From: an uncultured Gammaproteobacteria bacterium
GTDB lineage: Bacteria; Pseudomonadota; Gammaproteobacteria; Pseudomonadales; Pseudohongiellaceae
Direction: 5' to 3'
Assembly: GCA_913060495.1 (NCBI GenBank)
Contig: CAJXRP010000003.1
Span: forward strand, 62,001 to 126,000
DNA: 64,000 nt
Positions 1 to 64,000 of the stretch are shown piece after piece. The notes beneath the pieces are model-generated. The model worked only from the letters and a program-made list of their open reading frames with translations. It did not search any database and was not told the DNA's origin. Numbering within the stretch: position 1 is the first letter of the stretch; each line of letters begins with the position of its first letter. The position numbers and the translations under genes are program-made.

Positions 1-1609
1 GGCGATATTCAGAGTTGAAGGTATAGCGCCATTGCCATTGTTGCCTAAGCGAAGCGTTTCCTGCCAGCGTGGCTGATTCGTTATCTTCTTCGTCATTCAC
101 TGCCACGAAGTCCGCAAAGCTCAGTTGGTTGACGATTTTTTCTACGCCGCCGCGTAGTTGAAGGGCAGGTGTTAGGTTGTAGCGAAAATCAATCTTCGGT
201 TTCACGAAGTTGAAGTCGCGCGTATTGGATACGTCGCCAGATTGAGAAATTTCCGAAGTCTCATAGATGAGGGTGCTCTCGAGAGACATCTTCGAGTTGA
301 TTACCCAGTTGTGAATAATAAAGGGCTCATAGCGAACTTCTTCAACTGTGGAATTTGCATTTGATACGGTCTGGGGTGTTAGTCCGCCTGTGGATTCTGA
401 GGTGATGCCGCCATCGATGAGAAGCCCGAGTGCGAGAGAGGAATCCAGTGTTGTCTGCGCGCGCTCAACGCCGAACTCGATATCCTGGCCATTGAAGACA
501 TCCATCGTGTAAGAGCCACGCACGATCTGTTCTTCGGTAACGCTAGTAGTATCCAAGAATAGATTCTTCTCCTCTGCTGCGTTGCTGTCGAGCAGAAACC
601 GCTCTCTACCAGCATCGCGATTGTCTTGGTTTGCGATGCCTAGCAGTTTGAATCGATTGCCATTTTCACGTCTAAATTCGTAGTCGCCGCCTATTTCCCA
701 ATTGTCTCTATCCGCGGGCAGGTATTCTCGCTCAGTAGTAAGAGTATTGGGTTGTACACGCAGATTAGTGGTAAAGCGATCTAGGTCCGTAGGAGAGTCC
801 TGAACTGCGTACAATGCATTGACGCGAAAGCTGCTGTTGCTGCCGAAGTCATAACCAAGGTTCATGCTGAGTTCGTTGTTTATTGCATCGCGCGTTCTCT
901 CTTCGATTACTCGATCATTGATCGAGTAATCACCTAGGCGGCTGTTCTCTTTGTTGATTGCGTTGTTGTAATTCGGGCGGGAACTTGCGCTGAGTAAATA
1001 ATTGAAATTTCCACTCTGGCCGCCTATCGAGGCCGCGCCACCGGGAACGTATTCTCCGTCTTGTGCGCGACGCACATTCGCCTCATAGGAGATGCTGCTC
1101 GAAGCGAGTTCTTCGAAAAGCACCACATTGACAACTTGGCCACTACCACGCACATCAAGATCGCCTGAGGTGCCACGTATAATTTGAAATTCCTTTACCT
1201 GATCTGCGCTGATTCGGGCTAACAAGTCGCTGGTCTGATTATTCTTGCCTGCAGTGCGCTTACCGTTGATGAGGACCTCGTTACCACCGCTGTTTCCACC
1301 GCCAAGTCCGCGGCCTCCAGAGGAAGGATTGCCCCCACCGGGAATGCCACCGCCGCCGCCCCGAGGTGAAGAATTATCTTGGCCTGGAATTCGGTCCAGC
1401 ATGTCTTTGGCAGTGATGGGGGCCCATTGAGAAAAATACTCTGCGGGGTAGATGACAGTGGAATTCTCGCCATCTGTATCCTGAGCCAGCAGGCTGTGGG
1501 GCATTGCTACTGCCAATAGAAGAGCTGCGCCAATATGAACTGCTGAGCGCTTAGATATTCTAGATAGTGTGGAAGCAATGAAGTCGATGATACGGGCAAG
1601 AAAGATCAT
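1..1609 (-). CDS. TonB-dependent receptor with Gly-rich plug (C-terminus cut by window edge)
   Basis: The reading frame is open from an ATG at 1609 to the left edge, giving about 536 residues of an outer-membrane receptor; the rest of the barrel lies outside the window. A hydrophobic signal segment (about residues 25-43) ends at LLAQD. A TonB-box-like STVIYP stretch follows, then a plug domain (TAKDMLDRIPG, VLINGKRTAGK, IIRGTSGDLDVRGSGQVVNVVL) and barrel strands rich in aromatic and Asn residues. The plug carries a Gly/Pro-rich insertion (SSPRGGGGGIPGGGN and following) between the first plug motif and VLINGKR. The same arrangement occurs in the receptor at 55003-57192, so the two are clear paralogs. 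Substrate is unknown; the family imports siderophores, vitamins, oligosaccharides or metals. The gene is divergent from the amidase at 1867. Confidence 0.9.
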   Translation of the reverse strand, partial: MIFLARIIDFIASTLSRISKRSAVHIGAALLLAVAMPHSLLAQDTDGENSTVIYPAEYFSQWAPITAKDMLDRIPGQDNSSPRGGGGGIPGGGNPSSGGRGLGGGNSGGNEVLINGKRTAGKNNQTSDLLARISADQVKEFQIIRGTSGDLDVRGSGQVVNVVLFEELASSSISYEANVRRAQDGEYVPGGAASIGGQSGNFNYLLSASSRPNYNNAINKENSRLGDYSINDRVIEERTRDAINNELSMNLGYDFGSNSSFRVNALYAVQDSPTDLDRFTTNLRVQPNTLTTEREYLPADRDNWEIGGDYEFRRENGNRFKLLGIANQDNRDAGRERFLLDSNAAEEKNLFLDTTSVTEEQIVRGSYTMDVFNGQDIEFGVERAQTTLDSSLALGLLIDGGITSESTGGLTPQTVSNANSTVEEVRYEPFIIHNWVINSKMSLESTLIYETSEISQSGDVSNTRDFNFVKPKIDFRYNLTPALQLRGGVEKIVNQLSFADFVAVNDEEDNESATLAGNASLRQQWQWRYTFNSEYR

Positions 1610-1866
1610 ACAAAAAAGGGCCTGTCTTTAATGGCGAGTCGTCATGTCTCGCGGTTACTATTTCGGGCCGAATTGTACTGGTAAATGGCATGGAAATAGT
1701 GCTTTTGTTACAAACTGACAAGAAATGGAGGACAACTATCGATGAGGGTCAATCGCGCTAGGTACTTGGATGTGCAATACCTCGAAAGCGCTCGTCACTA
1801 ATGCTTGGGCTGGAATTATGCTAGCTTGTGTCTGAATCTAAGGGCATTAACTAGGAGCTTATACCG

Positions 1867-3291
1867 TTGGGCGAATCTCACTCAGATCCAATTCATTATC
1901 GCAGTCTTTGCAGCGTCGCTGACGCGATTCATGATGGCCAGATATCTCCTGTCGAGCTGACTGAAAAACTGCTGTCTCGCATCGGCTCTATTGACGGGCA
2001 ACTCATGAGTTATGCCACGGTTATGGCCGAACAAGCACGAGAGTCTGCGCGGGAGGCTGAGCAGGAGATAGAGGCAGGCAACTACAGGGGTCCGTTGCAT
2101 GGTGTACCTATAGCAGTGAAAGATCTCTGTTTTACAGCTGGAACTCCTACGATGGGTGGGCTTAAAGTTCTTAGTGATTTCGTGCCAGGCTATGACGCGA
2201 CGGTGGTGCGTAAACTGCGTGAGGCTGGAGCGGTAATTTTGGGTAAATTGAATCTTACCGAAGGGGCGCTATCGGGCTATCACCGAGATTTTCCTATTCC
2301 AGTAAATCCTTGGGGAGAAAATTTGTGGGCAGGAGTTTCTTCTAGCGGGTCAGGAGTGGCCACTGCGGCGGGATTGTGTTTCGCCTCACTTGGCACCGAT
2401 ACTGGAGGGTCCATTCGCTATCCAGCTATGGCGAACGGGGTGGTGGGTCTTAAACCTACCTATGGGAGAGTGAGTCGGTATGGAGTGTTGGAGCTCGCTG
2501 CATCACTGGATCATGTTGGCCCGATGACCCGTTCCGTAAAGGATGCTGCAATCGTTTTCGAAGCTATCGCTGGCTTCGACGACAACGATCCTAGTTCGCT
2601 TCGCGATTCGATCCCCAAGATCGCGGATTCGTTGACGGACGAGATTACAGGCTTGCGAATCGGAGTTGATGAGCATTACCTCAGCAACGGATCTAACCCA
2701 GCCTTGGTGGATGCGATTCATGAGGTTATTGAAGTACTTCGAAAACTCGGCGCAGAAATCGTTGCGCTTACTATGCCCAGATCTGATCCAATGGAGCTGC
2801 GCAATGCATGGCTACCTATCTGTGCCTACGAGGCCCACAAGGCGCATAGTGCGACCTATCCGTCCCGTGCTGATGAATACGGGGGTTACTTTGGCGATGC
2901 GCTTAGAATGGGTGCGGCTATGAGCGCCCAAGACTATGCCAATTCCACTAAACTCAGGCAGAAAATTAGTGAGCAGTACGAGTCTGCTCTAGAAGAGGTG
3001 GATGCGGTTATCTGTCCTTCAGGCGGATCGGTTTTTGCTGTAGAGAAAGAAGTGCAATACGGCAATATGGAGGGGCTTAGATCAGTCATTCAAAATTTTC
3101 AGGGTCAGTTTACTATTCCTGCAGACTTGGCTGGCACTCCAGCGATAACTGTCCCCTGTGGTTTCTCCGATGAGGGTAGTCCATACACCGTGCAGTTTCT
3201 GGGTAGTCGATTGTCAGAACTGAGTCTTTGCCGTATCGCACATGCCTATGAGCGAGCTACTCAGTGGCATCATCGACACCCCACAATATAG
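1867..3291 (+). CDS. Amidase signature family hydrolase (GatA-like fold)
   Basis: A 474-residue protein of the amidase signature family, which hydrolyses amide bonds through a Lys-Ser-Ser triad. The triad is visible: Lys85 in PIAVKD, the cis-Ser in SSSGSG (about 158-160) and the nucleophile Ser182 in GTDTGGSIRYPA, followed by GVVGLKPTYGRVS. No gatB or gatC is adjacent, so it is more likely a stand-alone catabolic amidase than the tRNA amidotransferase subunit. The start is TTG at 1867, chosen because AGGAG at 1853-1857 lies 9 bases upstream and the amidase N-terminus aligns from there. No signal peptide is visible, so it is probably cytoplasmic. The substrate cannot be told from sequence. Confidence 0.88.
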   Translation: MGESHSDPIHYRSLCSVADAIHDGQISPVELTEKLLSRIGSIDGQLMSYATVMAEQARESAREAEQEIEAGNYRGPLHGVPIAVKDLCFTAGTPTMGGLKVLSDFVPGYDATVVRKLREAGAVILGKLNLTEGALSGYHRDFPIPVNPWGENLWAGVSSSGSGVATAAGLCFASLGTDTGGSIRYPAMANGVVGLKPTYGRVSRYGVLELAASLDHVGPMTRSVKDAAIVFEAIAGFDDNDPSSLRDSIPKIADSLTDEITGLRIGVDEHYLSNGSNPALVDAIHEVIEVLRKLGAEIVALTMPRSDPMELRNAWLPICAYEAHKAHSATYPSRADEYGGYFGDALRMGAAMSAQDYANSTKLRQKISEQYESALEEVDAVICPSGGSVFAVEKEVQYGNMEGLRSVIQNFQGQFTIPADLAGTPAITVPCGFSDEGSPYTVQFLGSRLSELSLCRIAHAYERATQWHHRHPTI

Positions 3292-3557
3292 GTAAGATTT
3301 TTTTTGATCTATATTTCCTAAATGTACTATTTCCCTGCACAGGTAGATAACGCCCTATAACAAATGAGGTGAAGTGTTCCACAATTGAGGTATTGAATCA
3401 GCAAGATTGCTAATGATAACGTCGGTTAAGAGATGTTGTTGCGAAGTTTTGTTACATTCTTCCGGATATAATCTGGATAAGCTTTGGTAAACGCAAGCGA
3501 CAATTTAGTGTATTCTGAGTTGTATACTACAAATTATTATCGAATGGTTTCAGCGCA

Positions 3558-4439
3558 ATGAAAATAGTTAGTAATATAAAAACAAGAGTCGCAGTTGATG
3601 CTGATCTACCTCAGATTCAGGAGCTTTATGCGATCTGGGGACATGCCTTCGCTTATTTACTAAACGATCAAACTTTCATCGCTGAAGTGAATGGAGAATT
3701 AGTCGGAGCGATACGCTTAGCGTTTGAAGATTCTTCTTTTGTTGTGCGCAGCCTTTTTGTGCATCAAGAATTCAGAGGACAAGGCATAGCTAACGCTTTG
3801 CTGCAGAAAGTTGAAATGGAACTAGGTGTTGCCGAAGCCTATTGCCTGCCGTTTCCCGATCAGGAAAAGCTGTTCTCGAGTATAGGTTTTAATCCCGTGG
3901 ATGGATTGACCGCTCCTAATTTTTTGATCTCCCGGAAAGAGAGTCTCCATGAGAATAGTCAAGATGTGATTATCATGAAGCGCTCTACTGGTGTTGAGAT
4001 AAGGCCAGTTCCTGCAAAAGACCTGCCTCTAGCTATGGATCTAATCTATGAGTTCGAGTTTCCGGAGGTGAAGAAGCTTCGAGAGAACGATGTGCGATCG
4101 ATCTATAGTAAAATTATTGCTGCTGGCGGTGCGGTGTTCGGTGCATACCGCGGATCAACAATCGTTGGTACATGCACGCTGAATGTATGTGCGAATTTGA
4201 GTTGGTCGGGCCGACCCTACGGAATAGTAGAGAACATTATTGTAACGAAGGATGAGCGTGGCAAGGGTATCGGTAAGAGCTTGCTGCTCTTTGCGCGAAG
4301 AATGGCTGAGAGTAAAAATTGTTACAAGGTCGCATTAATGACGAAGCAAGATGACCCTGAAACGGCCTTTTTCTATAGATCTGCTGGGTTTTCCAATGAC
4401 AAGATAGGATACCAGAATCGCCTGAATGAGGCAGAATAA
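3558..4439 (+). CDS. Tandem-domain GNAT acetyltransferase
   Basis: A 293-residue protein with two GNAT folds in series. The first (about residues 8-115) has the acetyl-CoA loop as FRGQGIANALL; the second (about 150-290) has ERGKGIGKSLLLF. Both keep the R/Q-x-x-G-x-G/A pattern of the pyrophosphate-binding loop, and the second ends with the usual A-x-x-F-Y-x-x-x-G-F motif (AFFYRSAGF). The acceptor substrate is unknown; such proteins acetylate small amines, amino acids or antibiotics. The domains are not close repeats, so the protein probably arose by fusion or old duplication. It converges on the permease at 4445 with only five bases between stop codons. Confidence 0.85.
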   Translation: MKIVSNIKTRVAVDADLPQIQELYAIWGHAFAYLLNDQTFIAEVNGELVGAIRLAFEDSSFVVRSLFVHQEFRGQGIANALLQKVEMELGVAEAYCLPFPDQEKLFSSIGFNPVDGLTAPNFLISRKESLHENSQDVIIMKRSTGVEIRPVPAKDLPLAMDLIYEFEFPEVKKLRENDVRSIYSKIIAAGGAVFGAYRGSTIVGTCTLNVCANLSWSGRPYGIVENIIVTKDERGKGIGKSLLLFARRMAESKNCYKVALMTKQDDPETAFFYRSAGFSNDKIGYQNRLNEAE

Positions 4440-4444
4440 CAGTT

Positions 4445-5749
4445 CTATTTCTTCCTCGAAGAAAGGAAATAGAAGACGAGTCCTAGCGCAATAATTCCCA
4501 GCCCAAACAGTCCTTCGACTGGCCTGCTAATCAGAACGAAAGTAAGTGTCCAGCCTGTTAATACCAAATAGACTAGTGGTGGCAGTGGGTACAAGAAGGT
4601 TTTGTAAGGTCGGGGCAGGTCCGGTTGTCGCCAACGTAATACAAAAATTCCTAGAACGGTTGTAAAGCTACTTAACGCTAGAGTAAATCCAGAGAAAACT
4701 AGCACCGATTCGAAGGTCGACGAGAAGATAAACAACAAGGCTATTGCCGATTGTATATAGATGGCAGTTGCGGGGATGCCATTCTTGTTCTTCTTTGCTA
4801 GGGCGTTCAGTGCGGGAAAGTCTTCGCCGATTACCTGAATAACTCGTGGGCCAGCCATGGTCATAGCGCTCACCGTCGATATCAATAACATCGCCAGTAC
4901 TAAGCCAGTGAATCTTCCGCCTATTTCACCGAAGGCCGTCTCGGCTGCAATAAATCCCACTTCAAGTTGGCCGGCCATGGCGTCCATCGCTGTGGTGTGG
5001 AGAAAGGTGAAGTTGAGCGCTACGTAGAGTACCGTCACTATCAAGGTTCCGCCCATTAGAATCCAGGGTAGTGTGCGCTGTGGATTTTCTAATTCGCTAC
5101 TCAGATAGGTTGCCGCATTCCAGCCCGTATAGGCATAGCTTACATAGATAAGTGCAACGGCGAAGACGCCGCTGGTCAGCAAGGCGCCATCGCCAGCGAC
5201 AGGTAAGAAAGTGACAGGTTGCGGTGTATCGACAGCGAGGAAAGCGGCGAGGCAGAAGATGACAATTATGCCTACCTTCAGAATCGTGAATATAAGCTGC
5301 AGACCGCCACTATTGCGGCGATTACTCGCGTGTACCAGAGTCAGCAGTATTACTAATCCTGCGGCTAGACCCTTCTCCAGCCAGGCGTTGCCGGCTATCT
5401 CAAATACGGATGTAGCATAGGCGGCAAAAGTCATAGCGGCGAGCGCCGTAGGACCAGCAAAGCCTACGCTAGCTGAAACCCAGCCCGACACGAAGCCGAC
5501 GGCAGGATGATAGATGCGTGATAGGAAATTGTACTCACCGCCAGAGCGCGGCATTGCAGCGCCTAGCTCTGCGTAGGTCATAGCGCCACAGACGGCAGCA
5601 AGACCGCCTACTGCCCACAGAGCCAACAGCACAAAACCGGAACGGATATCTAAAAGCTGAAAACCAAGGCTTGTAAACACGCCGGTGCCGACCATATTGG
5701 CTACAACTACGGCCATAACCGTGAAGTGACGAAATTTACCTTGGGACAT
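4445..5749 (-). CDS. APC-family amino acid permease
   Basis: A 434-residue polytopic inner-membrane protein with about 12 hydrophobic segments. The first segment carries VVANMVGTGVF, the unwound glycine motif of APC (amino acid-polyamine-organocation) transporters, followed by GALTYAELG-like and PRSGGEYNFL motifs of TM2-3. These match the LAT-like/YfnA-type amino acid:H+ symporters or exchangers. Substrate specificity cannot be read. It stands alone on the minus strand. Confidence 0.88.
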   Translation of the reverse strand: MSQGKFRHFTVMAVVVANMVGTGVFTSLGFQLLDIRSGFVLLALWAVGGLAAVCGAMTYAELGAAMPRSGGEYNFLSRIYHPAVGFVSGWVSASVGFAGPTALAAMTFAAYATSVFEIAGNAWLEKGLAAGLVILLTLVHASNRRNSGGLQLIFTILKVGIIVIFCLAAFLAVDTPQPVTFLPVAGDGALLTSGVFAVALIYVSYAYTGWNAATYLSSELENPQRTLPWILMGGTLIVTVLYVALNFTFLHTTAMDAMAGQLEVGFIAAETAFGEIGGRFTGLVLAMLLISTVSAMTMAGPRVIQVIGEDFPALNALAKKNKNGIPATAIYIQSAIALLFIFSSTFESVLVFSGFTLALSSFTTVLGIFVLRWRQPDLPRPYKTFLYPLPPLVYLVLTGWTLTFVLISRPVEGLFGLGIIALGLVFYFLSSRKK

Positions 5750-5837
5750 AGCGTGGGAGTAGCTCTGGGGAATGAGTTAATCAGGCTGCATTATTGCGAT
5801 GATAAGGCGCCACGTCTATGGCTGAATGTGCAGTTTG

Positions 5838-6341
5838 CTAGAGACTGAAGCTAGCTTCGATGCCATTGACGCTTACGGTGTAATTTCCCGAATCTAAACC
5901 TGTTATGTCTAGAGCGATGTCGGTCTCAAAAGGATCCAATACAGCGATGCAGGTTTCGGCAGGCCCAAGCATCGTCTCGGCTAACGCGACTGTGAATCCG
6001 AAGCCGTCTCGAAATACCGCCGGCGCCTGCAAATTCACACAGGGTATAGATTTATTTCCGCTCACCCGAAGACTCACCTGAATAGGAAGCGATTCGGCTA
6101 TGTTGACTACGACACTGTCGACGCTAACGAGATTGCTCTGCTGTGCCGCAAGCAGGGTGAAGTTTCCTTCGATATCGCTGATCAACTGAATATTGTTGTA
6201 GTAGGCAGGCTCGCCATTCACGATAGCCGCACCTTGCGGGATGTTGAGGATGTTGTTCTCAAATATGGCTGGTTGCGCGGTAATAAATTGGCTGTTGATG
6301 CCGAGGCAGAGAATGAATAGATACCTTGATAACTTACGCAT
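5838..6341 (-). CDS. Secreted protein of unknown function
   Basis: A 167-residue protein that I do not recognise. It has a Sec signal peptide (MRKLSRYLFILCLGINSQFITAQ) and a beta-rich mature part. Two cysteines (IPCVNLQ near 100 and ETCIAVL near 132) could form a disulfide. The C-terminal ITGLDSGNYTVSVNG resembles the last strands of small Ig-like or inhibitor-like folds. It is transcribed away from the divergent M20 peptidase gene. Confidence 0.65.
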   Translation of the reverse strand: MRKLSRYLFILCLGINSQFITAQPAIFENNILNIPQGAAIVNGEPAYYNNIQLISDIEGNFTLLAAQQSNLVSVDSVVVNIAESLPIQVSLRVSGNKSIPCVNLQAPAVFRDGFGFTVALAETMLGPAETCIAVLDPFETDIALDITGLDSGNYTVSVNGIEASFSL

Positions 6342-6511
6342 GGCTAACTCCTACTGCTGTTTATCTGGCTTGTATCTAACTTCAATAGGGCCAGCTTAGA
6401 TCCCCTAGTTTACTGACTCAAGCTGAAATTCCATCTGCTGTGATCAGAGGCACAAATACTCAAAACTCTGCTATTCTAAGGCCAATCAACGTGATTACTG
6501 TGGAGTCATTC

Positions 6512-7912
6512 ATGCGCATTCTGCTTCTTTCCTTCGTTTTGTTTTTGTCACCTACCTTGTTAGCGCAAGGCAGCCAGCCAGATTGGTCCTCTGTCGAGGA
6601 GGAGACGCTACGCCATTTTCGTGCTCTGTTGCAGTTCGATACTAGCGACCCACCGGGTCGCGAGTTGCCCGCAGCCGAATATATTCGTGATGTACTTGAG
6701 GCCGAGGGCTTCGATGTAGAAATGTTGGCTACGGATCCGAACCGGCCCAATGTTATCACTCGCCTAGAGGGCAATGGCGATAAGGAGCCTTTGCTTATCA
6801 TGGCCCATACTGATGTGGTGAATGTGGACCCAGAGAAATGGACCTTCCCGCCGTTTAGTGCAACGGTGGATGATGGCTATGTGTATGGACGTGGAGCGGT
6901 AGATGACAAGGACAACCTTGCCTCGGCATTAATGGTGATGCTGGAGCTGAAAAGGCAGAACGTTCAACTCGATAGGGACGTCATCTTTCTTGCCGAGTCC
7001 GGTGAGGAGGGCGCTACCGAGTACGGCATAGAATTTATGGTAAACGAGCACTTCGACAAGATCGAATCAGAGTTCTGTCTTGCCGAGGGTGGATCGGTCG
7101 CGCGAGTGAACCGCGAAGTGCAATACGCCGGTATTCAGACGGTTGAGAAGATACCTTACCGAGTCGATTTGCTGGCAACGGGCGTGGCAGGTCATGGTTC
7201 AGTGCCGCTGCAGACAAATTCCGTAACACGACTTGCCAAAGCAGTTGCTGCGATCGCGGACTGGCGTTCGCCGATTCGTCTGAATGAGACGACTGCTGCA
7301 TACTTCCAGAGGCTCGCTTCGATCTCACCAGCGGACGCCGCGCAGCGCTATTTAGACGTACTAGATCCAAGCTTGGCGAGTGAAGTGGATGAATATTTTC
7401 TGGCCAACGAGCCGCGCCATGCTTCGATGCTGCGCTCTTCTTTGTCGCCAAATATTTTCAATGCGGGCTATCGAATCAATGTTATTCCATCGGAGGCAAC
7501 AGCGAGTGTAGATTTTCGTGCACTTCCCGATGAAGATATTCCTGCATTTCTCGATGAGATTCGTCGAGTAATTAATGATCCGGCAGTCGAGGTGAGCCTA
7601 GGTGATCGCAATACGCGACCACCTGGTGAGGCAAGACTGAACACGCCGGCATTTAGCGCGATAGAGGCAAACATCAATAAGCACTATGGTGTCATTACCC
7701 TACCTACGATGAGCACTGGCGCAACTGACATGGCCTATCTCAGGAATAGGGGCATACAGTGTTATGGCATTGGGCCCGCTATCGATCGTGAGGATGCTGC
7801 TCTTGGTTTTGGTGCGCATAGCGACCAGGAGCGTATTCTAATCAGCGAACTGCATCGGTTTGTGCGTTTTAATTGGGATGTGGTGATTCAGATTGCTGGA
7901 TCTGGGAACTAA
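6512..7912 (+). CDS. Exported M20-family metallopeptidase
   Basis: A 466-residue zinc peptidase/carboxypeptidase. The start ATG at 6512 is preferred over an upstream ATG at 6440 because GGAG at 6502-6505 precedes it and it opens a signal peptide (MRILLLSFVLFLSPTLLAQ). M20 metal and catalytic residues are visible: His99 and Asp101 in MAHTDVV, Asp131 in GRGAVDDKD, Glu165-Glu166 in ESGEEG, and a C-terminal His in GFGAHSDQE. The lid domain is present (GHGSVPLQTNSV). It probably acts in the periplasm on N-terminally blocked or short peptides, feeding amino acid uptake. The family includes ArgE, DapE and carnosinase-type enzymes; the exact substrate is unknown. Confidence 0.9.
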   Translation: MRILLLSFVLFLSPTLLAQGSQPDWSSVEEETLRHFRALLQFDTSDPPGRELPAAEYIRDVLEAEGFDVEMLATDPNRPNVITRLEGNGDKEPLLIMAHTDVVNVDPEKWTFPPFSATVDDGYVYGRGAVDDKDNLASALMVMLELKRQNVQLDRDVIFLAESGEEGATEYGIEFMVNEHFDKIESEFCLAEGGSVARVNREVQYAGIQTVEKIPYRVDLLATGVAGHGSVPLQTNSVTRLAKAVAAIADWRSPIRLNETTAAYFQRLASISPADAAQRYLDVLDPSLASEVDEYFLANEPRHASMLRSSLSPNIFNAGYRINVIPSEATASVDFRALPDEDIPAFLDEIRRVINDPAVEVSLGDRNTRPPGEARLNTPAFSAIEANINKHYGVITLPTMSTGATDMAYLRNRGIQCYGIGPAIDREDAALGFGAHSDQERILISELHRFVRFNWDVVIQIAGSGN

Positions 7913-7959
7913 GCTAACAAGCTTGCTCGACAACATAGTTTTTCGTAAAAGGAATGCAA

Positions 7960-8424
7960 ATGAAAAAAGTAAAAATAATTGGGATGATTGCTGGTCTTGC
8001 CGCTTTAGGTTTGAGTTTTACTGCGGCGCAGGCACAATCGGATGCAGCTCCTGAGAGATCTATAGGTAATGGATCAAAGAACTGGATTACAACTGAAGGG
8101 GTGCAGCGACAAGATGGAACACTCACTTTTTCGGAAGTTCAGATCGACGGTAATGGTTGGTTGGTAATACATCCCTTCGAAGATGGTGCGCCGAATGGCG
8201 ACAAATATGTTGCGTCGACATATGTGAAGGATGGCAAGAATTCGAACGTGAGTATCAAAGTACACAAAGGGTTACAGACTGGAGAGATGTTCATCGTGAT
8301 GCTGCATCGCGACGTCAACGAGAATCAAGTTCTAGACTTCGTTTTCGTTGATGAACTAAACGTCATGGATACTGCGGTCTTCGAAGGCAGCAGAATGATC
8401 GGTCATGCGATTCCTGCGCCCTAA
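7960..8424 (+). CDS. Exported DUF7282-like beta-sandwich protein
   Basis: A 154-residue protein with a signal peptide ending at AAQAQS. The mature part (GNGWLVIHPFEDGAPNGD, SNVSIKVHKGLQTGEMF, VMLHRDVNENQVLDFVFVD) matches the pattern of the DUF7282 type of periplasmic beta-sandwich domain, in which a value described as held at hand is followed by a strand and an H-x-D-x-N-x-N loop. No enzyme function is known. AAGGA at 7949-7953 is six bases from the ATG at 7960, so that ATG is preferred to the one at 7954. A perfect hairpin follows the gene. Confidence 0.7.
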   Translation: MKKVKIIGMIAGLAALGLSFTAAQAQSDAAPERSIGNGSKNWITTEGVQRQDGTLTFSEVQIDGNGWLVIHPFEDGAPNGDKYVASTYVKDGKNSNVSIKVHKGLQTGEMFIVMLHRDVNENQVLDFVFVDELNVMDTAVFEGSRMIGHAIPAP

Positions 8425-8444
8425 GGATTCTCTATAAGGCTGAG

Positions 8445-8474
8445 CAGTGAAAGGCAATTCTCTGCCTTTCACTG
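8445..8474. terminator. Bidirectional hairpin terminator
   Basis: A perfect 12-bp inverted repeat (CAGTGAAAGGCA / TGCCTTTCACTG) with a 6-base loop lies between two convergent genes ending at 8424 and 8506. It has no long T run, so it may work with Rho or as an mRNA 3-prime stabiliser. Confidence 0.65.
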
Positions 8475-8505
8475 TGACTATCTTCCCAGCACTTGATTGA
8501 AGTGC

Positions 8506-9504
8506 TTAGTCTTCAGATTGCGCTGCAAGCCTCTCTTCGGCGCGATGACCGGAAAGAATATTTGCCATTCCGTAATTGCCCTCGTGGCAGGCGTACTCGT
8601 AGATGTCGTCCGTTGTATAGTCGAGAACGATTTCGCGAGTATAGGGTGCTGTAAAACTGCCTGGGTCATCGGACGTGAATTGGTATTGAATCGAATCCTT
8701 GTCGATTCGAGTGAGGCGTTCAACATTAATCTTACGAGAAACCTCAGGTCCGGTGCTGCTCTTATCCGAGTAATTCGTTGTCTCGATTACTAAAGTATCC
8801 TCATCCCAATATCCCCGTGAATCTCCATGCCAGAGTTTGATGTCTTCATGGATATGCGGCTTGGCTACTAAGGGGATGATGCGTACATCGTGTGCCATCT
8901 CTTGAATGATTGCGACGGTGTCGCGAGTCTGCACGATCTGCCAATAGCTGTTATATCCAGAGCCCAGCCGCGGCGCTCCGAAACTAACGCAGCGCTCGCC
9001 GAGAGGGCGGTCTGTATACGAGTCGGCGGGGTGGTCCTGCCTGTGTTGAGCCAAATCACGTGCTGCAGCAACAGCTTGTTCGGTGCGTGGAGGATATTGG
9101 CCATTAGGAGGATCAATGATCTGTGATGTTCGGCGGTGGATTTTCCTATCTACCATCCATTGGGAATCATAGTTTCCGGTTGAGGGGTCATAGGAATTAA
9201 TCTCGCCACTAAACGCAGCGGCTAGTACGCCTTCACCGAACAATGCATCGCCTCCCTCCGCCATAATCTGGGCCATGCGCTGTTGTAGAAATTCTACATC
9301 ATCATCGGTGAGCATTTCTTTGTCGCCGAAGACCTCTGGTCGCTCTACCGGTGTAATGGTATTGTTTTCCCAGACACCCTGCAGATCGGGGTGTCCATCA
9401 ATGGTTCGGGGGAGAGCCCAGTCACTGCTAGATTGAGCCAGACAGAGGCTGCTGACTAGTATAAGTATGGCTGCGGACCCGCAGTGGTATAGGACTCTGA
9501 TCAT
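8506..9504 (-). CDS. Exported PDLQGxW/CHEGNY family protein, copy 1
   Basis: A 332-residue exported protein (signal peptide ending LCLAQ). It belongs to an uncharacterised family defined here by GHPDLQGVWENNTITPVERP near the N-terminus, MAHDVRIIPL, YWDEDTLVIETTNYSD and a C-terminal YEYACHEGNYGMANIL. Two further copies lie at 28842-29870 and 49112-50092 with the same order of motifs. The mature part is beta-rich and has a conserved Cys-His pair in ACHEGNY. No function is known to me; the family is common in marine proteobacteria and Acidobacteria. The gene stands alone, convergent with the DUF7282-like gene. Confidence 0.75.
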   Translation of the reverse strand: MIRVLYHCGSAAILILVSSLCLAQSSSDWALPRTIDGHPDLQGVWENNTITPVERPEVFGDKEMLTDDDVEFLQQRMAQIMAEGGDALFGEGVLAAAFSGEINSYDPSTGNYDSQWMVDRKIHRRTSQIIDPPNGQYPPRTEQAVAAARDLAQHRQDHPADSYTDRPLGERCVSFGAPRLGSGYNSYWQIVQTRDTVAIIQEMAHDVRIIPLVAKPHIHEDIKLWHGDSRGYWDEDTLVIETTNYSDKSSTGPEVSRKINVERLTRIDKDSIQYQFTSDDPGSFTAPYTREIVLDYTTDDIYEYACHEGNYGMANILSGHRAEERLAAQSED

Positions 9505-9734
9505 GATAAAAATCCTTGAAATAGCCTGTTTTTATAGGGGTTAACACGACTCGTGCCTTGTATAGACTAGGGATCAATCTAACCCTTTGGCTTGGAGAGT
9601 TCAAGTTAGTTCGTGCGTGGGGAACTTGCTCTAAAGAGGTTCTTTCGATAGTCTCAAAGCTCTACTTGAGCCACAGTGTTGCTTGAGCCTGATATAGGAC
9701 CTTCCTAAGGTCAGGAGAGATTAGGAGAATGACG

Positions 9735-10025
9735 ATGCAAAAATTGCTTTTTTCGCTGCTATTGGCCGCTGTTCTTGCCAGTTGTGCAGCATCCGATACA
9801 GATGGCCAAGCGAGGCTGCCAACCGATGCCGAGGTCACCTACTACAATTCAATAGCTCCCGAAGAAGACCATATCGCTTGTTTCACTCGAATAGAATTAG
9901 GGAGTCGTTTCCCGCGCCGTTCCTGTTATCGCGTCGCAGATCTAGAGGCTTATGACGGCTTGGAGCAGAATGTTGTCGATTTGATGCAGATCGATGGTCT
10001 GTTAGATAGCCCGTTTGGATTCTAA
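9735..10025 (+). CDS. Small lipoprotein of unknown function
   Basis: A 96-residue protein with a lipoprotein signal (LLFSLLLAAVLASC), so the mature protein is probably lipidated on Cys at the LASC box. The rest contains two cysteines (HIACFTRIE, RRSCYRVADLE) that could pair. The ATG at 9735 is preferred because AGGAG at 9723-9727 is spaced seven bases from it, while the ATG at 9729 is too close. I do not recognise a family. Confidence 0.6.
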   Translation: MQKLLFSLLLAAVLASCAASDTDGQARLPTDAEVTYYNSIAPEEDHIACFTRIELGSRFPRRSCYRVADLEAYDGLEQNVVDLMQIDGLLDSPFGF

Positions 10026-10036
10026 GTAGCTAGCCA

Positions 10037-10057
10037 GCGGCACCTTAACGGTGCCGC
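10037..10057. terminator. Hairpin between convergent genes
   Basis: A perfect 8-bp stem GCGGCACC / GGTGCCGC encloses a 5-base loop TTAAC. The loop contains the stop codon of the minus-strand FMN dehydrogenase gene. It lies 11 bases beyond the lipoprotein stop and could end transcription from both sides. Confidence 0.5.
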
Positions 10058-11199
10058 AACATTTCTCTGTTTAGCTGCGAAATATTTGAGACCCCTAGAA
10101 GTCTCATGTCGCGTTCGATCTCCGTTTTCAGATTACCCAGCGCACGCTCAACTCCGGGCTGTCCTGCTGCTGCGAGTGAATACAAATACATGCGACCGCC
10201 GGAACAGGCTTTCGCGCCTGCGGCTAGTGCTTTAAGTACATGAGTGCCACGTCGAACACCACCATCGAGTATTACATCTATATCATCACCCACGGCATCG
10301 GTAATCTCAGCGATTTGATCGAAAGGTGATCGCGAACCGTCGAGCTGGCGGCCGCCATGATTTGAGACCATGATTGCATCTGCGCCTATGTCTACTGCCT
10401 TCTTCGCGTCTGCGACGCTCATGATTCCTTTCAGACAGAATGGTCCACCCCATTGTGCGCGCAATGCTTCTGCATCGGACCAGTTCATAGTGGGGTCTAG
10501 CATTTCCGCGAAGTAATCTCCTATCGATACGGCAACGTTTGAACCCTGCTGGATAAAATCTTTTAGCTCTGCGAGTTCGAACGGTTCGCGTAGGAAGTAG
10601 TTCATCGCCCAGCCGGGATGGGTCGCGAAACTAAACAGACTCTTTAGCGTCAGTCGTGGTGGTGAGGTAAATCCTGTGTACAGATCCCGTTCGCGATTAC
10701 CGCCTGTAATTGTGTCAACGGTGAGTGCTAATGTGTTGAAGCCCGCCGCTTTCGCGCGTTCTACCATGGCGTCATTGAGTGCGCGGTCTTTGTGGAAATA
10801 GAATTGAAACATCTTCGGCGTGGAGATCATCTCGCCTATCTCTGCAAGACTTACGGTGCCCAATGCTGAAACACCAAACATAGTGCCGTATTTTTCTGCG
10901 GCTCGCGCTACAGCTCGTTCGCCGTCGTGATGGAATAGTCTTTGCAGTGCGGTAGGGGAGCAGAAAATCGGCATATCCAATTTCTGGCCCATCACTGTCG
11001 TCGACATGTCGATTTCTTCTACACCTGCGAGAACATTCGGAACTAGGTCGCAGTCGTCGAATGCAGAGGTATTGCGTCGATAGGTAATCTCATCATCCGC
11101 AGCACCATCGATATAGTGAAATATGGGCCCTGGCAGCCTCTGTTTCGCTAATAGGCGCAGGTCTTCAACGTTGTGGCAGTCTTTCAAGCGTCGGAACAT
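10045..11199 (-). CDS. lldD: FMN-dependent L-2-hydroxyacid dehydrogenase (L-lactate dehydrogenase-like)
   Basis: A 384-residue alpha-hydroxyacid dehydrogenase that oxidises L-lactate or a related 2-hydroxyacid and passes electrons to the quinone pool or another acceptor. Family features: RLPGPIFHYIDGAADDEITYRRN at the N-terminus (written here in pieces: RLPGPIF, YIDGAADDE), MPIFCSPTAL, FQFYFHKD, the catalytic His in SNHGGRQLDGSRSP and ILDGGVRRGTHVLKALAAGA for FMN phosphate binding. Length is close to E. coli LldD. A TTG at 11274 would add 25 residues, but that extension has no Shine-Dalgarno and no family similarity, so the ATG at 11199 is chosen. No signal peptide, in contrast with the exported paralog at 45200-46411. 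Confidence 0.85.
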   Translation of the reverse strand: MFRRLKDCHNVEDLRLLAKQRLPGPIFHYIDGAADDEITYRRNTSAFDDCDLVPNVLAGVEEIDMSTTVMGQKLDMPIFCSPTALQRLFHHDGERAVARAAEKYGTMFGVSALGTVSLAEIGEMISTPKMFQFYFHKDRALNDAMVERAKAAGFNTLALTVDTITGGNRERDLYTGFTSPPRLTLKSLFSFATHPGWAMNYFLREPFELAELKDFIQQGSNVAVSIGDYFAEMLDPTMNWSDAEALRAQWGGPFCLKGIMSVADAKKAVDIGADAIMVSNHGGRQLDGSRSPFDQIAEITDAVGDDIDVILDGGVRRGTHVLKALAAGAKACSGGRMYLYSLAAAGQPGVERALGNLKTEIERDMRLLGVSNISQLNREMLRHR

Positions 11200-11393
11200 A
11201 GTGTTTGCTCGGTATTCAGTGATCTGTTTGTCTATTATCGTTGTAATGGGCGCAGAATCGAAGGATTTATTCAACAGAGGCTATTCTTTACTATTTTGAG
11301 CTCAGGAGTGAGAAGCCATAGGCATGGACATTCATGGCAAGCCAAATTAGTATCAGGAGCTCGTAGACCACAAGTTCTTATAAGGAAGCACGC

Positions 11394-11870
11394 ATGCGCA
11401 GAACATTATTCAATCTAATTTCAATAGTCGGACTAACGCTCAGCCTAGGCTACAGCAGCCTCGTTTTGGCAGCTGATGCGCCGCCACCTTGCGGTCCGGC
11501 ATCACACTTGTCGGACGATCTTTCTGGGAATGTCGATTCGGCTTCTCGTTGTTTCGAGATTCGCATGTATACAGCAGAGCCAATAAAGGATGGCGTTGGC
11601 GGCATTGATAACTTGCATCAGCGTTTCCGTGAGAAGGAAGTTTCAATATTTGAGAAGCATGGCGCGGAGGTTATTGCGGTTTGGCAGAAGTTGGATGATC
11701 CGAATACGTTGGTTTGGATGCTTGCCTATCGCGACCGCGCTCATCGCACAGAAGTCTGGGATGCCTTTCTTGCTGATCCGGAGTGGGTGGAGTTAAGACA
11801 GAAATACGAAGTGCCGATTTCTGCGAACACATTCATGATGAGCGCGACGGACTATTCCAATTTGAAGTAA
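11394..11870 (+). CDS. Exported NIPSNAP-type ferredoxin-like barrel protein
   Basis: A 158-residue protein with a signal peptide ending at LVLAAD. The mature region CFEIRMYTAEP, LHQRFREKEVSIFEKHG, VWMLAYRDRAHRTEVWDAF and DPEW matches the NIPSNAP dimeric alpha-beta barrel, usually seen in small-molecule binding or monooxygenase-like proteins. AAGGA about eight bases upstream supports the ATG at 11394. Bacterial members are not functionally defined. A hairpin separates it from the convergent thioredoxin-like gene. Confidence 0.75.
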   Translation: MRRTLFNLISIVGLTLSLGYSSLVLAADAPPPCGPASHLSDDLSGNVDSASRCFEIRMYTAEPIKDGVGGIDNLHQRFREKEVSIFEKHGAEVIAVWQKLDDPNTLVWMLAYRDRAHRTEVWDAFLADPEWVELRQKYEVPISANTFMMSATDYSNLK

Positions 11871-11884
11871 GAAGTTTCCGTGTT

Positions 11885-11917
11885 GGTCGGCAATATCACT
11901 TTTGTGTGTTGCCGGCC
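11885..11917. terminator. Bidirectional hairpin terminator
   Basis: GGTCGGCAA at 11885-11893 pairs with TTGCCGGCC at 11909-11917 (one G-T wobble), with an inner CAC/GTG helix. It lies between the stops of two convergent genes. Confidence 0.55.
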
Positions 11918-12426
11918 TAACGAAAATTTAGAAGTCTGCTAAACCAATCTTGAAGTAGCTCTTCACTCACGATGCCGCTGTGTGATTGCCTAGCATGATT
12001 AACATCGAAGAAATAACTGCGCGGTAGTTCCCCGTACCAATTCGGGTCGATACTAAAGCGAAGCCGTTCGACAAAGCTGTCGGCAAACATCCACGACTCC
12101 TTGTTCCCTAAGCCAACATCTTCTAAGAACTCTGTTGCATAATCTTTCTGATCGATAGAATCTGTGGAGACGAGTACGTAGGATATGTCAGGGTTGAGAG
12201 TTAACACCTCTGCCATAAATTCCATTTCTACCATGCAAGGTGGGCAATCGACTGACCAAAGTCCGAGCAAAAATTCTCGACCTTCGAAGCTCGCCTTAAT
12301 TTCGTCGAACGATTGTGCGGTAAACGCCTTGATTTCATCGGCTGTTACAATAGACGTACAACAAAGGAAGACGCTGCCAAGGAAGATTTGGATAAGTGGC
12401 TTCGGGAGAAAACTATAGGTAGTCAC
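11917..12426 (-). CDS. Exported thioredoxin-fold protein with CPPC motif (TlpA-like)
   Basis: About 169 residues: a hydrophobic signal segment (PLIQIFLGSVFLCCTSIVTA) then a thioredoxin fold with WSVDCPPCMVEMEFM, the CxxC redox site, and a cis-Pro region ELPRSYFFD. It probably acts in the periplasm as a thiol reductase or metallochaperone of the TlpA/ResA group. The GTG at 12426 has AGGAG ten bases upstream; an ATG at 12444 is also possible but has no ribosome site. Either start overlaps the end of the BNR-propeller gene, which suggests translational coupling in a TonB receptor / propeller / thioredoxin cluster. Confidence 0.78.
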   Translation of the reverse strand: MTTYSFLPKPLIQIFLGSVFLCCTSIVTADEIKAFTAQSFDEIKASFEGREFLLGLWSVDCPPCMVEMEFMAEVLTLNPDISYVLVSTDSIDQKDYATEFLEDVGLGNKESWMFADSFVERLRFSIDPNWYGELPRSYFFDVNHARQSHSGIVSEELLQDWFSRLLNFR

Positions 12427-13654
12427 TGGCTTGCATCTCCTCATTTTCTGTAAACTTTTCGAAGACGTATCCTAGTTCTTCAGTGTGCCAACTTAGATAG
12501 AGGCCATCGCGGCCTGAAACTATCAAGGGATGATCCGAGCCTTGCGTTGTTGTGTGTAGAATTTTTGTCTCTGTCCATGAGATGCCCTCATCTGCTGATT
12601 CAATCAGGCTCAAATTTGTATTCTGACCATCGAAGCCTTTCCATACTAGATAGAGCCTTTCTGCATATTCCGCTAGATAAGGATGTCCTGCTCCAGCACT
12701 GCCATCGACGCGAAATACGTGTTGCGGCTGACTTTCATCAAAGGAGTATCTTGCATAGTAGATGCCTTGATGTAAGTCGCCATTGGTAAACCAACTCATA
12801 TGATAGTCATCCGATAATCCCGACTGGACCATTGTTGGGCCGTGATGTGGACAGGCATCAATCTGCCATTCGTCGTAGCTCGCTCTTCCCATTTCCTGTG
12901 TTTTTCCTTCGGGGGTTAGCACTGCTATAGCATGGTCGCGTGTTGTTACTCCGAAAATTTGCCGCCAGAGGATTGCGATATTCTCGGTGCCTCTTGGTGC
13001 GATCGCTATGCGGCAACATTCACAACTATTGTTGGCTACTCGGTGGTTCTTAGAGAATGTTGCGCCTTGGTCCGTGGAGACGGCATAGTAGATTGCAGCA
13101 CCTGCATAGTCTTCGCCACGTTCGTTGCTAGCTTCTAGGTCTCGCTTATCGATCCAGGTTAGATAGAGGTGTCCGGACTCGGTTAGATAGAGGCTCTCAA
13201 AACGATGGCCAGCAAATAGTCCATCGTCATTGATTGTTCTAGGCGCTGAGAATGTCTTGCCGCCATCAATTGAGCGACTAAAGCGAATCTCGCCGGTGAA
13301 CCGGGGTGAGGTTTTCTTCGTCCAAGAAACGAGAATTGTAGAATCCCCATTTACGATGATTTTGGGGCGGTTCTCGCCATTGTGCTCCGCATCTTCCTGA
13401 ATGGGATTAACAGCCACTGCAGTCGAGTAACTCTTCCCCAGATCGTCGGAATGGCTGACGTAAACATATTGGTCCTGAACGAATGCAACCCAGAGTCGTC
13501 CGCTTTCATCAAAAGCTGCACTAGGTGCATCTGCGCAATGAATCGAGACAGAGCTAGAAGAATTGTGTTCGATACAATCGTTCGTTGCTGCTGTTGATAT
13601 TGACGAAGTAGTTAGAAGTGCAATTAACGCTAGGGTTGTGATTGTAAATTTCAT
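12413..13654 (-). CDS. Exported BNR/sialidase-like beta-propeller with CECC and CPHHGP motifs
   Basis: About 413 residues from an ATG at 13654 that opens a signal peptide (MKFTITTLALIALLTTSS). The protein has Asp-box (BNR) repeats such as SDDLGKSYS, SIDGGKTFSAP, STDQGATFS and SADEGISW, the mark of six-bladed sialidase-type propellers. The Arg triad of true sialidases is not evident. Two unusual clusters stand out: NSCECCRIA (about residues 210-215) and DACPHHGP (about 266-273), whose Cys and His residues could bind a metal or form disulfides. Automated pipelines would call it exo-alpha-sialidase; I think a binding or metal-handling role in the TonB cluster is equally likely. A frame extending to 13717 would run through the upstream terminator hairpin and is not used. 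Confidence 0.75.
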   Translation of the reverse strand: MKFTITTLALIALLTTSSISTAATNDCIEHNSSSSVSIHCADAPSAAFDESGRLWVAFVQDQYVYVSHSDDLGKSYSTAVAVNPIQEDAEHNGENRPKIIVNGDSTILVSWTKKTSPRFTGEIRFSRSIDGGKTFSAPRTINDDGLFAGHRFESLYLTESGHLYLTWIDKRDLEASNERGEDYAGAAIYYAVSTDQGATFSKNHRVANNSCECCRIAIAPRGTENIAILWRQIFGVTTRDHAIAVLTPEGKTQEMGRASYDEWQIDACPHHGPTMVQSGLSDDYHMSWFTNGDLHQGIYYARYSFDESQPQHVFRVDGSAGAGHPYLAEYAERLYLVWKGFDGQNTNLSLIESADEGISWTETKILHTTTQGSDHPLIVSGRDGLYLSWHTEELGYVFEKFTENEEMQASDYL

Positions 13655-13696
13655 GTTGTTTTCCAATCTGTGCTGATGCTTTATTACTTTGCATCT

Positions 13697-13731
13697 CAAA
13701 AAAAGAAAGGCACCCATCTCCGGGCGCCTTT
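13697..13731 (-). terminator. Rho-independent terminator after TonB receptor gene
   Basis: On the minus strand a 10-bp stem (AAAGGCGCCC / GGGTGCCTTT, one G-T wobble) is followed by a run of seven T. It lies 10 bases past the TonB receptor stop and 43 bases before the BNR gene start, so partial read-through could set the ratio between the two. Confidence 0.8.
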
Positions 13732-13740
13732 ACAAAACGA

Positions 13741-16020
13741 CTAGAAGTCGTAGGAGAAATTTGCATAGAAGGAGCGGCCAGGCCAAGGATGGGCAACAAA
13801 GGCGACTTCGTCAGTAAGGTTGTCGATACCTAAACCTAGAGACATGCCTTCGTTAATACGGTACGTCGATTTTAATCCAACTCGGGTGTAGCCATCTTGT
13901 GCCCCATAAACATTGTCTTCATCGTCAGTGTTATCGATTCTGCCGAAGCTATCGCTCGCGTATTGTACGTTCGCTCCGATATTCCAGGCGCTATTCAAGT
14001 GATAGGTTGCCAATAGGTTGCTACGCCATTTGGGCATGCGTGGATAGACGTTACCTTCTATCGAAGGATTCGGCGCATTCTTCACGACCTCTGAATCGGT
14101 GTAAACTGTATTGAAGCGTATATCCAAATTTGGAAGGAACATATCCTGCGCATTGGCGATAAATTCCACACCGCTGGTTTTCAGTTCATCTACGGGAATG
14201 AATGTTCTTAGCGAAGTTCCGCCATCTAGAATGGTCGACTGCGATTCGATTGCGTTTTCGACAGTTTCGGTGAAGTAGTTTACGCGGATATATCCGTTAT
14301 CAATTGCGCGCTCAGCCATCAGGTTGTGATGCAGGCCATCTTCTGGAGCGAGAACCGGATTCGACACACTGATAGAGTTGTAAGCCTCGTACTGGCTGAA
14401 TAGTTCTTCAACGATAGGAAAGCGATAGGCTTTCGCAATCGAGTAGCGAAATGACCAATCTGCATTTGCTTGATAGCCGACAGAGAACTTTGGTGAGGTC
14501 TCGCTGCTAGTGCGGCTGGGGACTTGTGTTACATCGAAGAAAGAAGTGCTTGCATCATCATCGTCGAAGTAGCCATTACTGCTCTCGAATTTTTCACGTC
14601 GCAAACCGAAGGCCGCATCCCACTGATCACTAATCTGCCAATTCAATTGTGCGAAAGCTGCAAATATTTCCGTCTCGCCGCCGCTGCGTGAGGTGAAGAC
14701 GTCTTTAGTGCCGGCAATGTAGTTGCTGGAGTTGTAAACATCCATATTCAGTTCGTAGGCCTCATGTCTTACACCTGCCACTAAACCAAGTCCAGGTACA
14801 CCAAGATCGTCGAAGTACACCTTTACTTCCGCGGTATTCCAGCCAGTATCGCCAAAATCTCGAACTTGTCCGTCAAGGGTGTGCAGAGGGTCTTCTGGAT
14901 GTGCTCGTGAGCTGCGATTCTCGTCCCGAAGAACAGAGAAACGATTTATATTCGCCTCAACTTCAATCGTGTCGGTAAGCTGACCCCGAAGTCTGAGTCC
15001 AGTAGATATGCTGCGTCGCTCAAGTTCGCTTGCGGCGAAACGACTTGCTGGCACCGAGAATTGGCGACCATTGTCTATCACATCACCTCGGTAGACTGGA
15101 TTGCCTGCGGCATCGCGTAGGTAGCTATTTGCGGAATCGTTTACAGAATTGCGATCTTCATAGGCAACGTTAAGTAGTGTCGACCAGTTACCGAAATCAT
15201 GTCCTAGTTTAAATTTGTAGTTGTTGGTTTGAGTATCTACAACACCGGTGTCCATGAACCAATTTCTGGAATTGCTCCTGTCATCGTTCTGAACTAACGA
15301 GCCAGTTACAGGAAGTGGTGTCGTGCTACTGCTCCTGCCGCCAAAGCGAAATGTTTGCGGCTGTGCTTGGTTGTCTAATCGATTGAAGGAGAGGTAATAA
15401 CTGGTGTCGCCTACCTTGTCTCCATAGGACATGAACGTCTTGTAACCATTCACGGCGTCATCGAACCCGTAGTCATCAAATTTTTGTGAGTAGAAGGACG
15501 TGTCGAAATGGAATTCACTCTCTTGAGGAATAGCCGTCTCGATCTCCATCACGCCACCCATGGAATTGCCGCCGTATTCGGCAGAGAAGGGTCCATACAT
15601 CACTTCCACCTGAGCGATCTCACTGGCAGATACCATGGTCCAGCGTGGGGCGCCGTTCCAGCGCGACTGCAGTAGATAATGCAGTGGCACGCCGTCAGCA
15701 AAAACCATAGAGCGTGAGGTTTGAAACATATTGGACCCACGCATGCCTAATACGCCATTCGAATCGCCGATGAAGCGGCGACGAATCACCACGCTGGGTT
15801 CAAATTTCACAACGTCTTCTGTCGTGGCAATATTGATACCGGCGAAATCTTCCTGAGTGAGAATGCTGGTTGGGCTTGGATTGGCGAAACTTCTATCGCT
15901 GACACTGCCCCAGACTAGAATTTCTTCAACCTGGCCTTCTGCACCAAAAGCTAGAGATGCACTTAAAGCGGCAATAACAAGTGTTATTTCACGGGCTAGA
16001 ATCTTCTTCTTGAAAGCCAT
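13741..16020 (-). CDS. TonB-dependent outer-membrane receptor
   Basis: A 759-residue receptor. A signal peptide (ITLVIAALSASLAFGAEG) is followed by a TonB-box-like EEILVWGS, the plug domain (SPTSILTQEDFAG, VLGMRGSNMFQTSRSMVFADG, VEVMYGPFSAEYGGNSMGGVMEIET) and a 22-strand type barrel ending in YANFSYDF with the terminal Phe needed for BAM assembly. It resembles the FepA/BtuB-like COG4771 class. Substrate is unknown; the downstream propeller with Cys/His clusters and the CPPC thioredoxin-fold protein hint at a metal or metal complex. The gene is divergent from the beta-lactamase. Confidence 0.92.
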   Translation of the reverse strand: MAFKKKILAREITLVIAALSASLAFGAEGQVEEILVWGSVSDRSFANPSPTSILTQEDFAGINIATTEDVVKFEPSVVIRRRFIGDSNGVLGMRGSNMFQTSRSMVFADGVPLHYLLQSRWNGAPRWTMVSASEIAQVEVMYGPFSAEYGGNSMGGVMEIETAIPQESEFHFDTSFYSQKFDDYGFDDAVNGYKTFMSYGDKVGDTSYYLSFNRLDNQAQPQTFRFGGRSSSTTPLPVTGSLVQNDDRSNSRNWFMDTGVVDTQTNNYKFKLGHDFGNWSTLLNVAYEDRNSVNDSANSYLRDAAGNPVYRGDVIDNGRQFSVPASRFAASELERRSISTGLRLRGQLTDTIEVEANINRFSVLRDENRSSRAHPEDPLHTLDGQVRDFGDTGWNTAEVKVYFDDLGVPGLGLVAGVRHEAYELNMDVYNSSNYIAGTKDVFTSRSGGETEIFAAFAQLNWQISDQWDAAFGLRREKFESSNGYFDDDDASTSFFDVTQVPSRTSSETSPKFSVGYQANADWSFRYSIAKAYRFPIVEELFSQYEAYNSISVSNPVLAPEDGLHHNLMAERAIDNGYIRVNYFTETVENAIESQSTILDGGTSLRTFIPVDELKTSGVEFIANAQDMFLPNLDIRFNTVYTDSEVVKNAPNPSIEGNVYPRMPKWRSNLLATYHLNSAWNIGANVQYASDSFGRIDNTDDEDNVYGAQDGYTRVGLKSTYRINEGMSLGLGIDNLTDEVAFVAHPWPGRSFYANFSYDF

Positions 16021-16212
16021 TGGCTTAAACTCCTACAAATTGAATATTGAAATCAGTCTATAATTATTGAAGCATTCTGAGGATGTGGCACATTGACGCT
16101 GTGGCAGATTGACGCGGCGGAATTCTTCGGCTGAACTAGTGCGGCCTAACTCTAGTTTGCTTAGTTTGTGTAGAATGCAATCGGTAAAGTAGGTTTTATT
16201 GGAGCTGTAAAC

Positions 16213-17103
16213 ATGGCATTGGGTAGACGAGATTTTTCTAAACTGGTTTTGGGTGCCTGTGTAGCAGGCGGATCTTTTAAAGTGGTTTTGGCGGCAACTG
16301 AACCCACTCCCTTGCTGGAAAATATTCGTCAAGTTGAGGAGCGTCTTGGTGCGAGGTTGGGTTTTGCTGCTCTGGACACAGAAGCGGGAGAAGCTTGGCG
16401 TTATCAGGCCGATCAGCGTTTTCCAATGTGTAGCACATTTAAAGTCATAGCATCTGGGGCTTTCCTCGCGCGAGTCGATCGAGGTGAAGACAGCTTGCAG
16501 CGCCGGATCGTCCTTCGTGAGGAGGACTTGGTTAGCTACTCTCCGCTCACCGAGACTCGCCTTGGTGGTCAGGGAATGACGATGGGTGAAATCTGTGAGG
16601 CGGCGTTGACGCTTAGCGATAATACGGCTGGAAATAAAATCCTGGAATCAATTGGTGGTCCGGCGGGTGTTAGCGAATTCGCGCGGAGCTTCGGCGATGA
16701 CATAACCCGGCTCGATAGATGGGAGACCGATCTCAATGAAGCCCTAATAGGCGATGAGAGAGATACAACAACCCCGGATGCAATGACGTATACTTTGAGG
16801 GAATTATTGCTAGGCGATACGCTTTCCGAAAACTCCAAAGGGCAACTTCAGGAGTGGATGATCTCTAATACAACCGGTGATGCAAAATTACGTGCCGGTT
16901 TGCCTTTAGGCTGGGCAATTGGCGACAAGACCGGCGGGGGTGAGAACGGAACCATGGCTGACGTTGCGATAGTCTGGCCTACGAATAGACGGCCGCTGAT
17001 TCTGGCTGTCTATATGACTGAGACGACAGCTTCCTTCGATGATCGTAATGCGGGTATAGCTGACATTGCCAGATCTTTGGGAGAGCACATACAGCGCGCT
17101 TGA
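16213..17103 (+). CDS. Class A beta-lactamase with Tat signal
   Basis: A 296-residue serine beta-lactamase that hydrolyses beta-lactams in the periplasm. All class A motifs are present: CSTFK with Ser74 (Ambler 70) and Lys77 (73), SDN at 135-137 (130-132), Glu171 in RWETDLNEA (166) and KTG at 239-241 (234-236). The N-terminus GRRDFSKLVLG is a twin-arginine signal. Cys73 (Ambler 69) is present, but there is no Cys after KTG, so the Cys69-Cys238 disulfide of KPC/SME carbapenemases cannot form. RDTTTP and the overall pattern resemble L2/PenA-type chromosomal enzymes. No ampR-type regulator is adjacent. Spectrum cannot be predicted reliably. Confidence 0.93.
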   Translation: MALGRRDFSKLVLGACVAGGSFKVVLAATEPTPLLENIRQVEERLGARLGFAALDTEAGEAWRYQADQRFPMCSTFKVIASGAFLARVDRGEDSLQRRIVLREEDLVSYSPLTETRLGGQGMTMGEICEAALTLSDNTAGNKILESIGGPAGVSEFARSFGDDITRLDRWETDLNEALIGDERDTTTPDAMTYTLRELLLGDTLSENSKGQLQEWMISNTTGDAKLRAGLPLGWAIGDKTGGGENGTMADVAIVWPTNRRPLILAVYMTETTASFDDRNAGIADIARSLGEHIQRA

Positions 17104-17184
17104 CGCTAAAGTTTTAAGACTAGGTCAGGGCGAATCCTCGCTGTAACGGCGGTCATAGTGGATGGTATCGATAGGAGGCATAGG

Positions 17185-17544
17185 ATGTCAGGAACTGAAT
17201 ATGAGGAACTCGAGCAACTGAATCGCGACTATATAGACGCTGTACAGCAATCAGATGTGGGGCGATTTAAGGAAATTTTGGCCGAAGACTTCCGCTGCTC
17301 TAATCCCGATGGTTCTATTCTGGATAGGCAGGGTTTTCTTGAGCAGGTAGCTAAGCCTCTCGCGATTACCGGGTTAACGGCTGAGGACGTGGAGATTCGG
17401 CTATTTTCTGGCTGTGCCATTATTCATGCTACTACCACGTATAGAGACCCACAGGGAGAGCCGAAAAGAGGGCGTTATACCGATGTTTGGTTGAAGCAGG
17501 AAGGAGTATGGCTCGCCGTATCGGCCCACGTTACTAGAGCTTAG
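17185..17544 (+). CDS. NTF2-like (SnoaL/DUF4440) protein
   Basis: A 119-residue cytoplasmic protein with the cone-shaped NTF2-like fold of the DUF4440 type: LEQLNRDYIDAVQQSDVGRFKEIL, FRCSNPDG, TTTYRDPQGEPKRGRYTDVW and LAVSAHVTRA (shown in pieces). Such proteins bind or isomerise small molecules; no specific role can be given. The ATG at 17185 is chosen because AGGAGG at 17173-17178 lies just upstream, while the GTG at 17158 has no site. It may be cotranscribed with the beta-lactamase gene 81 bases upstream. Confidence 0.75.
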   Translation: MSGTEYEELEQLNRDYIDAVQQSDVGRFKEILAEDFRCSNPDGSILDRQGFLEQVAKPLAITGLTAEDVEIRLFSGCAIIHATTTYRDPQGEPKRGRYTDVWLKQEGVWLAVSAHVTRA

Positions 17545-17648
17545 GGGCATTATCGATCCGGCGCATATAGACTAGGCTAGTAAGAAAAGGATAGAGTACG
17601 GAAATCAGCACAGCAGTTTAATTTAGTATCAGCATAGGAGCAGCAACA

Positions 17649-18227
17649 ATGGGGAAACTCACCAGTTTAATAGGCGCGGCATCACTGGCATTATCATTCA
17701 GTGCATTTGGCGCCGACGCACCAGAATCAATTACCGTTACTAGTTCAGCCTTTGATCACCATGGCATGGTGCCTGAAGAATACTCAGCCTACGGTGAAAA
17801 TAAGTCTATCGACCTGAACTGGTCAAATTTACCGGCAGGTACGGTGCAGTTGGCGCTAATTTGCGATGATCCAGAGGTCGTGACAATTGGCATGATGGAG
17901 ACGCCATTCCCTCATTGGGTGGCTTACAACATTCCAGCGACAGCATCTGGACTCCCTGAGAACATGAGCAAAGATGCGGTTGTTATGGGTGTTCCTGCAC
18001 TGGAAGGCATGATTAATGGATTGAACGGGACTCGTCGTCCAGGTTACTTTGGTCCACGTCCTCCGGTTAATGGTCATCTTCACGCTTACCATTTCCGCGT
18101 CTATGCAATCGACGCTGACCTTGATTTGGCAGAAGGGCTCAATAAAGACGAGCTTTTAGCAGCTATCGATGGCCATGTGCTCGCCACAGGCATGTTGATG
18201 GGACACTATGAGCGCAAGGAACAATAA
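17649..18227 (+). CDS. Exported YbhB/YbcL-type PEBP family protein
   Basis: A 192-residue phosphatidylethanolamine-binding/Raf kinase inhibitor-like protein. It has a signal peptide (ending SAFGAD) and the family motifs LALICDDPE, PHWVAYNIPA and GPRPPVNGHLHAYHFRVYA, which form the anion-binding pocket. Bacterial members are periplasmic or cytoplasmic with no settled function. AGGAG nine bases upstream supports the start. A strong terminator follows. Confidence 0.88.
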   Translation: MGKLTSLIGAASLALSFSAFGADAPESITVTSSAFDHHGMVPEEYSAYGENKSIDLNWSNLPAGTVQLALICDDPEVVTIGMMETPFPHWVAYNIPATASGLPENMSKDAVVMGVPALEGMINGLNGTRRPGYFGPRPPVNGHLHAYHFRVYAIDADLDLAEGLNKDELLAAIDGHVLATGMLMGHYERKEQ

Positions 18228-18258
18228 AGCCCGCAGGCTGTCTTATAAGTAGTACCTG

Positions 18259-18283
18259 AAGCGGGCCTCTAGCCCGCTTTTTT
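18259..18283 (+). terminator. Rho-independent terminator
   Basis: AAGCGGGC / GCCCGCTT stem with a 5-base loop and a T run to 18283, 31 bases after the PEBP stop codon. Confidence 0.85.
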
Positions 18284-18470
18284 GTTCATGAAAATTTAAT
18301 GCATGAATCGGCAAAATAATGCACAATGCCGCACTTTTTTTGGATCGTCTACGTTAAGCGATGCACTTTTGGAAAGCAATTTCTGCTTTCACACTAGCCG
18401 AGCCCGCGCCGGGCTGCTCGATAGCATGCCGCATGGAATTTGTTAATGCATAGCCTGTTCAAGAAAAATT

Positions 18471-19097
18471 TCAATTCAATGAGTTTAGGTATTCTTCCGC
18501 GTTCTTGAAATCTCGAGACAATGCACGACTGAAGCCTAGTCGCACGAGGAAGGCGGTTAGTCTAGAGCTTGGTTTGTAGGCGACCGATACAATTGCCTCA
18601 ATATTTCCTGATGCTAATTCTGAGAAAGTATAATAACCAACGGAATAGTCTATGGGTACACTGACTGTTGAGAGTGACATGTCGGTGAAGTAAGCGAATC
18701 TGTTTGGCGGTTCGAAGATGACAATTTTTTGAATTAACTTTCTCCCATTGCTCATGGTTGTAATTCTTTCTGAGCCTGCGCCTAGCGTAGCTTGATCCGG
18801 CGACCCTGAATGATCAAACTGAATGCTTTCAATATCGTCAGAATACAGTGCTAGGCGGGCAAGTAGGGCATCAAAAACGACTTCGATGTCTTGGTTTACT
18901 TCAATAGACGTGTTGTTGTCTGGGCTTTCTATTGCGCGTTCAATTTCTTGCCTGATGAACTGCTCTGAGTACTCGCTGGCAAAAGTAGCTTGGCCTGTCC
19001 ACAGGGCGCAAAGGGTTAGGCAATACAAAGCACGTAAGCAGCATAGAGTCTTACGCTTTCTCTTCGCGCATAGCTGTGTTGTAGGTTTCAATGTCAT
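18471..19097 (-). CDS. Exported SRPBCC-fold (polyketide cyclase-like) protein
   Basis: About 208 residues. The N-terminus is basic (AKRKRKT) followed by a hydrophobic stretch ending TGQATFAS, so it is exported or membrane-anchored. The mature part (INQDIEVVFDALL-like start, ESIQFDHSG, IVIFEPPNRFAYFTDM, GYYTFSELASG, SVAYKPSSRLTAFLVRLGFSRAL) follows the START/SRPBCC helix-grip pattern that binds hydrophobic ligands. The ATG at 19097 and one at 19130 are both possible; neither has a clear ribosome site. It directly follows the sterol-desaturase-like gene, suggesting a shared lipid or hydrophobic ligand. Confidence 0.7.
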   Translation of the reverse strand: MTLKPTTQLCAKRKRKTLCCLRALYCLTLCALWTGQATFASEYSEQFIRQEIERAIESPDNNTSIEVNQDIEVVFDALLARLALYSDDIESIQFDHSGSPDQATLGAGSERITTMSNGRKLIQKIVIFEPPNRFAYFTDMSLSTVSVPIDYSVGYYTFSELASGNIEAIVSVAYKPSSRLTAFLVRLGFSRALSRDFKNAEEYLNSLN

Positions 19098-19143
19098 GGC
19101 GTTCCAGTTTTTCCTTAGCAAAAAATTCATCTTCTTAGCTCGA

Positions 19144-19959
19144 CTAGTGGGTCTCTCTATCTTTGCGAAACGGTTGAGTGAGAAGAGAGAATAAACCTAT
19201 TGAATCCTCTTCGTGATAGCCTCTTATGCCAAGGTCGATTGCAGCTTGTTCTTTGCTCGGCTGGTCTTTGTAGGTATGGAATAATTTATCCCACCAAGGA
19301 AAGTTGAAGCCGAAGTTTCTGCTATGTTCCTCCGCTTCTATTGAGTGATGAATTCTATGCATGTCTGGAGTCACTATGAAATAGCGAAGTGCTGCATCCA
19401 GTTTGGTAGGTAGCTTGATGTTGCTATGGTTAAACATCGAAGTGCCATTCAATACAATTTCAGCAATTAGAACGGCGATGCCAGGAGGTCCTAGAATTAG
19501 AATAAGAGAAAGCTTAATTACTGCTGAAAAGAGGATCGATAGAGGATGAAATCTAACGCCAGTAGAGACGTCGTAATCTAGATCTGTGTGATGCATTCGA
19601 TGCAATCGCCAAAGCGGTTTGAATCTATGAAATAGGCGGTGCTGTAGGTAAATGGTCAGATCGAATGCAAGAATATAGAGAGGAATGCCTATCAGCGGCC
19701 AGATATTGAGCCAATTGAAAAGGCCCCAATTCATTTCACTTGCCAGTAGCGCCGCACCAGTACCGACAACAGGAATAATAAGCGCCACAACAATTGTATT
19801 GAGGATGCTGATGCCAAAATTATTCAGCCATCGTTTGCTCTTTGGGTAATGAGATTGTCGCCTGGGTGAAAAAAATTCCAATAAAGCCAGTATCGTCAAC
19901 AATAGTATGAAGACGCTTAGTCGGATAAAAGGTTCAGATGTTACGTCTAGTCCATTCAT
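19144..19959 (-). CDS. Sterol desaturase / fatty acid hydroxylase family membrane protein
   Basis: A 271-residue integral membrane di-iron protein. The histidine boxes of the family are present: HRLFHR, HRMHHTDLDYD and MHRIHHS, set among four or so hydrophobic segments. The family inserts oxygen or double bonds into lipids using O2; the substrate here is unknown. It lies upstream of, and close to, the SRPBCC-fold gene. Confidence 0.88.
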   Translation of the reverse strand: MNGLDVTSEPFIRLSVFILLLTILALLEFFSPRRQSHYPKSKRWLNNFGISILNTIVVALIIPVVGTGAALLASEMNWGLFNWLNIWPLIGIPLYILAFDLTIYLQHRLFHRFKPLWRLHRMHHTDLDYDVSTGVRFHPLSILFSAVIKLSLILILGPPGIAVLIAEIVLNGTSMFNHSNIKLPTKLDAALRYFIVTPDMHRIHHSIEAEEHSRNFGFNFPWWDKLFHTYKDQPSKEQAAIDLGIRGYHEEDSIGLFSLLTQPFRKDRETH

Positions 19960-20019
19960 ACTTGATAATTCTATTGATGACTGTTTGTATCGCTTAGTAT
20001 TCTTGGTTCGACCAAAAAT

Positions 20020-21138
20020 CTACAGCCAGATCTCGCGGTTATCGAGGCGATCGATGTCTCTGGATAGTTTCATCTTTACAAGCTCGTTCATACTGCAGGC
20101 AGCTAGTAGGCCGTCAATATCTTCTTGTTCGGTTCTGCTTAAGCTTGCGTAATGATCCTGAGCACGTTTAAGCAGATAGAATCGATAAGGCTGGGCTAGT
20201 GCAGTTATTGTCTGCCCTTCGACTTCGAAATTACACATTCCTATGCCGCGTTCAGCTGGCGTGTTTGGGGCTAGAGCGTCTTGTTCAGTGAGCCACTTAT
20301 TGATGGCAATACATGCAGCTTCGGTCTCGGGTATAAAATCGATTGCGATCTGTCGAAGGACTTCAATCAAGGTGTCGGGAATCTGGTCGTCATCTAAGAG
20401 TTTATTATCTTGCTGTGCAAATTCTCCGAGATCTGCTTCCGGCCGATTCATTCGTTCAACCCAACGGTACAGAGAGATTGCTCTGCTTTGCATGAGCGAC
20501 AAGGGCTTGGGGTCACGACCCAGATGACCGTATAGCGGCGCTATCATTCCGAAATCACCGATGCAGGGTCTGTTGCCAAGTAGATACGGGTATTCAGAAA
20601 AATGTGCACTCAGCTTGGGTAACAGCCTGCAATATAGTGATTCAACGAGAGAAAATGTGTCGGAAATGGCGCCAAAACTACGGCCGGCATCACGCATCTG
20701 GTTCATGCGTTTCTCTGCCAGCGCCTTTCTGTCCAAGTTAGGTGGTATGAATGTTTCGAAATGGAATTGAACAAACTCTTTGTTGAAGTCATCAAAATTC
20801 CAGCGGTAGTGCATTGCTGGTCGAAGCAATCCTTCCATTCCGATTACGTCAAATAGTCTGCTAATAAACTGTTGCTTCGGGGTTTTCGGGGAATAGAGTT
20901 GTCCATTTCGTGACTCATAGTGATCGATAATTGCCGCCCCGTCTCGAATGACCTCACCGTTAGCCGTTTCAACCACAGGAATGCTTCGGCGTCCGCCCAT
21001 CTTGGGTAGGACGTTCGTTTCATAGTGCTGTGTGTTTGGGAGAACTTCTCGGTAACTAAGCCTAGACTTAATTAGATAGCTTCTTGCTTTACCAGTGTAG
21101 AGGGAGAGGGGGGAGCCATATAGTGTGATTTCTGACAT
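20020..21138 (-). CDS. Large glutathione S-transferase-like protein
   Basis: A 372-residue protein with an N-terminal thioredoxin-like GST domain (ITLYGSPLSLYTGKARSYL, RRSIPVVETANGEVIRDGAAI with the cis-Pro before Val) and an all-helical C-terminal domain (PYLLGNRPCIGDFGMIAPLY, the N-capping box). It is longer than a standard GST of 200-230 residues; the extra C-terminal part (about 260-372) looks helical and has no motif I know. Cytoplasmic; substrate unknown. Confidence 0.82.
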   Translation of the reverse strand: MSEITLYGSPLSLYTGKARSYLIKSRLSYREVLPNTQHYETNVLPKMGGRRSIPVVETANGEVIRDGAAIIDHYESRNGQLYSPKTPKQQFISRLFDVIGMEGLLRPAMHYRWNFDDFNKEFVQFHFETFIPPNLDRKALAEKRMNQMRDAGRSFGAISDTFSLVESLYCRLLPKLSAHFSEYPYLLGNRPCIGDFGMIAPLYGHLGRDPKPLSLMQSRAISLYRWVERMNRPEADLGEFAQQDNKLLDDDQIPDTLIEVLRQIAIDFIPETEAACIAINKWLTEQDALAPNTPAERGIGMCNFEVEGQTITALAQPYRFYLLKRAQDHYASLSRTEQEDIDGLLAACSMNELVKMKLSRDIDRLDNREIWL

Positions 21139-21278
21139 TTCTCAATTCTCTTTTCGTTCAACAGTCCAGTCTGTGGCGAGTAGTCACTCTATCATATCGA
21201 CGGATTATGATAGATAACACTTTCAAGCATGAGCGAAGCTGAATATTATGCTTCGCAAGTAATTGATTTCAGCAGAGA

Positions 21279-22991
21279 ATGAAAACTATGAACAGACTGG
21301 CCAATACAGTGAATTCGACTTGGGGCAGAACTTTCCGCGAGACTGCGGCGGCATTGCTACTTTTGTTGCTTACGGCTTGTTCAAGTATGAATGCACCGCT
21401 TCATCCGCAGACCGCGATTTCAAGTGGTGAGCTCACCGAGCGGCAGTCTAACTATGATGTGCAGCACTATAGATTAGAACTGAATGTCTATCCTGATAGA
21501 AAATTTCTAGAAGGAAATGTCTTGATGGAGGCTGTCGCGCTGCAGGGCCTCTCCGCCATTGAGCTCGACCTCGATCCCCGATTCGAAGTGTTGGCCGCAT
21601 CGATCGATGGCGAGCCAGCACAGTTTCAGACCGAAGGTGGCAAGCTGATTCTAACAGGGGAAATAATCACGGCTGGGCGCGAGTTCAAGACACAGGTGTC
21701 GTATGAAGGTAAGCCCTACGAAGCGGAGAATCCGCCTTGGGACGGCGGTTTTGTCTGGACACAGACAGACTCTGGCGAACACTGGATAGCAACGGCGGTT
21801 CAAGGCAGAGGTTGTGATCTTTACTGGCCGTGTAAAGACCATATATCGGATAAGCCTGAAAAAGGGGCTGATATGCTGATCACTGTGCCTTCGGAACTCA
21901 CTGCTGTCATGAATGGCGTGTTGGTTTCAGAGTCCAGTTTTGGAGATCGAACTACCTATCATTGGAGCACGAAGAACCCAATCTCTGCCTACCATCTTGC
22001 TATCAATATTGGCCCATTCAAAAAGTATGAGCTACAGCACTATAACGCGCTGACTGCGAACCCTATTCCTGTTATTTTTTACCATGTTTCAGATGATATG
22101 GAGAAAATCGAGAAGCTCATCAAGAAAGATTTTATGTCTCAGCTAGATTTCTTCGAAAGGATGCTCGGTCCTTACCCGTGGGGAGAGGAGAAGATTGGTA
22201 TCGTAGAGATTCCCTATCTGGGTATGGAACACCAGACCATGAACGGCTATGGGAACGGCTATGAGTTAGATCCATATGGCTTCGACTGGTTAATGCAGCA
22301 CGAGTTCTCTCATGAATGGTTCGGCAACCTAATGACGCAAGAGAGCAGTGAAGATTTCTGGCTGCATGAGGGTTTCGCCAATTACATGCAGCCCGTCTAT
22401 GCACAGAATGTTATTGGAGATGCGGGTTATTGGAGCTATATGTGGGATTTTTACAATGGCATGGCGAACTGCAAACCAGTCGTGCCTAGCGAAACGGTAT
22501 CGATGGACTATTTCGATTCGAACGATGCCTATTATAAAGGTAGTTGGACGCTGCATACGTTGCGCGGCTTGGTCGGTGAAGATGTCTTTTGGCGTTCGGT
22601 TCGCCGACTGGTCTATGACACGGCGGAGCCGTGGTCGCTGTCCTATCCAATACAGCCTACGCGGCGAAGCAACGACGATTTCGTAAGAATCACTAGCGAA
22701 GAATTTGGTGAGGACCTATCTTGGTTCTTCGACATGTATTTGGGAAAAGCGGCAGTACCGCGATTGGTGCAGGAGAGGAACGACAAAGGTGTGAGCTTTA
22801 GTTGGCCAGACAATCCAGAGGCCAATTTCAGTATTCCGATCTTGGTTACGCAAGACGGCCAAGTTACAGAGTATTCAGTGCCATCTACTGGGGAGTTTTT
22901 TCCTCTGCCTGAGGATGCCTTACTTCAGATAGACCCTAGGGTTACGCTGTTTAGAGATTTTGGTACCACAGAGGCTTGCGTGATTGATTGA
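21279..22991 (+). CDS. M1-family aminopeptidase, probable lipoprotein
   Basis: A 570-residue zinc aminopeptidase. The zinc site is QHEFSHEWFGN followed by WLHEGFANYM, matching HExxH-x18-E, and the substrate N-terminus is likely held by GMEHQTMNGYG, a variant of the GAMEN motif. The N-terminus ends in LLLLLTACSS, a lipobox, so the protein is probably anchored in the outer or inner membrane facing the periplasm. It lacks the long C-terminal helical domain of PepN. It probably helps to digest peptides. Confidence 0.9.
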   Translation: MKTMNRLANTVNSTWGRTFRETAAALLLLLLTACSSMNAPLHPQTAISSGELTERQSNYDVQHYRLELNVYPDRKFLEGNVLMEAVALQGLSAIELDLDPRFEVLAASIDGEPAQFQTEGGKLILTGEIITAGREFKTQVSYEGKPYEAENPPWDGGFVWTQTDSGEHWIATAVQGRGCDLYWPCKDHISDKPEKGADMLITVPSELTAVMNGVLVSESSFGDRTTYHWSTKNPISAYHLAINIGPFKKYELQHYNALTANPIPVIFYHVSDDMEKIEKLIKKDFMSQLDFFERMLGPYPWGEEKIGIVEIPYLGMEHQTMNGYGNGYELDPYGFDWLMQHEFSHEWFGNLMTQESSEDFWLHEGFANYMQPVYAQNVIGDAGYWSYMWDFYNGMANCKPVVPSETVSMDYFDSNDAYYKGSWTLHTLRGLVGEDVFWRSVRRLVYDTAEPWSLSYPIQPTRRSNDDFVRITSEEFGEDLSWFFDMYLGKAAVPRLVQERNDKGVSFSWPDNPEANFSIPILVTQDGQVTEYSVPSTGEFFPLPEDALLQIDPRVTLFRDFGTTEACVID

Positions 22992-22993
22992 GC

Positions 22994-23419
22994 TTATTGT
23001 TCATCACCAAAGGTCGGCAATATCAATTGGTAGGCCTCATTTAGCAGAGCTACTACGTCTTGTGTGTACTTCTGAGCATGTATGTCCTGTATAGCTGCCA
23101 AGCGCAAATCCATTTCGCTCATGAGGTGGGAGAACTCCGCGCTATCGGCGGCGGTATAAGCCACTTCGAACCCCGGGATGAACTCTAGGATCTCTTCGTG
23201 TAGGGATGTGACCTCTATCTGCTCTGCTGCTGTAAGCAATGTGTGATAGGCGCTAATAAGCCGCGTGGCTTGTTGCGCATTGTCTATTCCGTCCTCTATG
23301 GATTCTATAGGGCCAATGAGATCGCCTTCAATCGTGAGGAGTAAGATCTCATCTTCAGCCCCTTGGGCATTGGAGAGTGCAATGCCCAAGAATACGAGGA
23401 CGGGTAGATAGTAAGTCAT
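22994..23419 (-). CDS. Secreted helical protein of unknown function
   Basis: A 141-residue protein with a signal peptide (MTYYLPVLVFLGIALSNAQGAE) and a mostly helical, acidic mature part (pI low, many Glu/Asp). No family recognised. It converges on the M1 peptidase gene with two bases between stop codons, and shares strand with the NTF2-like gene upstream. Confidence 0.55.
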   Translation of the reverse strand: MTYYLPVLVFLGIALSNAQGAEDEILLLTIEGDLIGPIESIEDGIDNAQQATRLISAYHTLLTAAEQIEVTSLHEEILEFIPGFEVAYTAADSAEFSHLMSEMDLRLAAIQDIHAQKYTQDVVALLNEAYQLILPTFGDEQ

Positions 23420-23456
23420 TCGGTCCTATGTCCTGAAGGTAAAAACCTGAAGTAAT

Positions 23457-23921
23457 TTACTTGTCTTCATAGGAGAAAACAGACTTCAGTTCACGCTTAC
23501 TGATCTTCCATCCACTATCTGTTAGCTCGAAGTCGTCATGATACTCGCCGATGATGGCGAAACCTTCCGTGGAGTTTGATCCTGCAGCTGAGGTATAGAT
23601 GGTTGCGTAGCTGACACCGGATGCATGGAGTTCATCGATAGGTTCAATACGAATGGTGCTCATTAGGTGGCGTATAGAGCCGCTGCTATCTAGGCCCTCG
23701 ATTCGAGCTCGAATATTGGCGCGGCCTTCCCAGGACCCATTGCCCACTTTGAGTGATGCATCCTCTGTAAATAGGTTTGAAAAGGCTACGGCATCGTATC
23801 TGTCGCGGTGGTAGGCGTAGTCAGTAACCAAATTCGCGCAGTCGCGATAGACGTCGCTAGCGTAGGCGGCGGGAATTAGTCCAATTGATAGGGATAAGAA
23901 TAAAAAGGCGCGCTTTAACAT
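23457..23921 (-). CDS. Exported NTF2-like (SnoaL-type) protein
   Basis: A 154-residue protein with a signal peptide (MLKRAFLFLSLSIGLIPAAYA) and a SnoaL-like domain: CANLVTDYAYHRDRYDAVAF, FTEDASLKVGNGSWEGRANI, RHLMSTIRIEP, WKISKRELKSVF. The family includes polyketide cyclases and limonene epoxide hydrolases; function here is open. The ATG at 23921 has AGGA seven bases upstream and starts the signal peptide. It overlaps nothing and follows the polytopic membrane protein gene. Confidence 0.78.
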   Translation of the reverse strand: MLKRAFLFLSLSIGLIPAAYASDVYRDCANLVTDYAYHRDRYDAVAFSNLFTEDASLKVGNGSWEGRANIRARIEGLDSSGSIRHLMSTIRIEPIDELHASGVSYATIYTSAAGSNSTEGFAIIGEYHDDFELTDSGWKISKRELKSVFSYEDK

Positions 23922-23967
23922 CGGAATTTCCTGATTTAGTGAGACGAGAGTGAAAGAGTCTACTAGC

Positions 23968-25089
23968 TTAGCCAAAGAATATCATTGCTATCAATATAAC
24001 GAGTAGCGGTGTGGCATTGGCACAGGTAAATCGAATCAGGCTGCCGCTATTGAAGGGCCATACCTGCATAGAGCGCGCTGTCTGCTGCAGAGAGTCGAGT
24101 GCTTTCACATCGGCAATCTGCTCATCAGTCAGGCCTTTCAAATCATTGGCGCCGATGCCTTGTTTTCTATTAAGCGCCGAGTAGCGCTCATTGATCGAAA
24201 GCAGAAGCTTCTGTTTAGCGTCGCGCATGACATCTGTGAGGGCATACAATGGAAGGAAGAATCCTACGCCTGAAAGAATTACATAGGAAAGGATAAAGAA
24301 AAAATTATAGATGCTGAATAATTCTAGATTGTAGACGAATGTGTTAGTGACAATAGCCAGGCCAGCAACAGCTCCGAAAACAATCATGCCCCAATACAGT
24401 TTTTCTGATTGGGCCATTAGGCTGCCTAGTCCGCCGCAGCCATCCGGGTGAAAGGGTTGGATATTGACGTTGAAGCCGAATAGCATTCTAAGAATTAAGA
24501 ATGCGCCGTAGAGCCGCAACGCCACATAAGTCATGAAGTAGTAGAGAAAGAAGGCGTGAATAGGAATCAGGTACCCCGCGATATACTGATCGGCAGCGTA
24601 CCAAGTGCCATTCGATTGTAAAACGCTTGAGGTTAATGCGGCGGCAGAGATACCCACCACATAGGGCAATAGAACAAAAGTGGGGTTGGTTAACTTAGTC
24701 TTGGTAAAACGTCGAACTTTTTTCCAATCATCATTCGTGGCCTGCAGCACACCTGAATCAGTCAGTTGTCTTAAGGTGCTTGGGAAAGCACCGAAGTACG
24801 CGCTTACAATAAAGATTAGGGTTGGAAACGCAAATAGAAATTGATTCCACCATCCGATGTCGTGCATCAGATCGAGGTTAAGATTGTCATTGATAAGACT
24901 GCCCTCGAAAGCCGTAACAAACGCCGCCGAGAAGCTGAGCATGGCCGCGATTGAAACTGCAAAGAACCGAGAACGAATTGCTAAACGCCCGATTATGCTG
25001 CCTAAGCGATCACCATGAACCATGGAAAACAGGCCAAGTTCAGCCTCTTTGGGTAATCGGATTTCGGTGAGAAGTGCTCTTATAGTCAT
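23968..25089 (-). CDS. Polytopic membrane protein of unknown function with HPDGCGG motif
   Basis: A 373-residue protein with about seven hydrophobic segments (for example FFAVSIAAMLSFSAAFVTA, FLFAFPTLIFIVSAYFGAF, YVVGISAAALTSSVL, FNFFFILSYVILSGVGFFL-like, ANATPLLVILIAMIFFG). A loop holds PFHPDGCGGLGSLM, which looks like a conserved functional site, and a cytoplasmic helical stretch follows TM6. I do not recognise a characterised family; transporter and signalling roles are both possible. Confidence 0.65.
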   Translation of the reverse strand: MTIRALLTEIRLPKEAELGLFSMVHGDRLGSIIGRLAIRSRFFAVSIAAMLSFSAAFVTAFEGSLINDNLNLDLMHDIGWWNQFLFAFPTLIFIVSAYFGAFPSTLRQLTDSGVLQATNDDWKKVRRFTKTKLTNPTFVLLPYVVGISAAALTSSVLQSNGTWYAADQYIAGYLIPIHAFFLYYFMTYVALRLYGAFLILRMLFGFNVNIQPFHPDGCGGLGSLMAQSEKLYWGMIVFGAVAGLAIVTNTFVYNLELFSIYNFFFILSYVILSGVGFFLPLYALTDVMRDAKQKLLLSINERYSALNRKQGIGANDLKGLTDEQIADVKALDSLQQTARSMQVWPFNSGSLIRFTCANATPLLVILIAMIFFG

Positions 25090-25273
25090 CGAATCAGCAA
25101 ATTGAAGTTAATATTTAGTATGCAAGCCCTGAGTATTCGGATGCTAAAAGGCCCTTCAAGGGCTAATCAGGTATGCTATATCCTATCTTTATCGCGCCAC
25201 AGATGTGCGGAATAAGTTAGTGTTATATCTACTATCGGCCTACAAGCGCCTCGATTAAGGAGCTATTGAGACT

Positions 25274-25834
25274 ATGTCGTACATAAAAGTAGTATTTAAA
25301 TGGGCAGGAATATTGCTTGGCTTAATCCTACTATTGGGTGCAGTTGCCTATGGCATTATGCGAATGAATGACGGGCCAGTGGAATTTTATCCTTGGTTTA
25401 CTATAAGTATAGGGGGCCCCTTTCGTAGTGGAGAGTTAACGGCGGCACCGGAGAGTTGGGAATTCTTGCGAGAGCGCGAGGAGATCGAGATCCAGACGCT
25501 CAAGCCCACTACATCGCGGACAGTTTGGGTGCCGATAGTCGGCGGTGAGCTTTTTATAGTCAGTGGTTATATGAATTCACCCATTGGCAGGCTATGGAAG
25601 CAGTGGCCAGCCTACATGGAAGAAGATAATCGAATATTGATTCGAGATGAGGGGAAGATATATGAGCAATGCCTGCAAAGAGTGCTCGATGATCCTCTGA
25701 AGGCGGTGCCTGTATTAGCGGAGCTTGGCAGGAAATATTTCGGTGGCACTGGAGAATTGGTGCCGGGAAGTGAAATCGCGGTTACCAGTGGCTCGATCTG
25801 GATGTTCGAAGTTACTGCTTGTGAACAAATATAA
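25274..25834 (+). CDS. Membrane-anchored split-barrel-like protein
   Basis: A 186-residue protein with one N-terminal transmembrane helix (WAGILLGLILLLGAVAYGI) and a periplasmic beta-rich domain. The pattern GGPFRSGELTAAPESW, TVWVPIVGGELFIVSGYMNSP, RLWKQWP and VLIRDEGKIYEQ-like strands resembles the split-barrel fold of PNPOx/deazaflavin-dependent nitroreductases. A shorter relative lies at 54423-54920 (GGQLTEHPTNW). Cofactor and activity are unknown. It is followed after 13 bases by the next gene and probably cotranscribed with it. Confidence 0.6.
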   Translation: MSYIKVVFKWAGILLGLILLLGAVAYGIMRMNDGPVEFYPWFTISIGGPFRSGELTAAPESWEFLREREEIEIQTLKPTTSRTVWVPIVGGELFIVSGYMNSPIGRLWKQWPAYMEEDNRILIRDEGKIYEQCLQRVLDDPLKAVPVLAELGRKYFGGTGELVPGSEIAVTSGSIWMFEVTACEQI

Positions 25835-25847
25835 AGAGGAAGAGCGT

Positions 25848-26522
25848 ATGTTCTTAAAGACACTAGTCGGTATTCTTTCGTTTGGCGTAGTCGCGACTGC
25901 AATAGCGCAGACAGATATCAGTGGTACTTGGATGCTTAACGGTCCAGGAACAGAGAGTGAGATTCTATTGAGCGAAGAGGGAAAGCGCCTGCAAGATGAC
26001 TACGAACTGTTGGAGGATGATCCTAGCCTCTATTGTACGCCGGCTAGTTCATCGAGAATTTGGGCAAATCCAGGTGCGCCTATTAAGATAGAGCAAACCG
26101 ACACAAGCATTCTAATTAGTTATGAGCTTTTTGATCTTCGGCGTGAAGTACCGTTGGGGGGCGAGTCTGCTCTAAGGAATCAGCCTAGCACTCAAAATTT
26201 GAATGGCACATTTTTTCCGGAGATGGGTTCCTCGTTCGCGAGCTACGACGGCGAACGTCTTATTATTGAATCTAGAAATCACGCCTACGGATATATTAGA
26301 ACGTCACGGGGAATACCGCAGGCACCGAGCACAACCGCAATCGAAGTGTTGGAGGTGGAAGGCGACATACTGCATATCACCCATACCTATATCGATGAAT
26401 CGTTATTCGAGAAACCGTTAGTGCTTGAATATTTTTTGAGGCGGGCAGACGATACCGTACTCAACGTGTATGACTGCACTGAGGCAAACTACAATTGGTT
26501 CGATGAGCTGAACGCGAATTAG
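25848..26522 (+). CDS. Exported protein of unknown function
   Basis: A 224-residue protein from the ATG at 25848, preceded by AGAGGA at 25835-25840. A signal peptide ends at AIAQTD. The mature protein begins DISGTWML and is beta-rich; two Cys are seen (YCTPASS, VYDCTEANYNW). The start resembles lipocalin-like sets of secreted proteins that sit beside DUF6152 genes, which is the case here. Function unknown. Confidence 0.65.
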   Translation: MFLKTLVGILSFGVVATAIAQTDISGTWMLNGPGTESEILLSEEGKRLQDDYELLEDDPSLYCTPASSSRIWANPGAPIKIEQTDTSILISYELFDLRREVPLGGESALRNQPSTQNLNGTFFPEMGSSFASYDGERLIIESRNHAYGYIRTSRGIPQAPSTTAIEVLEVEGDILHITHTYIDESLFEKPLVLEYFLRRADDTVLNVYDCTEANYNWFDELNAN

Positions 26523-26537
26523 GCTGGGAGAATAAAA

Positions 26538-26909
26538 ATGAAGAAAATTATATTGATCGCAGTACTGTTAAGCGCTCCATTTTTCGTTAGCGCACATCAT
26601 TCGACGGCTGCGAATTTTACGCAAGAGATAATCTCAGTAGAAGGCACAATCGAGCGGGTCCGATTTCAAAACCCCCATTCCTCTGTGCTAATTAAGAACA
26701 CAGATGAGCAAGGTAAGGAAACTTTCTGGCTAATAGAATCCGTCGGTAGAACTACTTTGGAAAGGCAGGGTGTTTCATTTGATCTACTTGAGGTAGGTGT
26801 GATGGTAAAGGCGACCGGAAGGAAGGGACGCAGAGAGTTTACGATGTACCTGCGAGATATAGAGTTCGAAGATGGAGCCGTCTTCGTGCCTGAGCCAGAC
26901 CTCTATTGA
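26538..26909 (+). CDS. DUF6152 family exported protein
   Basis: A 123-residue protein with a signal peptide ending FFVSAHHST and the DUF6152 pattern: A-H-H-S at the mature start, then VEGTIERVRFQNPHSSVLIKN and a C-terminal GRKGRREFTMYLRDIEF. It is a small OB-like beta barrel. The conserved His-His at the mature N-terminus could bind metal. GGGAG eight bases upstream supports the start. Third gene of the operon beginning at 25274. Confidence 0.8.
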   Translation: MKKIILIAVLLSAPFFVSAHHSTAANFTQEIISVEGTIERVRFQNPHSSVLIKNTDEQGKETFWLIESVGRTTLERQGVSFDLLEVGVMVKATGRKGRREFTMYLRDIEFEDGAVFVPEPDLY

Positions 26910-26944
26910 TGTTGAGGTCCAGCCTAATTAATTAGTGAATGCCT

Positions 26945-26974
26945 CGAGACAGATTTTCTGGCGGCACTGTCTCG
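26945..26974. terminator. Hairpin between convergent genes
   Basis: CGAGACAG / CTGTCTCG perfect 8-bp stem with a 14-base loop, between the DUF6152 stop and the amidohydrolase stop. No T run. Confidence 0.4.
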
Positions 26975-26988
26975 TTACGATTTAGTGA

Positions 26989-28719
26989 CTACCGTTGAAA
27001 GGTGATTTTTCCGCCTACTATAGTCATCATGTTTTCGCTGGTAAGAATATCAGCCTCGGGAATGGTGAGGAGATCATTGTTGAATACGGTGAAGTCAGCA
27101 TATTTCCCGACTTCTATAGAGCCTCTTAAGTCTTCCTGAAAGGCGCCGTGAGCTGGCCAGAGAGTCAGCATCAACAGAGCAGTCTCTCTAGATACGGCTA
27201 ACTCTGGATGCCAGCCAGCGCCCGAAGTGCCATCCAGTCTAGCTCTGGCAACCGCAGCATAAAACTCAATTCGCGGATCCCCTTCTTCAACTGGCGCATC
27301 GGAGCCGGCTAGTATCATTAAGCCTCTATCTACCAATTGCTGCCAAGGGTAGGCATAGGAGAGTCGGTCACGTCCCAGACGATCAGGAGCGAAATTTAGA
27401 TCGCCGATCGCATGGCTAGGTTGCATAGAGGGAAGAACACCGAGGTCTACAAAGCGTTGTTGATCTGACGGTGGAATTATCTGAGCGTGCTCCATGCGCC
27501 AGCGTAGATCTTCGCTAGCCCACTCGCTTCTGGGCACATAGTTGTATGCCTCTTCGTACCAGTTTAGGAGTGATCTGACTGCGCGGTCGCCGATGACGTG
27601 AGTTTCGATTTGGATACCCTGACGCAGCGAGGCGTAAAGAATCGGCATCAAGTCTTCTTTCGTCGTACGGTTCATAAAGCCGTTGTGATCGGAATCGGAG
27701 TAGTTATCAATCAGTGCGGCACCGCGTGACCCAAGTGTGCCATCTATAAAGACCTTGATGCCGCGCACGTCAAACATATCATCGGCTGTGGTTTCGCGGC
27801 CGCGCTCGATCATGGTCTGCGCCTCTTTAACTGGGACGGCTGCATAGACGCGGTGCGCCATATTTCCCTCTTCGTGAATTTCTTTCATTAGCTCGACTAG
27901 TTGATAAGACATGCCGGCATCTTGTGTCTGTGTCCAGCCAAGTGAGGCATTCGCACGTAAGCCGCGCAGAAGACTGTCTTTCAGATAGGCATCAGTCTCT
28001 GGCGGTATTATGTCTCGGAAGGCATTCATGGCATTAGCGAGTACGTAACCGGTGGGAGTGCCGTCTAACTCTCTCTCGAATCTTCCTCCTTCAGGGTCCG
28101 GTGTGTCCCGCGTAACTCCGGCGAGTTCCATCGCCTTTGAGTTAACTAGTGCAGACACGCCATCGGCTCTTGGCATGAACAGTGGTTTGTCGGCAGTGAA
28201 TGGGTCGACGTCGTACTTGTTTAGAAAGCGCTCTTCGTCGGTCCACTCTCTCTCAATCCAACCACGCCCTTGAACCCAATTTCCCTCAGGAATATTGGCA
28301 GCCCATTCTTCGATGGTTTGTACTGTCTCTTGTAGTGTAGGTATTCCGAAGAGGCTTAGGGTTTTCGTGCGCTTTCCGACACCCTCCAAGTGTTGGTGGC
28401 TATCGGTGAATCCTGCGAAGACTGTCCTGCCTGCTAGGTCGAGAACATTGGCAGACTCGCACATGAATTCTTCGGCTTCTGCATTAGAGCCGACAAACAC
28501 GATCTTTCCGTCCTTACTCGCGACAGCCTCTGCCGTCCATTGATCAGTATTCGAAGTATAAATATTCGTGTTGTAGAGGACTAAGTCAGCTTGTTCACAG
28601 GCAGTGTTTGCCGCAGGCGAACTGCTTGGGGTGGAGACAGTGGTAGCGTTGTCTGGACTACAAGATGCCAACGCAAGTGCAGCGAAAAATGTAAATACGG
28701 AGGATGTTGATTGCGACAT
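26989..28719 (-). CDS. YtcJ-type amidohydrolase lipoprotein
   Basis: A 576-residue metal-dependent hydrolase of the amidohydrolase_3 group. It has a lipobox (FFAALALASC), the N-terminal composite beta region (ADLVLYNTNIYT), the metal site DSHQHLEGVG, a carboxylated-Lys-type strand around VRGIKVFIDGTLGSRGA, ETHVIGDRAVRSLL, EHAQIIPPSD and the C-terminal Asp in ILAGSDAPVEEGDP. Substrates of exported YtcJ-like enzymes are mostly unknown N-acyl or formamide compounds. Its start is separated by a 122-base gap from the stop of the PDLQGxW-type gene upstream. Confidence 0.87.
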   Translation of the reverse strand: MSQSTSSVFTFFAALALASCSPDNATTVSTPSSSPAANTACEQADLVLYNTNIYTSNTDQWTAEAVASKDGKIVFVGSNAEAEEFMCESANVLDLAGRTVFAGFTDSHQHLEGVGKRTKTLSLFGIPTLQETVQTIEEWAANIPEGNWVQGRGWIEREWTDEERFLNKYDVDPFTADKPLFMPRADGVSALVNSKAMELAGVTRDTPDPEGGRFERELDGTPTGYVLANAMNAFRDIIPPETDAYLKDSLLRGLRANASLGWTQTQDAGMSYQLVELMKEIHEEGNMAHRVYAAVPVKEAQTMIERGRETTADDMFDVRGIKVFIDGTLGSRGAALIDNYSDSDHNGFMNRTTKEDLMPILYASLRQGIQIETHVIGDRAVRSLLNWYEEAYNYVPRSEWASEDLRWRMEHAQIIPPSDQQRFVDLGVLPSMQPSHAIGDLNFAPDRLGRDRLSYAYPWQQLVDRGLMILAGSDAPVEEGDPRIEFYAAVARARLDGTSGAGWHPELAVSRETALLMLTLWPAHGAFQEDLRGSIEVGKYADFTVFNNDLLTIPEADILTSENMMTIVGGKITFQR

Positions 28720-28776
28720 CTTTAGTTCCTTCGGTTACTGATTTTGGATTGAAATTAGAAAGACGAAGAGTGGACG

Positions 28777-28801
28777 AAAAGGCCCGAAATCTCAAGGGCT
28801 T
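28777..28801 (-). terminator. Possible Rho-independent terminator
   Basis: On the minus strand AAGCCC pairs with GGGCCTT (one-base bulge) around a 10-base loop, followed by four T. It lies 41 bases after the stop of the 28842-29870 gene. Confidence 0.4.
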
Positions 28802-28841
28802 CGGTTGATTGATCTGTCGGACGTTTGGAGGGAAGTTTTTG

Positions 28842-29870
28842 TTAGTTGTTTTCTTGGGCAGCTTGAGCATCGGCCTCTGCGCGGCGCGCCCCGGCTAGAA
28901 TGCTCGGCAGGCTGTAGTTGCCTTCATGGCAGGCGAACTCATAGATCTGCTCGCCATCACTCTTGCGCAACAATTGCATCTCTAGAGTTAAAGGTTGTGT
29001 GTAAATAACAGGGTCTTTCACTGTGTAGCGATAATAAATTTCACCGTCAGATATTAGTTCAAAATATTCTGTAACTTCAAATTGATCAGAAGACTTCATG
29101 AAAAAATTTGATTGCTGAGGGTGGAAGCCCGTAGTGTGAACGACCAGTGTATCTTCTTCCCAGTGAGCTATTGAGTTTCCAAACCATTTGGCGAACTCGT
29201 TCTTTTGTCGTTCCGTACCAATCGGTATGATTCTGGCGTCGTGTGCCATCTCGGACATGAGCATAAAATAGTCTTCGGTTTGGACGATCTGATAGTTGGC
29301 ATTGTAAGTCCAAGCCATCATCGGTGGCATTTGCGAACCGACATGCAGGCAGCGTTCCATCTGGCTGCGAATCTCTGGCCCGTCGTAAGCGCCGAGTCCT
29401 GCGGCTCGCCACTCACCGAACACATCCTTGTTAGCGCCATTCTCAACATAGGGATAGCGACCGTCAGCAGGCTCGACAATCAATGAAGTACGATACTCTC
29501 CGTTAATCTGGGTGATGTTGATTCGAGTGTTGGCGAAATTCTCATCTGCTTGAAACATGATTACGCCACCATCTGCAGGAGCCGTGCGATCTGGTTGGAG
29601 AGGAGCGGCTTTATCTGAATCTGATTGCTGCGCAGAAGACTCTAGCGCTGACGCCTCCTCGAATGTGTAGCTGCGTTTGTCGCCAAGACTCGTGGGACGC
29701 TCAATAGGAGTCTGGCTGGCATTGTTCCAATATCCTTGAAAGTTTGGGAATCCGTGCTCGGTTCGTGAAATATAATTGCTGTCCTGAGCCTTGAGGACTA
29801 TGGGGAGCGCCGTTAGGAGTGTTATTAAAGCGAGATGGCCGAACCGTTTTTGAGTGTTTGAACTTGTCAT
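28842..29870 (-). CDS. Exported PDLQGxW/CHEGNY family protein, copy 2
   Basis: A 342-residue exported protein (signal segment LALITLLTALPIVLKAQ). Motifs in the same order as the copies at 8506 and 49112: GFPNFQGYWNNASQTPIERP, MAHDARIIPIG, HWEEDTLVVHTTGFHP and YEFACHEGNYSLPSILAGAR. An Ala/Gln-rich stretch (about 75-100) is specific to this copy. Function unknown; the conserved Cys-His of ACHEGNY is the best candidate for a functional site. Confidence 0.75.
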   Translation of the reverse strand: MTSSNTQKRFGHLALITLLTALPIVLKAQDSNYISRTEHGFPNFQGYWNNASQTPIERPTSLGDKRSYTFEEASALESSAQQSDSDKAAPLQPDRTAPADGGVIMFQADENFANTRINITQINGEYRTSLIVEPADGRYPYVENGANKDVFGEWRAAGLGAYDGPEIRSQMERCLHVGSQMPPMMAWTYNANYQIVQTEDYFMLMSEMAHDARIIPIGTERQKNEFAKWFGNSIAHWEEDTLVVHTTGFHPQQSNFFMKSSDQFEVTEYFELISDGEIYYRYTVKDPVIYTQPLTLEMQLLRKSDGEQIYEFACHEGNYSLPSILAGARRAEADAQAAQENN

Positions 29871-30044
29871 CGCAGCATTTAACTACGCCATGATTGTATT
29901 GATCAAGCTTGATTCGATTGGCTACAGTATCGGCTAGCAATTGAAGCGATAACTTCTTAAACTGAGGAATCATTGAATTTGATTGGTGAGAAGCTTCAAC
30001 CCAAATAAGAAATTGCATTTACTGTTTCTAATTCGAGGTACAGC

Positions 30045-31898
30045 ATGTCGCAAAACTCTACGAAGTCCCGTCGTGATTTTCTAAAAGGTGCAGCAGTTGT
30101 AGGCGGCGCATCTTCTCTAGGTGCCTGTGTTGGCGCGCAAAGCGAGCCCTATGCAAGCTACAAGCACACTCCCAGTTTCTACCCTAAGCACAATGAGCGG
30201 ACTAAGGGTTGGATGCGCTTTATGTGGCAGAAGGCTACTACAGCCGATGATTGGGGATATTCTGAGGACATAGAGCGTCCGTGGGGGATAAATATTCCCA
30301 GGGGCGAGATAGATTGGACTGAAGATGGAAACGGTCCTCATCCCTGGTGGGATCAATACAATGCACCGCCTATGCTCAGTTATCCGCGCTTCGATCTAAG
30401 CGATTCGAGCTACGTCATCATGATGATGGCCGATCAGACTCCTGCCTGGCGTGAAGCCTATACCCGTATCTTGGATGAACTAGCAACACGGCACACTTCC
30501 TACTGGGCAGCAATAGATTGGAATACTTTTATCGGCCCCAGCCCCGATCGGGAGAACTACGGCCCGGGTAGTGCACCGTTTTTTCAGGCTTGGCCAGAAC
30601 GGGTTCGTGGAAACTATGACTCGGCCGGTTGGACTGCAAATGGTGTTGAACCTTGGGGTCTGCAGCCCGACCCCATTGGAGCCGATGGCAATCTGTTCTT
30701 TCGCGGCTGGTTGAACCTTTTGCTTACCATCTACAAGTATGTCTCCGGCGACGACAAGTGGGAGAAGCCCTGGCAGATAGCGGGGTTTGAGAACGAGAAG
30801 TTCGAATGGACGCAGCCTCGTATAGTCGAACATCTGCACAGGCAATACACCGATCATCCGGAGGGGCCGCAGTGTGAAAACACGAAGATTTGGCCGTTCT
30901 GTAATTCGGCAGCCGGTCTAGGGATGTATCTTTCTGACAAATTAGGTGTGACCAACTCTCATGGTGTGTTCGAGGAATGGATCGAATTCATGCGCGATAA
31001 CTATATGAGCATCAATGGTCAGAATCAGATCGAATGGATGACGATGTATTACGATCCGATTGCAGAATTTAAAGTAAATATTCCCGGTACTGGAGGGACG
31101 GGTGCAGGTACTGCGTTCTATCTAATGCCTCAGTCACCTGAACTTGCCACGCAAATATACGAAGCTACGGCCAACTCCTTAGGCTGGCGAGATCCAAGAC
31201 AAGAAATTAGTCCCAGTGCCACCGGTTTGGCAATGGCCAAGGCACTGGGCGATCACACTGCCGTTTCTCGGCTCAGCGCCGCCGCCGAACGCGCCTCTGA
31301 CCCTAAATGGTTTGGCGATGACATGGACAAATTTGGCTGGTGGTTCAATAACGATGATCCATGGCCCCGCGGACAACCCTCTGCGCAACAAATGATTAGC
31401 GAGATAAACGAAGGCAACTGGGTAGATGCATTCAAGGTGCAGCATCTCGATAAATACACCGCGCCTACGCTTGAAGGCGTAGAGTATCCAAGTTTGGGAG
31501 TCGATACCGCCTGGAACGATAAAGAGAGCGGGGTATTGCACATCGGTACCTACGTGGCCGACCGTGGCAGAGCTGGTGATGCTACTAGTTGGCAGATCAC
31601 CAATTTGCCTAACGCCGCCGAGGCTATTGTTATCTGTGATGGAACGACTGTTAGCGATGTGCAGGTTCTTGATGCTAATACTATTCGTGTGCCGACAGAT
31701 ATAGGGCAGCATCAATACCAAGTGTACACAGGTTATTTTGGTCAAGCAGTTGCGATGACTAAGCCTGATCCAACCGTGTCCGCAAGTGCTGCTATTGCTT
31801 CTGCTACGCGCAGAACTGCAGAGCAAAATGTCAAAGCAGCGGAAGCAGTTATTGCAAGCGGAGCAACTGGCTGCCCTTGCTGCGCTAGTGTGGTCTAG
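30045..31898 (+). CDS. Tat-exported linalool dehydratase/isomerase-like protein with CPCC tail
   Basis: A 617-residue protein. The N-terminus SRRDFLKGAAVVGG is a twin-arginine signal, and LGAC at 25-28 may be a lipobox. The central part resembles linalool dehydratase/isomerase (LDI) of Castellaniella, an (alpha/alpha) barrel: NLFFRGWLNLLLTIYKYVSG and QCENTKIWPFCNSAAGLGMY align with LDI [20 protein letters not shown] and CEPDNYFVQCNSVAYLSLW. The two LDI active-site cysteines (171 and 180) correspond to Cys277 and Cys286 with equal spacing. LDI His129 corresponds to Trp222, so the chemistry probably differs. The last residues contain GCPCC (Cys610, 612, 613), a possible metal-binding tail. The MerP-like and MerT-like genes follow, so a role in metal handling is possible. 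Alignment is by eye from memory of LDI. Confidence 0.72.
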   Translation: MSQNSTKSRRDFLKGAAVVGGASSLGACVGAQSEPYASYKHTPSFYPKHNERTKGWMRFMWQKATTADDWGYSEDIERPWGINIPRGEIDWTEDGNGPHPWWDQYNAPPMLSYPRFDLSDSSYVIMMMADQTPAWREAYTRILDELATRHTSYWAAIDWNTFIGPSPDRENYGPGSAPFFQAWPERVRGNYDSAGWTANGVEPWGLQPDPIGADGNLFFRGWLNLLLTIYKYVSGDDKWEKPWQIAGFENEKFEWTQPRIVEHLHRQYTDHPEGPQCENTKIWPFCNSAAGLGMYLSDKLGVTNSHGVFEEWIEFMRDNYMSINGQNQIEWMTMYYDPIAEFKVNIPGTGGTGAGTAFYLMPQSPELATQIYEATANSLGWRDPRQEISPSATGLAMAKALGDHTAVSRLSAAAERASDPKWFGDDMDKFGWWFNNDDPWPRGQPSAQQMISEINEGNWVDAFKVQHLDKYTAPTLEGVEYPSLGVDTAWNDKESGVLHIGTYVADRGRAGDATSWQITNLPNAAEAIVICDGTTVSDVQVLDANTIRVPTDIGQHQYQVYTGYFGQAVAMTKPDPTVSASAAIASATRRTAEQNVKAAEAVIASGATGCPCCASVV

Positions 31899-31942
31899 AC
31901 TGCTGCGAAACGAAAGCGGAATAAGTGAAGAGGTAAAAATAG

Positions 31943-32275
31943 ATGCGAGTACTTAGAGTGTTATTTCGAAAGACAACAGAGGCGATAATGCTAGCAGTGT
32001 TGTTATTGCTGGCTAGTGTTGCAAGCGCTGATATTGCTGACACCTTGCAGCAAGGTGAAGAAGTTGTCGTACTCAATGTAGAGAACATGACCTGAGTAGG
32101 CTGTGTTGTTGCCGTGCGCAACTCACTGAAGAAAGTCGAAGGCGTAAAAAAGATCGAGGTAGATCTAGATGACAAAACTGCAACGGTGATCGTTGCGAGT
32201 AAAGAAGTCGATACATCGCTATTGATTGCTGCCACAACAAATATTGGTTTTCCTTCTGTGGTGAGAGAGCAGTAA
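31943..32275 (+). CDS. merP: MerP-like heavy-metal-binding protein with in-frame TGA, likely selenoprotein
   Basis: A 110-residue reading frame if TGA at 32093-32095 is read as selenocysteine (residue 51). A signal peptide (IMLAVLLLLASVASA) leads to a heavy-metal-associated domain: VVVLNVENMT-U-VGCVVAVRNSL, KKVEGVKKIEVDLDDKTATV, NIGFPSVV. In MerP and other HMA domains the motif is MTCxxC, so the TGA replaces exactly the first metal-binding Cys while the second (VGC) is kept. Everything after the TGA is in frame and conserved, which argues against decay. AGAGG at 31929-31933 supports the ATG at 31943. The gene lies 44 bases after the LDI-like gene and 47 before merT. It should bind a soft metal such as Hg(II) in the periplasm and pass it to MerT. 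No selABCD genes are in the window. Confidence 0.85.
32093..32126 (+). promoter_or_regulatory. Sec UGA codon and candidate bacterial SECIS hairpin
   Basis: The TGA codon is 32093-32095. Downstream, GTG (32103-32105) pairs with CAC (32124-32126), then a small internal loop, then GTTGC (32108-32112) pairs with GCAAC (32118-32122) around the loop CGTGC (32113-32117). Known bacterial SECIS elements are stem-loops inside the coding region just after UGA, with a G in the first two loop positions some 16-37 bases from the UGA. Here the G at loop position 2 is 19 bases after the UGA. Stem strength was judged by eye only. Confidence 0.65.
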
Positions 32276-32322
32276 GAATCGCTTAGTTAGACAATGTGTG
32301 TCTTCACAGATCGAGGTTAAGT

Positions 32323-32682
32323 TTGCAAACAACAAAACAGAAAGCCGACTATCGCCACTTCATTGCTGGAGGAATCGCTACATCTCTTACGGCGAGTATT
32401 TGCTGTCTCGGCCCGTTGACACTTCTGGCAACAGGGGTAAGCGGAGCTTGGATGAGCAATCTGATGTTCTTCGAGCGCTATCAAACAATTCTAGTTGCGG
32501 CCACGCTTCTCGCCTTCGCGCTTGCTGGGCGTAGTGTGTTCTTCGCGACGAATGCGGCGGACGAGAATAGTTGCTGCGAAGAAGAAGGGCCAGGATGGAA
32601 GAAGGCTTCCGTCTTCGGCGCGAGTTTCTGCTTGGCTTTGGTGTTCATAAGTAGTGAATATTGGATTCAATTTTTAGCATAG
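32323..32682 (+). CDS. merT: MerT-like mercuric transport membrane protein
   Basis: A 119-residue inner-membrane protein with three hydrophobic segments, like MerT. The first segment holds ASICCLGPLTLLATGVSGAW, the Cys-Cys pair that takes Hg(II) from MerP, followed by a helix LVAATLLAFALAGRSVF and a loop with NSCCEEEG, the cytoplasmic-side Cys pair. TTG at 32323 is chosen as start because GAGG at 32313-32316 is six bases upstream and MerT proteins begin at about this point; a GTG at 32296 would add nine residues. It would move Hg(II) inward, although no merA or merR is present in the window. Confidence 0.85.
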   Translation: MQTTKQKADYRHFIAGGIATSLTASICCLGPLTLLATGVSGAWMSNLMFFERYQTILVAATLLAFALAGRSVFFATNAADENSCCEEEGPGWKKASVFGASFCLALVFISSEYWIQFLA

Positions 32683-32800
32683 TTTTCTTACAAGGTAATT
32701 CCCTATGTCCCTGTCTTGTTTTATCACTTCCTGTCAATTCACTTACTCTATAGCTGAGTAACAGATAGACTCCGCATTCAAAGTCCTCTTCTGGTAAAAA

Positions 32801-34030
32801 ATGAGCACAGAAACAACAACTGCCGAACGCGATCCAGCCTATGGCTGGCTAATGGTATTCGTCGTTTTTACCTTGAGTGGGCTTTCATTCGGGGCTTTGG
32901 GTGCTATTTCAGTTTTCTTGAAACCACTATCAGCGGAATTTGCTTGGGGCAGAGCAGAGACCTCTCTCGGCTACACCGCTATCGCATTCTCTTCAGCATT
33001 GTTCGGAATTCTTTGGGGATTCGTAGCCGATAAATATGGCTCCCGCTGGTTCGGCGTAGTGGCGGCGTTAGCTATGTCCCTGTGTCTTTTCCTGCTAAGT
33101 GGGCAAACCAACCTCTTTCAGTTCTATGCCTTCTATTTTCTGTTTGGAGCTTTCGGCAATGCAATGGCGTCTACGCCGTTGTTTGCGAACGTAGGCTTCT
33201 GGTTTCGTCACAACCCAGGTCTTGCTTTGGGCCTCACCGCATCTGGTGGTGCGATCGGACAGGGTGTTGTGCCGTATCTTGCTGGGATGGCGATAACTGC
33301 TAACGGCTGGCAGTGGGCCTATCAGGCGATGGCGATTTCCTATCTGGCAATAGCGTTGCCGATTGGGTTTCTCGTTCGTGAGTCTCCGCGTCGTCAGAGG
33401 GCGAGGGTGTCACCGGAAACTGAAGTGCGGCATTTTCCTCTCTCCGAGAAGGAAGTCGTGCTGTGGATGTGTCTCGCTGTTATGTTTTGTTGTAACTGCA
33501 TGGCTGTGCCCATTGTGCATCTTGTTCCAATGCTCACAGATGCGAATTACACCCTGCAGTTCGCAACTAGCGTCTTTCTAGTGCTGATGTTGGCTGGAGG
33601 TGTAGGTCGCATTATGGGAGGCAAGCTGGGTGATGTGATCGGAGCCTTGCCGACCTATATCATTATGTCGTTTGGGCAGACAGTCTCGGTATTCTGGTTT
33701 CCTTATATGGATCAGACTTGGAGCCTTTACCTACTTGCTGTGATCTTCGGCTTTACCTATTCGGGTGTGATGTCCAGTATTTTGGTGTGCGTCAGAATGA
33801 TGGTGTCGGCGCGCTTCTCGGCTAGAGCCATGAGCGTGACTTCATTCTTTGGCTGGACTGGCATGGGTTTGGGCGGTTTCTTCGGTGGCTTGTTCTATGA
33901 TATGAATGGCGACTACAAACTGTCTTTCGCATTCGCTTCTGCGATGGGCGTGTTGAATATTATTGTTCTTACTGCGTTCTATATGCGGGCCAAGGGTCAG
34001 CGTATTAGCGTCACACCTCAGCCAGCGTGA
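32801..34030 (+). CDS. MFS transporter (monocarboxylate-type)
   Basis: A 409-residue protein with 12 hydrophobic segments typical of the major facilitator superfamily. The loop 2-3 motif appears as GFVADKYGSRWFG. The pattern near TM1 and TM4-5 (GALGAISVFLKPLSAEFAWGR, PLFANVGFWFRHNPGLALGL) is like the oxalate:formate/monocarboxylate MFS group. Substrate unknown. It lies 118 bases after merT and may be a separate unit. It converges on the sulfatase gene. Confidence 0.87.
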   Translation: MSTETTTAERDPAYGWLMVFVVFTLSGLSFGALGAISVFLKPLSAEFAWGRAETSLGYTAIAFSSALFGILWGFVADKYGSRWFGVVAALAMSLCLFLLSGQTNLFQFYAFYFLFGAFGNAMASTPLFANVGFWFRHNPGLALGLTASGGAIGQGVVPYLAGMAITANGWQWAYQAMAISYLAIALPIGFLVRESPRRQRARVSPETEVRHFPLSEKEVVLWMCLAVMFCCNCMAVPIVHLVPMLTDANYTLQFATSVFLVLMLAGGVGRIMGGKLGDVIGALPTYIIMSFGQTVSVFWFPYMDQTWSLYLLAVIFGFTYSGVMSSILVCVRMMVSARFSARAMSVTSFFGWTGMGLGGFFGGLFYDMNGDYKLSFAFASAMGVLNIIVLTAFYMRAKGQRISVTPQPA

Positions 34031-34037
34031 GATATGT

Positions 34038-35729
34038 TCAGAACTGAACGCCGCGAAATATTTCTCTTTGTTGAATGTACCCTTCTGGCATAGGCAGTAC
34101 GTTATTGTCGCTCTCATAATTTTCGTAGTCGGTTAGCATCTCAGCGTAACGTTCGGGTTCTTCTTGTGCTAGGTCATTCGCTTCTCCGGGATCTGTTTTG
34201 ATATTGAACAGATGCCAATTTTGGTCATTAACGGCGCTGCGATTGAAGACCAACTTATAGTCTCCCTTGAACAGCGCGCGGTTACCGCCTAGCTCGTAGC
34301 CGATTGCTTGAGATGTGTTGTGAATTTCAGACTCACTGCCTCCTAGAAATTCAGAAAAGTCAGCGCCGATGATTTCTTCTATGGAATTACCTTTCCAGTT
34401 GCCGCCCGGAGCCTCAAGATCTACTAAGCTAAGAATGGTAGGCGTAAGATCGGTGACGAATACAAACTCGTCAGTCTTTTCATTTTGTTTGCTAATACCG
34501 GGGCCAGACATGACCAAGGGTACGCGCAGACCACCTTCGCTTGCGTAAAATTTGTAGAAGGCAAGAGGGGAGGCAGCTACTGTGGCGTTGTTCGGCCCAA
34601 TAGCATTAAAAGAATTTGCTTCGCCTAGAGTTTCCAAGTCAGAGTTGTAACCCACTCTGTCAAAAAAATTTCCCATTCCCAGACCTGCTCGTCCGTTTAC
34701 CCCAATTAGGCTGGAACCTTCGGCGCCGTTATCTGAAGTGAAGACGAATATTGTATTCTCGAATTCTCCGATTTCTTTTAAGTAGTCCATCAGTCGGCCA
34801 ATATGCATGTCCATCGCATCAACCATTCCCGCATAGACTTCCATGCGTCTAGCGTGATGGATTTGTTGTTCTTCAGTCAGGCTATCCCACTCTAATGTTC
34901 CGGGGGTGACTACCGCCTCGGTATCGCGAGGAACTACACCGGCAGCCTCGGCGGCAAGCCGTCTTTTCTCTCTCATTACTACCCAGCCTTCGTCATACAT
35001 TCCAGCATATTTATCTGAAAATTCTTTGGGAGCTTGGACCGGCATGTGCACGGCCTGAAAAGGCACGTAGGCGAAGAAGGGTTCATCATCGGCTTCGTTC
35101 TCTGCGATGAATTCGATTGTTTTGTCGATGAAATATTTCGATGAATAGAAATCGTCGGGGAGTGTGTGTCGTTCCCCATCGGCATACCAATTGGCCTGCT
35201 CATAGATTGGCAGGTAGGGGCGCTGATCCCAATTGTCCGCGCCAGTATCTGCCATGGCAATGGTGCGATCGAAGCCTCTTGATGAGGGTAATAATTCAGG
35301 CGTATGACCTAGGTGCCATTTGCCAGTCATGTAGGTGTGATAACCCGCGTCTTGAAGAATTGTAGACAGTGTTACTACTTTATCATTGAGTACGCCCTGA
35401 TAGTTTTCATGCTGCTGCTGTTCAGCGGGTAGTGCCTCAGGAATATTCGGTACACCGTTTCTATGGCTATCGACGCCAGTTAACAGCATGGCCCTCGCTG
35501 GCGCACAACTCCCTGCCGTATGGTAGTTGGTAAACGAGACTCCTGACGCGGCGAGCGAGGCAATATTGGGCGTATTGATTTCGCTGCCAAATGGGGAGAT
35601 GTCGGTGAAGCCAAGATCATCGGCGAGTATGAGTACGATATTGGGTCGCGACTGTTGTTGCGCCATTGCTATATTCGAAGAGCTTAAGGCTAGCAGCGCC
35701 GCAGTTATCATTCGTGATTTCGAAAGCAT
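34038..35729 (-). CDS. Exported arylsulfatase-type sulfatase
   Basis: A 563-residue type I sulfatase with a signal peptide (ITAALLALSSSNIAMAQ). Metal ligands are in NIVLILADDLGFTD, and the active-site sequence CAPARAMLLTG has Cys75 in the C-x-P-x-R context that is converted to formylglycine. TGKWHLGH and FVFTSDNGAEG are also typical. It would release sulfate from a sulfated sugar or ester in the periplasm; specificity is unknown. No formylglycine-generating enzyme gene is present in this window. Confidence 0.93.
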   Translation of the reverse strand: MLSKSRMITAALLALSSSNIAMAQQQSRPNIVLILADDLGFTDISPFGSEINTPNIASLAASGVSFTNYHTAGSCAPARAMLLTGVDSHRNGVPNIPEALPAEQQQHENYQGVLNDKVVTLSTILQDAGYHTYMTGKWHLGHTPELLPSSRGFDRTIAMADTGADNWDQRPYLPIYEQANWYADGERHTLPDDFYSSKYFIDKTIEFIAENEADDEPFFAYVPFQAVHMPVQAPKEFSDKYAGMYDEGWVVMREKRRLAAEAAGVVPRDTEAVVTPGTLEWDSLTEEQQIHHARRMEVYAGMVDAMDMHIGRLMDYLKEIGEFENTIFVFTSDNGAEGSSLIGVNGRAGLGMGNFFDRVGYNSDLETLGEANSFNAIGPNNATVAASPLAFYKFYASEGGLRVPLVMSGPGISKQNEKTDEFVFVTDLTPTILSLVDLEAPGGNWKGNSIEEIIGADFSEFLGGSESEIHNTSQAIGYELGGNRALFKGDYKLVFNRSAVNDQNWHLFNIKTDPGEANDLAQEEPERYAEMLTDYENYESDNNVLPMPEGYIQQREIFRGVQF

Positions 35730-35764
35730 AGTGGTTCTCTCTTAGGTCTTCATTTAACTAAAGT

Positions 35765-35792
35765 GAAGAAAGGGCAATTTAGCCCTTTCTTC
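35765..35792. terminator. Hairpin between SGNH-like and sulfatase genes
   Basis: A perfect 11-bp inverted repeat GAAGAAAGGGC / GCCCTTTCTTC with a 6-base loop. It follows the minus-strand SGNH-type gene (stop at 35817) and precedes the sulfatase start. Confidence 0.65.
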
Positions 35793-35816
35793 TTTCCTCT
35801 ATTTATTGAATCGCTG

Positions 35817-36749
35817 CTATCTTGCTGCGCTGCAGCGTTCAGGCTGAACGGGTTTTGGCAGCACTAGAGGCGCCGCTGTTACTCGGTTTTCGCTTGCTAG
35901 TTGATCGTATGCGGCTTGCTGAAGTCCTCTTACTTGAGTGCGAGACATGCCCAGTTCAAAGCCTGAGCATTCATTCTCTCCCAGTGAGCGCGGGTCTAAA
36001 CCGGTGAGGTTGCCGAAGACGACAAGCGCCTCGAGATAGTAGCCATAGTCGCTCGCGTGATAGTGATCCCAGGTCCAGAGGTCCATTAGATCTGTGTCGA
36101 TTCCATCATAGGGATTAGGATCTGCAATGCCACTTTCCATGGCTCGTGTCCAAGCTTGGCCAACACCGTTTACCGATTTAACCGCAGTAGCGCCGGCAGC
36201 GGCTGCATCGTATCCGGCGCGCACGTCTATCGCCATCTGCGCTATAGGCATTCCATTCCAAGGGCTGTCTGATCGATACACAAGGTCTGCCCGTGACCAA
36301 GTCGCAGTGAGAAACACCTCAACGTCAGGATTAAGACCTTGCAGGAAGTTCGCCATCTGCGCCGTGGTATCAATGAGCACAGCAGGATTGTTCGGGTTAT
36401 TGCTGTCTAGTGTGCTGAAGCCGTGCATGACAACTTTATCCCACGGGCGACGGCCGATTACGCCTAGCTTATTCTCAAGATGAAAATCTAGTCCGCTGCC
36501 ACCTCTAGTCTCTAGAGATACATCGTAGTCTAAGCCAGCCTGATCTGTGAAAGACTTAAAGAGAGCAGGAACACCGCCAATACCTTCGTTGTTGAGATCA
36601 GTCACTGAGTCAGCGCGGTAGAATTTCGCGGCTGAACCATAGGCATAGGTGAAGCTATTGCCTATAAACAATGCGCTGGTCTCTGCAAGGGCGTTGAGTG
36701 AGGTTAGTGCCACAATGAGAGTTGCAAATAGGGTAGTTAAATATTTCAT
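35817..36749 (-). CDS. Exported SGNH/GDSL-like hydrolase
   Basis: About 310 residues from the ATG at 36749, which follows AGGA by eight bases and opens the signal peptide (TTLFATLIVALTSLNALA). TSALFIGNSFTYAYGSA carries the block I Ser of SGNH esterases (GNS in place of GDS), and WTWDHYHASDYGYYLEAL fits the block V Asp-x-x-His. An internal GGSGLDF may be the oxyanion Gly. The protein is probably a periplasmic esterase; substrate unknown. It lies between the sulfatase and dipeptidase genes on the same strand. Confidence 0.72.
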   Translation of the reverse strand: MKYLTTLFATLIVALTSLNALAETSALFIGNSFTYAYGSAAKFYRADSVTDLNNEGIGGVPALFKSFTDQAGLDYDVSLETRGGSGLDFHLENKLGVIGRRPWDKVVMHGFSTLDSNNPNNPAVLIDTTAQMANFLQGLNPDVEVFLTATWSRADLVYRSDSPWNGMPIAQMAIDVRAGYDAAAAGATAVKSVNGVGQAWTRAMESGIADPNPYDGIDTDLMDLWTWDHYHASDYGYYLEALVVFGNLTGLDPRSLGENECSGFELGMSRTQVRGLQQAAYDQLASENRVTAAPLVLPKPVQPERCSAAR

Positions 36750-36848
36750 TGATGAATCCTTTTTCTTATTAGTCCAATGACGTTGAAAGCAAGAATAAAA
36801 GCTAACCGCGCCCAAGTCTATATTTGGAATGGGCGCAGTCCTGCTGTT

Positions 36849-38135
36849 CTACTTAGCGGCGGCATCCAAAATGCGTAGAAAATTACCGCTCCAAATTTTA
36901 TTGATGTCTGCTGCGGAATAGCCGTTCTCCAATAAGCCTTCTGTAAGGTTCATCGCTTCACTGGCATCGTTGTAGTCATCTATTCCACTGCCGTGATTGA
37001 AATCGTTGCCTATGCCTACATGATCGATGCCGATGCGATTAACGATGTAATCGATATGCTCGATCATATTATCTGTTGTTGCTGGTCCTAGAAGCTCGCT
37101 AACTGCAGCAGTAAAGGCAGATCTTTCGGCAAGGTCATCAATCTCCCAATACAGTTCAAAAGGGTAATTGTATTCTTCCGAAATGCCTGCCTCTCGTCGT
37201 AAGCTGACTAGAGCATCTATAAATTCAGGTTCGGAGATATTAATTAGATAGCCTTTAAACGCAGCGACGTGAATGACGCCACCGTTCTCACCAATGCGAT
37301 CAATCTCTTCATCGCTAAGATTGCGAGTCACGTCAGAGACAGTCTTCGCGTTCGAATGACTGGCTATTATTGGGGAGCTCGTTAATTCGAGCACTTGCTG
37401 AGTTGCTGCTTTGGATAATTGAGAAACATCTACGAGCGCGCCGAGAGCATTGATCCTTTCGACGGCAGCTACGCCTAAGGGGGACAATCCGCCGTGCTCT
37501 TCGGTAACTTCAAAGGCGCCGGTTTCACCGCTAAATTCTGGCCGTGAAGAATCAGAGAAAGCATTGTGGCCAAGATGGTTGAGGCCGAAGATTCGCACAC
37601 CCTCAGCGTAGAACTCATCTATTGCAGAAACATTTCCTTGTAGTGAGCGGGCATTTTGAAACCCGAGTATATAGGCAGACTTTCCGGCTTCATGAGCAGC
37701 AAGAATTTCGCTGGAAGTAGTCGCGATCACTGCTTGACCCTGACTTTCTTCTACCAGAGTGTGCACGGCCGCTATCTTCTCATCAGCCTCCGCTCTAGCT
37801 GCGGCATCACCTTCCTCAGTTCTAGGTCCTGGACCAACAGCCACTGACATGACTACGGCATCGACACCGCCGGCACGCATCTTTGCGAGATCTACCTTCG
37901 AAGTGCCATCGGCACTCATGTAAGCCCTCGACGTTGAGGGAATTACGATGTCGGCATGGGCATCTAAGACCAGACTAGCTGCATGAATCTCAGCAGCGGA
38001 GGGGCTAGCAATAGTGTTCGCAGATTCTGTTGCTACGGAAGTAGGTTCGTTATCTGAGCATGACGCTAAGCCGGCGAGAACGAAAGAAAGCAATAGGCTC
38101 TTACGAACTAGCCCCGAGGTATTTAGGTGTGGCAT
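36849..38135 (-). CDS. M19 membrane dipeptidase-like lipoprotein
   Basis: A 428-residue renal-dipeptidase family protein. A lipobox is seen in LLSFVLAGLASC. Metal residues include LVLDAHADIV near the N-terminus, HLGHNAFSD, IASHSNAKTVSDVTRNL and GIGNDFNHG. It would cleave dipeptides, possibly with D-residues, in the periplasm. The MFS gene upstream at 38172 is on the same strand 36 bases away and may import the products. Confidence 0.88.
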   Translation of the reverse strand: MPHLNTSGLVRKSLLLSFVLAGLASCSDNEPTSVATESANTIASPSAAEIHAASLVLDAHADIVIPSTSRAYMSADGTSKVDLAKMRAGGVDAVVMSVAVGPGPRTEEGDAAARAEADEKIAAVHTLVEESQGQAVIATTSSEILAAHEAGKSAYILGFQNARSLQGNVSAIDEFYAEGVRIFGLNHLGHNAFSDSSRPEFSGETGAFEVTEEHGGLSPLGVAAVERINALGALVDVSQLSKAATQQVLELTSSPIIASHSNAKTVSDVTRNLSDEEIDRIGENGGVIHVAAFKGYLINISEPEFIDALVSLRREAGISEEYNYPFELYWEIDDLAERSAFTAAVSELLGPATTDNMIEHIDYIVNRIGIDHVGIGNDFNHGSGIDDYNDASEAMNLTEGLLENGYSAADINKIWSGNFLRILDAAAK

Positions 38136-38171
38136 CTTCTAACTCCAAAATTTTTGATGGTGCTGCGTATT

Positions 38172-39503
38172 TTATTCAGGTGCCATCTTTAAGTCTTCCC
38201 GCAAGGTTCTTGAGGCGAGATAAAAGTGAACGGCGGACCAAATATTTACAGTAGGAAGAAGAATCAACATTGCATAACGTAGAGACTCAACGCCCATAGA
38301 AGGTGTAAGCAGGTCACTTAAAAAGCCGATACCGAATGGCCCCAGGCCTAGACCAATAATGTTGATTATAAGAAATAGAATGGCGGAGGCAGTTGAGCGC
38401 CAACGCAGGCCCACAAGTGCATGGGTAGTGGCTATAGAATTACCTAGGTACACGTTTTGAAGTGTGCCCGGAATAAATATGAGCATGAGAGCAATGTATT
38501 GATTGCCAGTCAGGAAGGCTACAATCATTGGCGGAACACAAAGCGCTGTTGCTATGCCGGGTATCCATTGATACCAGCGCTTGTCTTTTTTGCCGAGTTT
38601 GTCTCCTAGTATGCCGCCAATTAGGACGCCGATAGCGCCAAATAATCCGGTAGACAGTGCAAGCCAAGTACCTAATTCTCCAGTGCTCATTTCATGACTT
38701 CGAATAAAAAAGGAAGCGATCCAGTTTACCGTGCCATATCCAGCGAAGGCATTCAGTCCGCAGGCAAATGCCATGTGTCGAAAAGTTTTTCGCTTCCACA
38801 ACAGTGTTACCACTTCTTTGAAAGGAACTTGAGTTTCGGACGCAGTTCTATTCTCCATTAATCCGCGAACAGGTTCGCGAACAGTTGTTCGCACAAGGAT
38901 TGCGAGTAACACTCCAGGAATGCCAACGACCATGAACGCAATCCGCCATCCAAAGAATTCGTTGAGCCAGCCACCGAAAAGAAAGCCGAATAAGATGCCG
39001 AGGTTTACACCGGTGGAATAAAATGCGAGGGCGCTCGCTCTTCTTTCCGGTGGGAAGATATCTGAAACAATAGAGTGGGAGGGAGGGCTTCCGCCGGCTT
39101 CGCCGACACCTACACCTATTCTTGCTGCAAGTAGCTGTCCGTAATTCTGCACCAGGCCGCTTACCGCCGTCATTGCACTCCATAAGCCAACAGACACGGC
39201 AACAATGTTTCTTCGATTGCTGCGATCGGCAAAGCGTGCGATGGGAATTCCTGCGGTTACGTAGAACATCGCGAATGCGAACCCGGTGAGTAAACCAAGC
39301 TGGCTATCAGACAGTGAGAGATCGACCTTGATCGATTCCTGGAGGATAGAAAGCAGCTGTCTGTCGATAAAGTTAAAGGTGTAAACGAGGGTCAGTACTA
39401 CTAGTGCGTAGTTCCGAGCGCTCGGGTTTGCATAGGGATTTACCAGGGGTGGCACAGGAGGAATTTTGCTTGTTTCAGCGCCACTTTCGGTGTGATCGGT
39501 CAT
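38172..39503 (-). CDS. MFS transporter (Spns/hexuronate-type)
   Basis: A 443-residue 12-helix transporter. FNFIDRQLLSILQESIKVDLSLSD (shown: FIDRQLLSILQ), GIPIARFADRSNRRN and GVGEAGGSPPSHSIVSDIFPPERR are typical of the spinster-like MFS group widespread in marine proteobacteria. Substrate unknown. Probably cotranscribed with the M19 dipeptidase. Confidence 0.87.
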   Translation of the reverse strand: MTDHTESGAETSKIPPVPPLVNPYANPSARNYALVVLTLVYTFNFIDRQLLSILQESIKVDLSLSDSQLGLLTGFAFAMFYVTAGIPIARFADRSNRRNIVAVSVGLWSAMTAVSGLVQNYGQLLAARIGVGVGEAGGSPPSHSIVSDIFPPERRASALAFYSTGVNLGILFGFLFGGWLNEFFGWRIAFMVVGIPGVLLAILVRTTVREPVRGLMENRTASETQVPFKEVVTLLWKRKTFRHMAFACGLNAFAGYGTVNWIASFFIRSHEMSTGELGTWLALSTGLFGAIGVLIGGILGDKLGKKDKRWYQWIPGIATALCVPPMIVAFLTGNQYIALMLIFIPGTLQNVYLGNSIATTHALVGLRWRSTASAILFLIINIIGLGLGPFGIGFLSDLLTPSMGVESLRYAMLILLPTVNIWSAVHFYLASRTLREDLKMAPE

Positions 39504-39670
39504 AGCAGGCCCTTATTTTTTTTCTTATAGATTAGGAGTTCACTGAGAATAATCGGGCTTAAGTCAAAAATATAGCTAATTCTAAGCCGGAATTTTTTTG
39601 TACATTGCTCGGGTATTGTGAATAATGCTTGGTCAGAGAATAAAATAGCCCATTTAATGGAGAAAAGACG

Positions 39671-41386
39671 GTGAATCTAAGAGCCCTTCTACAAAAATCC
39701 TTGCTAGCCCTTTCACTACTCCCGACGCTGCTGCTGGCAGCAGATCGGGTGGGCGATTTCTCTTTGTTGGATCAGGATGGCTATTTCCATCAAATGAGCT
39801 GGTATGACAACAATCAGGCTATTGTCCTATTGGTGCAGGCTACTGGAGATACTGCGGCGCAAAGTGTATTGGCTGACTTCGATTCACTTAGGTCCAATTT
39901 CGAGAATCAGGACATCGAATTTTTCATGATAAACCCGCTAGGTCTGAAAGACCGTGATGCGGTGAGGGCAGAACTGGAGGCACTGAATATTGATGTGCCG
40001 GTGTTAATGGATGACGCAAGGTTGATATCCGAGGCGCTGGGTATCGATAAGATCGGCGAAATTTTAGTCTATAACCCGAAGTCTTTTACACTTATGTTTC
40101 GAGGGCCTATGGGGGCGGAATTAACTACTGCATTGACTGACATTATTGCTGGTAAAGATCTACAGACTGCCCAGGTAGCGAGCACTGGCACGCCCGTAAG
40201 CTATCCGATCAGGACTGCCCACCAACAGCAGACACCCTCCTACGAGAAGGAAATAGGCCCTATCATTGCGCAGAACTGCGCGACCTGCCATCGAGAGGGT
40301 GGAATAGCTCCTTTCGCACTCGACAGCCACACCATGGTAATGGGTTGGTCGCAGATGATACGCGAGGTCTTGATGACCAAGCGTATGCCGCCGGGGCAAA
40401 TAGATTCCCATATTGGAGACTTCATAAACGATATGGTGTTGGCAGATGAAGATGCACAGAAAATAGTTCACTGGATTGAGGCGGGCTCGCCTAAAGATGG
40501 AAGCACTGATCCACTGACCGAGTTAGTTTGGCCGGGAACGGAGTGGGCTTTCGGAGAGCCAGACTACATCGTCGAGATTCCCGAGCAGAGTATTCCTGCT
40601 ACCGGCGTTCTCGACTACCGCAATGTCATGGTGGAGTTGGATCTCGAGGAAGACCGTTGGGTGCGAGCTAGTCAATATATCCCTGGCGACCACACGGTGC
40701 TGCACCATACGCTACATAGCTTGATAGCGCCGGGTGAAACTCGCGGTGGTTCACTGTTGGGTGGTGAGCCAGACCGGCCTGATATAGCGCCTTATATTCC
40801 GGGTCAGGCGCCCCGCATGGAACCGCCGAATACAGGAGGCCTGTTGAAGGCTGGCACAAGAATCGCGATGCAAATGCACTATACAACCACAGGCAAGGAA
40901 TCAGTCGATGCGAGCCGCATAGGCATTTGGTTCTACCCCAAGGGCTTTGTGCCTGAAGAAAGAATGTCTGGACAGTGTGCCTGTCACTTCACGCCGACCT
41001 GGGTGAATATTCCGCCGTTGGATCCAGATTACGAGATGACCCAGTCATTCACTATAGAGAAAGATGCAAAACTTTTTGCCTTCACGCCACATATGCATTT
41101 CCGCGGCAAGCGTATGCGCTTCTACGCCGAGTATCCAGATGGTACCAGCGAAGAGTTAATCAACATCGCGAACTATAATTACAACTGGCAGCTGGCCTAT
41201 ACCTATAGGGAGCCGAAGCCCGTACCTGCGGGAACGGTGATTACCGCGACAGGTGCTTTTGACAATTCAGAGCAAAATAAGATGAACCCCGATCCTCACC
41301 GTTCTGTTCCGTGGGGCTTGCAAAGCTGGGACGAGATGTTCTTTGGTGCGGCCGACTGGAAGTACGTAGACCAGAGCGGAAATTAG
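39671..41386 (+). CDS. Redoxin-like / cytochrome c / copper type II monooxygenase three-domain protein
   Basis: A 571-residue exported protein from GTG at 39671 (GGAG nine bases upstream). After a signal peptide come: a thioredoxin/peroxiredoxin-like domain (about 25-165) without the CxxC cysteines (QATGDTAAQSV at the site); a cytochrome c-like segment with CATCH (about 200-270, plus KRMPPGQID as distal Met region); and a PHM/DBM-like region (about 285-565) with candidate copper ligands HHTLH, MQMHYTTTG, HMHFRGKRM and a Met in QNKMNPD. A CACHF sequence is not a standard heme site. The arrangement suggests that the heme feeds electrons to a copper hydroxylase. The substrate is unknown. A hairpin at 41402 may end the transcript. 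Confidence 0.82.
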   Translation: MNLRALLQKSLLALSLLPTLLLAADRVGDFSLLDQDGYFHQMSWYDNNQAIVLLVQATGDTAAQSVLADFDSLRSNFENQDIEFFMINPLGLKDRDAVRAELEALNIDVPVLMDDARLISEALGIDKIGEILVYNPKSFTLMFRGPMGAELTTALTDIIAGKDLQTAQVASTGTPVSYPIRTAHQQQTPSYEKEIGPIIAQNCATCHREGGIAPFALDSHTMVMGWSQMIREVLMTKRMPPGQIDSHIGDFINDMVLADEDAQKIVHWIEAGSPKDGSTDPLTELVWPGTEWAFGEPDYIVEIPEQSIPATGVLDYRNVMVELDLEEDRWVRASQYIPGDHTVLHHTLHSLIAPGETRGGSLLGGEPDRPDIAPYIPGQAPRMEPPNTGGLLKAGTRIAMQMHYTTTGKESVDASRIGIWFYPKGFVPEERMSGQCACHFTPTWVNIPPLDPDYEMTQSFTIEKDAKLFAFTPHMHFRGKRMRFYAEYPDGTSEELINIANYNYNWQLAYTYREPKPVPAGTVITATGAFDNSEQNKMNPDPHRSVPWGLQSWDEMFFGAADWKYVDQSGN

Positions 41387-41401
41387 CCTCCGTCCACGAC
41401 G

Positions 41402-41430
41402 CGCACGGTAAGTTCATTTGCCGTGCGTTT
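41402..41430 (+). terminator. Possible terminator
   Basis: CGCACGGTAA pairs with TTGCCGTGCG (one G-T wobble) around a 6-base loop and is followed by three T, 15 bases after the monooxygenase stop codon. Confidence 0.5.
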
Positions 41431-41637
41431 CTGCCTGCCTTCCTAGGCTCGGCAATGGCTCCCAGCATTGACCCCTGCCGCTCAAAGCGGCCATCTGTTA
41501 TCCCGCTTACTTCGTCATCGTAATTACCGATGATGCCTATCGATATATATCGTTATACCGATTAACTCCAAGTCTGTAACTTAAGCTCGTAGGCTTTACT
41601 CAATTTACTTTACAGAGCAGTAACGGAGGCAATTCCA

Positions 41638-43860
41638 ATGCTTAAGACAAACTTATCGAAACTATCAATAGCCTTTCTTGGGCTATTTGCGATTGCGCCA
41701 GTTCATCTGGCGAGCGCCCAAGATCAGGTGCCAACTAACGACTATTGGTGGCCCAATCGACTTAGCCTAGAGCCGCTTCGTCAGAATCCTTTAGCGTCTG
41801 ATCCTTTGAGGGGCGAATTCAACTATGCAGAGGCGTTCGCTAGCCTTGATCTTCAGGCAGTAACAGCTGACCTAGAGCAGTTGATGACCACATCGCAAGA
41901 CTGGTGGCCGGCAGATTTCGGACATTACGGGCCGTTCTTCATACGTATGGCTTGGCACAGTGCGGGGACCTATAGATCTATCGATGGGCGCGGCGGTGCC
42001 GATGGCGGTATGCAGCGCTTTGCTCCGCTGAATAGCTGGCCAGACAACGCTAATCTAGATAAGGCGCGTTTACTACTGTTACCGATCAAACAGAAATACG
42101 GTCGCAATATTTCATGGGCTGACCTTATGATCCTCGCGGGCACGGTAGCTATGGACTCCATGGGTTTTGAAACTTTGGGATTCGCCGGCGGACGAGTAGA
42201 TGCATGGGAGGCTGAAGAGGTTAATTGGGGCCCAGAGGGCGAATGGCTTGCTGCTGATCGTCGTAATGACCGAGGTGAACTCGAAGGCGCATTGGGCGCA
42301 GTTCAGATGGGTCTAATCTATGTAAATCCGGAAGGCCCAGGAGGAAATCCTGATCCGCAAGCAGCTGCCGATGCGATTCGCGAAGCGTTTGCACGAATGG
42401 CGATGAACGATGAAGAGACAGTTGCGCTTATCGCTGGAGGTCACACCTTCGGTAAGGCGCACGGTGCTGCACGTCCTGATGAATACGTAGACGTTGAGCC
42501 GGAGGCTGCAAGCATTGAGCAACAAGGTCTAGGCTGGAAGAACAGCTATGGCAGCGGAAATGGTGGCGACACTATAACGAGTGGATTGGAAGGTGCTTGG
42601 ACAATCGACCCCGCGGCATGGACACATAACTATCTGCAGAACTTGTATGGCTACGAGTGGGTGCAGACGCGAAGTCCGGCCGGCGCTATTCAGTGGGAGC
42701 CTGCAGAAGGCGCAGCTTCCAATTTAGTGCCTGATGCCCATGACTCGTCAAAGCGTCATGCACCGATGATGTTTACAACTGATCTCGCGCTCAAGGTTGA
42801 TCCAGCTTACCGTGCTATTACGACACGTTGGCTCGAGAATCCAGAGCAGTTTGAAGATGCGTTTGCTCGGGCTTGGTTCAAGCTTACGCACCGAGATATG
42901 GGGCCAAATTCTCGTTATCTAGGCGACCTGGCGCCAAGCCAAGAATTTGTTTGGCAGGATCCAATTCCTGAGGTTGATCATAGCCTCGTAAGCAACCGCG
43001 ACGTGAGTCGTCTAAAGCGCGAGATCTTAGACTCTGGTTTAAGTACCGCAGAACTAGTTCGAGCCGCTTGGGCTTCGGCATCCACTTACCGTGATACGGA
43101 TATGCGCGGTGGAGCTAACGGCGCACGTGTTCGATTGGTGCCACAGAAGAATTGGTCTGCTAATGATCCACAGGAACTAGCGCGAGTTCTCGATGTGCTC
43201 AGCTCGATTCAGAGCGAGTTCAATGAGAGAAACTCACGTAAGCAGGTGTCCCTCGCGGACTTAGTGGTGCTTGCAGGTAATGCTGCAATCGAGCAGGCGG
43301 CAGAGCAGGGTGGCCATAGTGTAGAGCTTGGGTTTGTTGCTGGCCGCGGCGATGCGACGCAGGAAAATACCGATGTGAATTCCTTTTCGCTACTTGAGCC
43401 GACAGCCGATGGTTTTCGCAACTATTTTGCAGTAGGTAACTCGCGCTCACCGGCCGAGATGCTAATAGAGAAGGCTGCATTACTCAAACTGACTGTGCCT
43501 GAGATGGCGGCGTTAGTTGGAGGCATGCGAGCTCTTGATGCTAATGCAGGACAATCAAAGCACGGTGTCTTCACCAATCAGCCGGGCACGCTAACGAATG
43601 ACTTCTTCGTCAACCTGATAGACGTTGACGTAGTGTGGAGCAAATCTTCAACAGAGGAAGGCATTTTTGAAGGACGTGATAGAGCCACGAGCCAATTGAA
43701 GTGGACGGCGACACCTGCCGATCTTATCTTTGGCTCGAACTCTGAGCTACGTGCAATCGCTGAGTTCTACGCGTCGGAAGATTCGGAGCAACAGTTTGTG
43801 CAAGACTTTGTTAGCGCATGGACGAAAGTCATGATGCTCGATCGTTTTGATCTGATGTAA
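41638..43860 (+). CDS. katG: Exported catalase-peroxidase KatG
   Basis: A 740-residue bifunctional catalase-peroxidase that breaks down hydrogen peroxide. Distal residues are in [12 protein letters not shown] (Arg, Trp, His), the proximal heme His in [11 protein letters not shown], and the Trp-Tyr-Met crosslink partners are the distal Trp, Tyr in [11 protein letters not shown] and Met in ARMAMND. Both the N-terminal heme domain and the C-terminal heme-less domain are complete. A Sec signal peptide ([20 protein letters not shown]) marks it as periplasmic, as in the KatP/KatG2 class. GGAGG eight bases upstream supports the start. No oxyR is adjacent. Confidence 0.96.
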
Positions 43861-43888
43861 GCGGTAAGGTTTAGTACTACCGTTGTTG

Positions 43889-43919
43889 AGCCGGCGTTCT
43901 AATGGAGCGCCGGCTTTTT
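43889..43919 (+). terminator. Rho-independent terminator of katG
   Basis: AGCCGGCG / CGCCGGCT stem with an 11-base loop and a T run to 43919, 28 bases after the katG stop. Confidence 0.85.
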
Positions 43920-43966
43920 CTTGCCCTGTATTGTCTCAAGGGGATGCAGTTAGTAACAGTGAGGCG

Positions 43967-44009
43967 AAAAAAAGGGGGCGGATAGACTAAGTCAGTCTTT
44001 CCGCCCCCT
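43967..44009 (-). terminator. Rho-independent terminator of TorF-like porin gene
   Basis: On the minus strand a long stem (GGGGGCGGA / TCCGCCCCC as read on the plus strand, extended inside by AGACT/AGTCT) is followed by seven T. It lies about 65 bases past the porin gene stop. Confidence 0.85.
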
Positions 44010-44073
44010 CTGTTCTTTGTACTAATTTGTAGCTAGAAATTCTTCGCCTGTGGCTACGAATTTTTCTAAATAC

Positions 44074-44784
44074 TTATAGCTCGAAGTCCATGCTGTAGCC
44101 AACTACGAATTTAATTTCGTCGTTGTCTAGGGCGTCAGGGCCGGCATCGTCTAGATCAGTAGAAGTGATCATGAAGCTGAAGCCGTCTTTGGCTACAGAG
44201 ACATTATAGTCGGTGTAGTCTCCGGGTACGCCATTAAAGGCCTCAGAGAAATCACCTTCGTGATGACCGATATGAAAGCCTAGCTCAACACCATTGCCGA
44301 TTTCAGTAGCGTAGTCAGCGTAAAGATATGTCGCCTCACCGAAACCGAAATCCTGACCAACACCTTCGTCGGCTTCAGTATTCGCTAGAACATTCAAGCC
44401 TAGAGTGAATGCACCAATACCGATCGAACCGTAGAGTTCACCGAAGTCGAACTCGGCTTCTGCGTCATAGTTGTAGTAAAGGTAACCGATGTCGTAGCTA
44501 ATTCCACCTGCTTCGCCAGCGAAGCCTCCATAGATGTCATGCTCATAGGAATATACGTCGTCGGCTGCATAGCTGACGTTTGAGGCCCAGGTGCCAACAT
44601 AAAAGCCGCTGTCAGCTGCGTAATCGATACCGCCAGAAATAGCACCTTCGTTTATTGACTGAGTCAGGCCGCGCCAGATGTAGTTGTTAGAGGCTGCGAA
44701 GTTGGCTGACCATTCATCTGCTTGTACGGTGCCGGCTGAAAGCAAGAGTCCCGCCGCGGCGAGTGAAAGAATTCGTGAGTTCAT
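44074..44784 (-). CDS. TorF family putative porin
   Basis: A 236-residue outer-membrane beta-barrel protein of the TIGR02001/TorF type. Signal peptide (ILSLAAAGLLLSAGTVQA), then SANFAASNNYIWRGLTQS, the start typical of the family, followed by short alternating strands and a C-terminal FVVGYSMDFEL-like end. Acidic residues are frequent in the loops. Probably a general porin; a strong terminator follows. Confidence 0.85.
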   Translation of the reverse strand: MNSRILSLAAAGLLLSAGTVQADEWSANFAASNNYIWRGLTQSINEGAISGGIDYAADSGFYVGTWASNVSYAADDVYSYEHDIYGGFAGEAGGISYDIGYLYYNYDAEAEFDFGELYGSIGIGAFTLGLNVLANTEADEGVGQDFGFGEATYLYADYATEIGNGVELGFHIGHHEGDFSEAFNGVPGDYTDYNVSVAKDGFSFMITSTDLDDAGPDALDNDEIKFVVGYSMDFEL

Positions 44785-45199
44785 GTCTTGTGTTATCCCT
44801 TTGTTGATAGTGGTGAGGGGTGATCATTTCCACCCGCTACAAGGTATTTAGCAAGAGCTGTGCCAAGGCTGGAAAACCTAGGAATTTGCGTGATTCTGAA
44901 TCATAAGAGGGCAAAATTTGCCGAAATCGCTCTACATTGGTGCGTTAAATTGCTGCGCCGCTTCTAAATGGGGCGCTTAGCAACAATACTGAGCATATCG
45001 ATGCGCCCAGTATTGTAGGCAGGCCGAAAGCGGCGCGCAGATTGTTAAATTAGTGAAGCAGGGAGATGTCGAATGGAGTCTGGAGGGCGTCAGATCGACG
45101 CTGAGCGGAGTAGTTTAATGGGTAGCCCTCAAGCCTGAGCGCTACCCATTTGTTGATGCTTTGTGTCGGCGTGATTAGCTCTAATAAGCAATTACACAA
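44785..45199. other. 415-base intergenic region with several inverted repeats
   Basis: No gene is visible. The region holds ACAATACTG / CAGTATTGT (44983-45016), an outer pair GCGCCGCTT / AAGCGGCGC (44955-44963 with 45028-45036) and AATGGGTAGC / GCTACCCATT (45117-45126 with 45141-45150). The last may end the FMN oxidase transcript on the minus strand. The first two can form a nested structure, see findings. Confidence 0.6.
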
Positions 45200-46411
45200 T
45201 TACAGCGAATCAACACCCAGTCTGCCGCGGGGCACTCTATAGCCAGCATCCAGCACATAGTCTGGACCAATAGAGGCGATAGTTGGTGTGCCGCTTCCGC
45301 GCATGGTGATTAACAGTTCTCGATTCAGCAAGTCCAGCACTCGCTCAACTCCAGCTTGTCCGAATGCCCCTAGGCCGAAGCAATAAGGTCTGCCTATGCC
45401 AACCGCAGAAGCGCCCATTGCCAAGGCCTTATAAATGTCAGTTCCGCGGCGAAAGCCGCCGTCAACGACGATCGGTATGCGCCCGTTTACTGCGGCCACA
45501 ATCTCCGGCAGGCATTCAATCGTGCCGCGGCCGGTTTCAGTTGCGCGACCGCCGTGGTTAGAAACCCAGATTGCATCTGCACCAAATTGCACCGCCAGTG
45601 CTGCGTCGGCTGCTACTTCGACGCCTTTGATGACGATGTTCATGTCTGTAACTTCTTTCATGCGTTCGATTACGCCCCAGGTCAGTGCGGCGCTCGTGAG
45701 TCCAACTCCGCGCATATCCAAGCCGTCAAACATAGGCTTACCCTGTCCGGTGTGACAAGAGGCGCAGACGCGGGTGTCTTCGCGTGTGAGTACAGCGCTG
45801 GTCTCGGTGTTTCGACCACCGGGTAAGTCGATAGTAAGACAGACTGATGTGCAGCCCGCAGCCTCGGCGCGTTGCAACATGGCAACCGTGTATTCCCAGC
45901 GATCGGTGGAATACAGTTGATGCCAGATGGGCGCACCTCTAGCTTCAGCAACAGCTTCTACGGAAGTTGAGGACTGTGTGGATAGAACCATGTGATGGCC
46001 TTTTGCTGCCGCTGCTCGGGCTGTGCCGAGTTCCGCGTCTGCATGGTAGGCGCCTTGGCTGCCTACCGGGCAAAGAAAGATAGGCGAACTGGCTTCGCTG
46101 CCCAAGACATTAACTGTCGTATCGGTTTGGCTGACATCAACCAATCTTCGCGGCTTGATTTGAAATCGTGAGAAACCGGCGCGGTTCGCGCGCAGGGTAA
46201 GATCGCTGTCGACACCCGTCGATAGATAGCCTAAGTGTGCAGGAGGGATCTTCTCTCTCGCGATTGCTTCCATTTCAAAAACGTTGATAACTTCCGAGGG
46301 ATCGGTAAGTCGCTGCCCCAGAGTTTCTTCCACTTCCTGTGCGAAGGCGGAATAATTTGTCAGTAGCGGGCTGGCTGCTAGAAATTTAAGGAATTCTCGA
46401 CGCTGGGTCAT
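45200..46411 (-). CDS. Tat-exported FMN-dependent 2-hydroxyacid oxidase with CxxCH motif
   Basis: A 403-residue alpha-hydroxyacid oxidizing protein. TQRREFLKFLA is a twin-arginine signal, so the FMN protein would be exported folded. Family residues: SSPIFLCPVGSQGAYH, WHQLYSTDR, catalytic His in SNHGGRATETGRG, IVVDGGFRRGTDIYKALAMGA. In the loop between strands 4 and 5 it carries VCASCHTGQG (residues 216-220), a heme c attachment motif not found in classical LldD or glycolate oxidase. If heme is bound, the enzyme could pass electrons directly to a cytochrome chain in the periplasm. The substrate is unknown, probably a 2-hydroxyacid. Confidence 0.85.
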   Translation of the reverse strand: MTQRREFLKFLAASPLLTNYSAFAQEVEETLGQRLTDPSEVINVFEMEAIAREKIPPAHLGYLSTGVDSDLTLRANRAGFSRFQIKPRRLVDVSQTDTTVNVLGSEASSPIFLCPVGSQGAYHADAELGTARAAAAKGHHMVLSTQSSTSVEAVAEARGAPIWHQLYSTDRWEYTVAMLQRAEAAGCTSVCLTIDLPGGRNTETSAVLTREDTRVCASCHTGQGKPMFDGLDMRGVGLTSAALTWGVIERMKEVTDMNIVIKGVEVAADAALAVQFGADAIWVSNHGGRATETGRGTIECLPEIVAAVNGRIPIVVDGGFRRGTDIYKALAMGASAVGIGRPYCFGLGAFGQAGVERVLDLLNRELLITMRGSGTPTIASIGPDYVLDAGYRVPRGRLGVDSL

Positions 46412-46640
46412 GCTGACCTCCGATTAAGCTTGTTATATGACTATGTTGTTGCTCTTTGAATTGAGTAAAACTATCTAGGTTAGGCAGCGTTGTCCAGCGG
46501 GCAAGCCAGTCGTTTGCTCTGTCTGTTTGCTGCTTTGAAGAACGCGTTACTAAAAAGCAGCCACAGAGTATCTATTGATGCTCTAAATTGAGATAGGATA
46601 GCCCCCAAATATTACATTGGCGTAATTCGAGGGAGGCTGT

Positions 46641-47837
46641 GTGAGGCATTCTACTGTACTAATAGCTCTGTTAATTTTGGGGGTTATTCCCACTGCGCAG
46701 GCGCAATTCGAGGAAGCTTTCGAAGTCTGTTCGATAAAAATAGATTCTGAGGAAAGACTTGCTTGCTATGACAGGTTTGCCGCTTCGTTCGAGGAGCCGG
46801 ATTCAATGTCTGCTGTGGCGATTGAAGAGAGCATATTACCCTATGCTCCGGAAGGCCTAGCTAGCGATGGGCCAAACTATCTAGGAATTTCCAATGCGCA
46901 GAAATTCAGTGCGCGCGGTGATCGTGGAGAACAGAACCACGTGGAGTTCAATCTTTCCGTTAAGTATCCGCTTTTTATAAATAATGCTTCTGTAAGAAAC
47001 GGCAGTAACGAAGGGTTGTCAATCAGGTGGCCGGAGCGTGCTTACTTTATCTACAACGGTGCCTATGATTTTCATGCGCTTAACAATTTGAATAATATTC
47101 CTCGATTGAATGACGAGAAGTTAGATTGGTATCGCTCTGCGCCAGTAATTTCGCGAGATCAGAACCCTGGGCTCGCCCTAGAGTGGGATCTGGTTAGTGA
47201 CGGTTCAAGTAGGTTTCGGCTTGGTGTGATGCATCATTCGAATGGGCAGCAGAAATCCTATGATGACAACCCAGGCCCTGGCGAGGAAGACGCGGCTGAA
47301 GCGGAGAAACAGCGACTGATCAATGAAATTAATGTCCTGATTGCAGGTCCCGAGGGTGAAGACTATGCGTTACAGAGCCTGAGTAGGTCGAGCAACTATG
47401 TGACGTTACGCTACCAGCACATTTTGCAGGGAAGGGTTGATGGTGAGGCAGGTTGGAAGCAATATCAATTTGAGCTACGACCGTACTATTTCGGTGTGGA
47501 TGATGAGGTGTTCTGGGAGGACGGCTCTAGTTCCCGTTCCAAAATTACAGACTATGATGGCATGCGCTTTCTTTGGGAACACTATGATGAAAATAGTGTA
47601 TTAAACTTGGGTGGCAAGTTATTTGGCCAAAGCTCCTATGCCTTCATCAAACGGGTGGAGCTTAAAAGTGGGACGCAAGGAATTAAGAATTTACGCCAGA
47701 TCAGTGCGAAGCTTAGTGCGGGTTGGAAGTTCAAAAATTTGGTGCTAATGGGTTATTACTTCAATGGTTATGGGAAAGAGATTTCTTCCTACCATTACCG
47801 AAGTCAGCATTGGGGGCTTGGCCTCGAGTTTCGGTAG
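46641..47837 (+). CDS. Outer-membrane phospholipase A1-like protein
   Basis: A 398-residue protein of the OmpLA/PldA group. A signal peptide ends TAQAQF and is followed by EVCSIKIDSEERLACYDRFA, a small disulfide-type region seen in related proteins. The barrel has catalytic-type residues GVMHHSNGQQ (His198, Ser200) and LSRSSNYV (Asn252), matching OmpLA His142, Ser144, Asn156. The Ser-Asn distance is 52 residues instead of 12 because of an acidic insertion (about 208-245). It would hydrolyse phospholipids in the outer leaflet. Start is GTG at 46641 with GGGAGG four bases upstream. Confidence 0.82.
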   Translation: MRHSTVLIALLILGVIPTAQAQFEEAFEVCSIKIDSEERLACYDRFAASFEEPDSMSAVAIEESILPYAPEGLASDGPNYLGISNAQKFSARGDRGEQNHVEFNLSVKYPLFINNASVRNGSNEGLSIRWPERAYFIYNGAYDFHALNNLNNIPRLNDEKLDWYRSAPVISRDQNPGLALEWDLVSDGSSRFRLGVMHHSNGQQKSYDDNPGPGEEDAAEAEKQRLINEINVLIAGPEGEDYALQSLSRSSNYVTLRYQHILQGRVDGEAGWKQYQFELRPYYFGVDDEVFWEDGSSSRSKITDYDGMRFLWEHYDENSVLNLGGKLFGQSSYAFIKRVELKSGTQGIKNLRQISAKLSAGWKFKNLVLMGYYFNGYGKEISSYHYRSQHWGLGLEFR

Positions 47838-47912
47838 GGGTTAGGCTTTATCTGGTCGCTCGCTCGTTATATCCTGCTGTATCACACATGGAATCAATCG
47901 AAAGGTCTTAGA

Positions 47913-49028
47913 ATGATCAGGCTACTAATAGCTACAATCTTGGCACTACCATCAAGCCTCCTGTTTGCTCAAGCAGGCGATTTCACCTTTTACTCTGATC
48001 TTGCTGAGGATTGGTATGGGGGTGGAGACTATTTTGAATGGACTTCAACCACAGCCAATAACAATGAGGCAGAAGTCAGTGTTTTTTATCAGACCTTCGG
48101 TAATAGCGATAATCCAAAATTGCTGATGGTGCATGGCTTTCCTAATTCCAGTTTTGATTTCTATAAGCTCATTCCATTATTGGAAGACGACTACTATATT
48201 GCTGCACTGGATTTTCCGGGCTCAGGCTTTTCCGATAAGCCGCTCGATGGGTTCAGCTATATGCTCGAAGACAATGCTAGGTTGCTGGACTATTTTGTTA
48301 GCGAGGTCGTAGCTTTCGATGATTTTGCCCTATTCACTCACGATCGAGGTGTCAGTATTGGTTTAGCTTTTCTCGGCCATTATTTGGATGATCCAAACCC
48401 CGGCTATAGTATTAACTATCACTTCCTATCAAACAGTGGAATGTTTCTGCCCTTAGCAAACTTAGTACCCTTTCAATTTGCTTTGCTCGATGAAGAGAGG
48501 GGGCCGGCTCTGATAGCCGCACGTAAGGCGGCGCCGAGAATGACCGAGGGAAATCCACAGGCCTTAGCTTATTCAGATATTTTCAAATTCAATGATGGAG
48601 ACAGTGCGCTCCTGCATGTAGGTAGGTATCTCTTGGAAAGGGCGGAGAATGAATTTCGCTGGCTCGACAATCTAACTCGTAGTCCAATTCCAGTGGCCTA
48701 CATGTGGGGATTATTGGATGACATCAATCCGGTCCGTATTCCTAATTACGTTTGGCTTAACTATCTTAATGAGCGAGAGGCCGAGAGTTCTTTTTGGATG
48801 CTGCCTACAGCAGGGCACTATCCGCAGCGTGAGAAGCCTGAGCAAGTTGCTAAGATAGTCCGCGCAGCATTAAACGGTGAAGTGCCTGATCGCGCCTCGG
48901 AAAACGCATTCATGCGCAGCTATGGGAGTGCAAGAGAAGCAGAAGATGCCATTTTCGTCGGGCATTCCGATGTTAGAAAAATGGAGTTTCCCAGCACAAT
49001 CAAATATACCCCTGAAGGCTACGAGTAA
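47913..49028 (+). CDS. Exported alpha/beta hydrolase, haloalkane dehalogenase/epoxide hydrolase-like
   Basis: A 371-residue protein with signal peptide (LLIATILALPSSLLFAQ). The oxyanion region is LLMVHGFPNSSFDF, the nucleophile elbow is FTHDRGVSIG with Asp where serine hydrolases have Ser, and the His is in PTAGHYPQREKPEQ. Asp nucleophile and HGFP place it with haloalkane dehalogenases and epoxide hydrolases. The halide-binding Trp next to the nucleophile is Arg here, so epoxide hydrolysis is as likely as dehalogenation. About 75 bases after the phospholipase gene. Confidence 0.82.
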   Translation: MIRLLIATILALPSSLLFAQAGDFTFYSDLAEDWYGGGDYFEWTSTTANNNEAEVSVFYQTFGNSDNPKLLMVHGFPNSSFDFYKLIPLLEDDYYIAALDFPGSGFSDKPLDGFSYMLEDNARLLDYFVSEVVAFDDFALFTHDRGVSIGLAFLGHYLDDPNPGYSINYHFLSNSGMFLPLANLVPFQFALLDEERGPALIAARKAAPRMTEGNPQALAYSDIFKFNDGDSALLHVGRYLLERAENEFRWLDNLTRSPIPVAYMWGLLDDINPVRIPNYVWLNYLNEREAESSFWMLPTAGHYPQREKPEQVAKIVRAALNGEVPDRASENAFMRSYGSAREAEDAIFVGHSDVRKMEFPSTIKYTPEGYE

Positions 49029-49111
49029 CGAAATAGTTTGCTGACATGCAATAATTATTATCAAACTAGCGCAGCAGAAAGCTAGATAAAGAAATCGATA
49101 GAGAGACGTTC

Positions 49112-50092
49112 ATGAAAAAAATAATCTGCCTTGTTACAGCTTTACCTATTTCTGTGAGCATGACTTTTGCCATCGCTGCGGAAAATTATGAGCCGCCCAA
49201 GACTGCTTTTGGCGTTCCAGATGTTCAGGGCATTTGGACTTATGAAACGAGGACGTCGCTGCAGCGGCCGGAAATCTATGAAGGCGCGCTTGAAATAGAC
49301 GAAGAGACAATGTTGGCGAAGATGATTTCCACGGAGGAGTACAATAAGTTTCTTGCAGAGACTGGTGCCGAGGGGCCTACCGGCGGTGCTGTTGGAGCCT
49401 ACAATGATTTTTGGTTTGCACCAGGCAATGCGTTGGCGGTTATGAACGGCATGTATCGAACGTCTTTAATAGTTGATCCAGCCGATGGACAGATTCCTTG
49501 GAAGGACGGTGGTCAGGAGATTCGTCAAGAGCAGCGCAACAGTTTGTTAATGGGAAGAGATAGAAGCGATGGGCCCGAGGGTAGGGCATTGGCAGACCGT
49601 TGTTTGGTCAGTTACGCATCGACGATGCCTTTCGTAAGTAGTTTCTACAACAACAACATGCAGATTGTGCAGTCTCCTACGCATGTCATGCTGTTAGCAG
49701 AGATGGTTCACAATGTGCGCGTGGTGCGTATCGATCAAGACTTTCGTGATCTGCCCTTTAAGCAGTGGCTAGGTGATTCTATCGGATACTATGAGGACGA
49801 TACCTTGGTTGTCGTCACCAAAGATTTTAATCCTTGGCAGATTAAGGAATATTTGATTTCCGAGAACGTGACGCTAACCGAGCGCTTTACTCGAGTTGCA
49901 GACGATAGAATTCACTATTCATTTACTATCGATGACCCAGAACTTTATACGCAGCCATGGACGGCAGAGATGCCTATGGCGGCTCTCAATGAGCAGATGT
50001 ATGAGTACGCCTGTCATGAAGGCAACTATTCGCTACCTGCTATTCTAGCTGGTGCACGTCGCGGAGAGATAGACGCGAGCGAGAGCCAATAA
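49112..50092 (+). CDS. Exported PDLQGxW/CHEGNY family protein, copy 3
   Basis: A 326-residue exported protein (signal ending AIAAE). Motifs as in the copies at 8506 and 28842: GVPDVQGIWTYETRTSLQRP, MVHNVRVVRID, YYEDDTLVVVTKDFNP and YEYACHEGNYSLPAILAGAR. Less similar to copy 1 than copy 2 is, judged by eye. It lies downstream of the alpha/beta hydrolase on the same strand, 83 bases away, perhaps in one unit. Function unknown. Confidence 0.75.
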   Translation: MKKIICLVTALPISVSMTFAIAAENYEPPKTAFGVPDVQGIWTYETRTSLQRPEIYEGALEIDEETMLAKMISTEEYNKFLAETGAEGPTGGAVGAYNDFWFAPGNALAVMNGMYRTSLIVDPADGQIPWKDGGQEIRQEQRNSLLMGRDRSDGPEGRALADRCLVSYASTMPFVSSFYNNNMQIVQSPTHVMLLAEMVHNVRVVRIDQDFRDLPFKQWLGDSIGYYEDDTLVVVTKDFNPWQIKEYLISENVTLTERFTRVADDRIHYSFTIDDPELYTQPWTAEMPMAALNEQMYEYACHEGNYSLPAILAGARRGEIDASESQ

Positions 50093-50260
50093 GAATCAGA
50101 GCACTCGCAATGGTTGCGCAGTAACTTTTCTGTGCCTGATTCATCCATTGGCCCGTTCGGCTTGGTTCTGGGAACTACGTTGCCGCATGCTTGCTCTGCG
50201 GATAAGTTCCTAGAAGGGTAGTGCATTCCCCTCTTGCCCTTTACTCTGTAGATCCGTTTG

Positions 50261-50307
50261 TTGACACAGAATAATTACTCCAATACTATACTGGTCAAGT
50301 AATAGTA
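50261..50307 (+). promoter_or_regulatory. Candidate sigma70 promoter and MarR operator
   Basis: TTGACA at 50261-50266 and TACTAT at 50284-50289 are 17 bases apart. TACTAT is also the left half of an inverted repeat with ATAGTA at 50302-50307, just upstream of the marR-type gene. Overlap of the -10 with a dyad suggests autorepression. Found by eye. Confidence 0.45.
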
Positions 50308-50326
50308 CAGTAATGGGATATTAATC

Positions 50327-50749
50327 ATGAGCATCAACTACAGTTCAGTCATGAAGTCGTTGTGGCTGAAGAGCACTCTGATCAACAAACAGTTAAATAA
50401 CAGCCTGGGCTATGTGCATGGCATCGGACTTAGTGAGTATATGGTGCTTAATAGCCTGTTCGAATCACCGAACAAGACCATGACTCGCATCGATCTCGCC
50501 GAAAGTATTGGCAGAACGGCATCGGGTGTTACAAAGATGCTACTGCCAATGGAAAAGATCGGTCTAATTCAGAAAGAGAGCGGCGCTCGAGATGCAAGGG
50601 TGAGTTTGGTGAAGTTAAGTAAGGTAGGCGAAAGATTGTTTAAGGATGCCACTACTTCCCTAGAGCAAAAATCGGAACAGATTCTGTCCAATCTGAACGC
50701 TAAGCAGACGAATGAATTTCTCAATTGCTTAGACTTGCTAAAAGATTAG
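50327..50749 (+). CDS. MarR family transcriptional regulator
   Basis: A 140-residue winged-helix regulator. Helix-turn-helix region MTRIDLAESIGRTASGVTKMLLPMEKIGLI (shown: DLAESIGRTASGVTKML), then the wing KESGARDARVSLVKLSKVG with the Asp-Ala-Arg typical of MarR proteins. It probably responds to a small aromatic or phenolic ligand and controls nearby genes. A dyad overlaps its own promoter. The target is not clear; the hydrolase and CHEGNY genes upstream are candidates. Confidence 0.88.
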   Translation: MSINYSSVMKSLWLKSTLINKQLNNSLGYVHGIGLSEYMVLNSLFESPNKTMTRIDLAESIGRTASGVTKMLLPMEKIGLIQKESGARDARVSLVKLSKVGERLFKDATTSLEQKSEQILSNLNAKQTNEFLNCLDLLKD

Positions 50750-51055
50750 CTGATAAAACTGAATTAGCTTAGGTGAATACAGTTGGCGTCTTCTCGCTTA
50801 CTTCTGTAACTACAGTGAAATCCTCAACCCCGCGCTACAACGCCTTTAACACTAGGTACATTGCCCTATTATTGACAGCAATAGAGGCAAGTTCTAGAAA
50901 ACCAGCTGTAGAGTGAATGTTGCTTTAATATGGTGTCTACTGTCGCCTAACTGGCTGATTTTAGGTAGAATCTTGACCCCCAAAGCCTATAAGCAGTGCG
51001 CAGCTACGGTTTGGTGTAGACCACACAAAGCGCAAAACTCACGGACCTGAAATAC
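50750..51055 (+). promoter_or_regulatory. pycAB upstream region with sigma70 promoter candidate
   Basis: A 306-base gap. TTGACA at 50872-50877 and TAGAAA at 50895-50900 are 17 bases apart and could be the promoter for the pyruvate carboxylase genes, leaving a leader of about 150 bases. Nothing else is seen. Confidence 0.45.
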
Positions 51056-52483
51056 ATGAGCAAGCGGCAAATCAAGAAACTATTAATCGCCAATCGCGGT
51101 GAAATTGCCGTGCGTATCGTTCGCGCATGCGCCGAAATGGGTATTCGCTCGGTAGCCATGTATACCGAGCCAGACCGCTATGGTTTGTTCGTCAAACGCG
51201 CCGATGAGTCTTATTCTCTCGGTGAAGACCCCTTAGCAGGTTACCTGCAGCCCGCAAGAATCGTGAGCCTCGCTGTAGAAACTGGCTGTGATGCTTTGCA
51301 TCCCGGCTATGGGTTCTTATCTGAGAATCCAGAACTGGCGCGGCTCTGTGAGGAAAAAGGTATCGCCTATATTGGCCCTTCCAGCGAAGTTATCCAGCGC
51401 ATGGGAGATAAGACTGAGGCGCGTACAGCAATGACTGCGGCCGGAGTGCCAGTAACTCCGGGTACAGATGGCAATCTAGCCGATGTCGATGAGGCCATAG
51501 TTGAGGCGGCGCGCGTCGGCTATCCGGTAATGATTAAGGCGACTTCCGGTGGTGGTGGTCGCGGTATTCGCCGCTGCGATAGCGAAGAAGAGCTAAAGAA
51601 TCAGTATCCCCGTGTGATCTCAGAGGCTACCAAGGCCTTTGGTTCCGCCGAGGTCTTTCTCGAGAAATGCATTATCAACCCCAAGCACATCGAGGTTCAG
51701 GTGCTGGGGGATTCCCATGGGAATGTGGTTCATTTGTATGAACGCGATTGCTCGATTCAGCGTCGTAATCAGAAGCTTATCGAGATAGCTCCTTGTCCGC
51801 AGATCTCAGAAGAGCAGCGAGAGTATTTAGGTCAGCTAGCTGTGACTGCGGCGCGTTCGGTTGGTTACGCAAGCGCAGGCACGGTTGAATTCCTGCTAAG
51901 CGGTGAAGACATCTATTTTATGGAGATGAATACTAGGATCCAGGTGGAGCACACGATTACCGAGCAGATAACCGGTATCGATATTGTGCGTGAACAGATA
52001 CGTGTGGCTGAGGGCAAAGAGCTCAGCTATCGACAGGAAGACATTAGTTACCGCGGCTATGCCATTCAGATGCGTATTAATGCCGAAGATCCCAAGAACG
52101 ATTTCCTTCCTTCCTTTGGTCGCATTACCCATTATTACGCGCCCGGGGGTCCCGGTGTGCGTGTCGATACTGCCATCTACACCGGCTATGAAATTCCTCC
52201 CTACTATGACTCGATGTGCCTCAAGCTAATAGTTTGGGCTCTTACTTGGGAAGAAGTCACAGCGCGGGCTGAGAGAGCGATCGACGACATGCGTTTGCAT
52301 GGTATTAAAACAACGGCAGCCTACTATAAGCAGATACTTTCCCACGAAGATTTCCAGAATCGGGAATTCGATACTAGCTTCGTAGTGGAGCATCCTGAAT
52401 TACTCAACTATTCCGATAAGCGCCATCCTAGCGAACTTGCTCTGGCGTTGGCAGCAGCAGTCGCTGCTTACTCGGGCTGGTAA
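51056..52483 (+). CDS. pycA: Pyruvate carboxylase subunit A (biotin carboxylase)
   Basis: A 475-residue biotin carboxylase that loads CO2 on biotin using ATP and bicarbonate. Features: KLLIANRGEIAVRIVRAC, HPGYGFLSENPELA, the ATP-grasp Gly loop SGGGGRGIRR, QVLGDSHGNVVHLYERDCS and EMNTRIQVEHTITE. Length fits AccC/PycA. The next gene codes for the transcarboxylase plus biotin carrier, so this is the two-subunit (alpha4beta4) pyruvate carboxylase type seen in Pseudomonas, rather than acetyl-CoA carboxylase. Confidence 0.9.
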   Translation: MSKRQIKKLLIANRGEIAVRIVRACAEMGIRSVAMYTEPDRYGLFVKRADESYSLGEDPLAGYLQPARIVSLAVETGCDALHPGYGFLSENPELARLCEEKGIAYIGPSSEVIQRMGDKTEARTAMTAAGVPVTPGTDGNLADVDEAIVEAARVGYPVMIKATSGGGGRGIRRCDSEEELKNQYPRVISEATKAFGSAEVFLEKCIINPKHIEVQVLGDSHGNVVHLYERDCSIQRRNQKLIEIAPCPQISEEQREYLGQLAVTAARSVGYASAGTVEFLLSGEDIYFMEMNTRIQVEHTITEQITGIDIVREQIRVAEGKELSYRQEDISYRGYAIQMRINAEDPKNDFLPSFGRITHYYAPGGPGVRVDTAIYTGYEIPPYYDSMCLKLIVWALTWEEVTARAERAIDDMRLHGIKTTAAYYKQILSHEDFQNREFDTSFVVEHPELLNYSDKRHPSELALALAAAVAAYSGW

Positions 52484-52511
52484 CAAAAGAACATTGGCAG
52501 GAGAAATAAGC

Positions 52512-54311
52512 ATGACCAAGCCTAGACCTATTCAAGTCACCGATGTCATTCTGCGAGACGCGCATCAATCATTGATCGCGACGCGTATGCGCCTGGATGA
52601 CATGTTGCCTATCTGCCAACAGTTAGACGAGATTGGCTACTGGTCTCTCGAAGTATGGGGTGGTGCAACTTTTGATGCATGTATTCGTTTTCTGAAAGAA
52701 GACCCGTGGGAGCGCTTGCAGAAGCTGCGAGCAGCGCTTCCGAATACGCGTCTACAGATGTTGCTACGAGGACAAAATCTTCTCGGCTATCGCCACTACG
52801 CCGACGATGTTGTTGCTGCGTTCGTGCAAAAATCTGCCGACAATGGCATCGACGTATTTCGTGTATTCGACGCTCTGAATGATCTGCGCAATATTGAGAC
52901 GGCGATGAAGGCAGTTAAGGATGCTGGCAAACATGCGCAGGGGACAATCTGTTTTACCACTAGCCCCGTTCATACGGCAGAGCTCTATGTGGAACAGGCT
53001 AGACGGCTGCAATCAATGGGTGCGGATTCAATCGTCATAAAAGATATGGCGGGACTCCTGACCCCTTATGGAACATATGAGTTGGTTAAGGCAATAAAGG
53101 CTGCGGTGCCATTGGACCTTGCCATCCACAGTCACTCAACATCTGGTCTAGCTCCCCTCTGTCAGCTAAAGGCAGTAGAGGCCGGTGCAGATAGAATCGA
53201 TACATCTATATCGGCCTTCGCTGGAGGCACCTCGCATCCATCGACGGAGGCGCAGGTTGCCGCGCTTAAAGATAGTCCTTATGAAACGGGCCTGGATCTA
53301 ACAAAACTCACTGCCATCGACGATTACTTTCGAGAGGTTCGTAAGAAGTATCAACAATTCGAAAGCGAATTTACACGGGAAGATATTTCAGTGCAGATTA
53401 ACCAAGTACCGGGCGGCATGATGTCCAACTTGGCAAATCAATTAAAAGAGCAAAACGCGCTCGATCGCATTCGAGAAGTGTTCGATGAGATACCGAGAGT
53501 GCGCGAAGATCTTGGATTTCCTCCCCTAGTAACTCCAACTTCGCAAATCGTTGGTACACAAGCTGTCTACAATGTTCTCTCTGGTGAGCGCTATAAGACA
53601 ATAACCAACGAAGTTAAACGTTACTTGCTAGGCGGCTATGGCCGACCTCCTGCTGCGGTGAATGAGAAGCTGCGCAACCAAGCTATTGGTAAGGAAGCCT
53701 ACAGCGATGAGCGTCCGGCTGACTCCCTTAAGCCCGAGCTCGCTAAGTTACGAGCAGACATCGGCGACTTAGCCACGAATGACGAAGACGTTCTGACCTT
53801 CGCTATGTTTCCCGACTTAGGACGCGATTATCTACAGCAGCGCGCCGATGGCACCTTAGAGCCAGAGCCCTTGCTACCTCCTGATTCTGGAGTTAAGCCT
53901 AAAGCTTCTATGGCTACAGAATTCAAGCTCGACGTACATGGTGAGTCCTACGACGTGGCAATCACTGGCGTGGGTGAGTCAGGCTCCGGTCGCCGCAAGA
54001 TCTATCTCTCCATGGACGGTATGCCCGAGGAAGTAATCTTCGAGCCGCTCAATGAATATGTTGCTGAGAAGGGTGGCAAGAGGAAGAAGGCCACCGAGCC
54101 TGGGCATGTCACCGCGGCAATGCCAGGAAATATCGTCGATGTCCTCGTGGCCGAGGGAGACTCGGTCAGTGCCGGTCAGGCTGTGCTAGTTACAGAGGCC
54201 ATGAAGATGGAGACGGAAATTCACGCGAACATCGACGGCAGGATTCTAGCCATCAATGTCACCAAGGGCGATCGCATCACCCCGGGTGAAGTGTTGATCG
54301 AGATAGGCTAG
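52512..54311 (+). CDS. pycB: Pyruvate carboxylase subunit B (carboxyltransferase plus biotin carrier; OadA-like)
   Basis: A 599-residue protein that moves CO2 from biotin to pyruvate, making oxaloacetate. The N-terminal TIM-barrel domain has VTDVILRDAHQSLIATRMR, the carboxylated Lys in SIVIKDMAGLLTP and metal His in HSHSTSGLAP. The C-terminal biotinyl domain has VTEAMKMETEIHA with the biotinylated Lys. The ATG at 52512 follows AGGAG by about eight bases. No oadB or oadG is found next to it, so sodium-pumping oxaloacetate decarboxylase is less likely. Confidence 0.9.
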   Translation: MTKPRPIQVTDVILRDAHQSLIATRMRLDDMLPICQQLDEIGYWSLEVWGGATFDACIRFLKEDPWERLQKLRAALPNTRLQMLLRGQNLLGYRHYADDVVAAFVQKSADNGIDVFRVFDALNDLRNIETAMKAVKDAGKHAQGTICFTTSPVHTAELYVEQARRLQSMGADSIVIKDMAGLLTPYGTYELVKAIKAAVPLDLAIHSHSTSGLAPLCQLKAVEAGADRIDTSISAFAGGTSHPSTEAQVAALKDSPYETGLDLTKLTAIDDYFREVRKKYQQFESEFTREDISVQINQVPGGMMSNLANQLKEQNALDRIREVFDEIPRVREDLGFPPLVTPTSQIVGTQAVYNVLSGERYKTITNEVKRYLLGGYGRPPAAVNEKLRNQAIGKEAYSDERPADSLKPELAKLRADIGDLATNDEDVLTFAMFPDLGRDYLQQRADGTLEPEPLLPPDSGVKPKASMATEFKLDVHGESYDVAITGVGESGSGRRKIYLSMDGMPEEVIFEPLNEYVAEKGGKRKKATEPGHVTAAMPGNIVDVLVAEGDSVSAGQAVLVTEAMKMETEIHANIDGRILAINVTKGDRITPGEVLIEIG

Positions 54312-54422
54312 CCCTTCGATCTATTTCTGTCACTAATGCTCACAATTTCAACCGCTAGATGCTTCTGATCTATGCGAGAATGGCGGCACTCGCAAATCCA
54401 AGAAAAGCAGGTAGTCCGCACA

Positions 54423-54920
54423 ATGAGTAAACTTAAAATCACCGCCTGGATAGTAGGTCTAGTACTAGCCTCGGCTGTATTGTTCTATGTCTATACGGCT
54501 CCTTTCAATTACCAGAGGCTTCCGGGCGTCAGGATTGGAGGGCAGCTAACTGAACATCCCACGAACTGGAATACGATTGATGTAGACGGCGTTGTCTATT
54601 TGAAAATGGAGGGTTTCCCTCCGGTGGTAGTGAAAATATTCTATGCCACAGACGAGGGTGGCATCATCACCGCAACGCGTCCTGATAAGGGTTACTGGGC
54701 GAATCGCGTCAGAGAAAATCCGAATGGTTGGATTCGCTTCGGTGATGAAACCTATGCGCTACAGGCAACGGAAATCTTCGGCGATGCACGACTTCCAATG
54801 CTAGAGGCCTACGGAGCAAATAACGGTATGCAGATGCGTTACGATTTCGATGACGAAATCGTTGTTGGGCAGAACGAGCCTCTACACACCTGGGAAGTAT
54901 TTTACTGGACGACGCGCTAG
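54423..54920 (+). CDS. Membrane-anchored split-barrel-like protein
   Basis: A 165-residue protein with one transmembrane helix (ITAWIVGLVLASAVLFYVY) and a beta-rich periplasmic domain. RIGGQLTEHPTNWNTID, GVVYLKMEGFPPVVVKIFYA and NPNGWIRFGDETYALQATEI follow the same pattern as the protein at 25274-25834. The split barrel of PNPOx-type flavin proteins is the likely fold. The cofactor and substrate are unknown. An ATG at 54372 would add 17 residues without signal features and is not chosen. A very long hairpin follows. Confidence 0.6.
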   Translation: MSKLKITAWIVGLVLASAVLFYVYTAPFNYQRLPGVRIGGQLTEHPTNWNTIDVDGVVYLKMEGFPPVVVKIFYATDEGGIITATRPDKGYWANRVRENPNGWIRFGDETYALQATEIFGDARLPMLEAYGANNGMQMRYDFDDEIVVGQNEPLHTWEVFYWTTR

Positions 54921-54930
54921 TAGAATTTCT

Positions 54931-54986
54931 CTAGCAATAAAAAAGCCTTACCCGTGAATAGCGAGTAAGGCTTTTTTTATTGCTAG
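54931..54986. terminator. Long bidirectional terminator
   Basis: CTAGCAATAAAAAAGCCTTAC pairs with the matching downstream arm (21 bp with a one-base bulge; arms 54931-54951 and 54965-54986), with A and T runs on either side giving U tracts on both strands. It separates the split-barrel gene from the convergent TonB receptor gene. Confidence 0.88.
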
Positions 54987-55002
54987 ATTTCTTAAGAAGA
55001 TT

Positions 55003-57192
55003 CTAGAAGGTCGTTTGCACACTTAATGTCCAACGACGATAGCGACTACTGCAGGAATCTTGAATCAGTGCAAGTGAGCCGCCGATGGTGGTTCCATCGA
55101 AGCGCTGACGGTAACGACAGCGAGATGCATCGAGAGTATTGTCAGATTCAAGCCGAAAGGTCCAATCATCGAACCAAACTTTAGAGACAAACAAGTCCAA
55201 AGAGCGCTCCCTGTCATTGCGGGTGATCGTTTGAATGTCGATGTCGTAGTTACCACCCCAGATAGAGTGACTGTAATCGATGCCGTAGCTTAGTCCAAGG
55301 GGAGTAATATCATGTCGGAAGTTAATGCCAACGAAACCGCGGCCGCCGACACGCTGCTCTGTCAGCAAAAATGGATCGGTGATTTCTGAATCGAATAAAC
55401 CGACCGTTATTCCTAAGATGGCATCCGGCAGATTTAGTCGGCCTAGTCGGATGCTTGCTCGGTTAAACATACTCCAGCGTTTGGCTGGTGCAACATTTCC
55501 CGTTGCTGACAGCGGTTGGGCTGGGTCGATGGTGGCATTGATTCTGCCAATGTAATTATCGATGTCCGTATGAGCGATGCTACTAGATAGTACGCCGCCA
55601 TCATTTGGCAGCCGATATTCCAATTCAGCTTCATAGCTCCAGCTGGTTTGGGGTTCAAGCTCAGGGTTGCCAGCGAGGGCGTTCAAATCTCGATCGTCCT
55701 CATTTGTGGTGGCTGCGAAGCTGGAAAAGCTCAGCTGCGAAACACTTCTTTCAATCGTTGCGCGAAAGCGAAAGTTGTCGGTAATGTTGAAGCGATAATC
55801 TAGAGAGGGTCTCCAGAACTGAAAGTCTCTGGTTTTATTTACCGCTCCGCTTTGCGATATTTCCGATGTCTCGTACACGATGCTGCTCTCAAGAGAGCTG
55901 CGATCGCTTAAGGTCCAGTTATGAAAGGCGAAGCCTTCGTAACGAATCTCCTGAACCTCGGTTCCAGGGTTGGAGATCGAAGGCAGTGGCGATAGACCAC
56001 CAACACTAGCTGAAGGTGGCTCGGAGCCAGAGCTACTGCCAATCAGCAGGCTGGATTCGAGCTGCGTGTCTGCTCGCTCGAAACCTACCCGCAAGGACTG
56101 GGCATCAGTTAGCGAAAAGTTGTAGTTGGTCTGAACGATGAATTCTTTGCGTTCGCTTCTGGAATCGATAAAGAGATTCTTACTTAATCCCACATCAGCA
56201 GGATCGGCTTCGAAACGTTCTCGTACAGAGTTACGAATCTCATCATTGGCTAGGAAAAGAATCGACAGGCGGGAGCCGTCGTCGAAGTTGTATTCGTAGT
56301 CGCCGCCGAGTTCCCAATTACTCTGCTCGTTCTCAATTTGCTCTTCTTGAGTGCTATTGACCACGCCGGCATCGGTGAAGTCTACAAAGTCGCGATGAAT
56401 GGGGCGAGAATGATCTCCATCGCTAAGTAGAGCATTTAGCTGCATGCGATGGGGGCCGGTGTTATAACTCATGTTAGTCGAAAAGCTCTGCTCATCCTGA
56501 TCCCGTATATCTGTTTGGAACAGGGTGCCTAAGAGCTCGCCATCGGGTCCGAGTCGTACTTCTCGATTGTCACGGTTCTCGTAATTGGGGCGAGAACGCA
56601 GATTGACCAGCGCTTGAAAATTTCCAACTTGTTGAGACCAGGCTACGGAGCCGCCGGTTTCGAATGTATCATCGTGATTGAGTCTATTAATCAATTCTAC
56701 TGTTGTGCTCGATCTAGATTGCGCAGCAACCAGAATGACATTAATAACTTCGCTGGCGCCACGTACATTTAGCGCGCCGCTAGTGTCACGAATGATTTCT
56801 ATCCTTTCGACTTCCGCTGCGGTGATGCGCACTAGCTGGTCTGATGCAGAGTTGCCTTTGCCTGCTATGCGTTGTCCATTGATTAGTAGGTTGCCGCCGG
56901 TGCCAAGACCGCGATCGCCACCCCCACCGCCGCCACCGCCCCGTAAAGAGACGCCAGGAATGCGGTCCAACATGTCTTTGGCAGTAACTGGACTGTATTG
57001 AACAAAGAACTCGGAGGAGTAGACTAAAGTAGAGTTGGCACTTTCATCGGCGGCAGTGGTGTTTTCGAGCACAGTTCCATCCGCCAATGGCTGGACTGGA
57101 GTGCTCTCCTGAGAGAAGCCGTTCTGCGCGCTGATTAAGAAAAGGAAAAGACTGAGTCGAGCGGGTCGAGTGAGTCGAAATGGGAACTTCAT
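55003..57192 (-). CDS. TonB-dependent receptor with Gly-rich plug
   Basis: A 729-residue complete receptor. Signal peptide ends AQNGFSQ; a TonB-box-like STLVYSSE follows; plug motifs are TAKDMLDRIPGVSLRG, an eight-Gly run, LLINGQRIAGK and IIRDTSGALNVRGASEVINVIL. The barrel ends RRWTLSVQTTF with terminal Phe. It is the paralog of the truncated receptor at the left edge: both share STxxY, TAKDMLDRIPG and the polyglycine insertion. The Gly run sits between the first helix of the plug and the strand holding INGQR. Ligand unknown. Confidence 0.92.
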   Translation of the reverse strand: MKFPFRLTRPARLSLFLFLISAQNGFSQESTPVQPLADGTVLENTTAADESANSTLVYSSEFFVQYSPVTAKDMLDRIPGVSLRGGGGGGGGDRGLGTGGNLLINGQRIAGKGNSASDQLVRITAAEVERIEIIRDTSGALNVRGASEVINVILVAAQSRSSTTVELINRLNHDDTFETGGSVAWSQQVGNFQALVNLRSRPNYENRDNREVRLGPDGELLGTLFQTDIRDQDEQSFSTNMSYNTGPHRMQLNALLSDGDHSRPIHRDFVDFTDAGVVNSTQEEQIENEQSNWELGGDYEYNFDDGSRLSILFLANDEIRNSVRERFEADPADVGLSKNLFIDSRSERKEFIVQTNYNFSLTDAQSLRVGFERADTQLESSLLIGSSSGSEPPSASVGGLSPLPSISNPGTEVQEIRYEGFAFHNWTLSDRSSLESSIVYETSEISQSGAVNKTRDFQFWRPSLDYRFNITDNFRFRATIERSVSQLSFSSFAATTNEDDRDLNALAGNPELEPQTSWSYEAELEYRLPNDGGVLSSSIAHTDIDNYIGRINATIDPAQPLSATGNVAPAKRWSMFNRASIRLGRLNLPDAILGITVGLFDSEITDPFLLTEQRVGGRGFVGINFRHDITPLGLSYGIDYSHSIWGGNYDIDIQTITRNDRERSLDLFVSKVWFDDWTFRLESDNTLDASRCRYRQRFDGTTIGGSLALIQDSCSSRYRRWTLSVQTTF

Positions 57193-57346
57193 GCTACTCC
57201 TAAAAATACTGCTCAGGCTGAAAAAGAGGACTTTAGCAGATATAGCGTCTGCAATGCATATGTAGACTATGGGATCCCGAAATTAAACGACAAATCGCCA
57301 GCAGTCTATGGTTTTAGTTGTGTTAGCTGTACTAAAACCCAATTTT

Positions 57347-57736
57347 TCAGGGATTATTGCTGGGATTGGGGCGAGTTAGCAGAAAACTGATACAGCCGAC
57401 AAATAGCATGCCGGTGAAAGCGATTACTCCAGCTGGGCTGTCGTTTAGAACGATCATTAGCCAGCTTACAGCTATGACTGTCACGGCGAGAATTTTCGCG
57501 GGCTTGGCGATCGCTTTATCGCGATACCAATCACGTAGGCCTGGGCCAAAGTGCTTATGGCGTAGTAGCCACCATTTGAACTTACTCGATGCGTGAGAAC
57601 CAGCCCAAATAGCAACAAGTAGGAAAGGGGTTGTAGGTAAGATCGGCAAGAAGGCGCCTGCTAGGCCAATTGCTAACGTAACATAGGCTAGTATAAGCCA
57701 AAGTATCTTTTGCCAAGTAAACCGTTTTTTTGTCAT
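57347..57736 (-). CDS. DUF454 (YbaN) family inner-membrane protein
   Basis: A 129-residue protein with three or four hydrophobic segments. LGLAGAFLPILPTTPFLLVAIW-like motif (seen as GAFLPILPTTPFLLVA) and RWLLRHKHFGPGLRDW-type pattern (WWLLRHKHFGPGLRDWY) are those of DUF454/YbaN. Function is not established. It lies seven bases after the SirB2 gene, probably in one transcript. Confidence 0.85.
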   Translation of the reverse strand: MTKKRFTWQKILWLILAYVTLAIGLAGAFLPILPTTPFLLVAIWAGSHASSKFKWWLLRHKHFGPGLRDWYRDKAIAKPAKILAVTVIAVSWLMIVLNDSPAGVIAFTGMLFVGCISFLLTRPNPSNNP

Positions 57737-57743
57737 AGATTCA

Positions 57744-58139
57744 CTAGATCAATTGTAGCCAGCTAGCTGGATGATGAGCTATGGCTACTCCAATGATATA
57801 GCTAAAGGTTGTGATGGCTAGGATAAGAAATAGTATTTTCCCCGCCTTGCTCGGTGCTCGTTTAATTGCCAATGTACCAAAGCCAATATAGAACACTAAG
57901 GCAATAACCTTGGCGAGTATCCAGTTTTGGTTGCCAGGGTGTTGACCAAGGATAATCATTAATAGAACAGCACTCGTAAGTAGCAGTGTGTCGACAATAT
58001 GAGGCGTGATTTTTACCCAGCGTTGTTGTAATAGTGTTGAAGAGTTTATTGCCCACCAAGCTCTGATCGCGAAACCGGCGAGGCTCAACATCGCTAGCGA
58101 CATGTGTAAGTTCTTTATTGGTAGGTAGAGGTCTTGCAT
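57744..58139 (-). CDS. SirB2 family membrane protein
   Basis: A 131-residue protein with four hydrophobic helices. KNLHMSLAMLSLAGFAIRAWW, KITPHIVDTLLLTSAVLLM, ILAKVIALVFYIGFGTLAIKR and the His-rich VAIAHHPASW match the SirB2 family. Conserved His residues suggest heme or metal coordination, but the role is not known. It is linked to the DUF454 gene. Confidence 0.85.
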   Translation of the reverse strand: MQDLYLPIKNLHMSLAMLSLAGFAIRAWWAINSSTLLQQRWVKITPHIVDTLLLTSAVLLMIILGQHPGNQNWILAKVIALVFYIGFGTLAIKRAPSKAGKILFLILAITTFSYIIGVAIAHHPASWLQLI

Positions 58140-58254
58140 GGGATAGCCTTTTACTCTTTGTTCTTAAAATAATAGCAGGACAGTTGTGCCTAGTCTGCTA
58201 TCTATCCACGAGTGCCACAGCGCGGGTATGCGACGCCAATGGAGGCGAGAAGAA

Positions 58255-59418
58255 TTAGGGTTCTTTTGCCGGCGAGAGGAGCACAGGAACATAACGGAGA
58301 GCGAAGCAGAGAAATCCAGCTATCCACAATGCGCTAGCGCTAGTCAGTAGAAACTCACTTGCTAGGATAGAGGCGCCGACCCGGCTTAGCGCAGAAAGAG
58401 CGATCAGTATGATGGCTGCAGTGAGTAGGGGGTGGGCTTTGAGTGGGCGTCCCGTGTGGCCTAGCGCCGCTCTGGATGCGATGCTAATAATCATGCTGGC
58501 AACCGTCCCAATTGTTAGCGCATGTATTCCGGCAGACATCGATAAATAGCCAGCTTGGCCTAACCCAAGGACTAGAATGCCGACTGGTATCCATCCATAG
58601 GACAGATGCATCATCCAGACGAGCGGGTCGCTCAGGCAGCTAAAGCCCTTCCAGCGAAATAGCCGCCATGCTTGCAGAAAGGAAGTTACGATGGCAAGGA
58701 TCAACACTAGTCCATCGTTGGCAGAGACTAGTGTTGCCAGAAAGAAAACAACGAGAGCAAGTGTAGCAGCGGAATCAACATGGCCGAATGGCGCAGGAAG
58801 TTGACTATCAGTTAACCCGCTTTGCTGCTTAAGTAGCCAGTTCCTTGTGAACGCGGGAATAACACGACCGCCTATTAGATTGATCATGACCACAACTAGA
58901 AATATCTGTGACCAAAGAACTCGCTGTAGTATTGGAGATTGTGTATGCAGAGTGAAATGGTAGAGGGATTCAAGAACCAAGAACACTAGCAAGATAGCCA
59001 GCACCTTGTAGTTGCGACTGTTTGAGCTCGAGACAAGCTCTCTTGTCATGAGTGCGAGCAAGAAAAACCAATAGAAAATTCCAGCGCCAGCGGCTAACAG
59101 CGGTACGACTAAACCTGATCTTGCCAGCAGCCAACTTAAGCATAGAATCACTAGCGGCCAGCCCTGAACCTGTGGCCTTCCAGTCCAGGTTGCGACAGCA
59201 GTAAGCAAGAAGCCTGCAATTGCAGCGCCTGCGAATCCGATAGCCATCTCGTGCCCATGCCAATAGATAGGATTTACGGCTGTCGAGACAGTGAATAGTC
59301 CGTTCCAAATAGCAAACCACAGTGCAATGTGGATTAACGCCTGCAACACCACCAACATAAAAAGCGAGCGAAAGGCGAAACTAAAAATAAGCGGCATGGT
59401 CATTGGCATTGACTTCAA
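58255..59418 (-). CDS. NnrS family heme-copper membrane protein
   Basis: A 387-residue polytopic protein with about 12 hydrophobic segments. Family signs: NPIYWHGHEMAIGFAGAAIAGFLLTAVATWTGRP-type region (pieces: WHGHEMAIGF, AIAGFLLTAV), RVIPAFTRNWL and ALTIGTVASMIISIASRAALGHTGRPL in pieces. NnrS proteins protect against nitric oxide/nitrosative stress and bind heme and copper. No denitrification genes are near. Confidence 0.88.
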   Translation of the reverse strand: MKSMPMTMPLIFSFAFRSLFMLVVLQALIHIALWFAIWNGLFTVSTAVNPIYWHGHEMAIGFAGAAIAGFLLTAVATWTGRPQVQGWPLVILCLSWLLARSGLVVPLLAAGAGIFYWFFLLALMTRELVSSSNSRNYKVLAILLVFLVLESLYHFTLHTQSPILQRVLWSQIFLVVVMINLIGGRVIPAFTRNWLLKQQSGLTDSQLPAPFGHVDSAATLALVVFFLATLVSANDGLVLILAIVTSFLQAWRLFRWKGFSCLSDPLVWMMHLSYGWIPVGILVLGLGQAGYLSMSAGIHALTIGTVASMIISIASRAALGHTGRPLKAHPLLTAAIILIALSALSRVGASILASEFLLTSASALWIAGFLCFALRYVPVLLSPAKEP

Positions 59419-59598
59419 TCCCTGTTCTGTCGATTAAGAAACTAACGAGGTAAGAAAAATCAAGATCGGACCAGAGACTGGGATAGAATTTTCGTAATGG
59501 GCCAGTGCTATGGCGGCAGCTAGAACTTTTTTAAGTAGGTGGAGTTCAGGATGGAATCAAAGCGCTCTGAGCTCTTCGATTCCTCCTGATCTACATAT

Positions 59599-60231
59599 CT
59601 ATTTCTGAAGAGTGTTGATGTAACTCACTACGTTAATGACAGCCTGATCGTCTCTCAAGGTTTTTGACATGGCAAGCATTTGGCTTCCGTAAGTGTCTTC
59701 CGAATGTGCTCCTCGAAAACCTGCGCGGAAATTTTTGATCTGCGTAATCATGTACCAATCATTTTGTCCGGCTAGAGCGGGCGCGCCCAGTGCTTCGTTG
59801 CCTTCTGCGTTAGCTCCGTGACAGGAAGCGCAGCTTTGATAGGCGGTGCGTCCCTGATTTACATTGCCGTCGACGGTAATCTCAGCAGCTACGTATTCCC
59901 ATTCGCCTACCCAGCCTACGATATCGTCAATGCTTTCATCGCTGAGTTTTGCTGCCATGGGCTGCATGGCGATGCCTTGAATATCTTCTGCATGTGTTCC
60001 GCGAATTCCTGCGCGAAAATTTTCTAGTTGGCGTTTTAAGTACCAAGCTTCCATGCCTGCGAGTCGAGGGGCCTCGATGGCGATATTGCCTATACCTTCA
60101 GCGCCGTGGCAGGTGGTGCAGTAGCGGTCGTCCATTGAGGCTTCCACTCCTACGTCTCCTTCGGCTGCCAATGAAACCGTACTACATAGAGCGGATAGGA
60201 CTACTGTTGTTGCTGTGATAAGTTTTTTCAT
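59599..60231 (-). CDS. Periplasmic diheme cytochrome c (c4-type)
   Basis: A 210-residue protein with signal peptide and two cytochrome c domains in tandem: CTTCHGAEGIGN and CASCHGANAEGNEALGAP, each with a distal Met region (GIAMQPMAAKLSD, GSQMLAMSKTLRD). The domains share AGxxxWYLKRQLENFRAGIRG and AGQNDWYMITQIKNFRAGFRG. The start ATG overlaps the stop of the amine oxidase by four bases (ATGA), so translation is coupled. It may take electrons from that oxidoreductase or from the PQQ dehydrogenase nearby. Confidence 0.9.
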   Translation of the reverse strand: MKKLITATTVVLSALCSTVSLAAEGDVGVEASMDDRYCTTCHGAEGIGNIAIEAPRLAGMEAWYLKRQLENFRAGIRGTHAEDIQGIAMQPMAAKLSDESIDDIVGWVGEWEYVAAEITVDGNVNQGRTAYQSCASCHGANAEGNEALGAPALAGQNDWYMITQIKNFRAGFRGAHSEDTYGSQMLAMSKTLRDDQAVINVVSYINTLQK

Positions 60232-61802
60232 GCTGGTTCTGATCTCACTCGTTGATCTAAGTCTGCTAATGCGTAATGAGCCGATTGAATAGCACTTTCC
60301 ATCCATGCAGAGTGCTGCGTGCTCTGGTCACCAATTAAGTAGTGACGACCATTTACTGGCTTTCGAAGAGTTTCATACATGGCCTCTTCTTTTTCGGACC
60401 AGCCGCCTCTAACTCTGGCCCACCTAGGTGCGCAGCCGAGCATGTGATTCATTCGATGCCAAGCGATAGTGATAGGCTTCTCTGCCATCTCACGATAGTT
60501 AGGATGAACTTTCTCGCCAGCTGCAAGAAAGTCTTCGATTCTATCTTCTTGACTCATTTCAGTGTAGTTGGCACCGCCAAAATTGTAGGCAGCGAGTACT
60601 ACGCCTTTCTTGCCGTGAATATTATGCGGTGGATACCAAATTTGAGCTGAAGGTGCATTAACCCAGGTAATACCCCCGTAAATATTTTCCTTCTCCCAGA
60701 AACGTTCCTTGGCCTGAAAAGCCGCTTTGTAAGCCTTGCCGCGGCGTATGTAATTTAACGCCTCAGAGTAGTCGTCAGGAAAGTTGTTAGGTATGCCGCT
60801 CATCAGATGGCTAGGAATACAGTTGAAACAGTAGTCAGCTTTCAAAACTTCAGTGACGCCATTTTGTTCATAGGCGACTTCGACGCCGTCGTCTTTCACC
60901 ATCACTTCCGTTACCGGGGCGCGAAATTTAATTCGGTCTCCAAGTCGATTAGCGAATGCATAAATAATTCTATCCATCCCGCCGACCGGCTGCATAAGAA
61001 GTGGGCCGCTACCTGTTCCTTCTTGGGTGGTAACCATCACGTTGCCAGCTAATCGTGTCTTTAGCAGGTCGCGCAGTGCTATCACATCTCTCTTGGTGCC
61101 GTGATCGAGGAAACCCCCTGAACCATAACCGGCTCTAACGGAGCCTTTGTAGAGCATGTCTTCATTCAGGTCGCCGAAGCTACGTAGCATGCCTAAGAGT
61201 ATTTCCGATTCAGATTCGGTTAGAGAAGAATCTAGCTGCTCTTTGCCTAGTGATTTGGAAAGCATTTCAGAGATGAAGCCTTGCATGCTTGATGAGTAGT
61301 CGGTATTACGAACCGGCTTGCCGCCATTCATCGCGTCATCTTGTACCCAAGCTGTCTTGCTTTCGTTAACAAATACCTGCAGCTCAACTTCCAGCTCTTT
61401 GCAGTATTTCAGTACACTACTGTGAATGCTCGGGATGCGAGCGGCGCCTGCATTGAAGTACAGGTGTGGGTCGTCATCCCACTCGCAGCGCTGGTAATTT
61501 CCAATTTCATCGATGACGGTGCCGGCTCGAACAGTGAACATTCGTCCGCCAGGGCGGTGAGAGGCTTCAAGTAGGGTGCAGTCATATCCCGCTTTGGTTA
61601 GTTCCCAAGCAGTGGTAAGTGCAGATATGCCCGTGCCGAGTATCGCTACCTTTTTGCCATTATTGGCTTTTAGCGATATTTCTGCTGCCTGGCTGCTGCT
61701 GGGCATAAACCCCAGAGCTGCGCCGGCCTGAAGCACGGCTGACGTGCCGCCGTAGGCTCCCAGCAAATTTAGGAACTCTCGTCTGGATACCGGGTTAGTC
61801 AT
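60228..61802 (-). CDS. Tat-exported flavin amine oxidase-like FAD protein
   Basis: A 524-residue flavoprotein of the flavin monoamine oxidase group. NPVSRREFLNLLGAYGG is a twin-arginine signal. The FAD dinucleotide fold is KVAILGTGISALTTAWELTKAGYDCTLLEASHRPGGRMFTVR (pieces: ILGTGISALTTAWEL, EASHRPGGR), and the C-terminal FAD contact is YLIGDQSTQHSAWMESAIQSA (pieces: LIGDQSTQHSAWME). The ATG at 61802 follows AGAGG by eight bases. The overlap with the cytochrome c gene suggests it works as a dehydrogenase that delivers electrons to heme c, not O2. Substrate unknown. Confidence 0.87.
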   Translation of the reverse strand: MTNPVSRREFLNLLGAYGGTSAVLQAGAALGFMPSSSQAAEISLKANNGKKVAILGTGISALTTAWELTKAGYDCTLLEASHRPGGRMFTVRAGTVIDEIGNYQRCEWDDDPHLYFNAGAARIPSIHSSVLKYCKELEVELQVFVNESKTAWVQDDAMNGGKPVRNTDYSSSMQGFISEMLSKSLGKEQLDSSLTESESEILLGMLRSFGDLNEDMLYKGSVRAGYGSGGFLDHGTKRDVIALRDLLKTRLAGNVMVTTQEGTGSGPLLMQPVGGMDRIIYAFANRLGDRIKFRAPVTEVMVKDDGVEVAYEQNGVTEVLKADYCFNCIPSHLMSGIPNNFPDDYSEALNYIRRGKAYKAAFQAKERFWEKENIYGGITWVNAPSAQIWYPPHNIHGKKGVVLAAYNFGGANYTEMSQEDRIEDFLAAGEKVHPNYREMAEKPITIAWHRMNHMLGCAPRWARVRGGWSEKEEAMYETLRKPVNGRHYLIGDQSTQHSAWMESAIQSAHYALADLDQRVRSEPA

Positions 61803-61989
61803 TGTATTGCCTCTACTCTTTAAGATGCCCAATTCTACAGCTTGACGGGCGTGAGATAAAACTGAAAACACTCTATATGTGCGACAGTTTGTTACTTTGA
61901 TTTGACGTAAGGATTAAGCAGTTAGCCGAGTCCCTGGTTTCTGGTGTGGACGTTAAGAGTCAGCCTTACCAGCTGCGTAGATGAGCCAA

Positions 61990-62023
61990 TAAAAAAGGCG
62001 GAAGGATAAAAATCCTTCCGCCT
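61990..62023 (-). terminator. Rho-independent terminator of PQQ dehydrogenase gene
   Basis: A perfect 12-bp stem AGGCGGAAGGAT / ATCCTTCCGCCT with an AAAA loop (62008-62011) and six T on the minus strand, 34 bases past the gene stop. Confidence 0.9.
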
Positions 62024-62056
62024 CCTAATTTCTATCTTACTAGTCCGAATTACAGA

Positions 62057-64000
62057 CTAGTGTGCAGCACCACCGGTAGGTTGTGCGCCGGGTAATGCCA
62101 TCGCGGTAAGCTTTGAGCCGGTCTGCAGGATGATGTACTGATGTCCATCGTGCATCCAAGAGCTCATGCCATAACGGCTTCCTGCTGGCACTTCGATACG
62201 ACCAATTTCTGCGCCGGTCTGCTTATCGATGCCGAACAGCAGTGGTGTACCGTCGTGGGCCAGGTCTGAGTAGATCAGCATGTTCTTCGTGGTCACCATT
62301 GAAACCGGATTTCCAGTTCCCGTATTGCCAACGTCAATCCCATCCAAAGCAGGATTGTTACGGATGCGGTCAGGCGTCTCACCTGTAGGAATCTGGAAAG
62401 CAATCTCACCTGTGTTCATGTCGTAGGCAGTGATATTGCTATACGGTGGTTTCCAATAAGGTAGGCCGGAAGAAAGACGTGGAGGTCTGCCGCCGGGACC
62501 ATTTGCATACATCGCAAAAGTTGTTCCTGTTGGGTTAGGAATGCGAGCATCTGCTTCTTCACCAGGAATAACACGCTGCCAGCTACACTGTCTCATTGAA
62601 GGCACGTATAGGAAGCCTGTAGTTGGATCGGCGACCGGTGGTGCGTAGATATTTGCGCCGCCGCCATCACCCGGACACATTGCCGAGCTGATCTTGCCTG
62701 CTTCATTCGCGGCATGGATTGGCGGATTAAACAGAGGACCCATTTGGTAATTTGCCATCACTTCAAGCGCTTCTCTGCGCAGTTCTGGAGTGAAGTCGAT
62801 TAGGTCGTCTTCGCTTATACCCTGCATTTCGAATGGAGGTGGCTTCGTTGGGATAGGCTGTGTAGTCGACAACTTCTCACCAGGCACTTTAGACGCTGGA
62901 ACAGCACGATCTTCCATGGGCCAGATTGGCTCGCCGGTCATTCTATCGAATGTGTAGACATAGCCTTGCTTAGTTACCTGAGCAACTGCAGGTACAACGC
63001 CTCTACCAGGGATATTCAAGTCTAGTTGAATCGGCGCGGCAGGGTTGTCGTAATTCCACACATCGTGTTTTACGGTCTGGAAATGCCAGCGTCGCTCACC
63101 AGTTTCGGTATCCAGTGCGATTACACTGGTGCCGAATAGATTGTCACCAGGGCGGAAGCCGCCGTAGTAGTCGATCGTCGGCGGGTTAGTTGGAATGTAG
63201 ACGATATTGTTCTCAGGATCGGCTGTTAGTGGTGCCCAAGACGATACGTCTCCAGTCCACTGCCATGCATCGTTTTCCCAAGTCTCGTGACCGTACTCGC
63301 CCGGCTTTGGAATTACGTTGAACTTCCATTTCAGTGCACCGGTAGTCTTATCGTAAGCGAGGATATCGCCAGGGACGTTCTCTATTCTCGCCTGCAGATA
63401 ACCTTGCTCGGCAGAGTTACCAACGATGATAGTGTCATTCACTACTATTGGTGGTGATGAAGTCGTGATGTAACCAGTCTCTAGTGGAATGCCTTCGTAC
63501 GGATCGTAGGGATGTCCTAGATCAGCAAGCATGTCTACGACACCAGTCTCAGGAAAGCCATCTACAGGCACTTGTCCGCCGAAGCCTTCAAGTGGAGCGC
63601 CGGTTTCGGCATCAAGGGCTACTAGGAAGAAGCCAGGTGTGGAAATATAAACTACGCCCTTGCCGTCTATTCTGGAGTAGCCAATACCTTTGCCGTAGGA
63701 GGCGCGCATGGAGTATTCCCAGCGACCTGTGTTTGGCAAACGATAGGCCCAAAGTGTTTCGCCTGTCTTAGGGTCGATCGCAACGACGTTACGACGGGGA
63801 CCAGAAACGGTGAATAACTTACCGTCTACATAAGTAGGTGTGGAGCGGCCAGCACGGCCATTAAAACTGCTGCCATCCCATTCCCAGGCAACTTCGAGTT
63901 CGTCGAAGTTCTCGGCGGTAATCTCATCGGCTGGGGTGTAACGGGTGTGGGCGTAGTCGCCACCGAGGGTAAACCACTCGGCAGTGTCATCGTTGACTAG
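62057..64000 (-). CDS. PQQ-dependent dehydrogenase (5-prime end cut by window edge)
   Basis: 647 residues of an eight-bladed PQQ propeller; the reading frame continues to the right edge, so the signal peptide is missing. An internal TTG at 63739 is not the real start, as EWFTLGGDYAHTRYTPADEI at the edge is the standard N-terminus of this family. W-motif repeats are seen: DPKTGETLWAYR, DAETGAPL, DKTTGALKWKF, DTETGERRWHFQ, DRMTGEPIWPME. The protein oxidises an alcohol, sugar or related substrate in the periplasm and gives electrons to cytochrome c or quinone. It resembles quinoprotein glucose or ethanol dehydrogenases; no adjacent Cys-Cys of ethanol dehydrogenases was seen in the visible part. 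Confidence 0.9.
   Translation of the reverse strand, partial: LVNDDTAEWFTLGGDYAHTRYTPADEITAENFDELEVAWEWDGSSFNGRAGRSTPTYVDGKLFTVSGPRRNVVAIDPKTGETLWAYRLPNTGRWEYSMRASYGKGIGYSRIDGKGVVYISTPGFFLVALDAETGAPLEGFGGQVPVDGFPETGVVDMLADLGHPYDPYEGIPLETGYITTSSPPIVVNDTIIVGNSAEQGYLQARIENVPGDILAYDKTTGALKWKFNVIPKPGEYGHETWENDAWQWTGDVSSWAPLTADPENNIVYIPTNPPTIDYYGGFRPGDNLFGTSVIALDTETGERRWHFQTVKHDVWNYDNPAAPIQLDLNIPGRGVVPAVAQVTKQGYVYTFDRMTGEPIWPMEDRAVPASKVPGEKLSTTQPIPTKPPPFEMQGISEDDLIDFTPELRREALEVMANYQMGPLFNPPIHAANEAGKISSAMCPGDGGGANIYAPPVADPTTGFLYVPSMRQCSWQRVIPGEEADARIPNPTGTTFAMYANGPGGRPPRLSSGLPYWKPPYSNITAYDMNTGEIAFQIPTGETPDRIRNNPALDGIDVGNTGTGNPVSMVTTKNMLIYSDLAHDGTPLLFGIDKQTGAEIGRIEVPAGSRYGMSSWMHDGHQYIILQTGSKLTAMALPGAQPTGGAAH

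Follow-up and report, generated by a model that had tools for sequence, protein, structure and literature searches.

A MerP-like protein with a very probable UGA-encoded selenocysteine at its metal-binding site in one genus of marine Gammaproteobacteria

Selenocysteine (Sec) versions of the mercury-binding protein MerP are already known from ocean DNA; Table 2 of the GOS selenoproteome (PLoS Genet 2008, PMC2398784) lists a "Mercuric transport protein MerP" with two sequences from one sample and no Cys homologues counted, an entry that bears out what an earlier note made from the letters of the present DNA (hereafter the sequence-only reading) had said of Sec Mer-type proteins in marine metagenomes. 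Among the selenoproteins named in later reviews are a UxxC cation ATPase, a UxxU metal-binding protein and a mercuric transport protein of the MerT family. The gene described here, merP(U), is a well-supported further case of this kind. It has in common with the GOS entry, as judged from the listing, that each is a marine MerP-type protein put down as a selenoprotein; the GOS entry comes with no motif, genome or operon, whereas here there are 28 genes with their operons and the Sec machinery. In the literature searched, no description was found of the hairpin, the operon or the clade of merP(U). Classical MerP (PDB 1AFI and 1OSD; NCBIfam TIGR02052) shares with the merP(U) product an HMA domain, an NMTCxxC-type motif, a signal-like hydrophobic N-terminus and a merT neighbour; in contrast to it, merP(U) has a UGA, very probably coding for Sec, for the first Cys, reads VAVRNS instead of ITVKKA in helix 1 and, in the genome under study, lies outside a merR-merA operon. 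Two other NCBIfam families, the UxxU (seleno)protein NF041115 and the MerT/CopZ fusion-like selenoprotein NF045683, likewise have HMA-type domains in which Sec is the likely metal ligand, and NF045683 pairs MerT with HMA, as does the merP(U) locus. However, merP(U) would contain a single Sec (UxxC), forms a distinct protein that carries a signal-like sequence of its own, and stands next to a separate, Cys-type MerT; it scores below the cut-offs of both models (53.6 against 95 for NF041115 and 72.7 against 375 for NF045683). The UxxC cation ATPase also uses UxxC in metal transport, but it is a P-type ATPase and not a free-standing periplasmic protein.

The window, that is, the whole stretch of 64,000 nucleotides that was analysed, comes from an uncultured gammaproteobacterium of the Pseudohongiellaceae, and the features discussed here are collected in Table 1. 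The merP(U) frame translates as MRVLRV...VENMT-TGA-VGCVVAVRNSLKKVEGV...VVREQ-TAA, with a sole in-frame TGA and a TAA stop at 32273. With C placed at the TGA, the Pfam HMA model PF00403 matches residues 43-103 (E 3.8e-13) and the TGA coincides with the first Cys of the HMA CxxC, so that the motif reads MT-U-VGC. The sequence-only reading had proposed this frame, had put the TGA exactly on the first metal-binding Cys and had expected standard annotation to miss or split the gene; the translation and 28 homologues with one TGA there uphold the frame, the PF00403 alignment fixes the position, and gene calling by ordinary rules indeed yields a 50-residue fragment stopping at the TGA. An internal re-start at GTG 32114 was considered and dropped, as its product would be without the UxxC motif. 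When the window was screened for TGA codons beside Cys outside long ORFs, merP(U) was the sole candidate with recognised homology, and the four further hits resembled noise. From the conserved UGA, the coding conservation that follows it, the synonymous constraint at a downstream hairpin, a full Sec machinery and other UGA-containing genes in the genome, we infer that the UGA is very likely decoded as Sec, with a probability of about 0.95.

Table 1. Positions of the merP(U) locus in the window and of two UGSC-family genes elsewhere in the source genome (G000)
Feature	Position	Strand	Basis or remark
TAT-signal linalool dehydratase/isomerase-like (Ldi) protein	30045..31898	+	PF18566 E 3.2e-14, TAT signal
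merP-like gene, UGA read through (merP(U))	31943..32275	+	signal-peptide-like N-terminus and HMA domain; 110 residues, U at 51
In-frame TGA, probable Sec codon; first ligand in the metal-binding motif (UxxC)	32093..32095	+	TGA in 27/27
Putative bacterial SECIS, GUG UU GUUGC [CGUGC] GCAAC U CAC	32103..32126	+	codon invariance and bSECIS geometry
merT-like gene (membrane mercuric transporter)	32296..32682	+	PF02411 E 1.9e-22
UGSC-family gene L141	G000:C2:203531-203953		TGA at U
UGSC-family gene L142	G000:C9:93475-93900		TGA at U

A merT gene follows merP(U) in 26 of 27 loci, the exception being L032; the window MerT-like protein has CC in its first membrane helix, and its homology starts at about position 32338. 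On the upstream side the neighbour is the Ldi-like gene, whose product ends in a Cys-rich tail (...GCPCCASVV). The order Ldi-like gene then merP(U) is found in 23 of 27 loci, and the tail of the Ldi-like proteins contains CC in 23/23 and CxCC in 22/23; a Streptomyces Ldi homologue ends about nine residues past the part matching residues 50-560 and is without it. In one subclade, three loci pair merP(U) with merT and have no Ldi gene. The CxCC tail recalls how the MerA proteins in loci L134-L137 end, with SCCAG. Elsewhere in the genus, four genomes contain canonical operons made up of a merR-like gene, merT, a Cys-type merP and merA; no MerA above the curated cut-off was found in the source genome. 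Neither merR nor merA lies directly beside the window merP(U), and only a paralogue in one genome, G076, adjoins such an operon: there (L135 2101-3052), a small gene that is merC by appearance and a second merP(U) are followed directly by merR-merT-merP(Cys)-merA. This second merP(U) has the same hairpin block, and Sec and Cys forms of MerP are thus encoded side by side; the arrangement is the best link of merP(U) to mercury. Elsewhere in the window (8506-9504, 28842-29870 and 49112-50092), as well as in L009 (5362-6381) and L132 (13536-14549), there are paralogues of about 330-340 residues with a similar N-terminal PDLQGxW-like motif, seemingly members of an expanded, exported family.

The most likely function of merP(U), and a probable one, is that of a soft-metal carrier, presumably for Hg(II), passing its metal to MerT. 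Its product would be an exported, single-domain HMA protein of the MerP type, the periplasmic Sec-x-x-Cys pair of which would most likely bind a soft metal ion, with Hg(II) as the best candidate and Cu(I) or Ag(I) as possible ones, and the metal would then be handed to the membrane protein MerT encoded alongside. The high affinity of Sec for Hg(II), by which the sequence-only reading made sense of the exchange of Cys for Sec, may be the rationale for it. A selenoprotein with some job other than mercury, be it a Cu/Ag chaperone, a thiol/selenol redox protein or a partner in MerT-like transport of another soft metal, is a possible but distinctly less probable alternative. It draws on the PDB sequence matches, the best of which are HMA domains of copper ATPases with MerP further down, on the lack of a MerA above cut-off in the source genome, on the Ldi-like operon partner and on the difficulty of separating Cu from Hg HMA domains by sequence; on the opposite side, the MerT neighbour in nearly all loci is more Hg-specific than an HMA domain, the G076 paralogue stands beside a canonical mer operon, and the MerP model TIGR02052 outscores the NCBIfam copper-chaperone models, even if its 60.2 bits against a cut-off of 92.55 make merP(U) a relative outside the curated equivalog. 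An extension of the mercury-carrier reading is more speculative still and rather doubtful: the Ldi-like protein with its CxCC tail, the Sec-MerP and MerT might together constitute a previously undescribed soft-metal operon for Hg or organomercury in Pseudohongiella-related marine bacteria, separate from classical mer, in which the exported Ldi-like protein would give up the metal, by way of its Cys tail, to the Sec-x-x-Cys carrier.

The distribution of the UGA codon was followed in 195 relatives, searched with the merP-like protein and with the neighbourhood of one inspected. In all, 28 genes share a single TGA at this codon; they come from 27 genomes of one genus, the source genome of the window among them; the record titles name one uncultured Pseudohongiella sp. 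and one member of the SAR86 cluster, the rest being unclassified MAGs of Gammaproteobacteria or Pseudomonadales. In the aligned set these homologues are 38-85% identical to the window protein, and the second Cys is invariant. No such UGA form was found among the searched relatives outside the genus, and the plasmid and phage collections yielded nothing closely related to merP(U). Cys occupies the UGA position in the 39 other homologues checked (from Massilia, Lysobacter, Thioglobus, alphaproteobacteria and others), which mostly read PITVKKA and are without the hairpin block, as are the Cys MerPs that the genus of merP(U) encodes in true mer operons; the sequence-only reading had proposed looking for homologues with Cys or UGA at this site, and the two forms divide in this way, UGA in one genus and Cys elsewhere. 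In a tree built on few alignment columns the Sec forms make up one group, with support of 88/87 and in 91% of bootstrap trees. The homologue frames stay open past the TGA and end at a similar point, and the gene is not decaying, because dN/dS after the UGA is 0.09-0.47 (pairs with estimable dS); the earlier claim that the frame after the TGA is conserved and free of drift thus stands. Blemishes that may be decay or assembly error were seen in single loci: the merT of L041 (G009) contains two in-frame TAA/TAG, that of L026 (G038) a frameshift, and the N-terminus of the merP(U) of L028 (G073) lies in another frame. Two weak MerP-like matches, at G086:C1:1257727 and G103:C2:71363, are each reported with one internal TGA in frames of 763-890 aa.

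Just downstream of the UGA, conservation extends to the choice of codons. Codons +3 (TGT), +5 (GTT), +6 (GCC), +7 (GTG) and +8 (CGC) are each a single codon in all 27 tabulated sequences, and codon +9 is AAC in each of the 25 that have Asn; in comparison, the invariant residues outside the block (L at -7, L at +11, G at +16 and V at +22) use four to five codons each, while A at +29, the same residue in 26/27, uses four. The proportion of synonymous differences over codons +1 to +10 is 0-0.23, as against mostly 0.3-0.8 on the flanks (all but the closest pairs). This synonymous constraint has the look of an RNA element under selection and is not explained by coding alone. The block coincides with a SECIS-type hairpin at the right distance from the UGA, in agreement with the proposal of the sequence-only reading that a bacterial SECIS be sought there. 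The hairpin, to whose stem the DNA segment GTTGCCGTGCGCAAC contributes, consists of a 5-bp upper stem (32108-32112 with 32118-32122), an apical loop (32113-32117) with G-U, a 3-bp lower stem and a U bulge. Measured against the bSECIS limits printed in PMC13188914, the window hairpin falls within them, with a 5-bp stem, a 5-nt loop in which G is second and followed by U, a UGA-to-loop distance of 17 nt and an energy of -8.1 kcal/mol; the minimal hairpins of several species reach only -5.2 to -6.1 kcal/mol, weaker than the energy limit of -7.5. The window hairpin folds with an energy no better than shuffled sequences reach (z 0.3-0.4), and RNAalifold gave no covariation support for the upper stem, two measures that are uninformative because the stem hardly varies. 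An Rfam scan of the whole window, and another with a permissive E-value on the 121 bases surrounding the TGA, returned no SECIS or other relevant match. The case for a SECIS is built on codon invariance and geometry.

The source genome (3.6 Mb in 45 contigs, estimated 100% complete) has a complete Sec machinery. It contains a single tRNA-Sec (selC) with anticodon TCA (66.9 bits against a cut-off of 47), SelA (571.8 against 268), SelB (387 against 242) and SelD (286 against 125), so that the four genes the sequence-only reading had singled out for a search are all present above curated cut-offs. The selD match falls towards the C-terminus of an ORF of 757 aa (L133 8633-10906, G000:C21), in which SelD is seemingly fused to another domain. 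Across the genus selB is above cut-off in 74 of 84 genomes, and its co-occurrence with merP(U) within the genus is therefore uninformative; SelB is also found in 16 genomes from other genera of the family, and no selB match was obtained in three of the 27 merP(U) genomes (G008, G039 and G058), which are drafts 65-85% complete. Other UGA-containing genes, also anticipated as a check, came to light in the form of two UGSC-family genes whose TGA coincides exactly with the U of the UGSC motif, one above the curated cut-off of 125 and the other at 122.2 bits, so that Sec use in this genome is not confined to the merP-like gene. The block TCGTGCAGTTTGCATGA after the TGA is common to both. Searches for a Sec formate dehydrogenase gave matches without TGA and below cut-off, and no further selenoprotein; a search for SelW gave no match.

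Taken in this setting, SelB and tRNA-Sec would decode the UGA at codon 51 as Sec. The signal for this would be a hairpin that lies in the part of the gene coding for the first HMA helix and has its loop start 18 nt past the UGA. UGA can in general be read through by near-cognate tRNAs, and decoding without Sec, by such non-specific readthrough or by a genome-wide reassignment to Trp or Cys, has to be weighed; it is very improbable, as TGA is an ordinary stop that ends 5 of the 34 long ORFs of the window, and the code is thus not reassigned, while several species even use TGA to terminate merP(U), tRNA-Sec, SelA, SelB and SelD are all present, and a reassignment would not need an invariant hairpin block. 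The least probable reading of all, which can be dismissed, is a Cys-type merP hit by a simple nonsense mutation or a sequencing error, hence a pseudogene or an artefact. In its favour, TGA is one base from TGT and TGC and the related genomes are mostly drafts assembled from metagenomes; against it, the same codon is TGA in every one of those 28 genes from 27 separate genomes, the frame beyond it is open and under purifying selection, and the synonymous sites just downstream are invariant.

With Sec decoding as the preferred reading, a two-sequence metagenome entry becomes a genus-wide, genome-resolved selenoprotein with an operon, a putative SECIS and the Sec machinery. The merP(U) protein would offer an experimentally approachable case in which Sec is a likely metal ligand in transport and not in redox catalysis. 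It also suggests how a SECIS lying within a gene can dictate which residues make up a helix of the protein, here VAVRN instead of ITVKK.
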